This document shows positions 1 through 50,724 of a stretch of 50,724 nucleotides of DNA, in pieces. The stretch spans positions 1 to 50,724 of the forward strand of contig JAJYFE010000010.1 of NCBI GenBank assembly GCA_021785435.1, given 5' to 3'. This DNA comes from Planctomycetota bacterium (GTDB lineage: Bacteria > Planctomycetota > Phycisphaerae > WQYP01). Under the pieces are notes generated by a model, which worked only from the letters and a program-made list of their open reading frames with translations, was not told where the DNA came from and searched no databases. Every line of letters starts with the position of its first letter. Position 1 is the first letter of the stretch. A program made the position numbers and the translations under genes.

Positions 1-130
1 CGTCCAGGCATTGGCGGTCGTCGGCCCGGGGCCGACCACCGCCAAACCGGTGCGTGTTCACGTGCTTGGGCAACAACGGCACGATCTTCTCCCATAGCTC
101 GTCCGACATACGATAACGATTCTTGGTCAT
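1..130 (-). CDS. IS5-family transposase, N-terminal fragment (runs off the window)
   Basis: The start codon is at 130 and the frame stays open to base 1. The visible 43 residues begin MTKNRYRMSDELWEKIVPLL and continue with a Gly/Arg/Pro turn (FGGGRPRADDRQ). This matches the small N-terminal domain (DUF4096-like) of IS5-type transposases, in which 'ELWE.I.PLLP' precedes 'GRP..D.R'. The DDE catalytic part would lie outside the window. It would catalyse cut-and-paste movement of the flanking element. Assignment to the family is by motif recall only. Confidence 0.75.
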   Translation of the reverse strand, partial: MTKNRYRMSDELWEKIVPLLPKHVNTHRFGGGRPRADDRQCLD

Positions 131-200
131 CCGTACTCTCCTGTGGCAACCTTGCCACAGGATTTATACACCAATTACGGGTTATTCGGATAGGCTCTTA
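1..200 (-). mobile_element. End of an IS5-family insertion sequence
   Basis: The element runs off the left edge of the window. Its outer end is the minus-strand sequence beginning TAAGAGCCTATCCGAATAACCC at about 200-179, which resembles the GAGCCTATC..AA-type terminal inverted repeats of IS5-family elements. The transposase start codon lies 50-70 bases inside this end, as is usual for these elements. Only one end is present, so whether the copy is intact cannot be judged. Confidence 0.7.
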
Positions 201-232
201 GATAACGTCAGGCCTGAACGGATCCCGACTAC

Positions 233-284
233 GCGGCCATTTCAAGCGGTTGGTGCATGGGTGTCACGCAGGGCATGACGGGGT
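233..284. repeat. 52-bp imperfect direct repeat, copy 1 (left of the DUF488 unit)
   Basis: This stretch matches 2178-2230 with a perfect 22-base core (248-269 and 2193-2214, beginning GGTTGGTGCATGGGTGTCAC) and about five differences outside the core. The two copies lie in the same orientation on either side of the two-gene DUF488 unit, and copy 1 begins only about 30 bases from the insertion-sequence end. Confidence 0.8.
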
Positions 285-359
285 TGATGTGGAGACAGGA
301 GTACGCGCCGAGACGGAGGGATGCTGTCGGAGGTTTGGCTCACGGGCGCATCCAACATG

Positions 360-1217
360 TCATGCGGAGTCAATGGGGCCGAATAGGCCTGGAGCCGGCG
401 TGGTATTGTGGTCGTAACCTGCAATCTTTGGGTAGAAAACGCCTATGACGCCCCAAGTGTTTGGATGGGCGAGGATGGTTCCCACGAAGAAGTGCGTGCC
501 CCTGTCGGGGCCGCAAAGTTCGCGCAGGAACTTGTCACGCACTTTGTCCGCCGCTTCCTTGTGCGAGCAACCCTGGTCCACAAGTCTCCAGAAGAGCGCG
601 CCGACCTCCCAATCTTCGATCATCAGGCGGTGGCCGCGGCAGCGTGCATCGTCGCAATGGAACGTGTACTGGAACTTAAGGGGTACCTTGCGGGGAGGCT
701 CTTTGCTGACCGTTCGATTCTCCCACAGGCGCGCCTGCAGCAGCGCGGCTTTGAAGCCTGGCCTCCAATCGGCGTCGGCGGCGGAAACAACCAAATCCTC
801 CACGGCTTGGGGTTTGAATATGCCAAGGGACGTTCGGTCAGCCTTTTGCCGGTCGCAGAGTTCCTCCAGCGATGCCGCCTTGTTTACAAGTACGTACCGG
901 GCACGTTCGCCCCAAGCGCCCCGCCCGGTGTCGATCGGATCACCGATAGTGCGGATCGATCCGCAATCTGGCCGGTAGCTTTCTTTTCGCACATCGCGGC
1001 CTTTGTGTTTCCGCGCCAGCACTTCGATCCACTGATATTTTTTGTACTGCTGACTGAAAGGAAGATCGCGGAAATTAATTGGGTAAAGCCGGATGAAATC
1101 GCCGGCTTCGGTCACCCCGGCCGTGCAGACCAGTTCATCATATTTGGCCGAAGGGATTGGATAAGTCTTGACGGTAATTAAAACTTTGAGTTTTTCCATG
1201 CGCCCCACGCTCCGCAT
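360..1217 (-). CDS. Conserved protein of unknown function, partner of the DUF488 protein
   Basis: A 285-residue protein if translation starts at the ATG that overlaps the stop of the upstream gene by one base (TGATG at 1219-1215). A second Met six codons on (1199, MEKLKVLITVKTYP) is the alternative. The N-terminal third is strand-rich (KVLITVKTYPIP, then GDFIRLYPINFRDLP). The C-terminal half contains a CxxxxCxxH cluster (CDDARCRGH), a possible zinc site, followed by a helical stretch. I do not recognise a named domain. Tight coupling to the DUF488 gene says the two products act together. The surroundings (insertion sequence, HicAB, methylase remnant) suggest a defence or stress role, which is inference. 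Confidence 0.7.
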   Translation of the reverse strand: MRSVGRMEKLKVLITVKTYPIPSAKYDELVCTAGVTEAGDFIRLYPINFRDLPFSQQYKKYQWIEVLARKHKGRDVRKESYRPDCGSIRTIGDPIDTGRGAWGERARYVLVNKAASLEELCDRQKADRTSLGIFKPQAVEDLVVSAADADWRPGFKAALLQARLWENRTVSKEPPRKVPLKFQYTFHCDDARCRGHRLMIEDWEVGALFWRLVDQGCSHKEAADKVRDKFLRELCGPDRGTHFFVGTILAHPNTWGVIGVFYPKIAGYDHNTTPAPGLFGPIDSA

Positions 1218-2101
1218 CACAAATGAACGATCTCCAGATCGGCCGCCTTGGCCGCAGCGCTGGCGAGACGGCTGCGGTGGCAACAGCGAACGTCCTTCTC
1301 CACACACAGCAGTGCCGCGGGATGTTTGCGCATCAAAGCGCCAAGTTCTCGCGTTTCAACCGGATGGATAGGAAGCACGGTATGCTCATAGTGGTCCAGA
1401 AGGCGTTGATAGGAGTCATAATCGCTCAGGTCGGCCCGGGCGCTGCCCGGGATGCCCAGACTCGGCACATGGCGATACTCAAGGCCCAGCCGTTTGCAGA
1501 TTTCACCGAGGCGCAGCCGCGAAAAACCGTATTTCCTGGAGACCGGGTTGGCGCGAACATCGACCACAATTTCGATTCCGCGTTTTATCAGGTCGTTGAA
1601 GAACGCATCGACGGATTTGCCTTCATAGCCAACCGTGTACACGGCGGGTGAGGCCTTTCTCGGGCGTTCGACGGACGCCAGGTTGCGCTCGGGCAGTTCG
1701 CTGTTGAGGGCATACCAGGGATAGCGTGTGTACACGCTGTGCACCAATGAATTCTGATGCATGCTCCCATATCGGCGAAGAACATCGGTCACAGCGGCCT
1801 GGACGAGCATGGCCGGCTCGGTGGCCTGGCGATCAGCCGGGTCGTGCGTAAGCTCACTCAACGCAATCGTGTTCTCATCCGGTGCCACGTGGCCTTCCTG
1901 CCGCAGGGCCGCGAGTTCCCGATACAGGGTGAAGGAGAAGGGGCCGTACTTGTAAGGCAGAAAGTCGTAAAAGCTGGGGTCTTGGCGAACGACCGTCTCG
2001 TGGCGGAGTAAAAACACAAGTTTCACAAAGACCGTCGGAGACAGGGGATGCCCCGCTTGCGTAAGGAGATTCAATACCGTCTTCTGGCGCATCAGCAACA
2101 T
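1217..2101 (-). CDS. DUF488-family protein with Panacea/SocA-like N-terminal domain
   Basis: About 294 residues. The N-terminal half (MLLMRQKTVLNLLTQAG, then PYKYGPFSFTLYRELAALR) has the 'kYGPfs..ly..l..L' signature of the Panacea (SocA-like antitoxin) domain. After a linker the C-terminal half has DUF488 hallmarks: YTVGYEGKSVDAFFNDL, VVDVRANPVSRKYGFS and LLCVEKDVRCCHRSRLA (the Cys-x-Cys/His-x-R cluster). The open frame extends to 2272, but the extra N-terminus reads through the flanking direct repeat. The Met at 2101 therefore fits the domain edge better; 2137 is a second candidate. DUF488 biochemistry is not established to my knowledge. The gene is translationally coupled to the downstream unknown, which implies a fixed two-protein module. 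Confidence 0.75.
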   Translation of the reverse strand: MLLMRQKTVLNLLTQAGHPLSPTVFVKLVFLLRHETVVRQDPSFYDFLPYKYGPFSFTLYRELAALRQEGHVAPDENTIALSELTHDPADRQATEPAMLVQAAVTDVLRRYGSMHQNSLVHSVYTRYPWYALNSELPERNLASVERPRKASPAVYTVGYEGKSVDAFFNDLIKRGIEIVVDVRANPVSRKYGFSRLRLGEICKRLGLEYRHVPSLGIPGSARADLSDYDSYQRLLDHYEHTVLPIHPVETRELGALMRKHPAALLCVEKDVRCCHRSRLASAAAKAADLEIVHL

Positions 2102-2177
2102 ATATTTCCGTTTGGCCGCATCCCTGTCGGCCCTCATTCCTATTGGACAACGCCAAGCATGAACAAATTCCGATGAT

Positions 2178-2230
2178 GCGGCCATTTTAGCCGGTTGGTG
2201 CATGGGTGTCACGCGCGGCACGATAGGGTG
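2178..2230. repeat. 52-bp imperfect direct repeat, copy 2 (right of the DUF488 unit)
   Basis: Second copy of the repeat at 233-284, in the same orientation. It lies directly upstream of the DUF488 gene, so the open frame of that gene artificially extends through it. It could be the scar of a duplication or of an element that carried the two-gene unit. Confidence 0.8.
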
Positions 2231-2268
2231 AGCAGGATAGATGGACCGGATAGGTGTTTGCCGTTGCT

Positions 2269-2493
2269 TCACATGTCCAAGAATTGATCTACATCTATTT
2301 GTGCTTCGCGGAGAATGGCCCGGAGGGTGCCTTCAGCCATATCTTTGGCGTGGTGGGGAAGTGTGACTTTGCGTCCCGTCGAGGCGTGCCGCCAGATTTC
2401 ATAGCGTCCGGCCCCGGTACGATCGAAACTCCGCCCGAGGGATCGTAGCTCGGCCGCAACCTGGCGGTACTTAAGACCGGCCAGCCTGCCCAT
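2269..2493 (-). CDS. hicA: HicA-type mRNA interferase toxin
   Basis: A 74-residue protein of YcfA/HicA type. It opens MGRLAGLKYRQVAAELRSLG and carries the fold's conserved core 'E.WRH.STGRKVTLPHH' and a final helix GTLRAILREAQIDVDQFL. HicA toxins are double-stranded-RNA-binding-fold ribonucleases that stop translation until bound by HicB. The length is normal for the family. The gene overlaps hicB by one base (TAATG at 2495-2491), so the antitoxin is translated first and the toxin is coupled to it. The catalytic His is present in the WRHAS segment. The pair looks intact. Confidence 0.85.
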   Translation of the reverse strand: MGRLAGLKYRQVAAELRSLGRSFDRTGAGRYEIWRHASTGRKVTLPHHAKDMAEGTLRAILREAQIDVDQFLDM

Positions 2494-2738
2494 TATGGCA
2501 ACCCAATCGGCACGAGAAGTTCGCGTGGCACAGCGGCCTGCCGACGCAGCGCCTCCGGGAGCAGATCTCCGTGCTCCAGGCAGGATTCGGCGATCTTCCG
2601 CGCCAGGGACTGGGCGATCTGGGCGGCTTCGGTAACCGAACGGCCCTCGGCCACCAACCCTGGTACGTCCGGGCTGGTGGCGACGAAACCGCCCTCCTCC
2701 AAGGGTTCAATGTGCAAGCGAATAATCATCTCGTCCAT
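2493..2738 (-). CDS. hicB: HicB-type antitoxin
   Basis: An 81-residue protein from the Met at 2738 (MDEMIIRLHIEPLEEGGFVA). The longer open frame up to 2771 adds eleven residues without family character. The sequence has the HicB partial RNase-H fold pattern: 'I.PLEEGGFVATSPDVPGLVAEG.SVTEA...A' followed by a C-terminal helix. No separate DNA-binding domain is visible after it, so autoregulation, if present, would use another surface. It neutralises HicA encoded immediately downstream. The bicistronic order antitoxin-toxin with a one-base overlap is less usual than hicA-hicB but occurs in the family. Confidence 0.85.
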   Translation of the reverse strand: MDEMIIRLHIEPLEEGGFVATSPDVPGLVAEGRSVTEAAQIAQSLARKIAESCLEHGDLLPEALRRQAAVPRELLVPIGLP

Positions 2739-2812
2739 GCGGCAGCCTCTAGCGCAGTCTTGAATACACATTTAAGTATAGCACACTGGCTGCCGCGGGT
2801 GAGTTTTCGCTG

Positions 2813-3055
2813 TCACGGGTGGTCCTCCATGGGGAAATCGAGCGATGCCAGGTTTTTGCGAATCTCTTTTTCCAACTTCGCTGATTCGGCGAATTGTTGG
2901 GAGATCTCCGCGGCCAGGCGTGTAATTTTTCCATCGAACGGCTCGCCATCGTCCTGCGCCTGCTCAGTTCGCGGCGCGGCCCCAGGCTCCGGCAAAGCCG
3001 CCTGCCCCCCGGCACGCGCCACCGCGCCTGCCAGTGCCCGTTCGATGTGCTCAGG
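2813..3055 (-). pseudogene. C-terminal remnant of a type I restriction-modification methylase (HsdM)
   Basis: An 80-codon open stretch follows an in-frame stop at 3058-3056. It reads PEHIERALAG, then a low-complexity linker, then 'DDGEPFDGKITRLAAEI', 'QFAESAKLEKEIRKNLASL' and 'DFPMEDHP'. The pattern GEPF(D/E).K...L.......A..LE..I..NL..L is the characteristic C-terminal helical tail of HsdM N6-adenine methylases. Nothing upstream encodes the methylase core, so this is a stump left after deletion. It is direct evidence that a restriction system once stood here. Family assignment is from memory of HsdM C-termini. Confidence 0.5.
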
Positions 3056-3086
3056 CTAATATGCAGCTGCCGTGCCATCGGACGCC

Positions 3087-3398
3087 TTACAGTGCATGGT
3101 TGGCCAGCATCTCAGCCAGAGCGCTGATAATAGCGAGCACGCCGATGAGGATGATGATCTTCATGATGCCGCTGCTTACACCGGCAGCGATGTCCTGGCG
3201 GGACGTCGAGCGGGGAGGCGCCCCCCGCGCCGGCTCGAGCCGCGCATGGCACGCCGCGCAGACCAGGTTGCCGCGCCATGTCCGCGGCGTCTCCAGGCTT
3301 CCGATCCGCTGGTGGCAGTTCGCGCAGCACCTCGCCTCGGGAACCGACTCGCGCCCATCGCCAGGCTCCGTGAACTTCCATCCCGATGGGTTTCCCAT
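3087..3398 (-). CDS. Small zinc-ribbon-like protein with C-terminal membrane anchor
   Basis: A 103-residue protein. The start at 3398 is fixed by a strong ribosome binding site (AAGGAGGCGGATCATG). There is no signal peptide. Residues about 24-55 hold two Cys pairs (CCANCHQRIGSL and LVCAACHARLEP) spaced like a four-Cys zinc ribbon. The last 25 residues (MKIIILIGVLAIISALAEML) form one hydrophobic helix, which suggests a tail-anchored protein with the ribbon in the cytoplasm. Both pairs also read CxxCH, the haem c attachment motif, but with no export signal a cytochrome is unlikely. The function is unknown. Confidence 0.6.
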   Translation of the reverse strand: MGNPSGWKFTEPGDGRESVPEARCCANCHQRIGSLETPRTWRGNLVCAACHARLEPARGAPPRSTSRQDIAAGVSSGIMKIIILIGVLAIISALAEMLANHAL

Positions 3399-3409
3399 GA
3401 TCCGCCTCC

Positions 3410-3724
3410 TTAGTCTTTTTCCTCCGCGCCGCGGCGGCACGCCCGCCCAGCCCTGGAGGGGACCGTTTGGGGCAGCCGCGCGCCCCGCGCGGCTGGATTA
3501 GCTATTTCCGAAGGGAGCGCCATACCTACATCCAATTGCCGCGACTGCCCGTTGCTCGTCGCCCTCGACCCGATAGATGCCTTCCGCTCGCGTGACGGCA
3601 CCCGCCGCATCCCGATATCCCGGCCCCACTGCGGCGTGTTGCGCCGCAGCGCTTCGATCCCGCGATAGCGCCTATTCTGATGCTCCCGCAACGCCAAGCA
3701 GGCAAACAGTTGCGGCAGGGTGAA
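3410..3724 (-). pseudogene. Decayed transposase fragment
   Basis: Without an ATG start, this frame reads FTLPQLFACLALREHQNRRY then RGIEALRRNTPQWGRDIGMRR before losing sense after about residue 60. The pattern 'F.LPQL.A.L.L.......YRG.E.LL...P.W...IGM.RVP' is the N-terminal region of DDE transposases of the IS4/IS5 superfamily. The remainder (rich in Arg, Ala and Gly) looks frame-shifted, and no catalytic part follows. Confidence 0.45.
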
Positions 3725-4153
3725 ATCGCGGCGACCTCCGGACTAAAATAACCATTTGCCGTCCTTACCCCGCTGCGCGAAACTGGCACACTGGAAACGG
3801 CGCTGGCGCCAAATCTATCATGCACCCCGCCAGGAGCCAGTCCAGTGTGTCGCAGAGTTCCTCCACCTCGGCATCGGCCACGCCCAACGTGGCGGCCAGG
3901 GTGGAATCCTACCAATGCCGAGCGCAGGCCAACTTGCTACATCTACATGGGAACACGATGAAGCTGGCATAAGACTGCATCTCCTGTAAGCACACGAGGT
4001 TATGAACGAAAAGGCATGATTTTTGGGGCCGAACTCCGGACTGACCCGCAGCCGCGCCAATTCTACGGGACGTCCGATTGTGATTATCCCGTATGGTGTT
4101 GGCGTTTCCGCCGATCGCGTATCCCTTTAATTATGCGCGTCTGTATATCATCA
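3725..4153. other. Gene-free stretch with traces of another decayed reading frame
   Basis: No intact gene is visible. On the minus strand around 3910-3815 one frame reads DSTLAATLGVADAEVEELCD then TLDWLLAGC, which looks like real protein (amphipathic helices) but is bounded by stops on both sides. It may belong to the same or a second dead transposase. The remainder up to the sulfatase stop codon shows no motif that I can name. Confidence 0.3.
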
Positions 4154-5626
4154 TCACGTGTCGTTCCGGTAGGGATGCGTGATCACTCGATCCGCCGGCT
4201 GGCGAACCAGTTTTCCATCTTGCGTCAAGCCGCAGTCGCGCTGGGCCAACAGCGACACCAGGTGGTGACGCCACAGGTTCAATTGCGGGACATGTTGTGG
4301 GGAGCCGGCCAGATCATGGCATTCGCCCGGATCCGCGGTCAGGTCAAACAGTTGTTCACGGTCCAGATAGGGGAACCAGATATACTTTTCCCGGCCGTCG
4401 GTCAGGTAATGATTGACCTGGTCCGGGTGGTAAGCCAGGCCATGCTCGCCGTGCAGGTAGGGCCGCCAAGAGACATCCTTTTGTCCTCGCACCAGCGCTA
4501 ACAGGCTTTGGCCCTGACAGGTAGACGGCACCGTGAGGCCGGCGGCATCCAGAAGCGTGGGCATCACGTCCCGCAGTTCCACCACCTGCTCCAGCACCTG
4601 CCCGCGCGGCGCCTTCCAGGCATTCGGCAGGCGGACCATCATCGGAATGCGGGTCGCCCCTTCGTAAGCGTAGGTTTTGCGCCACAAGTGATGATCGCCC
4701 AACATGTCGCCATGGTCGGAAAGAAATACCACCAGCGTGTTATCCCAGGCTTCGCGGTGATGGCAGTGCATTTCCAGAAACAGACGGCCAATCTGATGGT
4801 CGATAAAGGTGATGTTGCCGTAGTAGCATGCCCGCGCCCGGCGGATTTCCTCCGCGGAGCGGCGGCCCCGCCAGGCGTCAATTTTTACCGCTTCGGCCGG
4901 ATCGTCATGAACGGACGCCCAGGCCCCGACGTAGGGATCCGGGATGGGCCGGTCTTTATACAAATCGTAGTAGCGCTGCGGCGGATCATAGGGGCTATGC
5001 GGTCGTATAAAGCTTACCTTCAGGAAGAACGGCTTGGTGGGATCGCGTCGATCCAGAAACTCAATGGCCTGCTGGGCCGTCCAGTGCGTCGGGTGCAGGT
5101 GCTCGGGCAGGTGGCTGGGGCGCGCCACCCAGGAGTTCCAATCCAGGCCATGGTCGTGAATTCCGTAGCTTTCCGCCTTGTGCTGCTCGAACCAGCGCTT
5201 GTAGTCGGAAATCTGGCCCGGTTGATCCATATGGTGCTCATCCAAGATCGTATGGTGAAAGCCGTTGAGCGCTCGCGCTGGCGTAAAGTGCATCTTGCCG
5301 ATGCCCTGGGTGTGATAGCCGCCCCGCGCCAGCTCGCCCGGCAGGGTGTGCGCATAATCGGATCGGATCGTCCCCCAGACCCCGGAGTTCATTCCCAACA
5401 GGCCCGTGTGCCACTGGTCCATGCCGGTCAGCAACGTGGCGCGGGCGGGGATACAGGATGGCACCGCACTGTAGGCGTGGCGGAATCGCGTGCCCTCCGC
5501 GGCCAACTGATCCAGATAAGGCGTTTCCAGCACCGGGTGGCCGTCGCAACCCAGACAATCTCCGCGCTGCTGATCGGTCATGATCAGCAGAATATTGGGG
5601 CGGCCTTGTGCGGGGAAATGGATCAT
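4154..5626 (-). CDS. Sulfatase (formylglycine-dependent, S1 family), copy 1
   Basis: A 490-residue alkaline-phosphatase-superfamily sulfatase. It opens with the metal-binding strand RPNILLIMTDQQRGDCLGC. The formylglycine motif is C58-I-P-A-R62 (PSCIPARATLLTG), so activation needs a formylglycine-generating enzyme. Further active-site elements are GIGKMHF, KPFFLKVSFIRPHSPYDPP and the metal-binding FLSDHGDMLGDHHLWRK. No signal peptide is evident, so it may act in the cytoplasm or be exported in another way. The start at 5626 has AAGGATTATT just upstream. It would remove sulfate esters from a sugar or glycan. A close paralogue lies at 20054-21544 (same fold, same C58). The neighbour upstream encodes a secreted GH123-like protein. 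Confidence 0.9.
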   Translation of the reverse strand: MIHFPAQGRPNILLIMTDQQRGDCLGCDGHPVLETPYLDQLAAEGTRFRHAYSAVPSCIPARATLLTGMDQWHTGLLGMNSGVWGTIRSDYAHTLPGELARGGYHTQGIGKMHFTPARALNGFHHTILDEHHMDQPGQISDYKRWFEQHKAESYGIHDHGLDWNSWVARPSHLPEHLHPTHWTAQQAIEFLDRRDPTKPFFLKVSFIRPHSPYDPPQRYYDLYKDRPIPDPYVGAWASVHDDPAEAVKIDAWRGRRSAEEIRRARACYYGNITFIDHQIGRLFLEMHCHHREAWDNTLVVFLSDHGDMLGDHHLWRKTYAYEGATRIPMMVRLPNAWKAPRGQVLEQVVELRDVMPTLLDAAGLTVPSTCQGQSLLALVRGQKDVSWRPYLHGEHGLAYHPDQVNHYLTDGREKYIWFPYLDREQLFDLTADPGECHDLAGSPQHVPQLNLWRHHLVSLLAQRDCGLTQDGKLVRQPADRVITHPYRNDT

Positions 5627-5727
5627 AATAATCCTTGGGCGAACTTCGGGACTTCCCCACTATATTAGGCTTGACCGGTACCGTCCACGTTTCCGCGCCG
5701 TACACGCCGGGGGCGGGGCGTTTGTTT

Positions 5728-7584
5728 TCACTTGCTGGCGTTTTGCAGGGTAATGATCGCCTCGGCAATGTGGCGGCGCAGAGCCTGCCACTGCGCACCG
5801 GTATAGGATTCCGCCAGAGCGTGAATCAGCGGCGATTCGGCGGGCGTGCCGCATCTCGCGTTGAAGCCGCCATTCCACGTTTTCCGGATCTTTTCCAGCG
5901 GCGCGGTGATTCGGTTACGCAGTGCGTCCAGGACCTTCTGTGCGGCGGCAACCGCCTGGGGCTTGGCGTTTTTTTCCTTGGCCATCAGATACTGTAGTGT
6001 CGCGACGTACCGCAAGTCATCGCCGCCTTGGCGCATCGCCTCCCATACCCGAGTCGGCACCAGGTCCAACGGGTGGCCGTTAAGCCCCGGAAACGCCATG
6101 CCGAAGTCGCTCCCGTTTCCGTCGGTATCGTTGTATGGATTGCCCTGGAAGGATTGGTAAATGTAGGGCGCGTTTACGCGAAATGGGCTGACCCATAGAT
6201 AAAACCCGTTGATGATGCGGGCCCATTTAGCGGTGAAGTAGGCGCCGCGATCGTTGTAGTACAACCACGCCACGTCGCCGGCTTTCGCCAGTTCGTGCTT
6301 GTATTCGGCGATTGAGTGTCCCCTCGCTAACCACCACTCGAACGTGTAGCCGTGGTTCGCGAGAATATTCGCGTACGGCTCAACCTCGTGGCGCCACCGA
6401 TCGGCGCGATTATTCTCCGTGTCGATAGTGACGTACAGCGGCACCTGCGGAACCTGCCGCACCGCCTTGGCCAACTCAATGTACCAAGGCAACAGGCCGT
6501 TATTGAACACCTCATCCAAATGCGTGACCGCCAGATGCAGCGTCGGAAACGAGGCTTGGAGGTGAAGCACTTCGAGCATCGCCTGTTTCGCGAGCATCCA
6601 GAAACGCCGATTACGCTTAAGCACCTTGGGGTGGGCCTTCACCTGGTGAAGGCCCAGATAACGGTACAGGTACCGCTCGGCAAGCCCGTCCTGGATGACG
6701 ATCGTGCCGGTCATGCCCGAAGCGCGGATCAGGTCCAGACCTTGGCGCACCGCAGTGAAATCGGGACGGAGCACTTTGCCGCGGAAAACATACTCGATCG
6801 TCAGATCGGTCACCAAGTTGTTTACACCATGGGTCCGCAGATCCTTCAGCCACGCCTTTACGAGGCGGGGATGGTTCAGCGAGCGATCCATGGAGATGTA
6901 AATGCCTAAGCTTTTCGCCGGATTCAGCCGGAGATGAAACGGATAAACCGTCAACCCGATGGGGCATTGGGCTTGCCGGCCCTTTGCCGCGACGATGAGC
7001 CGGCCGTGGTAGTCGCCCGGCTTCGCATTCGCCGGCACGTGGGCGGTCAACCAGATTTCCGCGAACCCATCGGCGGCGATCGACCGCGGCCGCCAGCGTG
7101 GCAGGAAGCGCCCGACGACCCGTGTGTCTGTTGGCGGCGCACTGTACACCTGGCGCACTGGCGTGCGCACCACGCGCCGCACGGTGAAACGACTCGCCGC
7201 AATGGCGGCCCCCTGCGGACCGGTGAGGTCCGTGATGTACACGGTGGCCTTCCCCAGCGCCGCCGACGCCAGAATCAGGCAGGTTGCCGGCACGGCTTCG
7301 CCCGGCGCTGCCGCCAGCGTGACTTGCGGGTGAACGGGAATCCGCGGCGCGACGCTCGGATTGAAGTCGTCGAGGTAGGATTTTGGAACCAACCACATCC
7401 CACTGGCGCTGGCCGGCACCCGGAAGCCAAGCCGATACACGCCCGCCGGTCCGTAGCGGGCGATCTCGGTTCGCCGCCACGGCGGCGGCTTACTACTTGG
7501 CGCCGCACCTGTGGACAATAGACCAGCCACCAGACATCCCAGTGTCGCTAAGAGGGTCATCCGAATCAATACGTGTCTCCTCAT
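5728..7584 (-). CDS. Secreted glycosidase-like protein (GH123/DUF4091 type)
   Basis: A 618-residue protein with an N-terminal signal peptide (RHVLIRMTLLATLGCLVAGLL). Residues about 30-215 are strand-rich, with a bacterial NEW-type beta-sandwich ending GDYHGRLIVAAKG and LTVYPFHLRL. From about 220 a TIM-barrel-like region follows: GIYISMDRSLNHP, then LHLAVTHLDEVFNNG near residue 350. The adjacent Asp-Glu matches the DE pair used by GH123 N-acetylgalactosaminidases in substrate-assisted catalysis. FEWWLARG and WLYYNDRG are further barrel strands. It probably hydrolyses a glycan outside the cytoplasm, next to a sulfatase that may prepare the substrate. Family placement is by pattern, and DUF4091 is an equally good label. 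Confidence 0.65.
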   Translation of the reverse strand: MRRHVLIRMTLLATLGCLVAGLLSTGAAPSSKPPPWRRTEIARYGPAGVYRLGFRVPASASGMWLVPKSYLDDFNPSVAPRIPVHPQVTLAAAPGEAVPATCLILASAALGKATVYITDLTGPQGAAIAASRFTVRRVVRTPVRQVYSAPPTDTRVVGRFLPRWRPRSIAADGFAEIWLTAHVPANAKPGDYHGRLIVAAKGRQAQCPIGLTVYPFHLRLNPAKSLGIYISMDRSLNHPRLVKAWLKDLRTHGVNNLVTDLTIEYVFRGKVLRPDFTAVRQGLDLIRASGMTGTIVIQDGLAERYLYRYLGLHQVKAHPKVLKRNRRFWMLAKQAMLEVLHLQASFPTLHLAVTHLDEVFNNGLLPWYIELAKAVRQVPQVPLYVTIDTENNRADRWRHEVEPYANILANHGYTFEWWLARGHSIAEYKHELAKAGDVAWLYYNDRGAYFTAKWARIINGFYLWVSPFRVNAPYIYQSFQGNPYNDTDGNGSDFGMAFPGLNGHPLDLVPTRVWEAMRQGGDDLRYVATLQYLMAKEKNAKPQAVAAAQKVLDALRNRITAPLEKIRKTWNGGFNARCGTPAESPLIHALAESYTGAQWQALRRHIAEAIITLQNASK

Positions 7585-7713
7585 CTATTATGCCCTGGGA
7601 GTGACTGTCTTTCGGGGAGCGTCGTCGTTCAGGCCGTCCTTCGGGCGGCGCCTGCACAAGCTTCGACGCAGGGTGGCCCCCTGTTCCTTGGCGTGCCGCG
7701 TCACCCCGTCAGG

Positions 7714-9006
7714 TCAATACCACGCGTCACCATTGGCAGCCATGCTGGGATTCACCGTTCGCACTGGCGTCATGCAGGTGTCAAACGGAGGGGCCAGTTC
7801 ATAAAGGTGAGGAGGCAACACCAGCTTTCCACCGGGCAAACCGACCTGGCTGGTGTCCGTCGTGCCGTTGACCACGCCTATCCCGTTGTGGTACGTGAAA
7901 ATATTGTCTCCGTTCTGGCCGACATAAGGCGATATCTCCCACGTCACATGGGCGTCCCCGAACCCCACATTCTGGCCGTCACCGGCATGATTGCCGGAAT
8001 TGTAGATATAGGGACCGTACGTGTTCGCCGTCGGCAGCGTGGTGGTGATCCGTAGGTACACACCTGTAGTGTTGCCGACAGCATCATCTACAGGCGCCAT
8101 ATCGCTGGCCAGCGGCACCTGGGTGGTGGCGCCATTGGTGGTCCACCACTGGCCTGGCATCGGGCTTTGCCCCCAGAATCCAGCATTTTGATGGGCTTCC
8201 CATGGGTATGGATACGCAATGGAATAACTCAATCCTTGGCCGTTTGGATCGACCCAGCTACCACTATTTGTGGCGACGCCTACAAAACCACTGTGTGTAT
8301 AAACACCGAGGCCCCCTGGACTAAAGGAATTGAAATTGACGTTATAATAGGAAGGAGGTGGGGATTGAGTACGATTTACCCATCTTTCGCTCGAGGCACC
8401 TGTGGCCAGCGGATCGGACGGGCAGATGAAACTCGCCGGCGCGGTATACCCTTGGAGGACCAGCAGCCACATGTCGGCGGCGGGGTTAGCGGCATTGTAT
8501 TTGCCGCTAACCAGACTTTTGAACCAGTCTTCCACCGCCGCTTGGGCCGTAGGCGGATTGCTTGCTCCACCGCCGGTGCTGTTACTTTCCAACAGCCCGT
8601 TGGCGTAGTCGTTGCGGGCACCCGTACCGGGCGGGGCTATCGTCGTGGCGGGAAAAGTACCGTTGTTCGACTGGCTGTACGTGATCATCGCCTGGATGAT
8701 CCCGCGCACATTGGCCATGCATACGGCGCGATTGGCCAGTTCCCGAGCTTTCGCCAGCGCCGGCAGCAGGATAGAAACAAGTATCGCGATGATCGAGATC
8801 ACCACCAGCAGCTCGATCAGGGTGAAACCGGATTCCCGCGCGTCCTGACCGCTGGCGGGACGCTGCCAGCGGTTTCCAGTTTCAAACTTGACCAACTCCT
8901 TGTACGTATGGACGACTACAGACCTCCGGCCGCCGCCCAAGCGTCGGAACTCGTGCGAGTGCACCACGGAAACGCCGTCATCCGGAAGTAAATCCTGCCG
9001 TACCAT
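7714..9006 (-). CDS. Type II secretion-like pseudopilin, H-X9-DG type, paralogue 1
   Basis: A 430-residue protein. The start at 9006 is fixed by AAGGAGGTGCCTTATG. A 60-residue charged leader ends ...ARESG, then [20 protein letters not shown] follows as the prepilin cleavage site and hydrophobic helix. The conserved helix [19 protein letters not shown] comes next, then a large beta domain ([30 protein letters not shown]). The C-terminal block is [20 protein letters not shown] followed by [19 protein letters not shown]. Such proteins are abundant in Planctomycetota and Lentisphaerota and are presumed surface or secretion pseudopilins of unknown duty. Two paralogues lie at 28751-31489. The leader is unusually long compared with classical prepilins. 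Confidence 0.8.
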
Positions 9007-9095
9007 AAGGCACCTCCTTGATTATGCGCCCCGAAAAAGCTTGCCCCGGATCACACGACCCGGTCAAAGCCCGCTTCCGCCGGGACGAAAGTTCG
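9007..9095 (-). ncRNA. Putative structured 5' leader of pseudopilin 1
   Basis: Upstream of the ribosome binding site the minus strand carries a hairpin GGGTCGTGTGATCC (9062-9049). It is preceded by GCGGAAGCGGGCTTTGACC and followed by GGGGCAAGC. The same arrangement (GC-rich closing stem, GGCTT/CA..CC arm, GGGTCG..GACCC arm) precedes the two other pseudopilin genes. No known riboswitch consensus was recognised. Confidence 0.45.
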
Positions 9096-9253
9096 TCATG
9101 TCACGCGAAGCCGCAAAACTCGCGAAAATATCCCTCCAATGGTCCCCCAGATCCCCTGCGGAGCTCACTGACTTCGCCGCCGCCATCCCACCTTGGTTTT
9201 CCAATCGGTTCTTCGCACGGTTTATCGACCGCGGCGCCCGCGGAATTCCTCGC

Positions 9254-10513
9254 TCACGTAGCCCCTGAGAGCACCAATTTACGGCCTTCGCATTCCGCCG
9301 CGGCGGCGACGGCCGCGGAAACTGCTGCTCCCGGCATGGGGCCACCCGGGCCCTCCTCCCCGCCACCCTGTGTGGCTCCCACAAGTCGCGAAGGCAGCTT
9401 CGCTTCCGCACACACCACCGGCTCCTTACGCATCAGCTTCAGCAGCGTGTCGCCCATCACCTGCACGTACAGGTCCGGGTCAAACTCCAGTTTCGTCACG
9501 GGAAACGGGACAGTCACGTTGGAGTTGCCCCTCACGAAATGGCTCACCACCGCCAGGTCCCCCGGGACGCGGATCCCGAGTTGGCAAATCGCCGTGGCCG
9601 CCCCGGGAAACAAATTGTCATCGCAGATCAGCAGGCCGTCGGGCTTCTCGCGCTGGGCAGTCCAGATTCGCCGGAAATCTTCCCAGCCCGCCCCCGGGGT
9701 GCAGGGGTGCAGATTCCGCCGAACCCAGCGCGGATTGATTTCTACTCCGCTGGACGCCATGGCGGCCAAGAAGCCCTCGGCCATTTCGTCGCGGTTTCCA
9801 TCCTCCAAGCGACATGGGGGCAGGCGAAATTCCAGCAGCGCGATGCGCCGGCAGCCGCGGTCCAGTAAGTGTTGCGTGCCCATCCGTACGGCGGTGCGAT
9901 AATCAAAGTCAACCCGGGCCTCGATCTCCTCCGCAATTTTTCCCCGTTCCGCCACGACGGGGACGCGATCGGCGCGCAGCGTCTCGAAGCATGGACACCA
10001 CTGCGCGAACGGATGGGGCGGTGTAACCAGGACGGCCAGCCCGCAAAGTTGATGGCGCATGGCCGCCTCCAGAAATTCCGTGCACGCCACCGGTCGCAAA
10101 GACTCGTCGCCCACCGGCACCTCATCGATGTACAGGCGGGCGGAAAAACCGTTGTGCCGCAGGAAGCGGACCAGCCGCTGCGGCACGCGGCGGTAAAAAT
10201 AGGAGGCGTGGGAATCGGAGATATCTCTCTCAACCAGCACCGCCACGTGGCGGTGCTTGGCCAGGTCGCCGACGAAGATGCCGCGGCCGACACGCCTTTC
10301 GATCAGACCCTCCTGGGCCAGGGCGCTTAAACCTTCGCGAATGGTGTGGTAGTTCACTCTAAAACGCTGCGCCAACTCCCGCGCCGTAGACAACCGCTGC
10401 CCCGGCTGGAGGTTGGTGAGAATTTCCCGGCGCAGCACCGCGGCCAGCTGCCTCGACAGAGGATCCGACCTAATTAACATATCTTCATTTATAATAGACT
10501 TATCCGCTCGCAT
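9254..10513 (-). CDS. GntR-type transcription regulator with LacI-like sugar-binding domain
   Basis: A 419-residue regulator. Residues about 14-80 form a GntR winged helix (LSRQLAAVLRREILTNLQPG, then QRLSTARELAQRFRVNYHTI, REGLSALAQEGLIERRVGRG). From about 88 a LacI/RbsR-type periplasmic-binding fold follows (RHVAVLVERDI, TAVRMGTQHLLDRGCRRIAL, KPDGLLICDDNLFPGAATAI, LGIRVPGDLAVVSHF). This is the AraR layout, in which a sugar releases the repressor from DNA. The last 40 residues are low-complexity Gly/Ala. A perfect 7-bp inverted repeat sits 50 bases upstream of the start (10563-10585), and a dead xylulokinase gene lies divergently beyond it. A pentose-type effector is therefore a reasonable inference. 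A second possible start is 10480. Confidence 0.8.
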   Translation of the reverse strand: MRADKSIINEDMLIRSDPLSRQLAAVLRREILTNLQPGQRLSTARELAQRFRVNYHTIREGLSALAQEGLIERRVGRGIFVGDLAKHRHVAVLVERDISDSHASYFYRRVPQRLVRFLRHNGFSARLYIDEVPVGDESLRPVACTEFLEAAMRHQLCGLAVLVTPPHPFAQWCPCFETLRADRVPVVAERGKIAEEIEARVDFDYRTAVRMGTQHLLDRGCRRIALLEFRLPPCRLEDGNRDEMAEGFLAAMASSGVEINPRWVRRNLHPCTPGAGWEDFRRIWTAQREKPDGLLICDDNLFPGAATAICQLGIRVPGDLAVVSHFVRGNSNVTVPFPVTKLEFDPDLYVQVMGDTLLKLMRKEPVVCAEAKLPSRLVGATQGGGEEGPGGPMPGAAVSAAVAAAAECEGRKLVLSGAT

Positions 10514-10562
10514 ACCGCTTCACCGCATTTGCCGCGCCACGCCGCATCCTGCCCAAGCATAG

Positions 10563-10585
10563 GTTGATCCATTGATTAGATCAAC
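10563..10585. promoter_or_regulatory. Candidate operator: GTTGATC-9-GATCAAC inverted repeat
   Basis: Perfect 7-base arms at 10563-10569 and 10579-10585 are separated by nine AT-rich bases. The repeat stands in the short AT-rich gap between the GntR/LacI-type regulator and the divergent xylulokinase remnant. Position and symmetry fit an autoregulatory operator for a dimeric winged-helix protein. No binding data are implied. Confidence 0.45.
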
Positions 10586-10909
10586 TCATGGTTCATTCTA
10601 ATATGCTGCGGATAAGATGTCAAGAGAAAAATTCAAGAACATTCCTCATTCTGCCCAATTTACCATAACTCATTGTACCAACTGCATTTAACGACTTATA
10701 AAACACGCTAGACTACCTCTTTGTGCTCCCTCGCCCCTCATTCATCACGAGACGCGGCGCTATTCGCAGGCGTATATTCTGGACCAGATGAGGAATATTG
10801 TCGCCAGTTGCTCGCCTCGTTCCGAAAAAAACACGCAGTGCGGAATTTATCTGCTATGCCCGGCCCCTGGTGGGATTGCTGCCGGCGCCGGGCCCGTTGA
10901 TTTGAAATG

Positions 10910-11500
10910 TATTACTGGAACTGGATATCATTATCCCCGCCACCGAGGCGTTCCGTCACACGGGCCTGAAACCCTCGCAAACCACCGGCATCGTCTTTCC
11001 GGTCGGATGCATGGCAGCGGCTTCTTGGGGACTGGCCCGTGCCCCCTGCGCCCCGCCCTGCGCTGGAACGACCAACGCACCGTGACCCAGCGCCGCGCCG
11101 TCGAACAAGAATCCGGCGGACGTGGGGAGTTGATCCGCCAGGTCAGCCATCCGGTCTTAACCGGCTTTACCACTCCGAAGATTTTATGGTTTATGCAAAA
11201 CGAACCGGCGTTCTAGGTCCAACACCGGCATATCCCGCTGCCTGAAGATCACATCCGCTATCGACTCCCCGGGGAACATGTGTCGGAAATCTCCGAGGCC
11301 TCCGGCGCGCTGCCACTCAACGTTCGAACGCGCCAGTGGCACGACGCCTTGATCGCGCCCCTGGGCTCGGATGGGTCGATGCTGCCGCCCCCGCTGGAAT
11401 CACCGCGGGTCACGGGCCGTGTCAGGCGACGCGTGGCCGAAAGAACCGGCGTGCCGGAGGGAATAGCGGTGGGGGCTGGGGCAAAACCGAAGTTCGGTCG
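10910..11500 (+). pseudogene. xylB: Xylulokinase (FGGY family) pseudogene
   Basis: The first part, GLKPSQTTGI, is in one frame. The next, LSGRMHGSGFL then LRPALRWNDQRT, is in another, so there is a frameshift near 11000. The second frame continues LTGFTTPKILWFMQNEPAF, hits a TAG at 11214-11216, and then resumes with LPEDHIRYRLPGEHVSEISE, ASGALPLNVRTRQWHD and VTGRVRRRVAERTGVPEG. This series follows the xylulokinase order exactly (GLSGQMHG, LRPAILWND.RT, GFTAPKLLW, LLPKDYIRYRLTGE, SDASGTLLFDV, GTPV.AGAGD). N- and C-terminal parts are missing. It is the only plus-strand sugar gene and faces the regulator at 9254-10513. Confidence 0.75.
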
Positions 11501-12300
11501 CAACATCATGCATTTGGATCCGTAAGTGTATGGGTGCGGCGGATAGGGCTTTGTAGATTCATTTATGTAAACATGTGCATATCGGTGATATGCTTGACAC
11601 ATGATAGCTCCCTCCGACTCTTGAGAAAAGGCTGAAAAAGTGTGGGTGTTGCCGGAAATCCAGCCAGTACTTCTAAAATAATATGCGCTGCGCGACGGCC
11701 TTTATTTATTGGGGACCGGGGCTGGCCCGATGGCCATCGGGATTGGCCCAGTCGCCGGTCTGGGCGCCGGGTTAACTGCAGTAAGTGCGCCACGCCTAAC
11801 AGACTGTAAAGCAACGACTTACGCTCGTCAGAGGGGGAAGTTGGATTGATCGGCAGCCTCTCGATTAGGAGCGGGATCAGCGGTCGGAAAAGAACTTGTT
11901 GATTCTCACGGACGCCCCGCGAACCCCAGCCCGCCGTGGACTGGTACGGCTTGGTCAGCACTTGGCTTTCGGGTACCCCGGCCGCCGCCGTTCACCGGGT
12001 CGCCGCGGGCGACTTGTTGCGGCGACCCAAAGGCCGGTGATTCGGGTTCGGTGGCGAGTCTGGGGCTCTTTCTCCAACCCGAAATTTATCGTTTGACAAG
12101 GCACGAGTTGGAACAACCAGGTCCAGGCCGCGGGTCCCTGTTGGCAGAGCATGTACCAAATAGTTGTACAACCCTGCATGTTCGCCCGCGGACCGGCCAC
12201 GCCCGGCATAGGTCGCCGCGGCGATGTCTTCGACGCAGGGTCTCTGTACCTGGATGGGGCTTTGAAAATGATCCGTAGAGGCGACGCTTTCGTCGGCTCC
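11501..12300. other. Gene-free stretch with one strong hairpin
   Basis: No convincing gene. Several frames are open for 100 codons or so, but they overlap on both strands and show no motif. A perfect 10-bp stem, GGGTCGCCGC / GCGGCGACCC with a 12-base loop, lies at 11997-12028. It resembles the GTCGCC..GGCGAC hairpins repeated elsewhere in the window. The minus strand near 12270-12080 reads like protein in places, but with no recognisable family. Confidence 0.4.
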
Positions 12301-12304
12301 TCGC

Positions 12305-12405
12305 ATGGCCGATGAGGGCATCGGCCCTACATGCCGATGAGGGCATCGGCCCTACATGCCGATGGGGGCATCGGCCCTACATGCCGATGGGGGCATCGGC
12401 CCTAT
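12305..12405. repeat. Four tandem 25-bp hairpin units
   Basis: The units start at 12305, 12331, 12356 and 12381 (26, 25, 25, 25 bases). Each contains the palindrome GCCGATG-(A/G)GGG-CATCGGC followed by CCTA(C/T). The copies differ at only a few positions, so amplification is recent. The array lies about 70 bases downstream of the SMP-30 gene stop. A related single hairpin (AGCCGAC..GTCGGCT) is inserted in the CBM9-like gene at 28296-28315. Confidence 0.85.
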
Positions 12406-12475
12406 AGGCGCTACAATGCCGTTGGAACATTCGTTTCCTGGCGAAACATGTAGATTGATCCGCCCATTTGCTGCA

Positions 12476-13309
12476 TCAGGGCGCCAGCGCCAGCAGGCCC
12501 GGCCGACGCCAGCGCGTTTTCCAGACGGCGTGGTTGGTGTGCTCGGTGATCCATAAATCGCAGCCGTCGACGCCGCCGAAATGCAGATTCGATGGTTTGG
12601 CGAATGGCAGGGCGATCCGCTCGACGGGCGCGCCGGCGGAATCGAAAACCTCGATCCATCCCCCACCCCAGTTGGTCGCCAGCAGATTTCCGTCCACATC
12701 CAAATCCAAGCCGTCCGGTCCGCCGTGGTGGTCACCAGTGAGTGTCGCCCACAGGCGTTTATTGGCCACGCGACCCGGGCCAAGGATGTCGTAGGCCCAC
12801 AGTTTCTTGACATAGGTTTCGGCGACGATGAGCGTTCGCCCATCGGCGGTAACGGCAATGCCGTTGGAAAAGGCAAAACCGCCATCAAGACGCACGACCC
12901 GTCCAGTGGCACAGCGTGTGAACACTTCTCCCACCGGCTTTTCGATGCTGGAGCCGGCCGGCGCCGTGAAGTACAAATTGCCCGCCGGATCAAAGCACAG
13001 ATCGTTGCAACCGCGGATCGGCTGTTCCTCATAAGTGTCGATGATCCGCTCGACTTTTCCGTCAGGGCTGACGCGACAGATACCCAGTTTCATATCCGCC
13101 ACCCAGAGATGGTCTGCTTCGTCCACCATTAAACCCGCGGGGATGCCCCCGGTGTTGGCGTGCTCGCGCAGCTGGCCAACGGGTTGCACCTCCAGCACCG
13201 AACCCTGGCCTGGTGCGACCACGAAAAACCTTCCCTGGTGATCGAATATCGGCCCTTCCGCCCCCCGGATGCCAGTGGCCACCTGCGTAAACTGAAAACT
13301 TTCGGACAT
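12476..13309 (-). CDS. SMP-30/gluconolactonase-family lactonase
   Basis: A 277-residue six-bladed propeller protein. The start at 13309 follows AAGAGGAGCCAACGCT. Family elements in order are GIRGAEGPIFDHQGRFF (metal-ligand Glu), GGIPAGLMVDEADHLWVAD, RGCNDLCFDPAGNLYFTAPA (ligand Asn), FSNGIAVTADGRTLIVAET (Asn/Asp) and GGPDGLDLDVDGNLLATNWG. These enzymes open aldono- or aldaro-lactones with a divalent metal. It is the last gene of the sugar-acid run, after an MFS transporter, and its likely job is to hydrolyse the lactone formed by one of the dehydrogenases encoded upstream. The exact substrate cannot be read from the sequence. Confidence 0.85.
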   Translation of the reverse strand: MSESFQFTQVATGIRGAEGPIFDHQGRFFVVAPGQGSVLEVQPVGQLREHANTGGIPAGLMVDEADHLWVADMKLGICRVSPDGKVERIIDTYEEQPIRGCNDLCFDPAGNLYFTAPAGSSIEKPVGEVFTRCATGRVVRLDGGFAFSNGIAVTADGRTLIVAETYVKKLWAYDILGPGRVANKRLWATLTGDHHGGPDGLDLDVDGNLLATNWGGGWIEVFDSAGAPVERIALPFAKPSNLHFGGVDGCDLWITEHTNHAVWKTRWRRPGLLALAP

Positions 13310-13372
13310 AGCGTTGGCTCCTCTTCGTGAAAATACAGGCTGGCGCCAGTGGTGGGCGGATGGCGCAGCGCC

Positions 13373-13441
13373 GCGGGTCCTTTACTGTTCCCACTCCCGG
13401 CAAGGTCGCCAAAGGCGACTCTTCGACCGGGGGCTATATAA
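13373..13441 (+). repeat. Dispersed intergenic repeat, GGGGGCTATATA family
   Basis: It reads CACTCCCGGCAAGGTCGCC, AAAGGCGACTCTTCGACC and GGGGGCTATATA, with the internal GTCGCC..GGCGAC hairpin. It is a short version of the elements at 18721-18838 and 19861-19992, and lies between two minus-strand genes. Confidence 0.7.
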
Positions 13442-13460
13442 CATTGGGCGGTGCAGGTCA

Positions 13461-14945
13461 CTACAACTCCGGCCGGGGCTGGTGGGGCTTCGCGGCGCTG
13501 GCGTCCACGGGCGGGGCCACATAATTTTTCGCACCGCCGTAACGGCGCCATCCGCGGTAGACCAACAGCAGCACCAAAAGGGCGGGAATCGTCATCACCG
13601 CTTGCCAGAAGAACGCATAGCGGTAGTTTCCCATCCAATCCAGGAAAACGCCAGCCAACGGGGGCACCAGAATCATCACCACGGATTGGAATGCCGCCTG
13701 GGCGGAGCAAAACTGGCCGTAGCGATCCGCGGGAAGCAGCGAGGCGTACATCGGAAGATTGGCCGCGAGGAAGAAAGCGGCAGGCACCTGCGCCACCAAC
13801 AGAAAAATCAACATGGTCCGTTCATTGTGGATGCAAAAAAAACAGAGAAAGGCGGTCACCGAACTGGCCGCATAAACAGCCAGGCTCACCCGCAATGGAT
13901 GGAGTTTATCACAAATCCACCCGGCGGGAATCAACAGCAGGAAGGTGAGAACGATGGTCCAGGAGAGGACTTGGCCGATCTGTTCCAGCGAGAGTTTGAG
14001 CGTGTCGCGATAAAAGAAAATCAGAAACACGCTGGTGCTGGAGGCCATGTTGAAAAGGCTGGTGCTCAGAAAGAACCATACGTAGTAAGGATTGCGGAAG
14101 CATTCCCTAAAATAGGTCCTGACCATTCCGACGGCCCCCCCGCCGGGTCCGCGCGGCATCAGCGGCGGGGGTGGATATCGCCCTTCCTTGACCCGCAGGC
14201 ACATGAGCATGAAGGCCGTGAAGTAGAACACCCCGATGCCGATAAAGATGGCTTTCATATGGGTGCTGGCCAGGCCGAAGATATAGTAGTTCCAGATCCA
14301 TCCGCCGCCGGTGGCGGCAAACTGAAACAGGGAGATGAACCGCCCCAGGAAAGCCTGCGGTACGACATCGGCCCACAGGTAATAATAGACGGAACCCACA
14401 AACATATTGAAAACCTGAAATCCGACCATGCAAATGCCCAGGACAATCAGAATGGCCCAGGCCCTGGACAGGGTCAGGCCGGGGCGGAGGGTCGCCACGT
14501 GGTGCAGCCAGGTTCCAAGGTCCGTGCTGTACGCGGTGAGAACCAGAAACAGGGCGATGAAAGGCGTAGGCCAGAAGAGAAAGGGTATCCGGCGGCCGCG
14601 CGGTCCGCGATGGCGGTCGCTCCAGGTGCTGATGATGGGACACAGGATCATGTTCAGCGCGGCGGGAATACTCACGACAATCAAACCGATGGTGAAGTTG
14701 GAGGCGTGGGCGCTCTTGAGTTTCAGCGGCAGCAGGGCCGGCATCACCAGTTCCATCAGCCGCAGGCAGAACCCACCCCACAAGAGCCAGAAGAACACGG
14801 CCACCAGCCCCATTTTGGTGTAGAGAAGTGTGCCGGCTTGATAGGTTCGCTTCGGTACCGGCGGAGCCTGCGCGGAGGGAAGCGATTCGCACGCCGCCGC
14901 GTCAGGCGCGGGTAGGTGCTGGAGCGATTGGTCAGGACAGCTCAT
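13461..14945 (-). CDS. MFS transporter
   Basis: A 494-residue membrane protein with about 12 hydrophobic helices (for example MGLVAVFFWLLWGGFCLRL, ALFLVLTAYSTDLG, AWAILIVLGICMVGFQVF, MLIFLLVAQVPAAFFLAANL). The cytoplasmic loop after helix 2 or 3 is STWSDRHRGPRGRRIPFLFW, which matches the sugar-cation symporter/sucrose-transporter-like MFS signature (D.....GRRRPfi). It presumably imports the substrate or a breakdown product handled by the surrounding sugar-acid genes. The cytosolic N-terminal 38 residues are Pro/Ala-rich. The start at 14945 has only a weak upstream Shine-Dalgarno (TCCTT). Spacing to the ornithine-cyclodeaminase-like gene is 26 bases, so the two are probably co-transcribed. Confidence 0.85.
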   Translation of the reverse strand: MSCPDQSLQHLPAPDAAACESLPSAQAPPVPKRTYQAGTLLYTKMGLVAVFFWLLWGGFCLRLMELVMPALLPLKLKSAHASNFTIGLIVVSIPAALNMILCPIISTWSDRHRGPRGRRIPFLFWPTPFIALFLVLTAYSTDLGTWLHHVATLRPGLTLSRAWAILIVLGICMVGFQVFNMFVGSVYYYLWADVVPQAFLGRFISLFQFAATGGGWIWNYYIFGLASTHMKAIFIGIGVFYFTAFMLMCLRVKEGRYPPPPLMPRGPGGGAVGMVRTYFRECFRNPYYVWFFLSTSLFNMASSTSVFLIFFYRDTLKLSLEQIGQVLSWTIVLTFLLLIPAGWICDKLHPLRVSLAVYAASSVTAFLCFFCIHNERTMLIFLLVAQVPAAFFLAANLPMYASLLPADRYGQFCSAQAAFQSVVMILVPPLAGVFLDWMGNYRYAFFWQAVMTIPALLVLLLVYRGWRRYGGAKNYVAPPVDASAAKPHQPRPEL

Positions 14946-14971
14946 AAGGATTAAGTGGTGCGGAATTCAGG

Positions 14972-15940
14972 CTAAAGCGGCAACCACTGGCCAAGCCCTT
15001 TTTCGCGCGCGGCGCGGTAAAGCTGAAGGGCCACCGCCATGTCTTCCAGGGCCAGGCCCAGATTAACACCAATCGTTAATTCGCTCTCGTTCTGGCGTCC
15101 CGGCTTTTTCCCGGCCACCAGTTCGCCGAGATCACCGTCGGGGCGGCGCATGCTCTGAAAGTAGCCGATCTTTTGGTAATACTCCTGCTGGGCCAAGTCA
15201 TCGGTGAACAGCTTTGCCGCAGCGGCAAACACTTCCGGCTTCAGATAAGAATCAAAATCCACGGGAGAAATAAAAGCTCCCTTTTCGAGCCATGCCTTTT
15301 CCAAAACGGGGGAAGGATGCTTCAGGATCGGACCGGCGGTGACAATCACATCGGCATGGTGACACGCCTCCTGAGGATTAGCGCAGAGCACCGCCTCCAA
15401 GCTCCATAGCCTCTCAACCTCGGCGCAAAATTCCCGGCCGGCGGACGTGTTCAGATCGTAGGCCTGCACCCGCGAGAGTTGTGGAAATACCACCCTTAAG
15501 GCCTCCAGATTGCTGCGGCCCTGCACGCCACAACCTAAGATGGTCACGCGGGTGGAATTGGAACGCGCCAGATACTTGGCGGCTACCGCCGTGGCCGCCC
15601 CGGTTCGTTTGGCCGTGATCCAGGTACAATCCATCACCGCGATGGGAAAGCCGGTCTGGGGATCATTCAAAATCAGCAAGCCGCTGATGTAGGGAAGCTT
15701 TTTCGGCATATTCTGGGGAAAACCGCTGACCCATTTAACCCCGGCGGCGCCCATCCGCGGCAGGTACGCCGGCATGGCGTGAATGAAGGCGTCCGGCAGC
15801 GGATGGATGCCGGGCTTGGGCGGCATCTCCACGCGTCCGTGCCCTTTTTCCACAAACGCCTCTTCCACCGCCGTAATCACCCGGGCCATCGGCATGGCCA
15901 GTGATTCCACCGTGCGGCGCGAAAGGTAAAGAATGTCCAT
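14972..15940 (-). CDS. Ornithine cyclodeaminase / mu-crystallin family oxidoreductase
   Basis: A 322-residue protein starting at 15940 (MDILYLSRRTVESLAMPMAR), with GAGGATAATGCC before the ATG. The GAGG overlaps the TGA of the preceding gene, so the two are coupled. The substrate part includes GIHPLPDAFIHAMPAYLP and GVKWVSGFPQN. The dinucleotide-binding motif is VTILGCGVQGRSNLEAL, preceded by the family's KRTGAATAVAAKYLAR. Members deaminate ornithine, reduce cyclic imines or oxidise/reduce amino and imino acids with NAD(P). Here, next to a C45 acyltransferase-like hydrolase, it may handle an amino compound released from an amide. That is inference. Confidence 0.85.
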   Translation of the reverse strand: MDILYLSRRTVESLAMPMARVITAVEEAFVEKGHGRVEMPPKPGIHPLPDAFIHAMPAYLPRMGAAGVKWVSGFPQNMPKKLPYISGLLILNDPQTGFPIAVMDCTWITAKRTGAATAVAAKYLARSNSTRVTILGCGVQGRSNLEALRVVFPQLSRVQAYDLNTSAGREFCAEVERLWSLEAVLCANPQEACHHADVIVTAGPILKHPSPVLEKAWLEKGAFISPVDFDSYLKPEVFAAAAKLFTDDLAQQEYYQKIGYFQSMRRPDGDLGELVAGKKPGRQNESELTIGVNLGLALEDMAVALQLYRAAREKGLGQWLPL

Positions 15941-15950
15941 GGCATTATCC

Positions 15951-16991
15951 TCAAACCTGGTACGCGGCGAAATCATGCCGGCAGACATAGCCCCTGGCAA
16001 TCCGGAATTCTTTTTTCGCCGGAAGCATATAGAAACAGTCGAGCGTCAGATGCGGGGTTCCATGCTGGCAGATGCACAGCCCCTCTTTCGGGTAATGGTC
16101 GCGATAGATCGTCTCCACGGCCCGGCCATCGATGTGGCCGCGGAACCGTTCCGCCAGCGCGGCGATCCTGGCCGCCCGCGACTGGGAGTTCCATTTGGTG
16201 CTGGGCGGCGGGAGTTTTTGTTTCGCCGCGCGGCGGATAGCGGCGCACTGGTAATGGTTGGCGCGGGTGATAATGTCCCGGCACTGAACTGCCTCGACCC
16301 GGCCGGGGATCGCTTCGAGCCCCCAGACTTCGCCGGCGGCGTCGGCGATAAAAAAATTGAAACAACCGGCGTTGCGGGTGCGCCGGACCAGCGCCAGCGC
16401 CGCCGAACAGTCGCGACACCCCAGAATGCCGGCGATCAAGCTGTAGGTGGGTATGCCGGGCTGGGGCGGCACCTTGGGGCGCATTCCCGAGGTGGTCCAG
16501 CAGAGGGCCAGGCCGTGTTCGTTGATACCCGCGGCGGCCCATAGGCCCGGCATCGTGTAGGTAAGCGTGGCGGGGGTGGCGTCCGTGCGCATTCGTAAAA
16601 GTTGGGGCCATGGATACAGCGGCGGCCGGTCATCCCAGCTTTGTGCGATCAGGGCGGCGCCGTCCGGAGTCGCCGGCCCGGTGGCGCCCAGCGCCGTGCA
16701 ATGGCAGTGGTCGTGGCCGTACTCTTCCTGGAGCTGCAGGGCGGTCAACTCCTCCAGAGACAGGCCGCTGCCCTGGGCCAGCCCGTGCAAGAACTCGACG
16801 ACAGGTTCGTGCCACCGCCGGAGGATCTTCCAGCACTGCCGCGCGTAGCGGCGCCGGCGTGTACTTAGCCCCCCATCGGGAATATTCTTCAGGAAGATGC
16901 GGAGTCGTTCCGCCTGCTGGTCGCCATAAATCTTTCCGCAGGCACGGGGGGAACCGCGGTATTCCAAAAGGGGGTGAATACTGGGGAGCAT
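15951..16991 (-). CDS. C45-family N-terminal-nucleophile hydrolase / acyltransferase
   Basis: A 346-residue protein, started at the ATG at 16991 because GGAGGAATCCGTT precedes it. A TTG fifteen bases upstream contains that site and is less likely. The pattern fits the acyl-CoA:6-aminopenicillanic acid acyltransferase-like family: LLEYRGSPRACGKIYGDQQA at the N-terminus, then HCHCTALGATGPATPDGAAL with Cys98 as likely nucleophile after self-cleavage, LIAQSWDDRP and LWAAAGINEHGLALCWT. Later elements are FNFFIADAAGEVWGLEA and ANHYQC. Such enzymes cleave or form amide bonds. No signal peptide is seen. It lies between the enolase-superfamily and ornithine-cyclodeaminase-like genes in one tight run, suggesting that the pathway substrate carries an N-acyl group. 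Confidence 0.8.
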   Translation of the reverse strand: MLPSIHPLLEYRGSPRACGKIYGDQQAERLRIFLKNIPDGGLSTRRRRYARQCWKILRRWHEPVVEFLHGLAQGSGLSLEELTALQLQEEYGHDHCHCTALGATGPATPDGAALIAQSWDDRPPLYPWPQLLRMRTDATPATLTYTMPGLWAAAGINEHGLALCWTTSGMRPKVPPQPGIPTYSLIAGILGCRDCSAALALVRRTRNAGCFNFFIADAAGEVWGLEAIPGRVEAVQCRDIITRANHYQCAAIRRAAKQKLPPPSTKWNSQSRAARIAALAERFRGHIDGRAVETIYRDHYPKEGLCICQHGTPHLTLDCFYMLPAKKEFRIARGYVCRHDFAAYQV

Positions 16992-17020
16992 AACGGATTC
17001 CTCCAAAAGGATGGATTCCT

Positions 17021-18163
17021 CTAAAGATTAACCGTGAACCGGCGCTTGGTGTAACGGTCCAGCGCCGCACGATCCAGCTCCACGCCCAAGCCCGGCCCTT
17101 GTGGCACAGCGACAGTGCCGTCCGCCACCGGCAGGGCGTCCGTGATCAGGTTATGTTGGCGAATGGCGCGGCCAAAAATATCTGATGGCCGGGTCATGGA
17201 CTTGGTGGCCGCACAAACGTGCAGATACAACGCCTCAAGGATGCCCAGATCTACTCCCGAGGCATGCCACGAAGGCAGCCCCGCCAGCCAGGCCACGCTG
17301 CCGGCGGCGCGGACGTTCCAGGGCAAGTCGAATAAGTTGACGAAATCGCAGGCGCCCAGGCGCACCGCTTCCAGAAAAGTGTGGTTGTAGTTGGTGTGCA
17401 AGGCCACAGGCACAATTCCCTGCTGGCGCAGCAAACAAAACCAGTCCAAATGCTCGCGCGGAAAAGGATCTTCCACACAACCAAGATTGCCTACCGCGGC
17501 CAGGCGGCGAAGCATGGGAATCGCTTCGCCCGGACGATAGAACCGCCCATTGGGATCGAAAGTCATCTTAAAATCCGCCCCGCAAGCTTCGCGCACCGCC
17601 TCGGCACGCTCCACGTTGTCATCCTCCAAAGCGCACTTGCATTTGACGCCGCGGTAGCCGCTTTCCTTCGCCGCACGGCAGACCTGCGCCGAATCTTCGG
17701 ACGTCATCCGCCCCATCCAGTAGTCTACCTTTACCCGGTCGCGATAGGCGCCGCCCAACAACACAAACACCGGCACGCCCAGCTTCTTGCCCAGCAGATC
17801 CAGCAGCAACGCATGCACACCGATATCGGCATGAGCGCCGAAGAAGCGTTCCGTTAATCGGTTCGGCCGTTGCGGATGTTCATGGGCAAACATGTCATTG
17901 GCCGAGAGATCAACCAGCGGCGGTTCCTGAAAGCAGATTCGCTCAATATCAACCCCGGCCAGGCGCCCCAGCGCTGTTCGCAGAGCGCCTTCGCCGATCC
18001 CCCGGGGCATCTCGCCCAAGCCGAGAATTTCCTCGTCGGTTCGCGCTTCCAGGATGATCTTCGGCGTTTCGTCGAAGACCGCCGGTCCATAAGCGGCGCT
18101 GTTGGCCCGGCCCGCATGGACCGGCACGACGACCTCATAACATTGAACGTTGATGATCTTCAC
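17021..18163 (-). CDS. Mandelate racemase / muconate lactonizing-type enolase-superfamily enzyme
   Basis: A 380-residue protein starting with GTG at 18163 (AAAGGTTAGCC upstream). The N-terminal capping domain runs to about 125, followed by the barrel. The catalytic Lys pair is K174/K176 (GVKCKC), metal ligands D203 (MTFDPNG) and E231 (CVEDPF), and a His base H300 lies in SWHASGVDLGI. This is the mandelate-racemase layout with KxK on one face and His on the other. The expected third acidic metal ligand at the end of strand 5 is replaced: the segment reads VPVALHTNYN. The enzyme probably dehydrates or epimerises a sugar acid. It heads a compact run (C45 hydrolase 29 bases downstream). The substrate is unknown. 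Confidence 0.85.
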   Translation of the reverse strand: MKIINVQCYEVVVPVHAGRANSAAYGPAVFDETPKIILEARTDEEILGLGEMPRGIGEGALRTALGRLAGVDIERICFQEPPLVDLSANDMFAHEHPQRPNRLTERFFGAHADIGVHALLLDLLGKKLGVPVFVLLGGAYRDRVKVDYWMGRMTSEDSAQVCRAAKESGYRGVKCKCALEDDNVERAEAVREACGADFKMTFDPNGRFYRPGEAIPMLRRLAAVGNLGCVEDPFPREHLDWFCLLRQQGIVPVALHTNYNHTFLEAVRLGACDFVNLFDLPWNVRAAGSVAWLAGLPSWHASGVDLGILEALYLHVCAATKSMTRPSDIFGRAIRQHNLITDALPVADGTVAVPQGPGLGVELDRAALDRYTKRRFTVNL

Positions 18164-18828
18164 GGCTAACCTTTATTCCTCACTAACATCCACAGATGAC
18201 CCAGCGCGGGCCGCCGTGGCGACTAAACCAGGCCGCAACCGAGAGAACCGCGGATCACACGGATATACACGGATTTTTAACAAGGGAAATATTGCCGCCG
18301 TTTTGGCAGGCTCCGCCAAGTCCGAGATGGGGTCCGCCAAGTTGGTACAAAATCGTAACTGATTTCGATTACCGCACTTGTCAAGTGTCCGCCAAGTCCG
18401 CCAAGTTATTTTCTTACAAGAGCACCGAGACGAGGGGATTTCACCACAAAGGGCACGAAGGCGGCCCTGTAGCTCACGGTCGCCGTGGCAACTAAACTGC
18501 GCCGCGAAGAGCGCGAAAACGAGTGAATTACGGATTATCAGCCGGGAACAACTCTTTTCGATGCCGATCATGGGTGCGCCTTCATTGTTTACCGCCCCGA
18601 GGTCCATGTTCCGCTGGTGGATATTGGGCGGCTGCCGCAATGGCCGTGGTGAAGGACCATCGAAGCTATAGCCAAGCGGCGCGGGAGATAAGGGAAAATT
18701 TTTACCCATGTTCAGAGGTTCCGAAAATCGTGGTTGGGGGTGTTATCGGGGACACCACCCCCGGCATAGGTCTCCAAAGGCGACTCCTCGATCCGCCGTG
18801 GCCGATCCGCCTCCGTGCGGATCGGGGG
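18164..18828. repeat. Intergenic stretch made of dispersed repeats
   Basis: No gene is supported. 18187-18240 carries CCCAGCGCGGGCCGCCGTGG then CGACTAAAC, a copy of a repeat also seen at 18465-18505, 19940-19965, 22790-22835 and 38495-38545 (the last two on the opposite strand). 18721-18838 is a full GGGGGCTATATA element, with CACCCCCGGCATAGGTC and a GATCCGCC..GGCGGATC-like hairpin. A 178-codon minus-strand frame spans the gap but is repeat read-through. Confidence 0.65.
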
Positions 18829-19713
18829 CTATATATGTGGCGGCGGAGCCGCGTGCCAGCCCAAGCTCCTCAAAAATTTTTCAAAGGTCGCTTCGGGTTG
18901 CCAGCCCAGCATCAGCTTGGCCTTGTCGATGCGTGTCACAGGCCAGAAAAATTCCGGCGGTGGTTTCAGCGACTGTTCACGCAGCACCTGTCCACAGCCC
19001 GGCCAATGGCGCTCCAGAATCGCATAGAGATCTTTCCCTTGCACCGCGTCGTTGCAATCCTTCTGGGTCAGCGGTGAATCGGGAGCAATATTGATCACTT
19101 CATGGCGCAGGCCCGGCCGTGTCACGGCCAGCAGGTTGGCCCGGGCCACGTCCGCCGGCGGCAGACTGTGCGTCAATAGTGCAAAGCCCAATTCCTCCAG
19201 CGATTTGTTACCAAAGCCACAATATCGCAGGTTCACCACTTCCAGGCCGTGGTGCACGGCGTAGAAGGCGCTCAGTTCTTCGACCATCAACTTGCTGACG
19301 GGGTAAATCCAATCGGGCCGCGGCGGCAGAGATTCGTCCACCACGGCGGTTCCGTAGGCCCCCCAATCCACGCCGATCAACACCTCCATCGTGCTGGAAA
19401 GCACCAGGCGGCGGACGCCCTGCCGCAGGGCCGCCTGAAAGAGATTTTCCGCGCCCAGTACGTTGACCCGCAGGAATTCGGCGTTGGAAGCCTTGCCATA
19501 AAAAGCGCCATGCATGGCGGCGGTGTGGATGATCGCTGCGCAGCTGCGCGCGGCGCGGTCGACCGCGTCGGCATCGGTCACGCTGGCCTGGATGCCCCCC
19601 GCCGCCACCACGGCCGGGGCCGTATCGAAGAGGACCAACTCGTGTTCGTTGCCGCAAATACGCCGGATGGCGTTACCGAGCCGGCCACATGCTCCGGTCA
19701 GTAATATCTTCAT
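18829..19713 (-). CDS. Extended SDR NAD-dependent sugar dehydrogenase/epimerase
   Basis: A 294-residue Rossmann protein, start at 19713 behind GGAGAAACCG. The cofactor motif TGACGRLG is at residues 6-13, with D30 after strand 2 favouring NAD. The active site is S107-S108 (LVLSSTMEV) and Y137-x3-K141 (YPVSK). It resembles nucleotide-sugar epimerases and uronate dehydrogenases; the short length favours a free-sugar enzyme. With SMP-30 and a mandelate-racemase-like enzyme nearby, oxidation of a uronic or other sugar to a lactone is a sensible role (inference). Its last residues (HAAPPPHI) and TAG stop are supplied by the repeat element at 18838-18821, so the native C-terminus may have been altered by the repeat. 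Confidence 0.8.
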   Translation of the reverse strand: MKILLTGACGRLGNAIRRICGNEHELVLFDTAPAVVAAGGIQASVTDADAVDRAARSCAAIIHTAAMHGAFYGKASNAEFLRVNVLGAENLFQAALRQGVRRLVLSSTMEVLIGVDWGAYGTAVVDESLPPRPDWIYPVSKLMVEELSAFYAVHHGLEVVNLRYCGFGNKSLEELGFALLTHSLPPADVARANLLAVTRPGLRHEVINIAPDSPLTQKDCNDAVQGKDLYAILERHWPGCGQVLREQSLKPPPEFFWPVTRIDKAKLMLGWQPEATFEKFLRSLGWHAAPPPHI

Positions 19714-19860
19714 CGGTTTCTCCGACCTGGTTTGAAAAGGGATCTAGCGCAGGCATCTTGCCAGTTTTCCCGATGGCAGGCGGGCCGCTCGCGCTACACC
19801 TGGCGACCCGCCCATATTTTGATGCTGCCGGCGGCGCGGGGCGGGCATAGGCGACTGCCT
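19714..19860. other. Short intergenic gap, nothing recognised
   Basis: The gap between the SDR gene start and the repeat at 19861 contains no open frame with protein character and no obvious promoter. Confidence 0.4.
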
Positions 19861-19992
19861 TGAAAATGGCGGGCTGCGGCATTATCGGAGACCCCACCCC
19901 CGGCAAGGTCGCCAGAGGCGACTGCTCGATCCGCCGAAAGTCGCCGTGGGCGACTAAACTATTCCGCCTCCGTGCGGACTGGGGCTATATAC
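19861..19992 (+). repeat. Dispersed intergenic repeat, GGGGGCTATATA family
   Basis: The element reads AAATGGCGGG, CACCCCCGGCAAGGTCGCC, AGAGGCGACTGCTCGATCCG and AAGTCGCCGTGGGCGACTAA, and ends GGGGCTATATA. It combines the GTCGCC..GGCGAC hairpin with the CGCCGTGG.CGACTAAAC unit, showing that the two repeat types are modules of one composite element. Confidence 0.75.
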
Positions 19993-20053
19993 GCCAAGCT
20001 GACGCCAATTCCATCCTCCGTAAGCGCCCACGGGACATGATGGGCTGCCTATT

Positions 20054-21544
20054 TCATGTCATGCTCCGGCAAGGAGGAAGGATTATCCGCTCCGGCGGTT
20101 GGCGGAGCAACTTTCCGTCCCGGGTTAATCCGCAATCGCGCTGGGCCAGTATCTCCGCCAGGCGGTCGCGCCACAGCTTCAGTTGGGTCGCCTTCGACGG
20201 CTGGCCGGCCAGATCCTGGCATTCGCCAGGATCCACCGTCAGGTCGAATAACTGTTCGCGATCCAGATAAGGAAACCAGATATATTTTTCCCGGCCATCC
20301 GTCAGGTAATGGTTGGCTTGCTCCGGACCGAAACATTTTACATGCTCACCGTGCAGATAGGGCCGCCAGGAAGCGCCCTTTTGCCCCCGCACCAGCGGCA
20401 ACATGCTATGGCCCTGGCACGTCGACGGCACGGCCAGGCCGGCGGCATCCAAAAGTGTGGGCATCACGTCCCGCAGCTCAACGACGTTATCCAGCACCTG
20501 CCCGCGCGGGACCTGCCAATTATTGGGCGGCCGAATGAACATCGGAATACGGGCCGAACCCTCGTAGGCATAGCCTTTGCGCCACAGATGATGATCGCCC
20601 AGCATGTCGCCATGATCCGAAAGAAACACCACCAGCGTATTATCCCAGGCCTGGCGGTGATGCCGCATCAAGGTCTGCCATACCAACCGGCCGATCTGAT
20701 GATCGATGAAGGTGATGTTACCGTAGTAACAGGCTCGGGCCCGGCGGATTTGCTCCGCGGAGCGCCGGCCCCGCCAGGCGTCGATTTTTACCGCTGCAGC
20801 TGGATCGTCGTGGATGGACGCCCAGGCCCCGACGTAGGGATCCGGGATGGGCCGGTGTTTATACAAATCGTAGTAGCGCTGCGGCGGATCATAGGGGCTA
20901 TGCGGTCGTATAAAGCTTACCTTCAGGAAGAACGGCTTGGTGGGATCGCGTCGATCCAGGAACTCAATGGCCTGTTGAGCGGTCCAGTGCGTCGGGTGCA
21001 GGTGCTCGGGCAGATGGCTCGGCTGCGCCATCCAGGAGTTCCAATCCAGGCCATGGTCGTGGATGCCACAGCTTTCGGTCTTGTGCTCTTCGAACCAGCG
21101 CTGGTAGTCGCTTATCTGGTAGGGATGGAAGTTGGGCACCGCGCCGTGGGGATCCATCCGGTGCTCATCGATAATCGTATGGTGAAAACCCATGAGGGCG
21201 CGGGCCGGCGTAAAATCCATCTTGCCGATGCCCTGCGTGTGGTAGCCGCCTTTGGCCAACTCGCCCGGCAAGGTGTGCGCATAATCCGAACGCGACAGCT
21301 CCCATGGCAGTCCCATTACGCCGGTGTGCCAGGCGTCCATACCGGTCAGCAGCGTGGACCGCGCCGGGGCGCACGAAGGCACCGCACTGTAGGCGCGGCG
21401 GAAGCGTGTGCCCTCCGCGGCCAACTGGTCCAGATAAGGTGTTTCCAGCACGGGATGACCGGCGCAACCCAGGCAATCCCCCCGCTGTTGATCGGTCATG
21501 AGTAATAAAATATTGGGGCGCGGCGGCGCCGATATTTCGGCCAT
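20054..21544 (-). CDS. Sulfatase (formylglycine-dependent, S1 family), copy 2
   Basis: A 496-residue paralogue of the sulfatase at 4154-5626. It begins with the metal strand RPNILLLMTDQQRGDCLGC and has the formylglycine motif C58-A-P-A-R62 (PSCAPARSTLLTG), then GIGKMDF, KPFFLKVSFIRPHSPYDPP and FLSDHGDMLGDHHLWRK. It differs from copy 1 mainly by a short insertion around residues 125-135 (HRMDPHGAVPNFHPYQ). The start at 21544 follows AAGGAGGATGA and lies 11 bases after the Gfo/Idh gene, so they form an operon. One interior stretch of about 140 bases is almost identical to copy 1, which suggests gene conversion. The role is hydrolysis of a sulfate ester in the pathway of the neighbouring sugar dehydrogenases. 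Confidence 0.9.
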   Translation of the reverse strand: MAEISAPPRPNILLLMTDQQRGDCLGCAGHPVLETPYLDQLAAEGTRFRRAYSAVPSCAPARSTLLTGMDAWHTGVMGLPWELSRSDYAHTLPGELAKGGYHTQGIGKMDFTPARALMGFHHTIIDEHRMDPHGAVPNFHPYQISDYQRWFEEHKTESCGIHDHGLDWNSWMAQPSHLPEHLHPTHWTAQQAIEFLDRRDPTKPFFLKVSFIRPHSPYDPPQRYYDLYKHRPIPDPYVGAWASIHDDPAAAVKIDAWRGRRSAEQIRRARACYYGNITFIDHQIGRLVWQTLMRHHRQAWDNTLVVFLSDHGDMLGDHHLWRKGYAYEGSARIPMFIRPPNNWQVPRGQVLDNVVELRDVMPTLLDAAGLAVPSTCQGHSMLPLVRGQKGASWRPYLHGEHVKCFGPEQANHYLTDGREKYIWFPYLDREQLFDLTVDPGECQDLAGQPSKATQLKLWRDRLAEILAQRDCGLTRDGKLLRQPPERIILPPCRSMT

Positions 21545-21554
21545 TCATCCTCCT

Positions 21555-22592
21555 TCAGGATTTTTCTACTTCCACTACGGCGCCCTGTTTAATGGCGCGT
21601 TCCGCGGCGATGGCCAGCAGCGTGCCGGCGGCGCTGTCCCGCACGTCGGTGGGTGGTCGCGTACCGTCGCGAATCGCCGCCAGAAAAGCCTGGTGTTCCT
21701 CCACCAGACCGATGTGCCGGCCGCCGAAGCCGTCGTCCGTCGCAAGGTTGAATACCTCTTCCTGCCGCTTCGCGCGGTCGCGCGGCCAAACCCTAATCCG
21801 GTTGCAATTCGTTTCCAGCAGGCCTTCCTCGCCAATCAGCCCCATCTCCAGATTATCATCACCACGATGCGGGGCGAACATGCAAAGCTGGAGTGTTCCC
21901 ACCACACCGTTTTCATACTCGAAGCTGACCGAGGCGTTGTCCAGGACCTCCGTGGGAATATTCAGGACGTGGTTGAAGCGTTTGGAGCCGAAGGCGCCGA
22001 CGCGTTTCGGTCGCGAGGCCGCCCAGCGGTTCATTACGTCGAAGTGGTGGCAGGTTTTTTCCACCAGGGCGCCGCCCGAAAGGCGTTCGTCAATGATCCA
22101 CTGGTCGACTTTGGTCAGGAAGGGGATGCGAAACTCCTGACACCAGACCATTTGCGGGGTTCCGATGGCGCCGCGTTCGAGCAGCTCCCGGATTTTCAAA
22201 AACCAGGCCGAGTAGGGCAATTCATGGGCGATGAACAGGATGCATCCAGACTGGCGCGCCGCTTCCACCATGCGGCGGCAATCCGCGGCGGTGGTGGCCA
22301 CGGGTTTTTCCGCGAAGACATGTTTGCCCGCCGCGAGGGCGGCGATGGCGTAGTCCGCATGGGTGTAATTGGGACTGGAGATAACCACGGCGTCGAGGTC
22401 GGATTCGATGAGGGCCTGGGCGCTGTCAAAGACTCTGGCCCGGGGCAGAAGTTTGAGCGCCTCGGAGCGGCTCGGTTCATGCGGGTCGAACAACGCGATT
22501 CCCTCCGCTTCGGCGGCGCAACGTCTGGCAAATACATCGATGTGGACGCGCCCCATGGAGCCGACGCCCAGGTATCCAAGTCGTGTTTTCAT
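21555..22592 (-). CDS. Gfo/Idh/MocA-family oxidoreductase
   Basis: A 345-residue protein, start at 22592 behind GAGGAAACGACAGT. It has the Rossmann motif GYLGVGSMGRVH at 6-17 and the family catalytic Lys in E95-K96-P97 (HVFAEKPVAT). The second-domain active-site segment GGALVEKTCHHFDVM contains H183 and D186-type residues as in sugar dehydrogenases. Members oxidise or reduce sugars and inositols with NAD(P). It is the first gene of a two-gene unit with sulfatase copy 2. Together they suggest desulfation plus oxidation of a ring hydroxyl. No signal peptide or twin-arginine motif, so it acts in the cytoplasm. Confidence 0.88.
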   Translation of the reverse strand: MKTRLGYLGVGSMGRVHIDVFARRCAAEAEGIALFDPHEPSRSEALKLLPRARVFDSAQALIESDLDAVVISSPNYTHADYAIAALAAGKHVFAEKPVATTAADCRRMVEAARQSGCILFIAHELPYSAWFLKIRELLERGAIGTPQMVWCQEFRIPFLTKVDQWIIDERLSGGALVEKTCHHFDVMNRWAASRPKRVGAFGSKRFNHVLNIPTEVLDNASVSFEYENGVVGTLQLCMFAPHRGDDNLEMGLIGEEGLLETNCNRIRVWPRDRAKRQEEVFNLATDDGFGGRHIGLVEEHQAFLAAIRDGTRPPTDVRDSAAGTLLAIAAERAIKQGAVVEVEKS

Positions 22593-22649
22593 ACTGTCGT
22601 TTCCTCAGCTCGACTTTTGCTATTTTCGGGGGATAAAATCCCTGACTGC

Positions 22650-22845
22650 CCCGAAAATCGTGGTGGCGGGGTTGGTTTTGGAACACCCCGCGACGGCACG
22701 ATTCATACCGCCACGCCGCCTCTTCAGCGGCCGTCCCACCGCCGGTAAACCGGCGGCTATATACCCGACCGGGGGCTATATATTTCGGTTGTCGGCGCAG
22801 TTTAGTCGCCACAGCGACCTGCGCTGGGTCGTCCGTGGTTCGTCT
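22650..22845. repeat. Composite dispersed repeat with perfect CCGCCGG-TAAA-CCGGCGG hairpin
   Basis: The hairpin is at 22739-22756, immediately followed by CTATATACC and then a second CCGGGGGCTATATA. Beyond it, on the minus strand, the CCCAGCGC.GGTCGC..GCGACTAAAC unit appears. The same hairpin recurs at 45057-45074. The element fills the gap between two minus-strand genes. Confidence 0.75.
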
Positions 22846-22856
22846 TTGCCTCTTTA

Positions 22857-25622
22857 CTATCCGCCTGGCGTAAAACGCAACAGGCGTACGTCTTCCGCGG
22901 GCACCAGGATCCGCAGGGCCCTGCCGCCGGCGTATTTTACCGGCCGGGGGGTGAGAATATCCCGCACCCGCCAGCGCCGGCCAACAAGGCGCTTCAGCCG
23001 CGGCCCGGGCGTCAGGGTCACCTTTTGCGGCGCGATCCCCAGATTCGACAGCGCCACCACCGCCGCCCGCTTCATGGCGTAAACCGAGGCGTAAACCGAC
23101 CGTTCCGGCCCGGGATTCAGGCCGAGCCACGCCGCGCCCACCCGCACATGGAACGTGCTGGCATTTACCCCGGCGTGCGCCAGAGCCAAGTCCGCCCGGT
23201 TCAGCAGGCGGATACCGGCGGGGCTGATGTTCAGTCCCACCCATAAGGGCGTGGCGGACAGCAGCGACAGCGGCAGCAACGTACGGGTATGGTACACCGG
23301 CTCCGCGATAAACGTCGGCAGTGTGCCCCATATGGTCGGGGTGTGGTGGAATACCCACGACTCCATCGGCGTGGACCCGGTGGCCCGGATATAGCTTCCC
23401 CGCGCCGGCTGCTCGCGTGAGGAATAATATTCGCCCGTGATCACCTCGGTGGTGTGGGTGATCGTCGGCAAGTCGATCTGGGTATTGGCCAACTCCGCCA
23501 CGAAGAAAGGCTTGCCGGTCTTCTCAAAAAGTATCCAGAGCGCCTGCAGAAAACGCCGATGGCCCCAAATACCGTAGAATGGCTGCACCCGGCCGAAATC
23601 GTCGACAAACGCCCGGCCCGCGGCGACATTGTAGTCCGGCCAGACATTACCGGTGTCGAAATACACCCCCTGAATGTGCGATTGCCTGATCATACGCTGG
23701 ATCATGTTGTACAGCATTTCCTGAAATCCGCAGTCCGTGGAATAGCGCCGCTCTGGAACGTCGGGTATCCAGTCATTCTCATAGGAGCAAAAGTTTGGTT
23801 TGCGGTCGTCCTTCCACGAATTCACGTAAGCTCCAAGCCATCCCATATCCGGCCCCCAGGTCAGCTGTAGCCATACGCCCGGAACCACGTCCGGCGCCAG
23901 GGCGCGTGCCGCGGACACCTGCCGCCCCAGCATCGCGTAATCCGCGCGCTTGGGCGACCACCACCAATTCCATGCGCTCTGGGGCAGCGGCAGATCGTTT
24001 CGCACGCCCGACAGGACGGTCTCCGGCTGGTCAGGAAACCGCCGGGTCGGCCAATCTTTCGGCAGCGGCTTAACGGGTGAGGCGATCAGTCCGAAGCGCC
24101 AACGCCGCGCCCGCGCGCTGTCCAACGGCTGGTCCGCGAAGTTCACCACCAGCCGCGTCACACCGTGGCGCGTGGTGATCTGGTAGGCGCGGGCCGCATC
24201 GAACAGGTGCCAGTTACGCATCGACTGGGCCGCGAAGCAAAACGCCCCATGCAGGTTGCCCAACGTCACAAATGGAATGAATCCGCTGGTCCAACCCTGT
24301 TTTGGCAGCGGACCGAAATTTTGGCCCGATCCGAACTCCAACCCGCCGTGCGGTGCGTACCAATACTTTTCCAGGTCCCTGGCCCGCGCCGCCCGCAGCG
24401 GAATCACCAGCCGAATCGCCTTCCATGTCGGCGCCACCTGCCGCGGTGTGACATCCACGTCGCACCGGAGCAAGCCGTCATAATCCAGCCATGCGTGCAA
24501 CTTCCACGGCACCCCGGTTACCGTAGCCTGCTTGGTCCAGCGCGCCCGCCCCTTGCCCCGCGTCGTCAGTGCCGCCGGGGAGAAACGCACGTTTTGCCAT
24601 TGCCCGGCGGCGTCCTGGACCTGGAAACGCACCGGCGCCGCCAGCAGCTTTCGTCCGCCGGAGATCAGCTGCTCCAGCACCCCCGAGCCACCGATGCGGT
24701 AGAGGCGGTTCCAACAGGCGATTTGACGCCCCTGATACTTTAGCGCCGTCCAGGGGGCGGGCACTTGGTTGTCGCCTATTTTCGGCAGCGGGGTGAGTAT
24801 GGCGCTCAAGTTCGGCAAGTAAATCGGACGCAGCGCCACCACGCGGTCGCGCCGCGCCGCGTCGCACAACTGAACCCGATATCGTCCCGCCGCCAGCGGG
24901 GCGCTTAACCGCGCGTCACGTGTGTTTTGGGTTCCGGCCATCTTTTTCATCGCGCCGTAGCGCCGCTGCCAGAACGTTTTTCCCGCGGCGTCCACGATGC
25001 GAACCAACGCCTCGGATGGCGCCCCCGGCCTGCCTTGGCCGTTATATTTCACCGTCAGGGTCGCGGTGTTGGGGTAGTACTGAGGGTTGAATACGAATGC
25101 CAACCGATTTTTCAGGCGTATCCGGCGATACGCCAGCAACCCGGCGAAGCGCGTTTCCACCATGAGGACGGCCCGGGTTTGGCTGGTCTGGCGCGGCCAG
25201 ATCCACAGCGATCGTTGGGCGGTTTGGCCGGACGGCACCCGTATTTCCCGCATCGCCCGGACCACGTCGGGCCGCTGTTCCAGAGACCGTTCACCCTTCG
25301 CCGACCACACCGGGGTGGCCGTCGGGTCGTATTGGTTCGCCACGCCCTTGGGCAGAAGCAGCCCGCGCAGCCGCAGCGCGCGCGCCACCGGGGAGGTGTT
25401 GGTCACCCGCACCCGCCAGCGCACAGCGTGCCGCGCATCCACGCGAACGCCGATGGCGATGTGAAGCCCCGGGTTATTAACCTGGCCGCGGATGTGCCGG
25501 GCCACGACTTCGTAACCCGCCCGGGGCGGGGTGGGCGCCGCCGCAGGCAGCGCCCGCGCCGCCAGGGCGCCGCCGAACATCGACAGGCCGGCCATCAAAA
25601 CACCGCGAACGCGTTTTCGCAT
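22857..25622 (-). CDS. Large secreted glycosidase-like protein (DUF6067/GH123-like)
   Basis: A 921-residue protein from the ATG at 25622, chosen because AAGGAGTAGGACCG precedes it. A signal peptide (KRVRGVLMAGLSMFGGALAA) is followed by several beta-sandwich stretches, with RRIRLKNRLAFVFNPQYYP and NLSAILTPLPK as landmarks. From about residue 400 come IRLVIPLRAARARDLEKYWY and FIPFVTLGNLHGAFCFAAQS. A TIM-barrel-like part contains GVWLQLTWGPDMGW, QGVYFDTGNVWPDYN and KPFFVAELANTQIDL. The Asp/Glu residues after GVYFD and in VAELA are candidate acid residues. It ends in a small beta domain. This resembles secreted proteins labelled DUF6067 in polysaccharide-use loci of PVC bacteria. The substrate and the catalytic pair are not known. 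Confidence 0.5.
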   Translation of the reverse strand: MRKRVRGVLMAGLSMFGGALAARALPAAAPTPPRAGYEVVARHIRGQVNNPGLHIAIGVRVDARHAVRWRVRVTNTSPVARALRLRGLLLPKGVANQYDPTATPVWSAKGERSLEQRPDVVRAMREIRVPSGQTAQRSLWIWPRQTSQTRAVLMVETRFAGLLAYRRIRLKNRLAFVFNPQYYPNTATLTVKYNGQGRPGAPSEALVRIVDAAGKTFWQRRYGAMKKMAGTQNTRDARLSAPLAAGRYRVQLCDAARRDRVVALRPIYLPNLSAILTPLPKIGDNQVPAPWTALKYQGRQIACWNRLYRIGGSGVLEQLISGGRKLLAAPVRFQVQDAAGQWQNVRFSPAALTTRGKGRARWTKQATVTGVPWKLHAWLDYDGLLRCDVDVTPRQVAPTWKAIRLVIPLRAARARDLEKYWYAPHGGLEFGSGQNFGPLPKQGWTSGFIPFVTLGNLHGAFCFAAQSMRNWHLFDAARAYQITTRHGVTRLVVNFADQPLDSARARRWRFGLIASPVKPLPKDWPTRRFPDQPETVLSGVRNDLPLPQSAWNWWWSPKRADYAMLGRQVSAARALAPDVVPGVWLQLTWGPDMGWLGAYVNSWKDDRKPNFCSYENDWIPDVPERRYSTDCGFQEMLYNMIQRMIRQSHIQGVYFDTGNVWPDYNVAAGRAFVDDFGRVQPFYGIWGHRRFLQALWILFEKTGKPFFVAELANTQIDLPTITHTTEVITGEYYSSREQPARGSYIRATGSTPMESWVFHHTPTIWGTLPTFIAEPVYHTRTLLPLSLLSATPLWVGLNISPAGIRLLNRADLALAHAGVNASTFHVRVGAAWLGLNPGPERSVYASVYAMKRAAVVALSNLGIAPQKVTLTPGPRLKRLVGRRWRVRDILTPRPVKYAGGRALRILVPAEDVRLLRFTPGG

Positions 25623-25703
25623 CGGTCCTACTCCTTTTCGCCGACAAACCAAACCACCCCGATCAGCGGGATTTTCTCGATTGGTGGTGGAACTAGCCGC
25701 CGC

Positions 25704-27806
25704 CTACCTTATAATCGCCACCTGCGCCCAATTCTTCAGAGCGAGGTTAATCCGCCAGCCCCGCGCCATCCGCCGCAGCGTAAAGGAGGCACGAACCGCA
25801 CGGCCCCGCAGGTCGAATACCCGCACTATCGGTTTGCCGGCGCTGCGCCAACGGTATCGGCCGGACACGCAGCTGATGATGCGCTGCCGGCCCTGGATCC
25901 ATCCCGCGTGCAACGCCACCGGCGTGATCGGATACATGCGCCGAAGAATGTGGCTTTCAACTCCCGGCACATAGCCAAAACTTTGAAAATAAAGAGTGCC
26001 GTTGCGCAGGCCTTCGATAATGGCCTTCATCACGGGGCGGGGGGCCTTGGCCCTGGCGCCCGCGGCGCCAAAAGTGCCCCAATTGACCAAGCTGTTGAGG
26101 TCGCCCTGCAATAACCCGTCCACCCAGGGCGGCTTGGCGCCGCTGGGGTAAGGGCGGTAAAGCGACGACGTTTCCTGGAAGCGCGTCACCGCACAGGGCT
26201 GTTCCTGGGCCGAGGTGGCCCAGGTATTGGCGATAAGTATTTTTCCCCGTCCCAGCACCGCATGAATGATTTTCAACCGCGCCGGTGTGCCGACATAACC
26301 GCAATTGACCGTGAGCCGTTCAATTTTGCCGGTGCGCCGGTTGAGTATGGCCGTGTGCCGGTCCCAACCGTGGTAAGAGATGGGAACATCCCTGCTGTCG
26401 CTGAATTCATCGATGTAGACCCCGTCCATTCCCACCTTCTCCAGGAGGAAATGAACCTGGTTAAGCAGAAATTTTTCCTGGGCGTTGCCCGGGGCCGGAT
26501 AAACCCCCACGCTGAAGACTTTCTGGAGGTTGGTGCGTCTTAAATATTTAGCGCCGATCACGTGGCCGTCCGGGGCGTACTTCATACAGTCCCGCCAGGG
26601 AGCGGAAAGGGGCGCCGTTTCCACGATCCGACTCAAGGCGCTGCTAAGCTCGCCGTAGATCGCTCGGTGCAAACCGAACAGGTGGGCGTATTTCCGGCTG
26701 CCGGCATTCAGGGCTGGCCAACCGCCTGCAAGTTTGCGGGAATCAAATGTAATCCAATCGCCCTCGACGGCGCCCACCACCTTGATTCCGGGGGCCGCAT
26801 CGTGGAACGCGCGGATCGCCTGGCGCATCCGGACCAGATAGCGCTGCCGCGAGCCGAAGTGCCGGAAGTAACCGGGCAGGTAGTCGAGCCAGGAGGTCAG
26901 CACCACCACCCCCGTTTGCAGCCCGCGCTGCCGAATCCAGGCGCGGAGTTGGCCTGGATTCTTCAGCAGATCGGCCTCGGGCGACCAGTTGACGCTGAAA
27001 AATCTTAGCGGCCCGCGGATGGTAAAATTGCAGCGCCAGGCCCGCCGCAGGCGGTTTATGAAGTTAAAATAGCTCGCTCTGGCGGGTAGTAGATAAATAG
27101 ACCAGCGAAAAGTGTAGCTTTTGCCAGCCGGCAATGCGAGATCATGAAAGCCCAGCCCGACCTGGTTGGCGGGAGCGCCCTTTTTCATCTCCAGCAGCAA
27201 ACGTCCCAAATTATCTTCCACCACTACGCCAAGGGCGTGCCGCTTGCCGCGGACGTAGAACGTGGGATTGGCATATCCGGCCCAGGCGGCGCCCGGCAGA
27301 ATCTTCCGGGCGAAGGGCCGCGCGGCAGTGATGGTATTTCTAATGAATAGTCCCGCCGGCGCCCGACTTATGTTCGTGACCCGGTCGGTTATCCGGACCT
27401 GATTGCGTTCCAAGCGAATCCGCCGCTCAATGCGATATTGGGAACCCTGGGCCGAGATGTTCAGCGTTCCCTGGGCCGTGCGGCGAACCGCAGGCGACCA
27501 GGTGAACTGACCGGAAGCCTTCGGCGCGGCGAAGGTGTTCCAGCCGATATGCCGCCCCGGATACGAGAAACCGCCGGCAACGAGGTAACGACTCCGGCCA
27601 TCGGCAATTTGGAGGCAGCCATCCAAAGCGGCCGTGATGGTCACCGGGCCCTGGTGAATAGATGGGCCGGCCGGGACGGGCGGACAGGGCGCCAGTGGTA
27701 TTGTTGCATTCGCCGTCCGGGCCGCCGCGGCCAGGGCTGGATGGGGGCCTCGTGCGGCGGCACCCGCCAGCAGAAGAATCGTCACGCCGATAGTGGTTCG
27801 TCCCAT
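25704..27806 (-). CDS. Secreted protein, possible TIM-barrel glycosidase, family not recognised
   Basis: A 700-residue protein starting at 27806 behind AAGGGATTCCGT, with a signal peptide (TTIGVTILLLAGAAARG). Residues about 50-270 are a beta-sandwich (RRIRLERNQVRITDRVTNIS, YTFRWSIYLLPARASY). From about 290 a barrel-like part follows: GVVVLTSWLDYLPGYFRHFG, VVGAVEGDWITF, KVGMDGVYIDEFSDSRDVP, ILIANTWATSAQEQP and then a terminal beta domain. The GVYIDEF strand end looks like a glycosidase catalytic or substrate-binding Asp/Glu pair. It lies 81 bases upstream of the 921-residue secreted protein and probably works on the same extracellular glycan. I cannot place it in a named GH family. Confidence 0.5.
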   Translation of the reverse strand: MGRTTIGVTILLLAGAAARGPHPALAAAARTANATIPLAPCPPVPAGPSIHQGPVTITAALDGCLQIADGRSRYLVAGGFSYPGRHIGWNTFAAPKASGQFTWSPAVRRTAQGTLNISAQGSQYRIERRIRLERNQVRITDRVTNISRAPAGLFIRNTITAARPFARKILPGAAWAGYANPTFYVRGKRHALGVVVEDNLGRLLLEMKKGAPANQVGLGFHDLALPAGKSYTFRWSIYLLPARASYFNFINRLRRAWRCNFTIRGPLRFFSVNWSPEADLLKNPGQLRAWIRQRGLQTGVVVLTSWLDYLPGYFRHFGSRQRYLVRMRQAIRAFHDAAPGIKVVGAVEGDWITFDSRKLAGGWPALNAGSRKYAHLFGLHRAIYGELSSALSRIVETAPLSAPWRDCMKYAPDGHVIGAKYLRRTNLQKVFSVGVYPAPGNAQEKFLLNQVHFLLEKVGMDGVYIDEFSDSRDVPISYHGWDRHTAILNRRTGKIERLTVNCGYVGTPARLKIIHAVLGRGKILIANTWATSAQEQPCAVTRFQETSSLYRPYPSGAKPPWVDGLLQGDLNSLVNWGTFGAAGARAKAPRPVMKAIIEGLRNGTLYFQSFGYVPGVESHILRRMYPITPVALHAGWIQGRQRIISCVSGRYRWRSAGKPIVRVFDLRGRAVRASFTLRRMARGWRINLALKNWAQVAIIR

Positions 27807-27902
27807 ACGGAATCCCTTTTTTTCAACACGCCGTCATGTCAGCGATAAGGACATCGCTGGTTGCGGTCGCCGCGTTCCGCCTTCGTCCGTCCGCTCCCTT
27901 AC

Positions 27903-27950
27903 GGTCGCGGCTCGGTCTGGTCGCGGCTCGGTCTGGTCGCGGCGCGGTCC
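27903..27950. repeat. Three tandem 16-bp units
   Basis: GGTCGCGGCTCGGTCT occurs at 27903 and 27919, with a third imperfect copy at 27935. The units lie in the gap between the CBM9-like gene stop and the 700-residue secreted protein start. Confidence 0.75.
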
Positions 27951-27960
27951 ATCCGGTCGC

Positions 27961-28734
27961 TCAGCCGGCGAACCGCAACGTCCCAAAATAGCGAGGCTGG
28001 TGGAAGTCGAGCTCCGTCCCGATCGGCGCCCACGTGGCCCAATGGGGGTGGGATGTCCGATCGGCGCATTTACAAAAGTTGCCGCGCCAAGTCTGCCCCG
28101 CCAAGTCACCGAAGGGGCCGAGGTACCGTTCAAAAAGGGCCAACGGAATAAAATATTCAATCCGCCAGTTCACCGCCTCGGGACGCTCCGGCTGAACCAA
28201 TTGCGGCAGGCTATGGTAGATACGCAGCTGACCCAGCAGGTCCGCGGAAACGGGTGTGATGCGCTTGCCCCCCTCGGAGCCAAGGTCCTGCGGGCAGCCG
28301 ACGGGGGCGTCGGCTCTACCGCGGGCCGCGCCAGCTCCGCCCGGGGTGTTGTAATGGACCAGCGGCGTGCCGCCACAGTTGATCTCAAAGTTGAAATAAC
28401 CGGCCCCCGGCCGCGGCTCAACGAAAAATTCCACACAACTGTCGCGACAAACCATGGATTGCGGCTGAGTCTGCAGGCACTGAACATAGCGGTCCCGCAC
28501 ATCGAAGATGATGTACAGCCCGCTCGCCCCGCCAGCGGGCGGGCCGGCTTTGTCGAGTCGCCTCTTTCCGCGACCGGCGTCGTAGAGCAATTTCGCCCGC
28601 ACCATGGGGCGGTGATCGCTGCCGCGGGGATGAAACCGGTCCACGTGCAACGCGGGAACCGTGGCCCAGATCGAATCATCCCAGCCCCCCGTCAAACGGG
28701 GCGGCGTTACGGCCCGGAAAATCGTATACTCCAA
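27961..28734 (-). CDS. CBM9-like carbohydrate-binding protein interrupted by two repeat elements
   Basis: A 257-residue protein without a clear signal peptide. It has the CBM9/DOMON-like sequence order: 'LTGGWDDSIWATVPALHVD' near the start, then 'AKLLYD' and 'GLYIIFDVRDRYV' (the lyvaf.v.D strand). MVCRDSCVEFFVEPRPGAGY, NFEINCGGTPL, WRIEYFIPLALFERYLGP and WRGNFCKCAD follow. Such domains bind the ends of sugar chains. Two segments do not belong to the fold: residues about 52-71 (GRGKRRLDKAGPPAGGASG) and about 135-155. They coincide with palindromic DNA repeats inserted in frame. The gene stands 16 bases after the pseudopilin stop region at 28751. Function depends on whether the fold tolerates the insertions. 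Confidence 0.65.
   Translation of the reverse strand: MEYTIFRAVTPPRLTGGWDDSIWATVPALHVDRFHPRGSDHRPMVRAKLLYDAGRGKRRLDKAGPPAGGASGLYIIFDVRDRYVQCLQTQPQSMVCRDSCVEFFVEPRPGAGYFNFEINCGGTPLVHYNTPGGAGAARGRADAPVGCPQDLGSEGGKRITPVSADLLGQLRIYHSLPQLVQPERPEAVNWRIEYFIPLALFERYLGPFGDLAGQTWRGNFCKCADRTSHPHWATWAPIGTELDFHQPRYFGTLRFAG
28296..28315. repeat. Hairpin repeat inside the CBM9-like gene
   Basis: AGCCGAC-GGGGGC-GTCGGCT followed by CTACC. It resembles the unit of the 12305-12405 array (GGCCGATG..CATCGGCC then CTAC). It encodes part of the low-complexity insert (RADAPVGCP) in the CBM9-like protein. Confidence 0.55.
28521..28578. repeat. REP-like element inside the CBM9-like gene
   Basis: It contains GGCGGGCCGGC and CTTTGTCGAGTCGCC, the core shared with 42524-42580 (inside arsM) and 43636-43700 (intergenic). 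It is translated on the minus strand as GKRRLDKAGPPAGGASG. Confidence 0.7.
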
Positions 28735-28750
28735 CTTCGTCGCCTCAGCC

Positions 28751-30031
28751 TCACCACGCCGGCGGAACGCTGTTGGAATCCACTACCCGCACCGGCGTCA
28801 TGCAGGTGTCAAACGGGGGCGCCAGCGTCTGAATATACGGCGCGGCACCCAGGCCCCAGGCGCTCCGGTAGGTGTGCGTCGCCGGCGTCACCTCCACCGC
28901 ATGCTGGCTGGTGTCCGTGGTTCCATTGACCACGCCGGTGGCGGTGGTGTAGGTGAAGATGTTGTCGCCGTTCATGCCCACGTAGGGCGAGATTTCCCAG
29001 GTCACGTGATCGTCGCCGAAGCCCACATTCTGGCCGTCGCCGGCATGGTTGCCGGAATTGTAGATGTAGGGGCCGTAGGTGTTGGCCGTGGGCAGGGTGG
29101 TGGTCAGGCGATAGTATACGCCGTCGGTGGAGGGATCATAACCGTTGCTGCTATCCATCGGCGCCATGTCGGACGCCAGCGGGACCAGGGTATTGGCGCC
29201 GTTGGTGGTCCACCACAGCTGCGGCGTGCCGCCGATGAGCAGGGCGCCCGGGCTCGCACCCCATGGAAAGGCGAAGGAATAGCTTTCGCCCGCGCCGGCG
29301 ACGTTCGAGGGGTTGGTGTTACCCGAAGGCGACCAAGTGTCGTTGATGTAGCCGAAATCGGTGTAGTATTGGGCGGGAGTGACGGCAACGTCCGTTTCGT
29401 ACGATGGGCTGACCGCCAGCGGATCGGAGGGGCAGATAAAACTGGCGGGCGACGTGTAGCCCTGCAGCACCATTATCCACATACCGCCCAAAGCCGAGTT
29501 TATGAACGCCGGCGGTGTGAACCAGCTTTGCACCGCCGCCGCCGCCGTGAGGTTGTTGGCGCCGGGGTTTTCGCGCGGCGAATCCACGGGCGCGTTGGTG
29601 TAGGTCGTGTCCTGATCCCAGGCGTACGCTCCCGGCGTGCCGCCGGCAAGGCCCCAGCTGGATCCCGCGGTGCAGGGGAAGACGCCGCCGTTGGTTTGGG
29701 CGTACGTCAGCATGGACTGGATGACCCCACGGATGTTGGCCATGCAGACGGCGCGGTTGGCCAGTTCCCGGGCTTTGGCCAACGCCGGTAGTAATATAGA
29801 TATGAGAATAGCTATTATCGATATCACCACCAGCAGCTCAATCAATGTGAAGGCCCGCCTCCTGGCACGAAGGCACGAAGACACGAAAGAACCGGCGAAC
29901 ACCGCCCCAACGGCCCCCGGCATTGAGCCTTCGTCCTGCATCCCGCCGCAGCGCGTCGCCTCCTGGGACCTTCCCTCTTTTCCCGCCTGGCCCCTGTAAC
30001 CTGAAACCGGGAACATGTTCTGGCTGGTCAT
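28751..30031 (-). CDS. Type II secretion-like pseudopilin, H-X9-DG type, paralogue 2
   Basis: A 426-residue protein from the ATG at 30031, fixed by AGGAGGTCTACC just upstream; the longer frame reads through the leader. A 60-residue leader (starts [14 protein letters not shown], ends LRARRRA) precedes [20 protein letters not shown]. The cleavage position has Ala rather than the usual Gly. The body follows paralogue 1: [69 protein letters not shown] and [11 protein letters not shown]. It is followed by a third paralogue upstream on the same strand. Their first 300 bases, including the untranslated leader, are almost identical, so this is a recent tandem duplication with diverged C-terminal domains. 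It is presumed envelope-exposed. Confidence 0.8.
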
Positions 30032-30135
30032 GGTAGACCTCCTGTAAAAAGCGTGTCGCCGTAGCGACTCTTCGTCCCGCGGATGCCTGGCCCCGGATCG
30101 CACGACCCGGCTGAAGCCCGCATCCGTCGGACGAA
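30032..30135 (-). ncRNA. Putative structured 5' leader of pseudopilin 2
   Basis: On the minus strand a closing stem GGATGC/GCATCC (30125-30120 with 30086-30081) encloses an arm GGCTTCAGCC and an arm GGGTCGTGCGATCC. A second hairpin GTCGCTACGGCGAC follows, then the ribosome binding site. The layout matches the leaders at 9007-9095 and 31490-31590. Confidence 0.5.
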
Positions 30136-30268
30136 GAAAAAATGTCAATTTCTTCGGTGCCCGGTACCGGGCGCCATGCTTACCTTCTCACTTTTCCGTT
30201 GCGCCAAGCCTTTCCGGCATGGCAGCCATCCTTCTACGTACGCGAACCCCGTATTTCCTGACCGCACC

Positions 30269-31489
30269 TCACCAAGCCACGGTCTGCGACGGATTCACCT
30301 TGCGCACCGGCACCATCACGGTGTCAAAGGGGGCGCGATTGGACAGAACGGGAGGTTGCGCGGAATAGCCTTGGTAATAGTCGTCCAAGCCCACCTGGTT
30401 GGTGTCCGTGGTGCCGTTGACCACGCCCGTGGCCGTGGTGTAGGTGAAAATATTGTCACCATTCTGGCCCACATAGGGGGAGATTTCCCAGGTCACGTGA
30501 TCGTCGCCGAAGCCCACATTCTGGCCGTCGCCGGCATGATTGCCGGAATTGTAGATGTAGGGCCCGTAGGTGTTGGCCGTGGGCAGGGTGGTGGTGATGC
30601 GCTGGTAAACGCCCGTGCCCGTACCGCTGCCATCACCGGCGTCTCCATCCATCGGGGCCATGTCGCTGACCAGGGGAACCTGGGTATTGGCGCCGTTGGT
30701 GGTCCACCACAAGCCCGGCAGAGCCGCCACCGGGGTGTTTTCGGGATACGGGTAGGCAAACGAATAGCTTTCGCCCCCGCCCCCACCCTGGCTGTTCATG
30801 CGGGTGCCGGCCGTGGGGGGCACGGTGGCGGAGGACATGATGCCGAAGTTGCTATAGTACACTCCCGGCGTGGCGCCGGTATAAAGCTCCTGCGACGGCC
30901 CCACCGCCAGCGGATCGGAAGGGCAGATAAAACTGGCCGGCGTGGTGTAGGCCTGGAGTACCAGCACCCAGCCGGCGCCGGTGGGGGAGGCGTAGCCACC
31001 CAGATTGCTTCTAGGGGCAGCCACGTACCACTGCTGCACCGCCTCCGGGGCCGTCGTGGGGTTGGCGTAGGCTGGCGCCTCGAACGCCGCATTGACCAGG
31101 CCATAGTTGGGGTTGCCATAGTAAAGGGTCGCGGGGAAGTAGCCGTTGTTCGTTTGCGCGTACGTCAGCATGGACTGGATGACCCCGCGGATGTTGGCCA
31201 TGCAGACGGCGCGGTTGGCCAGTTCCCGGGCTTTCGCCAATGCTGGCAGTAATATAGATATGAGAATAGCTATTATCGATATCACCACCAGCAGCTCAAT
31301 CAATGTGAAGGCCCGCCTCCTGGCACGAAGGCACGAAGACACGAAGGAACCGGCGAACACCGCCCCAACGGCCCCCGGCATTGAGCCTTCGTCCTGCATC
31401 CCGCCGCAGCGCGTCGCCTCCCGGGACCTTCCCTCTTTTTCCGCCTGTCCCCTGTAACCTGAAACCGGGAACATGTTCTGGCTGGTCAT
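30269..31489 (-). CDS. Type II secretion-like pseudopilin, H-X9-DG type, paralogue 3
   Basis: A 406-residue protein starting at 31489 behind AGGAGGTCTACC. Its 60-residue leader differs from paralogue 2 at only two positions (QAEKEGRSREA against [11 protein letters not shown]), then [20 protein letters not shown]. The variable middle (NYGLVNAAFEAPAYANPTTA and QELYTGATPGVYYSNFGIMS) differs strongly from paralogue 2. The shared end blocks return ([59 protein letters not shown]). It ends MVPVRKVNPSQTVAW. The mosaic of identical leader, divergent middle and conserved tail implies a family kept for varied binding surfaces. No partner secretion genes are in the window. Confidence 0.8.
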   Translation of the reverse strand: MTSQNMFPVSGYRGQAEKEGRSREATRCGGMQDEGSMPGAVGAVFAGSFVSSCLRARRRAFTLIELLVVISIIAILISILLPALAKARELANRAVCMANIRGVIQSMLTYAQTNNGYFPATLYYGNPNYGLVNAAFEAPAYANPTTAPEAVQQWYVAAPRSNLGGYASPTGAGWVLVLQAYTTPASFICPSDPLAVGPSQELYTGATPGVYYSNFGIMSSATVPPTAGTRMNSQGGGGGESYSFAYPYPENTPVAALPGLWWTTNGANTQVPLVSDMAPMDGDAGDGSGTGTGVYQRITTTLPTANTYGPYIYNSGNHAGDGQNVGFGDDHVTWEISPYVGQNGDNIFTYTTATGVVNGTTDTNQVGLDDYYQGYSAQPPVLSNRAPFDTVMVPVRKVNPSQTVAW

Positions 31490-31590
31490 GGTAGACCTCC
31501 TGTAAAAAGCGTGTCGCCGCAGCGACTCTTCGTCCCGCGGAACTCGGGCCGGGTCGCGCGACCCAGATGAAACCCGCATCCGCATCGAAC
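31490..31590 (-). ncRNA. Putative structured 5' leader of pseudopilin 3
   Basis: GCGGA/TCCGC closing bases (31583-31579 with 31541-31537) enclose the perfect palindrome GGGTCGCGCGACCC (31551-31564). The GTCGCTGCGGCGAC hairpin and the ribosome binding site follow. Compared with leaders 1 and 2, a G-U pair in the central arm becomes G-C here, a pairing-preserving change. Confidence 0.5.
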
Positions 31591-31910
31591 GAACTCACGG
31601 ACTACTCTGTTTATAGCTTGGTCGCGGCACCAAGACAATAGCCATTTGCGGTTTTCTTTTTTCCCGTTTGCGACAGCGCCACCCGGATGGGCGCAACTGT
31701 TCCCGGCCCCCAAAAGCGGCGAAATAAAGGGGGTTTGGCATGATCCGGCGGAAAAAGGCCCTCCAAGACACTACCTGGCCCGATGAAAAACCGTGCCGGG
31801 CCGTGGTTTCCCCAAGGGTTTAACGGGTGTTAGCCCGTGGACGGTTACGCAACGGCGTGGCTGATGGCGCGGGCGGCTGGCCCGGGGGGAAGTTGGGGGG
31901 GACGCCTGCG
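31591..31910. other. Gene-free stretch, nothing recognised
   Basis: This lies between the pseudopilin leader and the 39-bp array. Frames open on both strands here are extensions of the array frames. No promoter, RNA or motif was identified. Confidence 0.4.
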
Positions 31911-32238
31911 CTACCACCGGCGGGCGAGACGCCCGCCCCCCAAAGGGCGCTGCCACGAGTGGGCGAGACGCCCGCCCCCCAAAGGGCGCTACCACGAGCG
32001 GGCGAGACGCCCGCCCCCCAAAGGGCGCTACCACGAGCGGGCGAGACGCCCGCCCCCCAAAGGGCGCTACCACGAGCGGGCGGGACGCCCGCCCCCCAAA
32101 GGGCGCTGCCACGAGTGGGCGAGACGCCCGCCCCCCAAAGGGCGCTACCACGAGCGGGCGGGACGCCCGCCCCCCAAAGGGCGCTGCCACGAGCGGGCGA
32201 GACGCCCGCCCCCCAGGAGGCGCCACCACCGGCGGGCA
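31911..32238. repeat. 39-bp tandem repeat array 1 (8 units plus a partial)
   Basis: Units start at 31911, 31950, 31989, 32028, 32067, 32106, 32145 and 32184, with a partial at 32223. Each contains the palindrome GGGCG-(A/G)GA-CGCCC followed by GCCCCCCAAAGGGCGCT and (A/G)CCACGAG. The period is a multiple of three, so all frames stay open on both strands and yield 13-residue pseudo-proteins. The unit is the same as in the array at 39717-40145. There are no unique spacers, so this is not a CRISPR. Confidence 0.9.
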
Positions 32239-32278
32239 GAACTCCGCATACGGGACGGCCAGGGAGTATTTTCCCAAG

Positions 32279-32431
32279 CTAATTGTGATGGCGACTTCCC
32301 AATAGCTGGCCAGCCAGACGGATCAACGCGTCCGTTCCCGCATCCTCAACACCCCTGCGCGCCCTCGGGCTTAGCCGAAGGTCGTCCAGTACGAACTACA
32401 GGAACGCGTGCGTGTCCAGCAGCAATCTCAT
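32279..32431 (-). pseudogene. Dead PIN-domain (VapC-type) toxin
   Basis: The frame opens at 32431 as MRLLLDTHAFL, reaches a TAG at codon 12 and continues FVLDDLRLSPRARRGVEDAG before drifting off. Intact members read MRLLLDTHAFLWFVLDDPRL, so the stop replaces the conserved Trp by a single base change (TGG to TAG). The protein is also truncated after about 32 codons, losing the remaining acidic residues of the PIN active site. Its start overlaps the antitoxin stop by four bases (ATGA). Confidence 0.75.
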
Positions 32432-32662
32432 CGCAGGTATTCCGCGAAGCCGCTGAGGTGATCGTCATCCTCCCGCAGCACCGTGAGCATTCCTTTTGCA
32501 ACTTCCGGGCCGACGCGGGCGGCCCGTGAAACTCGGCCGCAGACTGGCCACAGGCGTATTATTCTCGGTGAGGACGATTTCGTCGTCCGCTCCCAGGGAA
32601 TGGACGAGATCCGCCAGTTGGGCGGCCGCCTGTTCCACCGATATCGCTGTGGTGTTAGGCAT
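32428..32662 (-). pseudogene. Phd/YefM-type antitoxin with a one-base frameshift
   Basis: It starts at 32662: MPNTTAISVEQAAAQLADLV then ENNTPVASLRPSFTG and RPRRPGSCK, the usual Phd/YefM-type order. The frame then shifts. Deleting one A from the AAAA run at 32497-32494 restores GMLTVLREDDDHLSGFAEYL and the stop TGA at 32430-32428, the correct family C-terminus, which binds the toxin. The uncorrected frame continues to 32465 as nonsense. Either the antitoxin died after its toxin, or the extra base is a sequencing error. Confidence 0.75.
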
Positions 32663-32917
32663 GGATGTTCGCCAGCGCTCTTTGGAACATCATTTCATGA
32701 CGGCCAGCCGAATGCCAATCTCCTGGTCGTGCGTGGTGCTTGGGGTGTGAGACTTTTTTCGGAGACAGGTCGGTAGGTAGCGCGGCCATCCTGCGCTACA
32801 TCTCGGCGGGTGCTGAAGAATCTATCTCAAAACCTGGCAGGGCCAACGCGACTCCCGCAATGCTTTCAGATGGATTTGAATACTGGGCTGAGCCCGTCTG
32901 AAAGTGCCGTCGAGCCG
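32663..32917. other. Intergenic gap with a long imperfect hairpin
   Basis: No gene is visible. CTTTCAGA (32861-32868) pairs with TCTGAAAG (32895-32902) around an inner GGGCT-G-AGCCC (32883-32893). It lies just after the last exporter gene on the minus strand and may terminate or stabilise that transcript, but there is no T-tract. Confidence 0.35.
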
Positions 32918-34036
32918 TCACGTCACCCGATGCCGGAACAGCCAGGATGCGGTCAGCAGGCTTACGAGGGCAATCAGCGCCATGGGAATGAATTCGGGCC
33001 ATAACTGGCGCACGGTGGCGCCCTGCAGAAACGCTTCCCGCACGGCCTGCACATCGTAGCGCATCGGGTTGAGCAACGTAATATCCCGCACCGCCCGCGG
33101 CATATTGGCGATGGGTGTGGCCAGGCCGGACAGCAGGGCGCAGGGCATCACTACCGCGAAAGACCCCAGCAGCGCCTGCTGCATGGTGGAAGATATGGAG
33201 GAGACCAACAACCCTAAACCCGCCGACGCGATAATGAACAGTACAAAACAGAGCGCAATGGCCCCGGCGGATCCATAATAGGGCACCTGGAACCAGTACC
33301 GCACGATCAAGAAAATGGCCGCCGATTGGGCCAGTCCAATTAAGATGGGCGGGGCGACCTTGCCGAGCATAATTTCCAGCGGGGTAAAGGGCGTCACCAG
33401 GAGTTGATCGAAAGTGCCCTGTTCGCGCTCCCGGGCCACGGACATGGCGGTGAGAATCATGACGGCGATCATGGTAATCAGGCCGATGATGGCCGGTGTG
33501 ATTTGCCAGCGGGAGAGCAAATCAGGGTTGAACCAGGAGCGGATGCGCAGTGACACGGACGGCGGCGCGCTGGCGGCGGGGCGGCGCGGGATGGAAGAAT
33601 TAAAGCGGCTGACGATCTGATTCAAATAGCCAATGGCCAGGGCGGCGGTGTTGGAGTTGCGGCCATCGGCGATAACTTGCAGGTCGGCGCTGCGGCCCAG
33701 CAAGATCTCGCGCTGAAAATGCCGGGGAATCTGTACGATCAGCAGCGCCCGCCGCGAATCCAATAACGGCCGCGCCTGCTGGATATTGTCGACCTGGCCG
33801 ATCCGCGTCAAGACGCCCGATCCATCCAGACGGCTGAGGAATTGAAGCGACTCGCGGGAGCGGCTCTGGTCGATCAGCACATAGGGCACGTGGGTCAGAT
33901 CAAAGGTTCCCGCGTAACCGAAGACGATCATTTGCACCAGCGGCGGAATCACCACGACAAACCGGCTGCGCGGGTCTTTGATAATCGCGCCCAGCTCTTT
34001 ACGGATCAGGGCCAAAATGCGCCAGAACCCATTCAT
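32918..34036 (-). CDS. ybhR: ABC-2 type exporter permease (YbhR-like)
   Basis: A 372-residue permease. One N-terminal helix (IKDPRSRFVVVIPPLVQMIV) precedes a long extracytoplasmic domain (residues about 45-180, VPYVLIDQSRSRESLQFLSR). Five C-terminal helices follow, with AREREQGTFDQLLVTPFTPL, the cytoplasmic E-x-G-T coupling motif of ABC-2 permeases. It is the last gene of a tetR-hlyD-ATPase-permease-permease set that matches the Escherichia coli ybiH-ybhGFSR order. Its start is two bases after the stop of the other permease (TGATATG), so translation is coupled. The system exports drugs or cations in E. coli; the substrate here is unknown. The sequence looks intact. Confidence 0.85.
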   Translation of the reverse strand: MNGFWRILALIRKELGAIIKDPRSRFVVVIPPLVQMIVFGYAGTFDLTHVPYVLIDQSRSRESLQFLSRLDGSGVLTRIGQVDNIQQARPLLDSRRALLIVQIPRHFQREILLGRSADLQVIADGRNSNTAALAIGYLNQIVSRFNSSIPRRPAASAPPSVSLRIRSWFNPDLLSRWQITPAIIGLITMIAVMILTAMSVAREREQGTFDQLLVTPFTPLEIMLGKVAPPILIGLAQSAAIFLIVRYWFQVPYYGSAGAIALCFVLFIIASAGLGLLVSSISSTMQQALLGSFAVVMPCALLSGLATPIANMPRAVRDITLLNPMRYDVQAVREAFLQGATVRQLWPEFIPMALIALVSLLTASWLFRHRVT

Positions 34037-34037
34037 A

Positions 34038-35171
34038 TCACACCAATCGCTTCACGGTCAGCCGCCGCGTCATCCCCAGCAGAAGCACCGCCATCACAAG
34101 CAGCACCGCGGCGTTCGGAACAACCACGCTCCAGATATCCCCGGCCAGGAACAGCGTTTGCAGCAGGGCCACGAAATAGCGCGCCGGCAGCACATAGGTG
34201 ATGGCCTGCACCGCCGGCGGCATGCTGCGGAGGTCGAAGATAAATCCGGAGAGCATCATGGCCGGCAAGAAGGTCAGCAGCAGCGCGGCCTGGCTGGCGA
34301 TAAATTGATTTTTGGCGCGGGTGGAAATAAACAAACCCATCCCCAACGCCACGAGCAGATATAACGCCGCCACCAGGATCAGCACCAGCAGGGAGCCGCG
34401 CAGCGGCACGTGAAACAACAGGCGCGCCGCGGCCACGGTGACCGCAAATCCGGTCATGCCCAGACCGAAATACGGAAGAATTTTGCTGATGACGATTTCC
34501 CCCGGTTTTACCGGCGTGGCGAACAAAGCCTCAAAGGTGCCGCGCTCCCATTCCCGGGCCACCACCAACGCGGTCATCAGCGCGCCGATCAGGGTCATAA
34601 TCAGCACCAGCAACCCCGGCACCAGGAAGTAACGGCTGTTGAGGCCGCGGTTAAACCAGATTTGAGGTTGCAGGGCCACCGGTGAAATCTCCCGCCAACC
34701 ATGGGTTAACGCCCGTTGGGCCAGCCAAGCCGCAATAACGCCCCGGGCATAATTCTGAATCAGCCGGGCCCGGTTGGCGTCGATGCTGTCCGTGACGTAT
34801 TGAAGACGGGCATGGCCTGCGGCCAGCTCCCGGGAAAATTCGTGCCGCAAACGCAGAATGCCATCCACGCGCCCCGCGGATAATAATTTCTCCGCGGCGG
34901 CCATGGAATAAAGGGCGCGGGGACGGAAATAGCGCGAACCGGCAAAGGCCCCGAAAAGCGATTGGGCGGCGGGGGAGTGGTCTTCCAGCACCACGGCGAT
35001 CGGCACGTGATGGGCGTCCAGTGACAGGCCGTAGCCGAACAGCAAGATCAACAACAGCGGCAAAACAATGCCCAGGGCGATGCTGCTGGGGTCGCGCAGC
35101 ATCTGCCGCGCTTCCTTGCGGCTCATGGCAAAAATCCGCCGCGGCTTGGCCAGTTTAGCCCGGGCGCTCAT
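34038..35171 (-). CDS. ybhS: ABC-2 type exporter permease (YbhS-like)
   Basis: A 377-residue permease from the ATG at 35171 (MSARAKLAKPRRIFAMSRKE), preceded by GGAGTACGCTG; the upstream in-frame Met at 35201 lacks such a site. Topology matches YbhR: one N-terminal helix (ALGIVLPLLLILLFGYGLSL), a large external domain (VPIAVVLEDHSPAAQSLFGA), then five or six helices with AREWERGTFEALFATPVKPG as the ATPase-coupling motif. It is expected to form a heterodimer with the product of the following gene, driven by the double ATPase encoded upstream. An 88-base gap separates it from that ATPase gene. Confidence 0.85.
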   Translation of the reverse strand: MSARAKLAKPRRIFAMSRKEARQMLRDPSSIALGIVLPLLLILLFGYGLSLDAHHVPIAVVLEDHSPAAQSLFGAFAGSRYFRPRALYSMAAAEKLLSAGRVDGILRLRHEFSRELAAGHARLQYVTDSIDANRARLIQNYARGVIAAWLAQRALTHGWREISPVALQPQIWFNRGLNSRYFLVPGLLVLIMTLIGALMTALVVAREWERGTFEALFATPVKPGEIVISKILPYFGLGMTGFAVTVAAARLLFHVPLRGSLLVLILVAALYLLVALGMGLFISTRAKNQFIASQAALLLTFLPAMMLSGFIFDLRSMPPAVQAITYVLPARYFVALLQTLFLAGDIWSVVVPNAAVLLVMAVLLLGMTRRLTVKRLV

Positions 35172-35289
35172 CAGCGTACTCCGAAAATAGACGCCGTACA
35201 TTGGTGCCGGCTGGCCGTGCGGGGCGCCGGGGTTTCACCGCGGATTCCACCTCCGGCCAGCCGGGATCTATCCAGCGCTCGTTGCCATG

Positions 35290-37146
35290 TTAAGTCCCCG
35301 CCTGCGACGACGAACGGCGTGGGTCCCGGCGCACCACGTGGATGAAGGCGTCTTCCATGGTCGGCTCGGTGACGGCGGCCGTGGCGCCAAGCTGACGGAT
35401 GGCGGCGGGCGTCCCCTGCGCGAGAATCCGGCCGTTCATCATAATTACCATGCGGTCGCAGTATTCGGCTTCTTCCATAAAGTGCGTGGTGACCACGACC
35501 GTTACACCCTCGTCCGCCATAGCGGTGATGCGTTTCCAAAATTCCCGGCGGGCCAGCGGATCAACCCCGGAAGTCGGCTCATCCAGAAAAAGAATACGCG
35601 GTTCATGCAGCAGCGCGCAAGCCATGGCCAAACGGCGCTTAAACCCATCGGGAATACGGCCGGTGGCGCTGGCCAGCAGCGTGCTGAACCCGAATTCCGC
35701 CACCGCCCAGGCCAGACGTTGGCGGCGGCGCCGACCGCGCAAACCGTAGGCGCTGGCGAAAAATTCCAGGTTGTCCCGGACGCTCAAATGACTGTAGAGG
35801 GAAAATTTCTGGGCCACATAGCCCACGGTTTGCCGGGCCGAGGCCCGGGCATGGCGCAGATCATGGCCGGCCACGCGAAGGGTGCCGGAAGTCAGCGGCA
35901 AGAGGCCGCAAAGCATGCGGAAGGTGGTGCTTTTGCCAGCGCCATTGGGGCCTAACAAACCAAAAATTTCTCCGCGGCTTATCTGGAAATTAACCTGATC
36001 CACCGCGACAAAGTTTCCAAACCGTCGGACCAGATCCCGCACTTCCACTACCGGTTCGGCGGATGGCATGGCGGCGGTCTGGGGTGGCGGCGGCGCCGCG
36101 CCGCGCGCAGAGACCGGCAGCGGCGCACCGCCGCCAGGGCTGGCCGGAAGATCCCGCGGCGGCGCCATCGCCTGCCGCAACAGCACCATAAAACCATCGG
36201 CGAAATGCGGTTGAACCTCTTTGAAAACCGTCACATCGGGTCCCGCGCCCCGGAATCCTGGCTCGTCAGGAACGGAGGGGGGCGTGGCCGTGGCCCCGGC
36301 TGGCGTTTTAAAAACCACGCGCACCTGGCCACCTTCGGGGACGGCATCCACCACGGCGGAATTGGTCAGCCATGCCGCCGCGACCCGCCGCGGTTGGACG
36401 CCCGGCCGAGTCGCCAGGTGAAACGTGCGTTGCCGGGCATAATCCGCCACCGCCTGCGGCGCGCCTTCGGCCAAAATCCTGCCTTGAAACATCACCACCG
36501 TGTGGCCGCAAAGTTCGGCCTCCTCCAGATAGGGCGTGCTGACCAACACGGTGAGCGACTGTTGTTTAACCAGGTCCAGCAAAATGCTCCACAACTCCCG
36601 CCGCGAAACCGGATCCACACCCACCGTCGGTTCGTCCAACACCAACAGACGTGGAGATTGCACCAGGGCGCAGGCGAGGCCCAGCTTTTGTTTCATGCCG
36701 CCGGATAGCCGGCCCGCCAGACGATCGCTAAACCGTCCGAGATTGGTCATGGAAAACAATATCGGATAACGCTCCCGGCGCTCCCGGGTCGATACGTTAT
36801 GCAGATCCGCGTATAGATCAAGATTTTCCTGCACGGTTAAATCTTCATACAGGCCAAATTTCTGGGGCATGTAGCTGACGCTCGATTCCGCGGCGTGTGG
36901 GGATTGGACGATGTTATGTCCCAGCACGGTGATTGCACCGGAATCCGGCGGCATCAAACCCATGATCAATCGAATCAGGGTGGTTTTGCCGGCGCCGTCG
37001 GGGCCCACCAGCGCCACCATCGCCCCCGTTGGCACCGTCAAAGCTACGCCGTCGAGGGCTTGCGTCGCCGCGGCGTGTCCTTTGCCGCGGAACGATTTAC
37101 ATACCGCCCGGCAGAGAACTACGGAAGGTGAAGCCGGAATATCCAT
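35290..37146 (-). CDS. ybhF: Double ABC ATPase of a YbhF-type exporter
   Basis: A 618-residue protein with two nucleotide-binding domains. Domain 1 has Walker A VGPDGAGKTT, signature LSGGMKQKL and Walker B LLVLDEPTVGVD. A linker of about 120 residues is rich in Pro and Ala. Domain 2 has Walker A LGPNGAGKST, a degenerate signature RIPDGFKRRLAMA in place of LSGGQ, and Walker B ILFLDEPTSGVD. The weak second signature is normal for YbhF-like proteins. It energises the two ABC-2 permeases encoded next. The start at 37146 has GAGGTTCAA just upstream. It is separated from the HlyD gene by 177 bases without features, in the same direction. Confidence 0.9.
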   Translation of the reverse strand: MDIPASPSVVLCRAVCKSFRGKGHAAATQALDGVALTVPTGAMVALVGPDGAGKTTLIRLIMGLMPPDSGAITVLGHNIVQSPHAAESSVSYMPQKFGLYEDLTVQENLDLYADLHNVSTRERRERYPILFSMTNLGRFSDRLAGRLSGGMKQKLGLACALVQSPRLLVLDEPTVGVDPVSRRELWSILLDLVKQQSLTVLVSTPYLEEAELCGHTVVMFQGRILAEGAPQAVADYARQRTFHLATRPGVQPRRVAAAWLTNSAVVDAVPEGGQVRVVFKTPAGATATPPSVPDEPGFRGAGPDVTVFKEVQPHFADGFMVLLRQAMAPPRDLPASPGGGAPLPVSARGAAPPPPQTAAMPSAEPVVEVRDLVRRFGNFVAVDQVNFQISRGEIFGLLGPNGAGKSTTFRMLCGLLPLTSGTLRVAGHDLRHARASARQTVGYVAQKFSLYSHLSVRDNLEFFASAYGLRGRRRRQRLAWAVAEFGFSTLLASATGRIPDGFKRRLAMACALLHEPRILFLDEPTSGVDPLARREFWKRITAMADEGVTVVVTTHFMEEAEYCDRMVIMMNGRILAQGTPAAIRQLGATAAVTEPTMEDAFIHVVRRDPRRSSSQAGT

Positions 37147-37323
37147 TTGAACCTCGGATATCCTGAAAATCCCGCCGTTACTTTTTCATAGCCCGGAGCG
37201 TAAGCGACGGGGCGGGGTGATATTCCCAGTCTGGGATTACCTAAGGCCAGGTCGACGAGGGCTTCCGCCCCACCAATTAATCCTAAAGCCAAAATTCCCG
37301 GAGCCCCGTGTTTTCGCGGCGGG

Positions 37324-38361
37324 TTATTTTCGCACTCCCTTGGCGGCCGGCCGCCCGCTCCGGACCGGAATTTCCACCGTGGCGGGCATTCCCAAACGCA
37401 GCTGGTCGCGCGGATCTTTCACGTAAACACGCACTTCGTAAACCAAGCTGGTGCGCAGTTGTGTGGTTTCCACGGTTTTCGGGGTAAATTCGGCAATGGG
37501 CGAAATAAAGCCAACCCACCCGGGAAATTTCCGGTGGGGAAAACTGTCTACGGTGATCCAAGCCGATGCGTCGGGATGAATCAGGCCCAACTCCGGTTCG
37601 GGTACGTAGGCCCGCACCCATTTCGGGTTCATAATGGCAATGGTGTAAACGGGCGTTTGCGGCGTGGCCATATCGCCGGGTTCCAGGATGCGGGTGCGCA
37701 CCACGCCCGCCACGGGGCTGGTCAGCCGGGTATCCGCGAGATATTGCTCCAGCAGGGCCAACTGGGCCTTATCCGCATGAAGCCTGGCGTTGGCCTCGGC
37801 GATATCCTCCACGCGTGGGCCAAGCACCGCCAGCCGCAGAACCGCGCGCGCGGCCTGGGCCTTCTGATGGTCCACCGTCCACAACGCCCGGGCATTATCA
37901 TATTGAATAGTCGTGATATCACCGGTGGCCAGCAGCTTTTTATAGCGGTCTAAATTCACCCGATCATTGGCGGCCTGGGCCTTGGCCGCCGCGTAAAGGG
38001 CCCGGTCGCGCGTTATTTGCTGCGGGCGGCTGCCATGTCGCAGACGCAGGCACACCTGTTGTTGCTCCGCCACCACCGCCCGGGCCTGTGCCACTTGGTG
38101 CACCAGCCAATCGGTATCCAGCGTGGCTACGAGTTGCCCTTTTTTTACCGTGTCGCCCTCGTGCACCAGTTCCCGGGTAATACGTCCGGATTCCTTAAAT
38201 GCCAGCTGCACATCGCGTTCATCCATATTGCCGTAGAGGCGGACATTGGTCATCGGGCCATGCTTTTGGGCCAATTTCCAGCGGTAGAAGCCATAAGCCG
38301 CCCCGGCTAAGACCGCCAGCAGCACGACCAATCGCACGATGCGTTTGATAACTCGCTTCAT
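37324..38361 (-). CDS. ybhG: HlyD-type periplasmic adaptor (YbhG-like)
   Basis: A 345-residue membrane-fusion protein. The ATG at 38361 is preceded by GGGAGTTTTT; the open frame to 39039 is spurious. A single N-terminal anchor (RIVRLVVLLAVLAGAAYGFY) is followed by the lipoyl half-motif FKESGRITRELVHEGDTVKK. A long coiled-coil hairpin comes next (residues about 85-205, VHQVAQARAVVAEQQQVCLR to ANARLHADKAQLALLEQYLA). The second lipoyl half is TRLTSPVAGVVRTRILEPGD, and the barrel domain ends LRLGMPATVEIPV. It links the ABC permeases to an outer-membrane channel, implying a Gram-negative envelope. No outer-membrane factor gene is in the window. Confidence 0.88.
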   Translation of the reverse strand: MKRVIKRIVRLVVLLAVLAGAAYGFYRWKLAQKHGPMTNVRLYGNMDERDVQLAFKESGRITRELVHEGDTVKKGQLVATLDTDWLVHQVAQARAVVAEQQQVCLRLRHGSRPQQITRDRALYAAAKAQAANDRVNLDRYKKLLATGDITTIQYDNARALWTVDHQKAQAARAVLRLAVLGPRVEDIAEANARLHADKAQLALLEQYLADTRLTSPVAGVVRTRILEPGDMATPQTPVYTIAIMNPKWVRAYVPEPELGLIHPDASAWITVDSFPHRKFPGWVGFISPIAEFTPKTVETTQLRTSLVYEVRVYVKDPRDQLRLGMPATVEIPVRSGRPAAKGVRK

Positions 38362-38845
38362 AAAAACTCCCTGAGCACTATAGCCCAATCTCCGTGTTCC
38401 TTCGCGTGACGCGAAGCTTGTGGCGGGCGGGGAATCCCCGGTTTCCGGCGGCCCCGCGGTCCGCCTCCGTGCGGACCGGGGCCTATATATTGGGTTGTCG
38501 GCGTAGTTGCGTCGCCACGGCGACCCGCGCTGGGCCCTCCGGGGCAAAATGCTCGACTTGGCGCCAAGCGCTGCTCGGTGGTTTTTCCACCGGGGCTTCG
38601 GCTTTGCAGCCAGCCGCGGCGGGCCGTCACAAAAGCATCCGACTGGTGAACGTAATCTTGCGGGGGTCGCAGCAGAGTCGGCGGAATTTCCACGGTTCCG
38701 AAGACGCCACGCGCCGCGCCGGGTTGAATCGGCGTGCCGGCGGCAACGCGCAAGGGGGTGGGAAGCACCCCGCGGGATGTAAGCCGCAACAGAAATCCAG
38801 CCGTTCTGGCCGCAACCGATTCCATGGAAGCAATCTCCCGGACCG
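38362..38845. repeat. Intergenic stretch with dispersed repeat modules
   Basis: No gene. 38455-38490 holds GGTCCGCCTCCGTGCGGACC then GGGGCCTATATA. 38495-38545 holds the minus-strand copy of the CCCAGCGCGGGTCGCCGTGGCGAC unit. The rest up to the TetR stop shows a minus-strand frame of 174 codons without protein character, probably derived from repeat sequence. Confidence 0.6.
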
Positions 38846-39505
38846 TCAGCGGGTCCTTCCGTTCGCGGCGATGGCGGCCCAAAAATCGCCAAAGCTGCTT
38901 TCCACCCGCCGGGACAGTGGCCCGGCGGGCCGCACCGCCCAGACCAGGACCGCGCCGAGCAGGGCCTGCTGAAAAGCCAGGGCCATAGCCCGCGGGTCGC
39001 GGTCGGCGCGAATTTCGCCGCTTTTTTGACCGGCCGCAATGATGCGCACCAGATCTTGTCTTCCGCTAGCCATCGCCTCGGCCATCATGCCGCGTACCGT
39101 TTCATTCAAGAAAATCGAAGAAAACAAGGCTCGAATCAGCACCGGGTCGCGGCCAAATTCCCTGGCATTGCGCTCAAAAAGACGCCGCAGAGCCAGCCGC
39201 ACGCCGGTGGCCGCGGCGTCCGCATCGCGCAGCACCTCGGCCACGTTGGCCAGCAAGGTTTCAAAAAACGGCTGGAAGACCTCCTCTTTGGTGCGAAAAT
39301 GGCTGAAGAAGGTTCCCTTGGCCACGCCGGCGGCCAGGGTAATGTCCTGCACGGTGGCGGCAGCCAGGCCGCGCTCGGCAAACAGGCGCAGGGCGCTCTG
39401 GTAGAGCGCCTTCCTGGTCTGCGCCTTAAGCCGCTGCCGCCGCGATAGCGGCGGCGCGGCGGGCGGGCCGGCGGGTTCCGCCATTAACGTGCGGCGTGCA
39501 GGCAT
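38846..39505 (-). CDS. TetR-family repressor (CecR/YbiH-like)
   Basis: A 219-residue regulator. After a Pro/Ala-rich start, the helix-turn-helix is RKALYQSALRLFAERGLAAA, TVQDITLAAGVAKGTFFSHF and RTKEEVFQPFFETLL, the textbook TetR pattern. The ligand-binding part is all-helical (ALFSSIFLNETVRGMMAEAM and ALAFQQALLGAVLVWAV). It stands first in the exporter cluster, as YbiH (CecR) does in Escherichia coli, and probably represses the exporter genes and itself. A promoter with a palindromic site overlapping the presumed transcript start is visible at 39554-39624. The start at 39505 could instead be seven codons later. Confidence 0.88.
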   Translation of the reverse strand: MPARRTLMAEPAGPPAAPPLSRRQRLKAQTRKALYQSALRLFAERGLAAATVQDITLAAGVAKGTFFSHFRTKEEVFQPFFETLLANVAEVLRDADAAATGVRLALRRLFERNAREFGRDPVLIRALFSSIFLNETVRGMMAEAMASGRQDLVRIIAAGQKSGEIRADRDPRAMALAFQQALLGAVLVWAVRPAGPLSRRVESSFGDFWAAIAANGRTR

Positions 39506-39553
39506 GGGGCGGCCTCCCTCATCCCAGCCAGCCTGGGGCCGGCCGATGGCGGG

Positions 39554-39624
39554 GTCAGTGACCGTAAGTCAGTGACTGACCGTCAATCATAACTATATTA
39601 TCCCCGGGGGGCGGGGCGAGTCAA
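39554..39624 (-). promoter_or_regulatory. Promoter and candidate TetR operator of the exporter cluster
   Basis: On the minus strand TTGACT (39624-39619), an 18-base spacer and TAATAT (39600-39595) form a good sigma-70-type promoter. Ten to forty bases downstream lies GTCAGT-C-ACTGAC (39580-39568, perfect palindrome) and a further GTCACTGAC half-site (39562-39554). A repressor bound here would block the start of transcription. The -35 box sits inside the last codons of the extended BaiN-like frame. Confidence 0.6.
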
Positions 39625-41494
39625 GCGGAGGAGCGGAACCCGGCGGGGGCCTGGCGCTGCAACGGCGTGGTCGCATCCCACGGGGCGGTTCACCTCGAGG
39701 CGGAGCGCCGCGCCGGCGGCCACCGGCGGGCGAGACGCCCGCCCCCCAGGAGGCGCTACCACCGGCGGGCGAGACGCCCGCCCCCCAAAGGGCGCTACCA
39801 CGAGCGGGCGGGACGCCCGCTCCCCAAAGGGCGCTGCCACCGGCGGGCGGGACGCCCGCCCCCCAAAGGGCGCTGCCACGAGCGGGCGGGACGCCCGCCC
39901 CCCAGGAGGCGCTACCACCGGTGGGCGAGACGCCCGCCCCCCAAAGGGCGCTGCCACGAGCGGGCGAGACGCCCGCCCCCCAAAGGGCGCTGCCACGAGC
40001 GGGCGGGACGCCCGCCCCCCAGGAGGCGCTACCACCGGCGGGCGAGACGCCCGCCCCCCAAAGGGCGCTACCACGAGCGGGCGAGACGCCCGCTCCCCAA
40101 AGGGCGCTACCACGAGCGGGCGAGACGCCCGCCCCCCAAGCGGCGCGGCGTTGTGGCAGGCTGTACATGTCGAGGAGTGCCGCGATACGGCGGGCAATCG
40201 ACCATCCGGCGAGCCGGCCGGTGGAAAAGGCCATTTGCAGATTGTAGCCTCCGCTGGGACCGGTCAGATCCAGAATTTCCCCAGCGAAATAAAGCTGGGG
40301 ATTCACCCGCGATTGCAGCGCTTCCGGATCCACCTCATCCAGCCGGACGCCGCCGGCGGTCACCATGGCTTCCTTGAAACCGCGCGTCTGATACACGTGG
40401 AATCGGCACCCTTTGAGCCATTCGACCAGTTGATGCATCTGGCGGGCGGTGAAGCCGGCGCAGGTATGTTCCGGGCCGATGCCGGCGAGGCGACACAAGG
40501 TTTCCGCCAGCCGCTGCGGAATGATCCCTCCAACCAGGGTCTTCACCAGTTTACGCCCTTCGTGATCATGCCAGGTGCGAAACAGGGCGTGAAGTTCTGC
40601 CGGGCCACGGCAGCGCACAAAATCGACACGCAGCGACACGGGTGACATCTTTTCGAGAAGTTCCGCCACGATTTCCGAAAGATTCAAGACCGCCGGGCCG
40701 GAGAGACCGAAATGCGTGAACAGCAGATCGTTGACGCTCGGCGTCGGCTTGCCGGTGGCCAGTCGCGGCAGGGGGGCGGCGGTTTCAATGCGGACCTCCA
40801 CATCCGGCACGGCCAGCCCCTGCAGGCCGGGAATCCATGGCTCCTGGCATACCAGTGGCACGATCGCGGGGCGGGGCGGCACAATCCGGTGGCCCAGCGC
40901 CGCGGCCAGGCGATAACCATCGCCTGTGGTTCCCATGCGGGTGTAGCTTTGCCCGCCGACACAAATCAGCAGAAACCGGGCCCGATGGACGGCGCCGTTG
41001 GCGGAAACGACCTCGAATAAGCCACGGTCGGCCAGCCAGGCTACGGCCGTCGCGGCGTACGCGGCGCCCGCCCGGGACACGATGCCGAGTTCCTCCATGC
41101 GGTCGGTCAGGGCGGCGACCACGGAGCGGGCCTGGTTGGAATCCGGATAAATCTTGCCATCGTGCTCTTCGTGTGTGGGCACGCCCCGGGCGGCGAACCA
41201 ATCGCGCAGACGCGTGTTGTCAAAATGGCGCAAAGACGGGGCCAGAAAGCGGCCATTGCGGCCAAATGCGGCGATCAGAAAGTCCAGATCGCCGGCGTTG
41301 GTGAGGTTGCACCGGCCGCCGCCGCAGACCAGCACCTTGATGCCGGGTTGCCGGTTTTTTTCAAGGACGGTGATGCGAGGCCGCGGTTGGTTCAATTGCA
41401 GCGCGGTTTCGCCGCAGGCGATGGCGGCCATCATGCCCGCGGCGCCGGCGCCAAGGATCAAGAGATCGACCATCGGCGGATTGGAAAGGTCCAT
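39593..41494 (-). CDS. BaiN/HI0933-type flavoprotein with a repeat-derived C-terminal extension
   Basis: A 633-codon frame. Residues 1 to about 430 are a complete HI0933-like FAD protein: LLILGAGAAGMMAAIACGE (FAD site), VLEKNRQPGIKVLVCGGGRC then NLTNAG, YPDSNQARSVVAAL, LICVGGQSYTRMGTTGDGYR, NDLLFTHFGLSGPAVLNLS and LYFAGEILDLTGPSGGYNLQ then MAFSTGRLAGWSIARRIAAL. Family members normally stop shortly after this point. Here the frame enters a 39-bp array (39717-40145) and adds eleven copies of a 13-residue unit of type WGAGVSPARGSAL, then a Pro/Arg-rich tail. The enzyme core probably still folds; whether the tail is made is unknown. The alternative start is 41473 (MVDLLILGAG). The start lies in the 122-bp repeat shared with the protease gene upstream. 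Confidence 0.8.
   Translation of the reverse strand: MDLSNPPMVDLLILGAGAAGMMAAIACGETALQLNQPRPRITVLEKNRQPGIKVLVCGGGRCNLTNAGDLDFLIAAFGRNGRFLAPSLRHFDNTRLRDWFAARGVPTHEEHDGKIYPDSNQARSVVAALTDRMEELGIVSRAGAAYAATAVAWLADRGLFEVVSANGAVHRARFLLICVGGQSYTRMGTTGDGYRLAAALGHRIVPPRPAIVPLVCQEPWIPGLQGLAVPDVEVRIETAAPLPRLATGKPTPSVNDLLFTHFGLSGPAVLNLSEIVAELLEKMSPVSLRVDFVRCRGPAELHALFRTWHDHEGRKLVKTLVGGIIPQRLAETLCRLAGIGPEHTCAGFTARQMHQLVEWLKGCRFHVYQTRGFKEAMVTAGGVRLDEVDPEALQSRVNPQLYFAGEILDLTGPSGGYNLQMAFSTGRLAGWSIARRIAALLDMYSLPQRRAAWGAGVSPARGSALWGAGVSPARGSALWGAGVSPAGGSASWGAGVPPARGSALWGAGVSPARGSALWGAGVSPTGGSASWGAGVPPARGSALWGAGVPPAGGSALWGAGVPPARGSALWGAGVSPAGGSASWGAGVSPAGGRRRGAPPRGEPPRGMRPRRCSARPPPGSAPPLDSPRPPGII
39717..40145. 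repeat. 39-bp tandem repeat array 2 (11 units), in frame with the flavoprotein gene
   Basis: Units start every 39 bases from 39717 to 40107. Two subtypes alternate irregularly: ones with CCAAAGGGCG and CCACGAG, and ones with CCAGGAGGCG and CCACCGG. Each has the GGGCG..CGCCC palindrome. The orientation is the same as array 1. Because the unit length is divisible by three, the host gene frame is preserved. Confidence 0.92.
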
Positions 41495-41612
41495 GCCCGA
41501 GCTTTGGTTGAAGGTTCGCCGGCCATCCCGCCCAGCTGACTTCCTACCACTTTATCGCCGCGGCGCGCCGGTGGCAACGGCCCAACCGGTCAGGCGCTCC
41601 GGCGCGACCGGT
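41491..41612. repeat. 122-bp direct repeat, copy A (5' region of the flavoprotein gene)
   Basis: It matches 42282-42403 with about seven mismatches, including a TTGAAGG/TTAACTT cluster. It contains the ATG of the flavoprotein gene and everything upstream to about 120 bases, so both copies supply the start codon and 5' untranslated region of the gene they precede. Confidence 0.9.
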
Positions 41613-41931
41613 GCATGACAGATTTGGCGTTGGCCCAGGGGTACGCTACCATGCCGTTGTTCCCACCCTGGGAGCAGGATGTACGGGTAGGTGGATGTGC
41701 GGATTATTGCCCGCCGGACGTTGAACCGCAGGCGACGGCTGACGCTGGCGATGATCCGCCGGTTGCATGGTGGGTTGGGAATTTCCGCGGAGGCCCTGAT
41801 GGGGGAACAAACGCGGCGCGGCTGGCGGGCCGCGTTGGGGGGGCGCGCCGCACGGGGGGCAGGTCGGTCCCGCGCGGACCCTGAAGGAGCAGGATTACGA
41901 TGCGCCGTACGAGTTAAGACAATCGGGGCGG
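41613..41931 (+). pseudogene. HTH (HigA-type) antitoxin remnant in a gene-free gap
   Basis: Within 41691-41831 the plus strand reads RRTLNRRRRLTLAMIRRLHG then GLGISAEALMGEQ. This matches the end of the HigA-type helix-turn-helix (VSEVLNGKR.L.L.MIR.L...LGIPAE.LIGE). The N-terminal half and any toxin gene are missing. The remaining sequence of the gap shows only Gly/Ala/Arg-rich frames. Confidence 0.5.
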
Positions 41932-42285
41932 TCAGGCGAGCATCATCCGCATCGGTTGCAGCGATCGCTGGAAGGGATTCAAAACCAGTCCCAGGATTTC
42001 CAGAGTCACCGCCCCCAGCAGCGGTTCATCCTCCGCCTGGCCCAGGATTACCGGCGTATGCGCCGAGCCTTGGGGCAGCGAAAGCTGGCATTCGGAAACG
42101 TCGCGTTCAATGCTTGTGCCGTCCGCCAGCACGCATTGAACGCGGCGCACCGGTTTCAGGCCGATAGCCTGCCACGCTTCCAGTGGCAGCAAGGTGTAGG
42201 TGGCCCCGCTGTCCACCAGAAACCGCACCTGCCTCTGGACGCCCGATGGTCCCGTGACCGTTCCATCAATATAGGAAAGACCCAT
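41932..42285 (-). CDS. Retropepsin-like aspartic protease
   Basis: A 117-residue single-domain clan AA protease. The catalytic motif is FLVDSGATYTLLP (D-S-G-A-T) near residue 25. It has the hydrophobic flap strand (RVQCVLADGTSI) and the second signature LLGAVTLEILGLVLNP near the C-terminus. Bacterial members of this size act as dimers on unknown cytosolic or periplasmic substrates; no signal peptide is seen. Its start codon and 5' region are the second copy of the 122-bp repeat that also begins the flavoprotein gene. It follows arsM by about 95 bases and could be read through from the arsenic operon. Confidence 0.85.
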   Translation of the reverse strand: MGLSYIDGTVTGPSGVQRQVRFLVDSGATYTLLPLEAWQAIGLKPVRRVQCVLADGTSIERDVSECQLSLPQGSAHTPVILGQAEDEPLLGAVTLEILGLVLNPFQRSLQPMRMMLA

Positions 42286-42403
42286 GCCCGAGCTTTGGTT
42301 TAACTTTCGCCGGCCATCCCGCCCAGCTGACTTCCTACCACTTTATCGCCGCGGCGCGCCAGTGGCAACGGCCCAATCGGTCAGGCGCTCCGGCGCGACC
42401 GGT
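42282..42403. repeat. 122-bp direct repeat, copy B (arsM stop to protease start)
   Basis: This copy includes the last codons and stop of arsM (42381-42383 is the stop), the whole gap, and the ATG of the protease gene. Since arsM sits naturally at this end, copy B is probably the original and copy A the duplicate. Confidence 0.85.
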
Positions 42404-43379
42404 CTTTCACCGCAAACACTTTTACGCTGGCGGCGTATTTGTTTAGATCGTGGTGTTCTATCAATTCGGTCAGTCCGGCCCGCAATTCCGGGGCCGGTTT
42501 CGCCTCGCTTGGGCTGGCCGCACCGCTCGCCTCGCCGGAGGCGGGCGGGACTTTGTCGAGTCGCCCTCCTTGGCGACCTGGCGGGCGCGAACCGCAGCCA
42601 CAGGCCGGCACTTCCAGCGGGGATTGGGGTCCGCTGGGCGCATCCAGGCTGGACGCGCAGCACGCGGCCGACGTGCCCGCGGCGCTCCAGGCATTCAAGT
42701 CCGCGCCGCTGTCAATGACTTCCACGTGCGCAAAGCCGGCGTCGCGTAATTGGGAGCGATATTCCTCAATGAAAACCGCCCCGGCAATGCAACCGACCCA
42801 GGCGGAGACGTTTTTCGCCAAGTCCTCCGGCAGCTCTTTCTTTAAGGCGATATCGCTGATGGCCAACCGTCCGCCGGGCTTGAGCACCCGCATGATTTCG
42901 CGGAATACCGCCGGCTTATCCGGGACCAGGTTGATCACGCAATTGGAAATCACGCAATCCACCGAACCGTCGGGCAGTGGCAGTTGGTCAATGGCGGCCA
43001 GATGAAATTCCACGTTCTCATAGGGCCGCCCGTCGGGGCCGCGTCGGGCGTTTTCCCGGGCGCGCTGAATCATCGCCGGGGTCATGTCGATGCCGATAGC
43101 TTTGCCCCGGGGGCCGACTTTTGGCGCCGCCAGGAATACATCCAGCCCAGCGCCGCAGCCGAGGTCCACCACGGTTTCACCCGGCTTCAACCCCGCCATC
43201 GCCGTCGGATTTCCGCAGGAAAGGCCCAGATTGGCCGTGGCGGGGATAGCCGCGAGTTGCTCGGCGGTATAGCCGAAAGCCGCCGCGACGGCCTTCAAGT
43301 CGGCGGCAGGGACCGACGCGGTCGATTCCGCCACGGCCGCGTAATGCGATTTAACGGTGTCTACCATCGATTCCGGCAT
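42381..43379 (-). CDS. arsM: Arsenite S-adenosylmethionine methyltransferase
   Basis: A 332-residue protein, start at 43379 behind AAAGGAATAAACCCC. SAM-binding motifs are [16 protein letters not shown] and GIDMTPAMI. Arsenic-binding cysteines sit in the family positions: C55 (LGLSCGNP), C147 ([11 protein letters not shown]) and C197 (WVGCIAGAV). ArsM methylates As(III) stepwise to volatile products. Residues about 264-288 ([20 protein letters not shown]) do not belong to the family and correspond exactly to a REP-like DNA element at 42524-42580 inserted in frame, between a Cys-rich stretch and the C-terminal helix region. The three conserved cysteines precede the insertion, so activity is plausible. 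It is the fifth gene of the arsenic operon. Confidence 0.9.
42524..42580. repeat. REP-like element inside arsM
   Basis: It contains CTCGCCGGAGGCGGGCGGGA and CTTTGTCGAGTCGCC, then CTCCTTGGCGACC. This is nearly the same as 43636-43700, which lies in the gap just upstream of arsM, so a local copy may have jumped into the gene. Confidence 0.8.
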
Positions 43380-43822
43380 GGGGTTTATTCCTTTCCGTCG
43401 CTGCTATCTAACTCGTGCCCAAAGCACCGCGGCTTGAGCCCGCTGCGGCGACGCGGTGAACGGCCGCGCCCGGGATCCAGGATTCCGCCGCATCCCCGCG
43501 GCGTAACGGGCGCGGCGCCAGGCTCCCTTCACCGCGTTGAAACGCGGTGCTCGCAGCGCGGCGCGGCGGCGACTGTTCTAGGGACTGTCAAGGCATAACC
43601 CTGACACTTTCCAGCGACCGCTGCCGCCACCGGCCGGTCGCCTCGCCGGGGGCGGGCGGGACTTTGTCGAGTCGCCTAACGGTCTCCCGGCGGCGACCTG
43701 CGGATGAGCGTTCCGCCTCCGCCCGACACCCACGTTCGCCCGAAAGGTAAAGGCTAGTTCCTGTGGGTCCCTTGGTTGCGGCGCGCGCCCCGCGCTGGGT
43801 TCCCTGGGCGGAACGCCCAGGC
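43380..43822. repeat. Intergenic stretch with two palindromic repeats
   Basis: No gene. 43530-43549 is CACCGCGTT-GA-AACGCGGTG, also present at 50382-50401. 43636-43700 is the intergenic copy of the REP-like element (CTTTGTCGAGTCGCC core). The rest is GC-rich filler with smaller hairpins (for example CTGGGCGGAACGCCCAG near 43803). Confidence 0.7.
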
Positions 43823-44926
43823 TCATCGTCCCAGCGGGACGGCCCGTTCGTACCACCCGCGGGAGCGATTGCAGACTTTGCAGACCGACAGCATCACCGG
43901 CACTTCCACCAGCACGCCCACCACGCAGGCCAGCGCCGCCGGCGAGCCGGGGCCGAAGAGCGTGATCGCCACGGCCACCGCCAGTTCAAAAAAGTTGCTC
44001 GCCCCGATGAGCGCTCCAGGCGAGGCGATATTATGCGGAACCTTAAGCCAGCGCATCAACGTGTAGGTCAGCATGGAATTGAAATATACCTGCACCAGAA
44101 GCGGAACGATCAGCAGGAGCACGGCCAGCCAGCGGGTCGTGATATTCTGGGCTTGGAAAGCGAAGATGAGCACCAGCATCGCCAGCAGCGCCAGGACCGT
44201 CACCGGGTGAAAACGCGGCAGAAAACGCCGCTGAAACCATTCCCGGCCACGCAGTTTCAACAGGCTGGCGCGGGTGACCCAACCGGCGGCCAACGGAATG
44301 ACGATATATACCAGTACCGAAGTTATCAGCACCCGGGGCGGCACGGTCACGTTGGCCATGCCGCACAACAGCATGACAATAGGCGCAAAGGCCACCAGCA
44401 TGATCAGGTCGTTAACCGCCACCTGCACCAGCGTATAAGCCGGATCCCCATCGGTTAAGTAACTCCACACGAAAACCATCGCCGTACAGGGCGCCGCGGC
44501 CAGGATAATCAGCCCGGCCACATAGCTGGGGGCGGCGGCTGAACCGACCCAGTGGCCGAAGATATGTTCCATAAACAGCCAGGCCCAGAAAGCCATGCTG
44601 AAAGGCTTGACTAACCAGTTAACGAACAACGTCACCAGCAGTCCCTTGGGGCGCTTGGCCACGCCCAGCAGCGAGCCGAAGTCAATCTTGAGCATCATCG
44701 GGTAGACCATCAGCCAGATCAGCACGGCCACCGGCACGTTGACCTGCGAACCCTGGCTGAATTGCCACTGGCCCAACGTGGCGGCCGCGCCCGGCAGCAG
44801 GCGGCCCAACGTCACGCCCACCACCATGCAAACCAGCACCCACAGGGAAAGGTAGCGCTCGAAAAATTTAAGTCGCTTCCGTATCGGTTTAGACGACGCT
44901 GCGTCAGCACTTACGCTCGGAATCAT
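43823..44926 (-). CDS. acr3: ACR3-type arsenite efflux permease
   Basis: A 367-residue membrane protein from the ATG at 44926, chosen for the GGAGCAATAT before it; the frame to 45001 runs through a repeat element. About ten helices follow (for example LWVLVCMVVGVTLGRLLPGA and VPVAVLIWLMVYPMMLKIDF). The ACR3 signature AAAPCTAMVFVWSYLTDGDP contains the essential Cys, and GASNFFELAVAVAITLFG is the second conserved region. It expels As(III), here probably with help from the ArsA ATPase encoded just upstream. ArsA-ACR3 pairing is known in several bacteria. Confidence 0.92.
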   Translation of the reverse strand: MIPSVSADAASSKPIRKRLKFFERYLSLWVLVCMVVGVTLGRLLPGAAATLGQWQFSQGSQVNVPVAVLIWLMVYPMMLKIDFGSLLGVAKRPKGLLVTLFVNWLVKPFSMAFWAWLFMEHIFGHWVGSAAAPSYVAGLIILAAAPCTAMVFVWSYLTDGDPAYTLVQVAVNDLIMLVAFAPIVMLLCGMANVTVPPRVLITSVLVYIVIPLAAGWVTRASLLKLRGREWFQRRFLPRFHPVTVLALLAMLVLIFAFQAQNITTRWLAVLLLIVPLLVQVYFNSMLTYTLMRWLKVPHNIASPGALIGASNFFELAVAVAITLFGPGSPAALACVVGVLVEVPVMLSVCKVCNRSRGWYERAVPLGR

Positions 44927-44937
44927 ATATTGCTCCG

Positions 44938-45076
44938 GAGATATAGCCCCCGATGGAGGAGTCACCTTGGGGGACTTGCCGGGGGTGGCACGCTCAATCA
45001 CTTACGCAACGCCACACGCCATAACCGCGGCGCCGCGTTGGTTACCGGATAGCCCACCGCCGGTAAACCGGCGGGT
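44938..45076. repeat. Dispersed repeat (minus orientation) plus CCGCCGG-TAAA-CCGGCGG hairpin
   Basis: 44938-44990 reads, on the minus strand, GCCACCCCCGGCAAGTCCCC and GGTGACTCCTCCATC, then GGGGGCTATATC, the same family as 19861-19992. 45057-45074 is the perfect hairpin also found at 22739-22756. The element fills the gap between arsA and the permease gene. Confidence 0.75.
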
Positions 45077-45100
45077 ATAGAATCGCCCCCTTGCACCGCG

Positions 45101-46882
45101 CTATACCCGCGACGGCTGGGCGCTTTGCAGCAAACCCCGCAGCCCTTCCAGGCCGACCGGCTCCGCCGCCAGCCAGGCCACCAGCGCTACCCGCGGGGCC
45201 AACTGGCCGGCCACCTGCGCGATTTTGTCCGCTTCCGCCGCCGCGCGCGCCGCCAGCAGCGGATCGCGTGGCCGCGCCGCCAATAGGCTGCTGTTGATCA
45301 CCCAGGCCAGGGGATCGATACCGGCCCGCCGCAAATCCTCCTGCAATTCCGCTGCCTCCAGGATCGGCGTAGTTTCGGGCAGCGTCACCAGCACGGTGCG
45401 CGTGTGATCCGGGTTACGTAATTTCATCAGGGCGGTATGGATCTGCTTTTGCGCTTTTCCGGTCAGGTTGCGCATCACGTCACGGTGGTAAGAACCGGTG
45501 GCGTCCAGCAGCAGCAGCGAATGGCCGGTGGGGGCGGTGTCAATCACCACAAACTTCGCCTGGGCTTCATCCAGGCGCTGCGAAAACGCATGAAAAACCG
45601 CCACTTCCTCGGTGCACGGCGAACGCAAATCTTCTTCCAACAAGGCCCGGCCCTGGGCGTCAAGGTCTCGGCCGCGCAGAGCCAGCACCTTCTGTCGATA
45701 TCCTTTCGTTTCCTTGGCCGGATCGATGCGACTCAAAACCAGGCGCCCGTCCGAGGCCCCCACCGTCGGCGCGATGTGCGCGGCGGGATCGGTAGTGGTT
45801 AAATGCACCGCATGGCCGCGGTCGGCCAAGGCCACCGCGATGGCCGCGGCGATCGTGGTTTTCCCCACCCCGCCTTTACCCAGAACCAAAATGGCGCCAT
45901 GCCCACCGGCCTCCAGTTCATCAATAAGTTCGGCCAAGCCGGGGTGGGCGGGCGAAGCCAGCACCCCGGTTTTCGCCGAAACCGGGGCCGGGTCGGGTTG
46001 CAGCAAGGCCCGCAGCGCTTCCACTCCCACCAGGTTGAAGACCCGCAGCGGCACCTGCGCCTGCGGCAATTTCCGCAAATCCGCTGGCAGTGCCGCCAGC
46101 GCTTCCTGTCCGCGTCGCTCCATGGCCGCCGCCAGTGGGTCCCCCGCATCCGTGGCGTGGAATACGCCGTTGATAACCAGCCGTTGGTTGCCTAAGCCCA
46201 TCCGACCCAGATCGCGGCTGGTTCGGCTGGCTTCCGCCAACGCCAAGGGATCGGCGCGGCTGACCAGGATAAGCAGAGTGTTCGCCGCATCGTGCAAGGT
46301 GGCGACGGCTTGCGCATACTGTCGGCGTTGCGATTGCAACGCCGACACCGGCCCCATACACGAAGCCCCGTGTTTATTGCCGTCAAAAAATTCCGTCCAC
46401 GCTCCCGGCAAACTCAGCAGGCGCAGCGTATGTCCGGTCGGAGCGGTATCGAAAATGAGGTGGTCAAAATTGGCCGCGGTTCCGGCATCCGTAAGCCATC
46501 CTGTAAATTGATCAAACGCGGCGATTTCCGTTGTGCAGGAACCGGAAAGCTCCTCCACCATGCTTTGGATGGCTTCGTCCGGCAAAACGCCGCGCAGGGG
46601 CGCCACCGCGCGCTGGCGATAGGCCTCCGCCGCCGCCTGAGGGCGGATGTTGATTGCCGCCAGCCGCGGTACGGCGGCAACCGGCGTTGGAGCGATTTCG
46701 CCAATGGCGGTTTGGAACACATGCTGCACATTCGAGGCCGGGTCGGTGCTGATCAACAACACGCGTTTACCTTCGTCCGCCAGGGCCACCGCGGTGGCGC
46801 AGGCCAGCGAAGTTTTGCCGACACCGCCCTTGCCGGTAAAAAACATATAACGTGTCGGCTGGTCAAGCCAGGGAATAGACAT
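45101..46882 (-). CDS. arsA: Arsenite-stimulated efflux ATPase
   Basis: A 593-residue tandem ATPase. P-loops are GKGGVGKTS (residues 17-25) and GKGGVGKTT (334-342), each followed by the signature DTAPTGHTLRLL or DTAPTGHSLLLL. The metal-site cysteines fall at C115 (LSGSCTTEIAAF), C174 (HGASCMGPV) and C422 (RSPCTEEVAVF), which matches the classical C113/C172/C422 triad. ArsA takes As(III) from ArsD and drives efflux through the membrane permease. The start at 46882 follows AGGAGAGCTCTTTT. A 90-base gap separates it from the AhpD-like gene upstream. The protein looks fully functional. Confidence 0.94.
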   Translation of the reverse strand: MSIPWLDQPTRYMFFTGKGGVGKTSLACATAVALADEGKRVLLISTDPASNVQHVFQTAIGEIAPTPVAAVPRLAAINIRPQAAAEAYRQRAVAPLRGVLPDEAIQSMVEELSGSCTTEIAAFDQFTGWLTDAGTAANFDHLIFDTAPTGHTLRLLSLPGAWTEFFDGNKHGASCMGPVSALQSQRRQYAQAVATLHDAANTLLILVSRADPLALAEASRTSRDLGRMGLGNQRLVINGVFHATDAGDPLAAAMERRGQEALAALPADLRKLPQAQVPLRVFNLVGVEALRALLQPDPAPVSAKTGVLASPAHPGLAELIDELEAGGHGAILVLGKGGVGKTTIAAAIAVALADRGHAVHLTTTDPAAHIAPTVGASDGRLVLSRIDPAKETKGYRQKVLALRGRDLDAQGRALLEEDLRSPCTEEVAVFHAFSQRLDEAQAKFVVIDTAPTGHSLLLLDATGSYHRDVMRNLTGKAQKQIHTALMKLRNPDHTRTVLVTLPETTPILEAAELQEDLRRAGIDPLAWVINSSLLAARPRDPLLAARAAAEADKIAQVAGQLAPRVALVAWLAAEPVGLEGLRGLLQSAQPSRV

Positions 46883-46972
46883 AAAAGAGCTCTCCTGAAA
46901 TTCCGGTCGCGGCCGGAATCATTTCTCAAGCCATTCCTTTTCGCGGTGGCGCCTCTGGTTTCCGCGTCCGCG

Positions 46973-47353
46973 TCAGGCGCTCGCCTGGTCTAACGCCGTG
47001 AACACCGGCTCGGCATCGCCGATAACCCGTGTGGCCATGGCGAAACGCACAATTTTGATCGTCTCCATCACTTTGGCCCGGGCAATACCCTGGACCCGGG
47101 CTTTGGCCGCCATGGCCTTCACACAGGCGGGGCTCGAGCCGGCCAGCGCTGCGGCCAGATAGATCAAGGTGCGGGTTTCCTCGTCTAAAGCCGGCGACTG
47201 ATCCGGCATGGCATAGGCGCGTGAACGCAGATGTTCGTACACCATGGCGGGTTCCACGCGGGATAGCTTTTCCACCGCGGTGGGAACGGAGCCCATGGCT
47301 TTCCGCATCCCGGTAAAAATTTGTTCCAAGGTGGCTGGTTGGGTCGCATTCAT
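46973..47353 (-). CDS. AhpD/carboxymuconolactone-decarboxylase-like protein of the arsenic operon
   Basis: A 126-residue all-helical protein. The start at 47353 follows AAAGGAGTAAACAG. The family core is recognisable: LDEETRTLIYLAAALAGSSP then ACVKAMAAKARVQGIARAKV. AhpD enzymes use a CxxC pair here; this one has a single Cys (SSPACVKAM), so thiol-disulfide exchange by the usual mechanism is doubtful. It lies between arsD and arsA, a place where such proteins occur in other arsenic operons, but its task is not established. Confidence 0.75.
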   Translation of the reverse strand: MNATQPATLEQIFTGMRKAMGSVPTAVEKLSRVEPAMVYEHLRSRAYAMPDQSPALDEETRTLIYLAAALAGSSPACVKAMAAKARVQGIARAKVMETIKIVRFAMATRVIGDAEPVFTALDQASA

Positions 47354-47414
47354 CTGTTTACTCCTTTCGACTCGGAGGACGATTGCCAAGCAACGCTGTA
47401 CCCTTCGTTTTAGT

Positions 47415-47840
47415 TCAGCCGCCGCCGCACGAACGTGGTGCGGCGATATGGACTTTCACGCCCACCCGGGCGCCGCGGCCGCCGCAACCGCAGCCGCCGC
47501 CAGGGGCCGGCGCCTCCGCCGGCTGCGGCGCCGGTTTTAGCCCGCCCAGCGCGGCCAGCTCCGCCCGGTCCGGATAGCGGCCCTGGCTGACCAAGACGCC
47601 ATCGACCAAAAGCGCCGGCAAGGCCGCCGTGCCCGCGTCGGCCAGCAACTTCGCGACCGCCGCGTTGCGGGCGAATTCCGCGGGTTGGCGGGCCAGATTG
47701 TAGCGCCGCACGTCCAGCCCCCGGCTTTTCAGCCAATCCAGATCCGCAGCAAAATGCACGAGCTTCGGATCCACCTGCGGTCCACAGACTCCCGTGGAAC
47801 AACACATCGCCGGATCGAACACTTCCAGTAACTTCGGCAT
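47415..47840 (-). CDS. arsD: ArsD arsenic metallochaperone
   Basis: A 141-residue protein, start at 47840 behind AAAGGGGAGTCGCGT. The As(III)-binding cysteines are C13, C14 and C19 (DPAMCCSTGVCGP), as in ArsD proteins (C12/C13/C18). The thioredoxin-like body continues DLDWLKSRGLDVRRYNLARQ, ALPALLVDGVLVSQGRYP. A Cys-rich tail (GGCGCGGRG and SCGGG) replaces the usual C-terminal Cys pairs. ArsD delivers As(III) to ArsA and, in some operons, acts as a weak second repressor. It is the first gene of the operon and stands directly under the promoter at 47858-47905. Confidence 0.9.
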   Translation of the reverse strand: MPKLLEVFDPAMCCSTGVCGPQVDPKLVHFAADLDWLKSRGLDVRRYNLARQPAEFARNAAVAKLLADAGTAALPALLVDGVLVSQGRYPDRAELAALGGLKPAPQPAEAPAPGGGCGCGGRGARVGVKVHIAAPRSCGGG

Positions 47841-47857
47841 ACGCGACTCCCCTTTAT

Positions 47858-47905
47858 AATATACGCCTACACAGATATATTAGCCGCGGTAAAACCTTGT
47901 GTCAA
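47858..47905 (-). promoter_or_regulatory. Promoter of the arsenic operon with a possible ArsR-type palindrome
   Basis: TTGACA (47905-47900), 17 bases, TAATAT (47882-47877) is close to a perfect sigma-70-type promoter. Overlapping the -10 and transcript start is ATATATCTGTGTAGGCGTATAT, an imperfect inverted repeat (ATATA..TATAT arms) like those bound by ArsR/SmtB repressors. The gap to the arsD start is about 20-35 bases. Confidence 0.6.
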
Positions 47906-48200
47906 CTCCCGCCGCCGAACCACCAACGTTTTCTATCGCACACAAAGCTTCGCGCGGCGCCAAGAATTAAGGAGATCGTGACACCAAGGAAAATCGGGTC
48001 AAAAGTAAAAAGACAAAAAGGAAGGACCGCCTCACCGACGCTTCCTCATATTCTTGCTTTTCCTTTGGCCTTTTTACTCGGCGGCCATGCCCTTGGCGTG
48101 TTTGACGGTGAAATCTTCCGACCAGTTCCCCGCCCACCCCCACGGCTGGCGCTCCGCCGCGCCACTTTCCGTGCGAAGCGGCGGCGTTTACAATTCAGCG
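47906..48200. other. Divergent intergenic region between arsD and lspA
   Basis: No intact gene. On the minus strand at about 48150-48075 a frame reads GNWSEDFTVKHAKGMAAE followed by a stop, which looks like the C-terminal end of a protein whose remainder is gone; I cannot name it. No clear promoter for lspA was found. Confidence 0.35.
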
Positions 48201-48824
48201 ATGGATAAAAACGCTCCGAGCCTGCCACCCGGTTCGGCGGAGCACTCCGGCGCGTCGCGCGGCCCGGATCTGCGCGGCAACAAAGCCATCGCCGCGCGGC
48301 GCCGGCAGTGGACACCCGCGGCTGGTTCGCCATGGGCGTGGGTGCGCTTCCTGCTGGTCGCCGCAGGCGGAGTGACGGTGGACCTCTGGGCCAAGCACGC
48401 CGCCGGGATCGCGCTGGGCGGCTACCCGGGCCGCGCCGGCTACCAGGGTCGGCGAATCGTCCTGATTCCTCACGTGCTGGCGCTGCAAGCGACGAGTAAT
48501 GGTGGGGCGGTATTCGGTTTCGGTCAGGGCTGGTCGCTGGCTTTGATCGCGGTCAGCGTGGTGGCGATGGCGTTTGTGGTGTATGTGTTTATGAGCAGCT
48601 TTCGACGGCAATGGGTCATGCATATTGCACTCGGCTTGATCCTCGCCGGCGCGGCCGGAAACCTCTATGACCGTATTTTCAACCATGGCCAAGTGCGAGA
48701 TTTCATTCACGTGCTGCATTATTGGCCGTGGATTTTTAACCCGGCGGACTCCATGCTGTGCATCGGGGTGCCGCTGCTGATATTATGCTGGCGGTTTCAA
48801 TCCCCCCTGCGGCGGGAATCGTGA
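48201..48824 (+). CDS. lspA: Lipoprotein signal peptidase (signal peptidase II)
   Basis: A 207-residue protein from the ATG at 48201; the open frame begins at 48054, but the extra part is noncoding-like. After a 45-residue polar N-terminus, longer than usual, four membrane helices follow. Conserved blocks are VDLWAKHAA, ATSNGGAVFGFGQGW, LILAGAAGNLYDRI, VRDFIHVLH and WPWIFNPADSML. The two catalytic Asp are in VRDF and PADS. It removes signal peptides from lipid-modified prolipoproteins in the inner membrane. Its TGA overlaps the ATG of the next gene by one base (TGATG at 48822-48826), so the pair is translationally coupled. Confidence 0.92.
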   Translation: MDKNAPSLPPGSAEHSGASRGPDLRGNKAIAARRRQWTPAAGSPWAWVRFLLVAAGGVTVDLWAKHAAGIALGGYPGRAGYQGRRIVLIPHVLALQATSNGGAVFGFGQGWSLALIAVSVVAMAFVVYVFMSSFRRQWVMHIALGLILAGAAGNLYDRIFNHGQVRDFIHVLHYWPWIFNPADSMLCIGVPLLILCWRFQSPLRRES

Positions 48825-50152
48825 TGAAGAGTTCAGCCCTGATTACCTTGCGCCGCCGCCTGGCCACCCGCCAGGCCGTCGTGGGCGTCATCGGCTTGGG
48901 TTACGTAGGCCTGCCGCTGGTGGAAGCGTTCTGCGCCGGCGGATTGCGCACCTACGGTTTCGACGTGGACCAATCGAAAATCCGCTCCCTTCAGGCGGGC
49001 CGCAGCTATATCCGGCACATCCCCGCGGAGCGACTCGCCCAACTGCGGCGCGGGCGAAGGTTTGTGCCCACCGCGGATTTTTCCCGTCTGGGGCGCTGCG
49101 ACGCGCTGGTCATCTGCGTGCCCACACCCTTGACCGCCCACCGTGAACCCGACATGCAATACGTCACCGCTACCGCCGCTACCATCGCCCATTGGCTGCG
49201 GCCGGGCCAACTGATTGTCCTCGAATCGACCACCTGGCCCGGCACGACCCGCGAACTGGTCCGGCCACGGCTGGAGGCGGGGAAGCTCCAATTGGGGCGG
49301 GATTTTCTGCTGGCTTATTCCCCGGAGCGCGAAAATCCCGGCCAGGCGGATTACCGCACGGTGGATATTCCCAAAGTGGTCGGAGGGATGGATGCGGCTT
49401 CGCTGCAAGCGGCCTGTGACCTCTACGGCCACGCCGTGCGCACCGTCGTGCCCGTGGCCAGTTGCGAAATTGCCGAAGCGACGAAAATTCTGGAAAACTG
49501 CTATCGCTGCATCAACATCGCCATGATTAATGAAATGAAAATCATCTTCGAGCGCATGGGCATCGACATCTGGCAGGTCATTGCGGCGGCGAAAACCAAG
49601 CCCTTCGGCTTTCAGGCCTTTTATCCCGGCCCTGGCTTGGGCGGCCATTGCATCCCCATCGATCCGTTTTATTTAAGCTGGAAAGCGCGGCAATTCGATG
49701 TCACCGCACGGTTTATTGAACTAGCCGGCGAACTGAACCGAGCCATGCCTTACTACGTGATCGATAAGGCCATCGCCGCCCTCAATGAGCGCCGCTGCGC
49801 CCTGCGCGGCGCCCGGGTACTGGTGCTCGGACTGGCCTATAAAAAAGATGTTGACGATCTGCGCGAATCGCCCGCGGTGGTGCTCATTGAACAACTGCGC
49901 CGCCGGGGCGCCCGAGTGGATTACCATGATCCCTACATCCCCTCCACCCATCCCCAGCGGCAACACGATCTACGCATGAAATCCGTGCCGTTGTCCGCCC
50001 GCACGCTGTCGCGTTATGACCTGGTGCTGATCGCTACCGATCATTCCGGGTTCGACTGGCCCTTCATCGTGCGCCATGCCCGCTTGATCCTGGACACGCG
50101 CAACGCCACGGCCGCCGTGAAATTCGACCGCCATAAAATTCGCTTGGCGTGA
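48824..50152 (+). CDS. UDP-N-acetyl-sugar / nucleotide-sugar 6-dehydrogenase
   Basis: A 442-residue enzyme. The NAD site is VGVIGLGYVGLPLVEAF (residues about 20-36). The central domain has SPERENPGQADY, NCYRCINIAMINEM and the catalytic C276 in GPGLGGHCIPIDPFYLSWK. The C-terminal UDP-binding domain includes LGLAYKKDVDDLRESPAVVL. SPERENPG and PGxGxGGHCIPIDP favour the WbpA/WecC-type dehydrogenases that oxidise UDP-N-acetylglucosamine or -mannosamine to uronic acids over simple UDP-glucose dehydrogenases. It supplies precursors for exopolysaccharide or O-antigen. Coupling to lspA is unusual and probably historical. The start at 48824 is the ATG overlapping the lspA stop. Confidence 0.9.
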   Translation: MKSSALITLRRRLATRQAVVGVIGLGYVGLPLVEAFCAGGLRTYGFDVDQSKIRSLQAGRSYIRHIPAERLAQLRRGRRFVPTADFSRLGRCDALVICVPTPLTAHREPDMQYVTATAATIAHWLRPGQLIVLESTTWPGTTRELVRPRLEAGKLQLGRDFLLAYSPERENPGQADYRTVDIPKVVGGMDAASLQAACDLYGHAVRTVVPVASCEIAEATKILENCYRCINIAMINEMKIIFERMGIDIWQVIAAAKTKPFGFQAFYPGPGLGGHCIPIDPFYLSWKARQFDVTARFIELAGELNRAMPYYVIDKAIAALNERRCALRGARVLVLGLAYKKDVDDLRESPAVVLIEQLRRRGARVDYHDPYIPSTHPQRQHDLRMKSVPLSARTLSRYDLVLIATDHSGFDWPFIVRHARLILDTRNATAAVKFDRHKIRLA

Positions 50153-50724
50153 CGATTACGCCAAGCGGTGTGAAACCGCACGCGGTCCCGCAAGCCCCCG
50201 CAACTTCAACTCGCCCCGCTCGCCGGGGCGAGTCGCCTACGGAGACCAGCGGCGGGCGGGCTTGGCTGAGCCGCTTTAAAATTTCCTGCCGGCGGTCCGG
50301 CGAATCTCGGCACCGGGACACCCGGGACGCACGATGCCCTCAGGGCGCGGCGGGGCGAGGGAAACACCACTCGCCCCCGTTCACCGCGTTAAAACGCGGT
50401 GCTTGCAATTCTGTTCATCCCCCCCGGTCCTCTTGCGCGTGTAGGTTTTTCTACGGTGATGCCGCGCGGGGTTCGGCTGAGATGGGATGGCGTGTGGTCA
50501 GGCCATGCGGCAAGGGCAGGGCGGCAGCCCACGGCAGGTGGCCGTCCTCTTATTTCCTTTTAGACCAATCCCTGGCGAATGTCAAGAAAAAAAACTGAAA
50601 CCATTTCGACGGGGGTGGCCATAGCTTTGGGCGCACCCTGCCCCATATAGCCCCCGGCTTGCCCTCATCTTTATCCACAATTCGCGGAGCTCGTGGAGTA
50701 ACGGCAAGTTGTTCCTGGTTCCTG
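50153..50724. repeat. Gene-free stretch with repeat elements
   Basis: No gene. 50212-50262 is related to the REP-like family (GCCGGGGCGAGTCGCC and GGCGGGCGGGCTT). 50382-50401 is the CACCGCGTT-AA-AACGCGGTG palindrome. 50605-50665 holds, in minus orientation, a GGGGGCTATAT element. A 149-codon plus-strand frame across it is repeat read-through. Confidence 0.6.

Follow-up and report, generated by a model that had tools for sequence, protein, structure and literature searches.

A repeat-flanked copy of the candidate defense system PDC-M19 pairs a DUF488 gene with a predicted dual OB-fold gene

The window studied here, i.e. the whole stretch of 50,724 nucleotides that was analyzed, begins at the first base of its contig and carries close to this edge two adjacent genes, called A and B hereafter. 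Read on the minus strand from 3022 to 1, the order is HsdM tail, HicB, HicA, repeat, gene A, gene B, repeat, and the end of an IS5-type element located at the contig edge (Table 1). The first-pass annotation had described this pair together with the repeats, the IS5 fragment, HicAB, and the HsdM tail, and we found all of them, with the DUF4096 and HicB matches being below the cut-off. The subjects matched by the HsdM tail in tblastn correspond to the hsdM/hsdS junction in plasmids. Direct reading of the sequence also bore out the junction of the two genes by a TGATG overlap (1219-1215, minus strand), in which the stop codon TGA of the DUF488 reading frame is shared with the first ATG of B. Alignment with relatives places the start of A at 2101, and a 351-aa reading frame running through the right-hand repeat is unsupported. 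Gene B encodes 285 aa from the TGATG start, or 279 aa from an ATG at 1199 that is conserved in the family. Both genes are open and keep all the family-invariant residues: the window locus is an intact PDC-M19 copy.

Table 1. Position of the features around the gene pair in the window
Feature	Coordinates	Strand	Description
Gene A (PDC-M19A)	1217..2101	-	294 aa; DarG/Panacea-like N-terminus and DUF488 C-terminus
Gene B (PDC-M19B)	360..1217	-	Predicted dual OB-fold-like; 285 aa
Left direct repeat	195..284		3' of B, adjoining the IS5 fragment; 78% to the right copy over 90 nt
Right direct repeat	2140..2229		5' of A; near end 39 nt from the start codon of A
IS5-type element end and transposase gene start	1..195	-	DUF4096 (IS4/5), 6.6e-7, below curated cut-off
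HicA toxin gene	2269..2493	-	Pfam HicA_toxin, 1.8e-11
HicB-like antitoxin gene	2493..2735	-	Pfam HicB_lk_antitox, 5.2e-4, below cut-off; gene order with HicA
HsdM C-terminal tail (stump)	2813..3022	-	tblastn 5e-8, C-terminal end of type I MTases

The pair was initially thought to be undescribed, which is wrong. A search with hmmscan against PADLOC identified gene A as PDC-M19A (6.7e-80) and gene B as PDC-M19B (2.7e-78), the two components of a candidate defense system in PADLOC-DB 2.0.0 (models PDLC04504-04508), and both families are present in PHROGs. We take the name PDC-M19 to stand for a multi-gene 'phage defence candidate'. A full-text literature search found no paper naming PDC-M19, and, among the papers with DUF488 that were retrieved and judged by title and abstract, none tests the A-B pair.

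The DUF488 domain attributed to gene A was confirmed by Pfam (PF04343, E-value of 5.9e-21), which places it at residues 180-297 when 310 aa are read. In the 294-aa reading, it covers approximately residues 153-294 and follows a DarG/Panacea-like N-terminal domain at approximately residues 1-145. The likeness of the latter to Panacea is weak in sequence and draws support from a remote fold match. The best PDB match of the AlphaFold2 (AF2) model (pLDDT of 95) in Foldseek is DarG of M. tuberculosis (7yk3, E-value of 7.5e-4, probability 1.00, TM of 0.30/0.46, the aligned residues being unspecified), whereas sequence profiles gave weak matches (NCBIfam SocA, 0.0087, with 15.7 bits for a curated cut-off of 190 bits; DarG, 0.096) and there was no Pfam DUF4065 match at E<=1. 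After DarG, the model has weak matches to folds of the protein tyrosine phosphatase (PTP) type. Five residues of A (C266, E268, C274, H275, and R276) are invariant among 78 sequences. In the AF2 model they form a CxE...CHR loop between a strand (262-266) and a helix (275-287), where the P-loop of a phosphatase would sit, with a longer spacing. We infer from the model that catalysis by the DUF488 domain would take place at this loop, and that DUF488 is probably a phosphate- or nucleotide-processing enzyme domain. Burroughs and Aravind reportedly placed, in 2023, a RapZ-C/DUF488/DUF4326 clade in the rhodanese-phosphatase superfamily and predicted a role in DNA-end processing.

Gene B has no match in Pfam in its window version, and searches of PDB sequences with the profiles of either A or B gave no significant match. 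From its AF2 model (pLDDT of 87, poor at residues 16-22), we predict that B has two OB folds and resembles single-stranded DNA (ssDNA) binders. The Foldseek matches are to ssDNA and telomere-end binders (TEBP-alpha, LEF-3, IFI16, and POT1), led by the multi-OB proteins TEBP-alpha (1.9e-4) and LEF-3 (2.6e-4), and the baculovirus LEF-3 is also the best match in the viral structure library. These matches are remote, as are those of A (TM of 0.2-0.4 for both), and the sequence identity of B to the matched folds is 6-10%. The Pfam family DuOB ('dual OB') matches three divergent B proteins below the cut-off (0.0006-0.002) and none of 76 B members, including the one of the window, at E<=0.1. Translation and the binding of proteins are further roles of OB folds. 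The CxxxxCxxH cluster noticed in B is real and is part of a putative four-ligand zinc site of CCHC type (C182, C187, H190, and C229 in the 279-aa numbering). The site is complete in 26 of the 76 B proteins, reduced to CCH- in one, and absent from 49; the CxxxxCxxH part is present in Sulfolobus B. Since it is missing from the Bacteroidota-type clade, the site is clade-specific and not essential, and its all-or-none distribution by clade rules it out as a family-wide catalytic feature.

To characterize the association between the two genes, we scanned for B alone, which gave 79 loci in species genomes and 4 in viral contigs. Together with those from relatives, the phylum, plasmids, and phages, this makes a set of 118 B loci. 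Far from occurring mostly without DUF488, B has one within 400 bp in 113 of them. Two of the other five are cut by or at contig ends (L022 and L126) and two are fragments (L076 and L128), which leaves the S. islandicus plasmid pSOG2, where no DUF488 was found over the whole plasmid, as the sole genuine exception. The distance matrices of A and B have a correlation of 0.88, a value reached in none of 1000 permutations. The 113 coupled loci show four arrangements: A with an N-terminal extension followed by B (91 loci), DUF488 with a short or no extension followed by B (5 loci, of which two have a partial A), B followed by DUF488 (9 loci), and convergent B and DUF488 (8 loci). The N-terminal partner of DUF488 varies as well, being DarG/Panacea-like in the window, XRE-HTH in Streptomyces, ParB_N-HTH_ParB in S. 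shibatae, or absent. In the Gordonia phage Nymphadora (L097:4027-8095), B and DUF488 are convergent and are framed by gp44, annotated as the immunity repressor, and the integrase gp39; the DUF488 gene is gp42 (L097:5825-6274), annotated as a possible HipA toxin. Comparisons with hhalign ruled out that gp44, or a Sulfolobus protein of 168 aa, is a hidden DUF488 partner.

These arrangements bear on the idea that the pair is a toxin-antitoxin system, in which the Panacea/DarG-like half of A would neutralize B or DUF488 and the unit would be kept by addiction. The DarG/SocA-like N-terminal domain of A, the two short overlapping genes, the vicinity of HicAB, and the description of Panacea domains as promiscuous antitoxins (PMC8832971) all speak for it. 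However, about 20 loci couple B to a DUF488 that lacks the DarG/Panacea-like domain, and antitoxin-first co-transcription is impossible in the eight convergent pairs. Given that a Panacea-like domain is not always present and that convergent pairs exist, the toxin control proposed in the first-pass annotation is weakened and fits less well. The lack of a DUF4065 match in A also counts against it, and A and B are strongly conserved and have the size of enzymes or binders, unlike small type II toxins. Overall, we regard addiction as an unlikely explanation of the pair.

The taxonomic distribution of the pair spans bacteria, archaea, plasmids (including conjugative ones), and temperate phages. 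It is patchy within the phylum, at odds with vertical inheritance: B is present in 10 of the 61 relatives and in 13 of the 392 phylum genomes, according to searches that used different queries and cut-offs. Phyla are interleaved in the tree of B, where the clade of the window mixes Planctomycetota, Acidobacteriota, Desulfobacterales, SAR324, and viral contigs, with bootstrap values that are not fully settled. We read this distribution as the result of transfer and not of strict vertical descent. Together with the coupling of the two genes, the plasmid, phage, and archaeal copies, and the repeats, it supports the suggestion of a mobile two-protein unit. In some relatives, B is split into two frames or has an internal stop (L087/L096, L093, and L125/L127), which suggests frequent loss, or else assembly errors. 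Phage terminase genes adjoin the pair in two loci (L018 and L083).

Carriage by mobile elements could also mean that the pair is not a defense system but a repair, plasmid-maintenance, or replication-support module of these elements, with B acting as an SSB-like factor. On the S. shibatae plasmid pBEU9E1 (L130:4933-7349), the ParB_N-HTH_ParB-DUF488 fusion lies directly upstream of B, genes encoding KfrA or relaxases are found near the pair on some plasmids, and an archaeal ParB-DUF488-HTH fusion binds CTP (PMC12704722). This module remains an unlikely account of the pair, because most B copies are chromosomal, in genomes where their presence is patchy, and because the pair of Gordonia phages, being beside the integrase and the immunity repressor, is in the lysogeny and not in the replication region. 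Downstream on pBEU9E1 comes a protein of 163 aa that has the stretch AFEAKL and may be nuclease-like; its 60% identical counterpart is located after B in pSOG2 (L106:6852-7358).

The association with defense genes is real in some loci but is not the rule. Among the 136 nearest neighbours, several match models of type IIG, type II, BREX PglX, DISARM, or type I systems, seven have an Eco57I domain, and the PADLOC counts per family are higher than among 136 far neighbours. A methylase-like motif was found in 6 of 213 neighbours within 3.5 kb and in 1 of 65 at 6.5-10 kb, which is a small difference. Most immediate neighbours are not defense genes, and the majority of neighbours are ordinary metabolic genes. 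DUF488 also occurs as a lone family of housekeeping type. A chromosomal pair involved in nucleotide or RNA metabolism, spreading by transfer without any role in conflicts, would agree with these neighbours and with the lone DUF488 family, but plasmid and phage carriage, patchiness, the association in PADLOC, and the truncated or frameshifted copies in relatives (L076 and those cited above) make it very improbable.

The direct repeats reported around the pair are real: they have 78% identity over 90 nt and a longest exact run of 23 nt, the left one lying about 75 nt past the stop codon of B, and shuffling gives an expectation of zero for the pattern of their core. They do not belong to a genome-wide repeat family, since only these two copies exist in the 4.4-Mb assembly, and they have no long match in 298 genomes of the class nor in plasmids. 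Bracketing by insertion sequences was rejected, as the IS5 fragment is on the left side only. With regard to an integron gene cassette with attC sites, no clear R'/R'' boxes were seen by eye in the repeats, and the tyrosine-recombinase matches found elsewhere in the genome include none typed as IntI. Mismatches number 5/8/7 at the three codon positions, without a clear pattern, and the reading of the repeat as a decayed gene tail is unproven.

Two flanks of 800 bp, one upstream of A and the other downstream of B, were compared with each other in the 71 loci having at least 300 bp on both sides. The flanks match each other in seven loci (L023, L024, L027, L041, L070, L081, and the window), whereas only 4 of 4970 cross-locus control pairs match, two of the four being the sister loci L023 and L024 in both directions. 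Hence, bracketing is not due to chance, yet it concerns a minority of the loci. The repeats of four of the seven include tails of restriction-modification-type genes, the other three loci being L041, L081, and the window. The repeat of L024 corresponds to the 3' end of an Eco57I-type methylase. In L027, the repeated tail comes from a gene reading as DUF4391, behind a helicase, and in L070 the pair is surrounded by partial repeats, with a DUF4268 fragment on its upstream side. Three other loci (L050, L052, and L077) have inverted transposase-like matches and were left out of the tail-copy count.

Behind a type IIG methylase, the L024 locus (4420-14705) has five small cargo units in a row, each different from the others: DUF6978 with DUF1828/1829, PDC-M19, DUF6338, DUF3800, and MerR-DUF433 with DUF5615. 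Copies of the methylase tail lie between the units, at 7257, 8813, 10895, and 12041, with partial ones at 13270 and 14661. Three of the units are closed by a complete or almost complete copy, and the remaining two by a partial one. In L023 (1439-8446), a cargo gene that encodes an adenylate/guanylate cyclase domain (1917-3638) is likewise flanked by copies of the methylase tail. As for the window, HicBA lies right behind the HsdM tail (2269-3022, minus strand), which is the position of cargo behind restriction-modification tails in L024 and L027. A tentative scenario, which we hold to be rather improbable, is that PDC-M19, like other small units of the defense or toxin-antitoxin type, spreads as a cassette with copies of the 3' tail of a restriction-modification gene on its two sides, in integron-like arrays built on gene tails, the window being a decayed example. 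The HsdM tail beside HicBA fits this picture without being a proof of it.

Considering all of the above, a nucleic-acid-targeting module for defense or superinfection exclusion fits the pair best, and we infer its role in immunity from context. We find it plausible, with the balance close to even, that PDC-M19 is a horizontally mobile two-protein conflict module acting on nucleic acid. This reading draws on the coupling of the genes and the correlation between A and B, the interleaved phyla and patchiness, the fold of B, the DUF488 motif, the position in the lysogeny region of Gordonia phages, some type IIG, BREX, and type I neighbours, and the candidacy in PADLOC. Against it stand the mostly non-defense neighbours, the modest contrast between near and far genes, the remoteness of the fold matches, and the broad use of OB folds. 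In such a module, B would use its OB groove to bind the ssDNA or the DNA ends of a genome that is invading or replicating, and would bring in or activate the DUF488 enzyme. The latter would act on nucleotides or on the ends of nucleic acids, by transferring or removing a phosphate or a nucleotide group. The swappable N-terminal domain might serve for docking or regulation, tethering the enzyme to DNA or restraining it. The overall outcome would be the exclusion of phages or competing plasmids.

PDC-M19 is widespread across bacterial phyla, archaea, plasmids, and temperate phages, and PADLOC lists no function for it. The structure models provide a new clue, i.e. a B predicted to fold like ssDNA binders and an A with a probable phosphate- or nucleotide-processing domain. 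The predicted OB partner and the swappable DNA-bound N-terminal domains lead to the testable hypothesis of a nucleic-acid-guided DUF488 enzyme. In addition, the bracketing repeats, which in some loci are copied tails of restriction genes, suggest a route for the insertion of small units behind defense genes.

The comparison with known systems gives partial likenesses for each protein. Gene A has in common with the rhodanese-phosphatase superfamily its DUF488 domain and a Cys loop between a strand and a helix, and its weak fold matches in this comparison are to PTPs, DUF442, RapZ, and diphthine synthase; its motif is CxE-(5)-CHR, in contrast with the Cx5R loop of PTPs. The likeness to DarG/Panacea (SocA) lies in the top structural match and the weak SocA and DarG profile matches, but A is below the sequence thresholds and is fused to DUF488, and the domain is dispensable in other pairs. 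Gene B resembles DuOB (PF22557), TEBP-alpha, LEF-3, and POT1 in its predicted fold, and differs from DuOB in sequence, the window protein having no Pfam match and the divergent ones matching below the cut-off. The closest system is PDC-M19 itself: the two window genes form an adjacent pair and align with the M19A and M19B models over almost their whole length, and the window copy adds to the PADLOC entry the flanking repeats, HicAB, and the tail of a restriction-modification gene.
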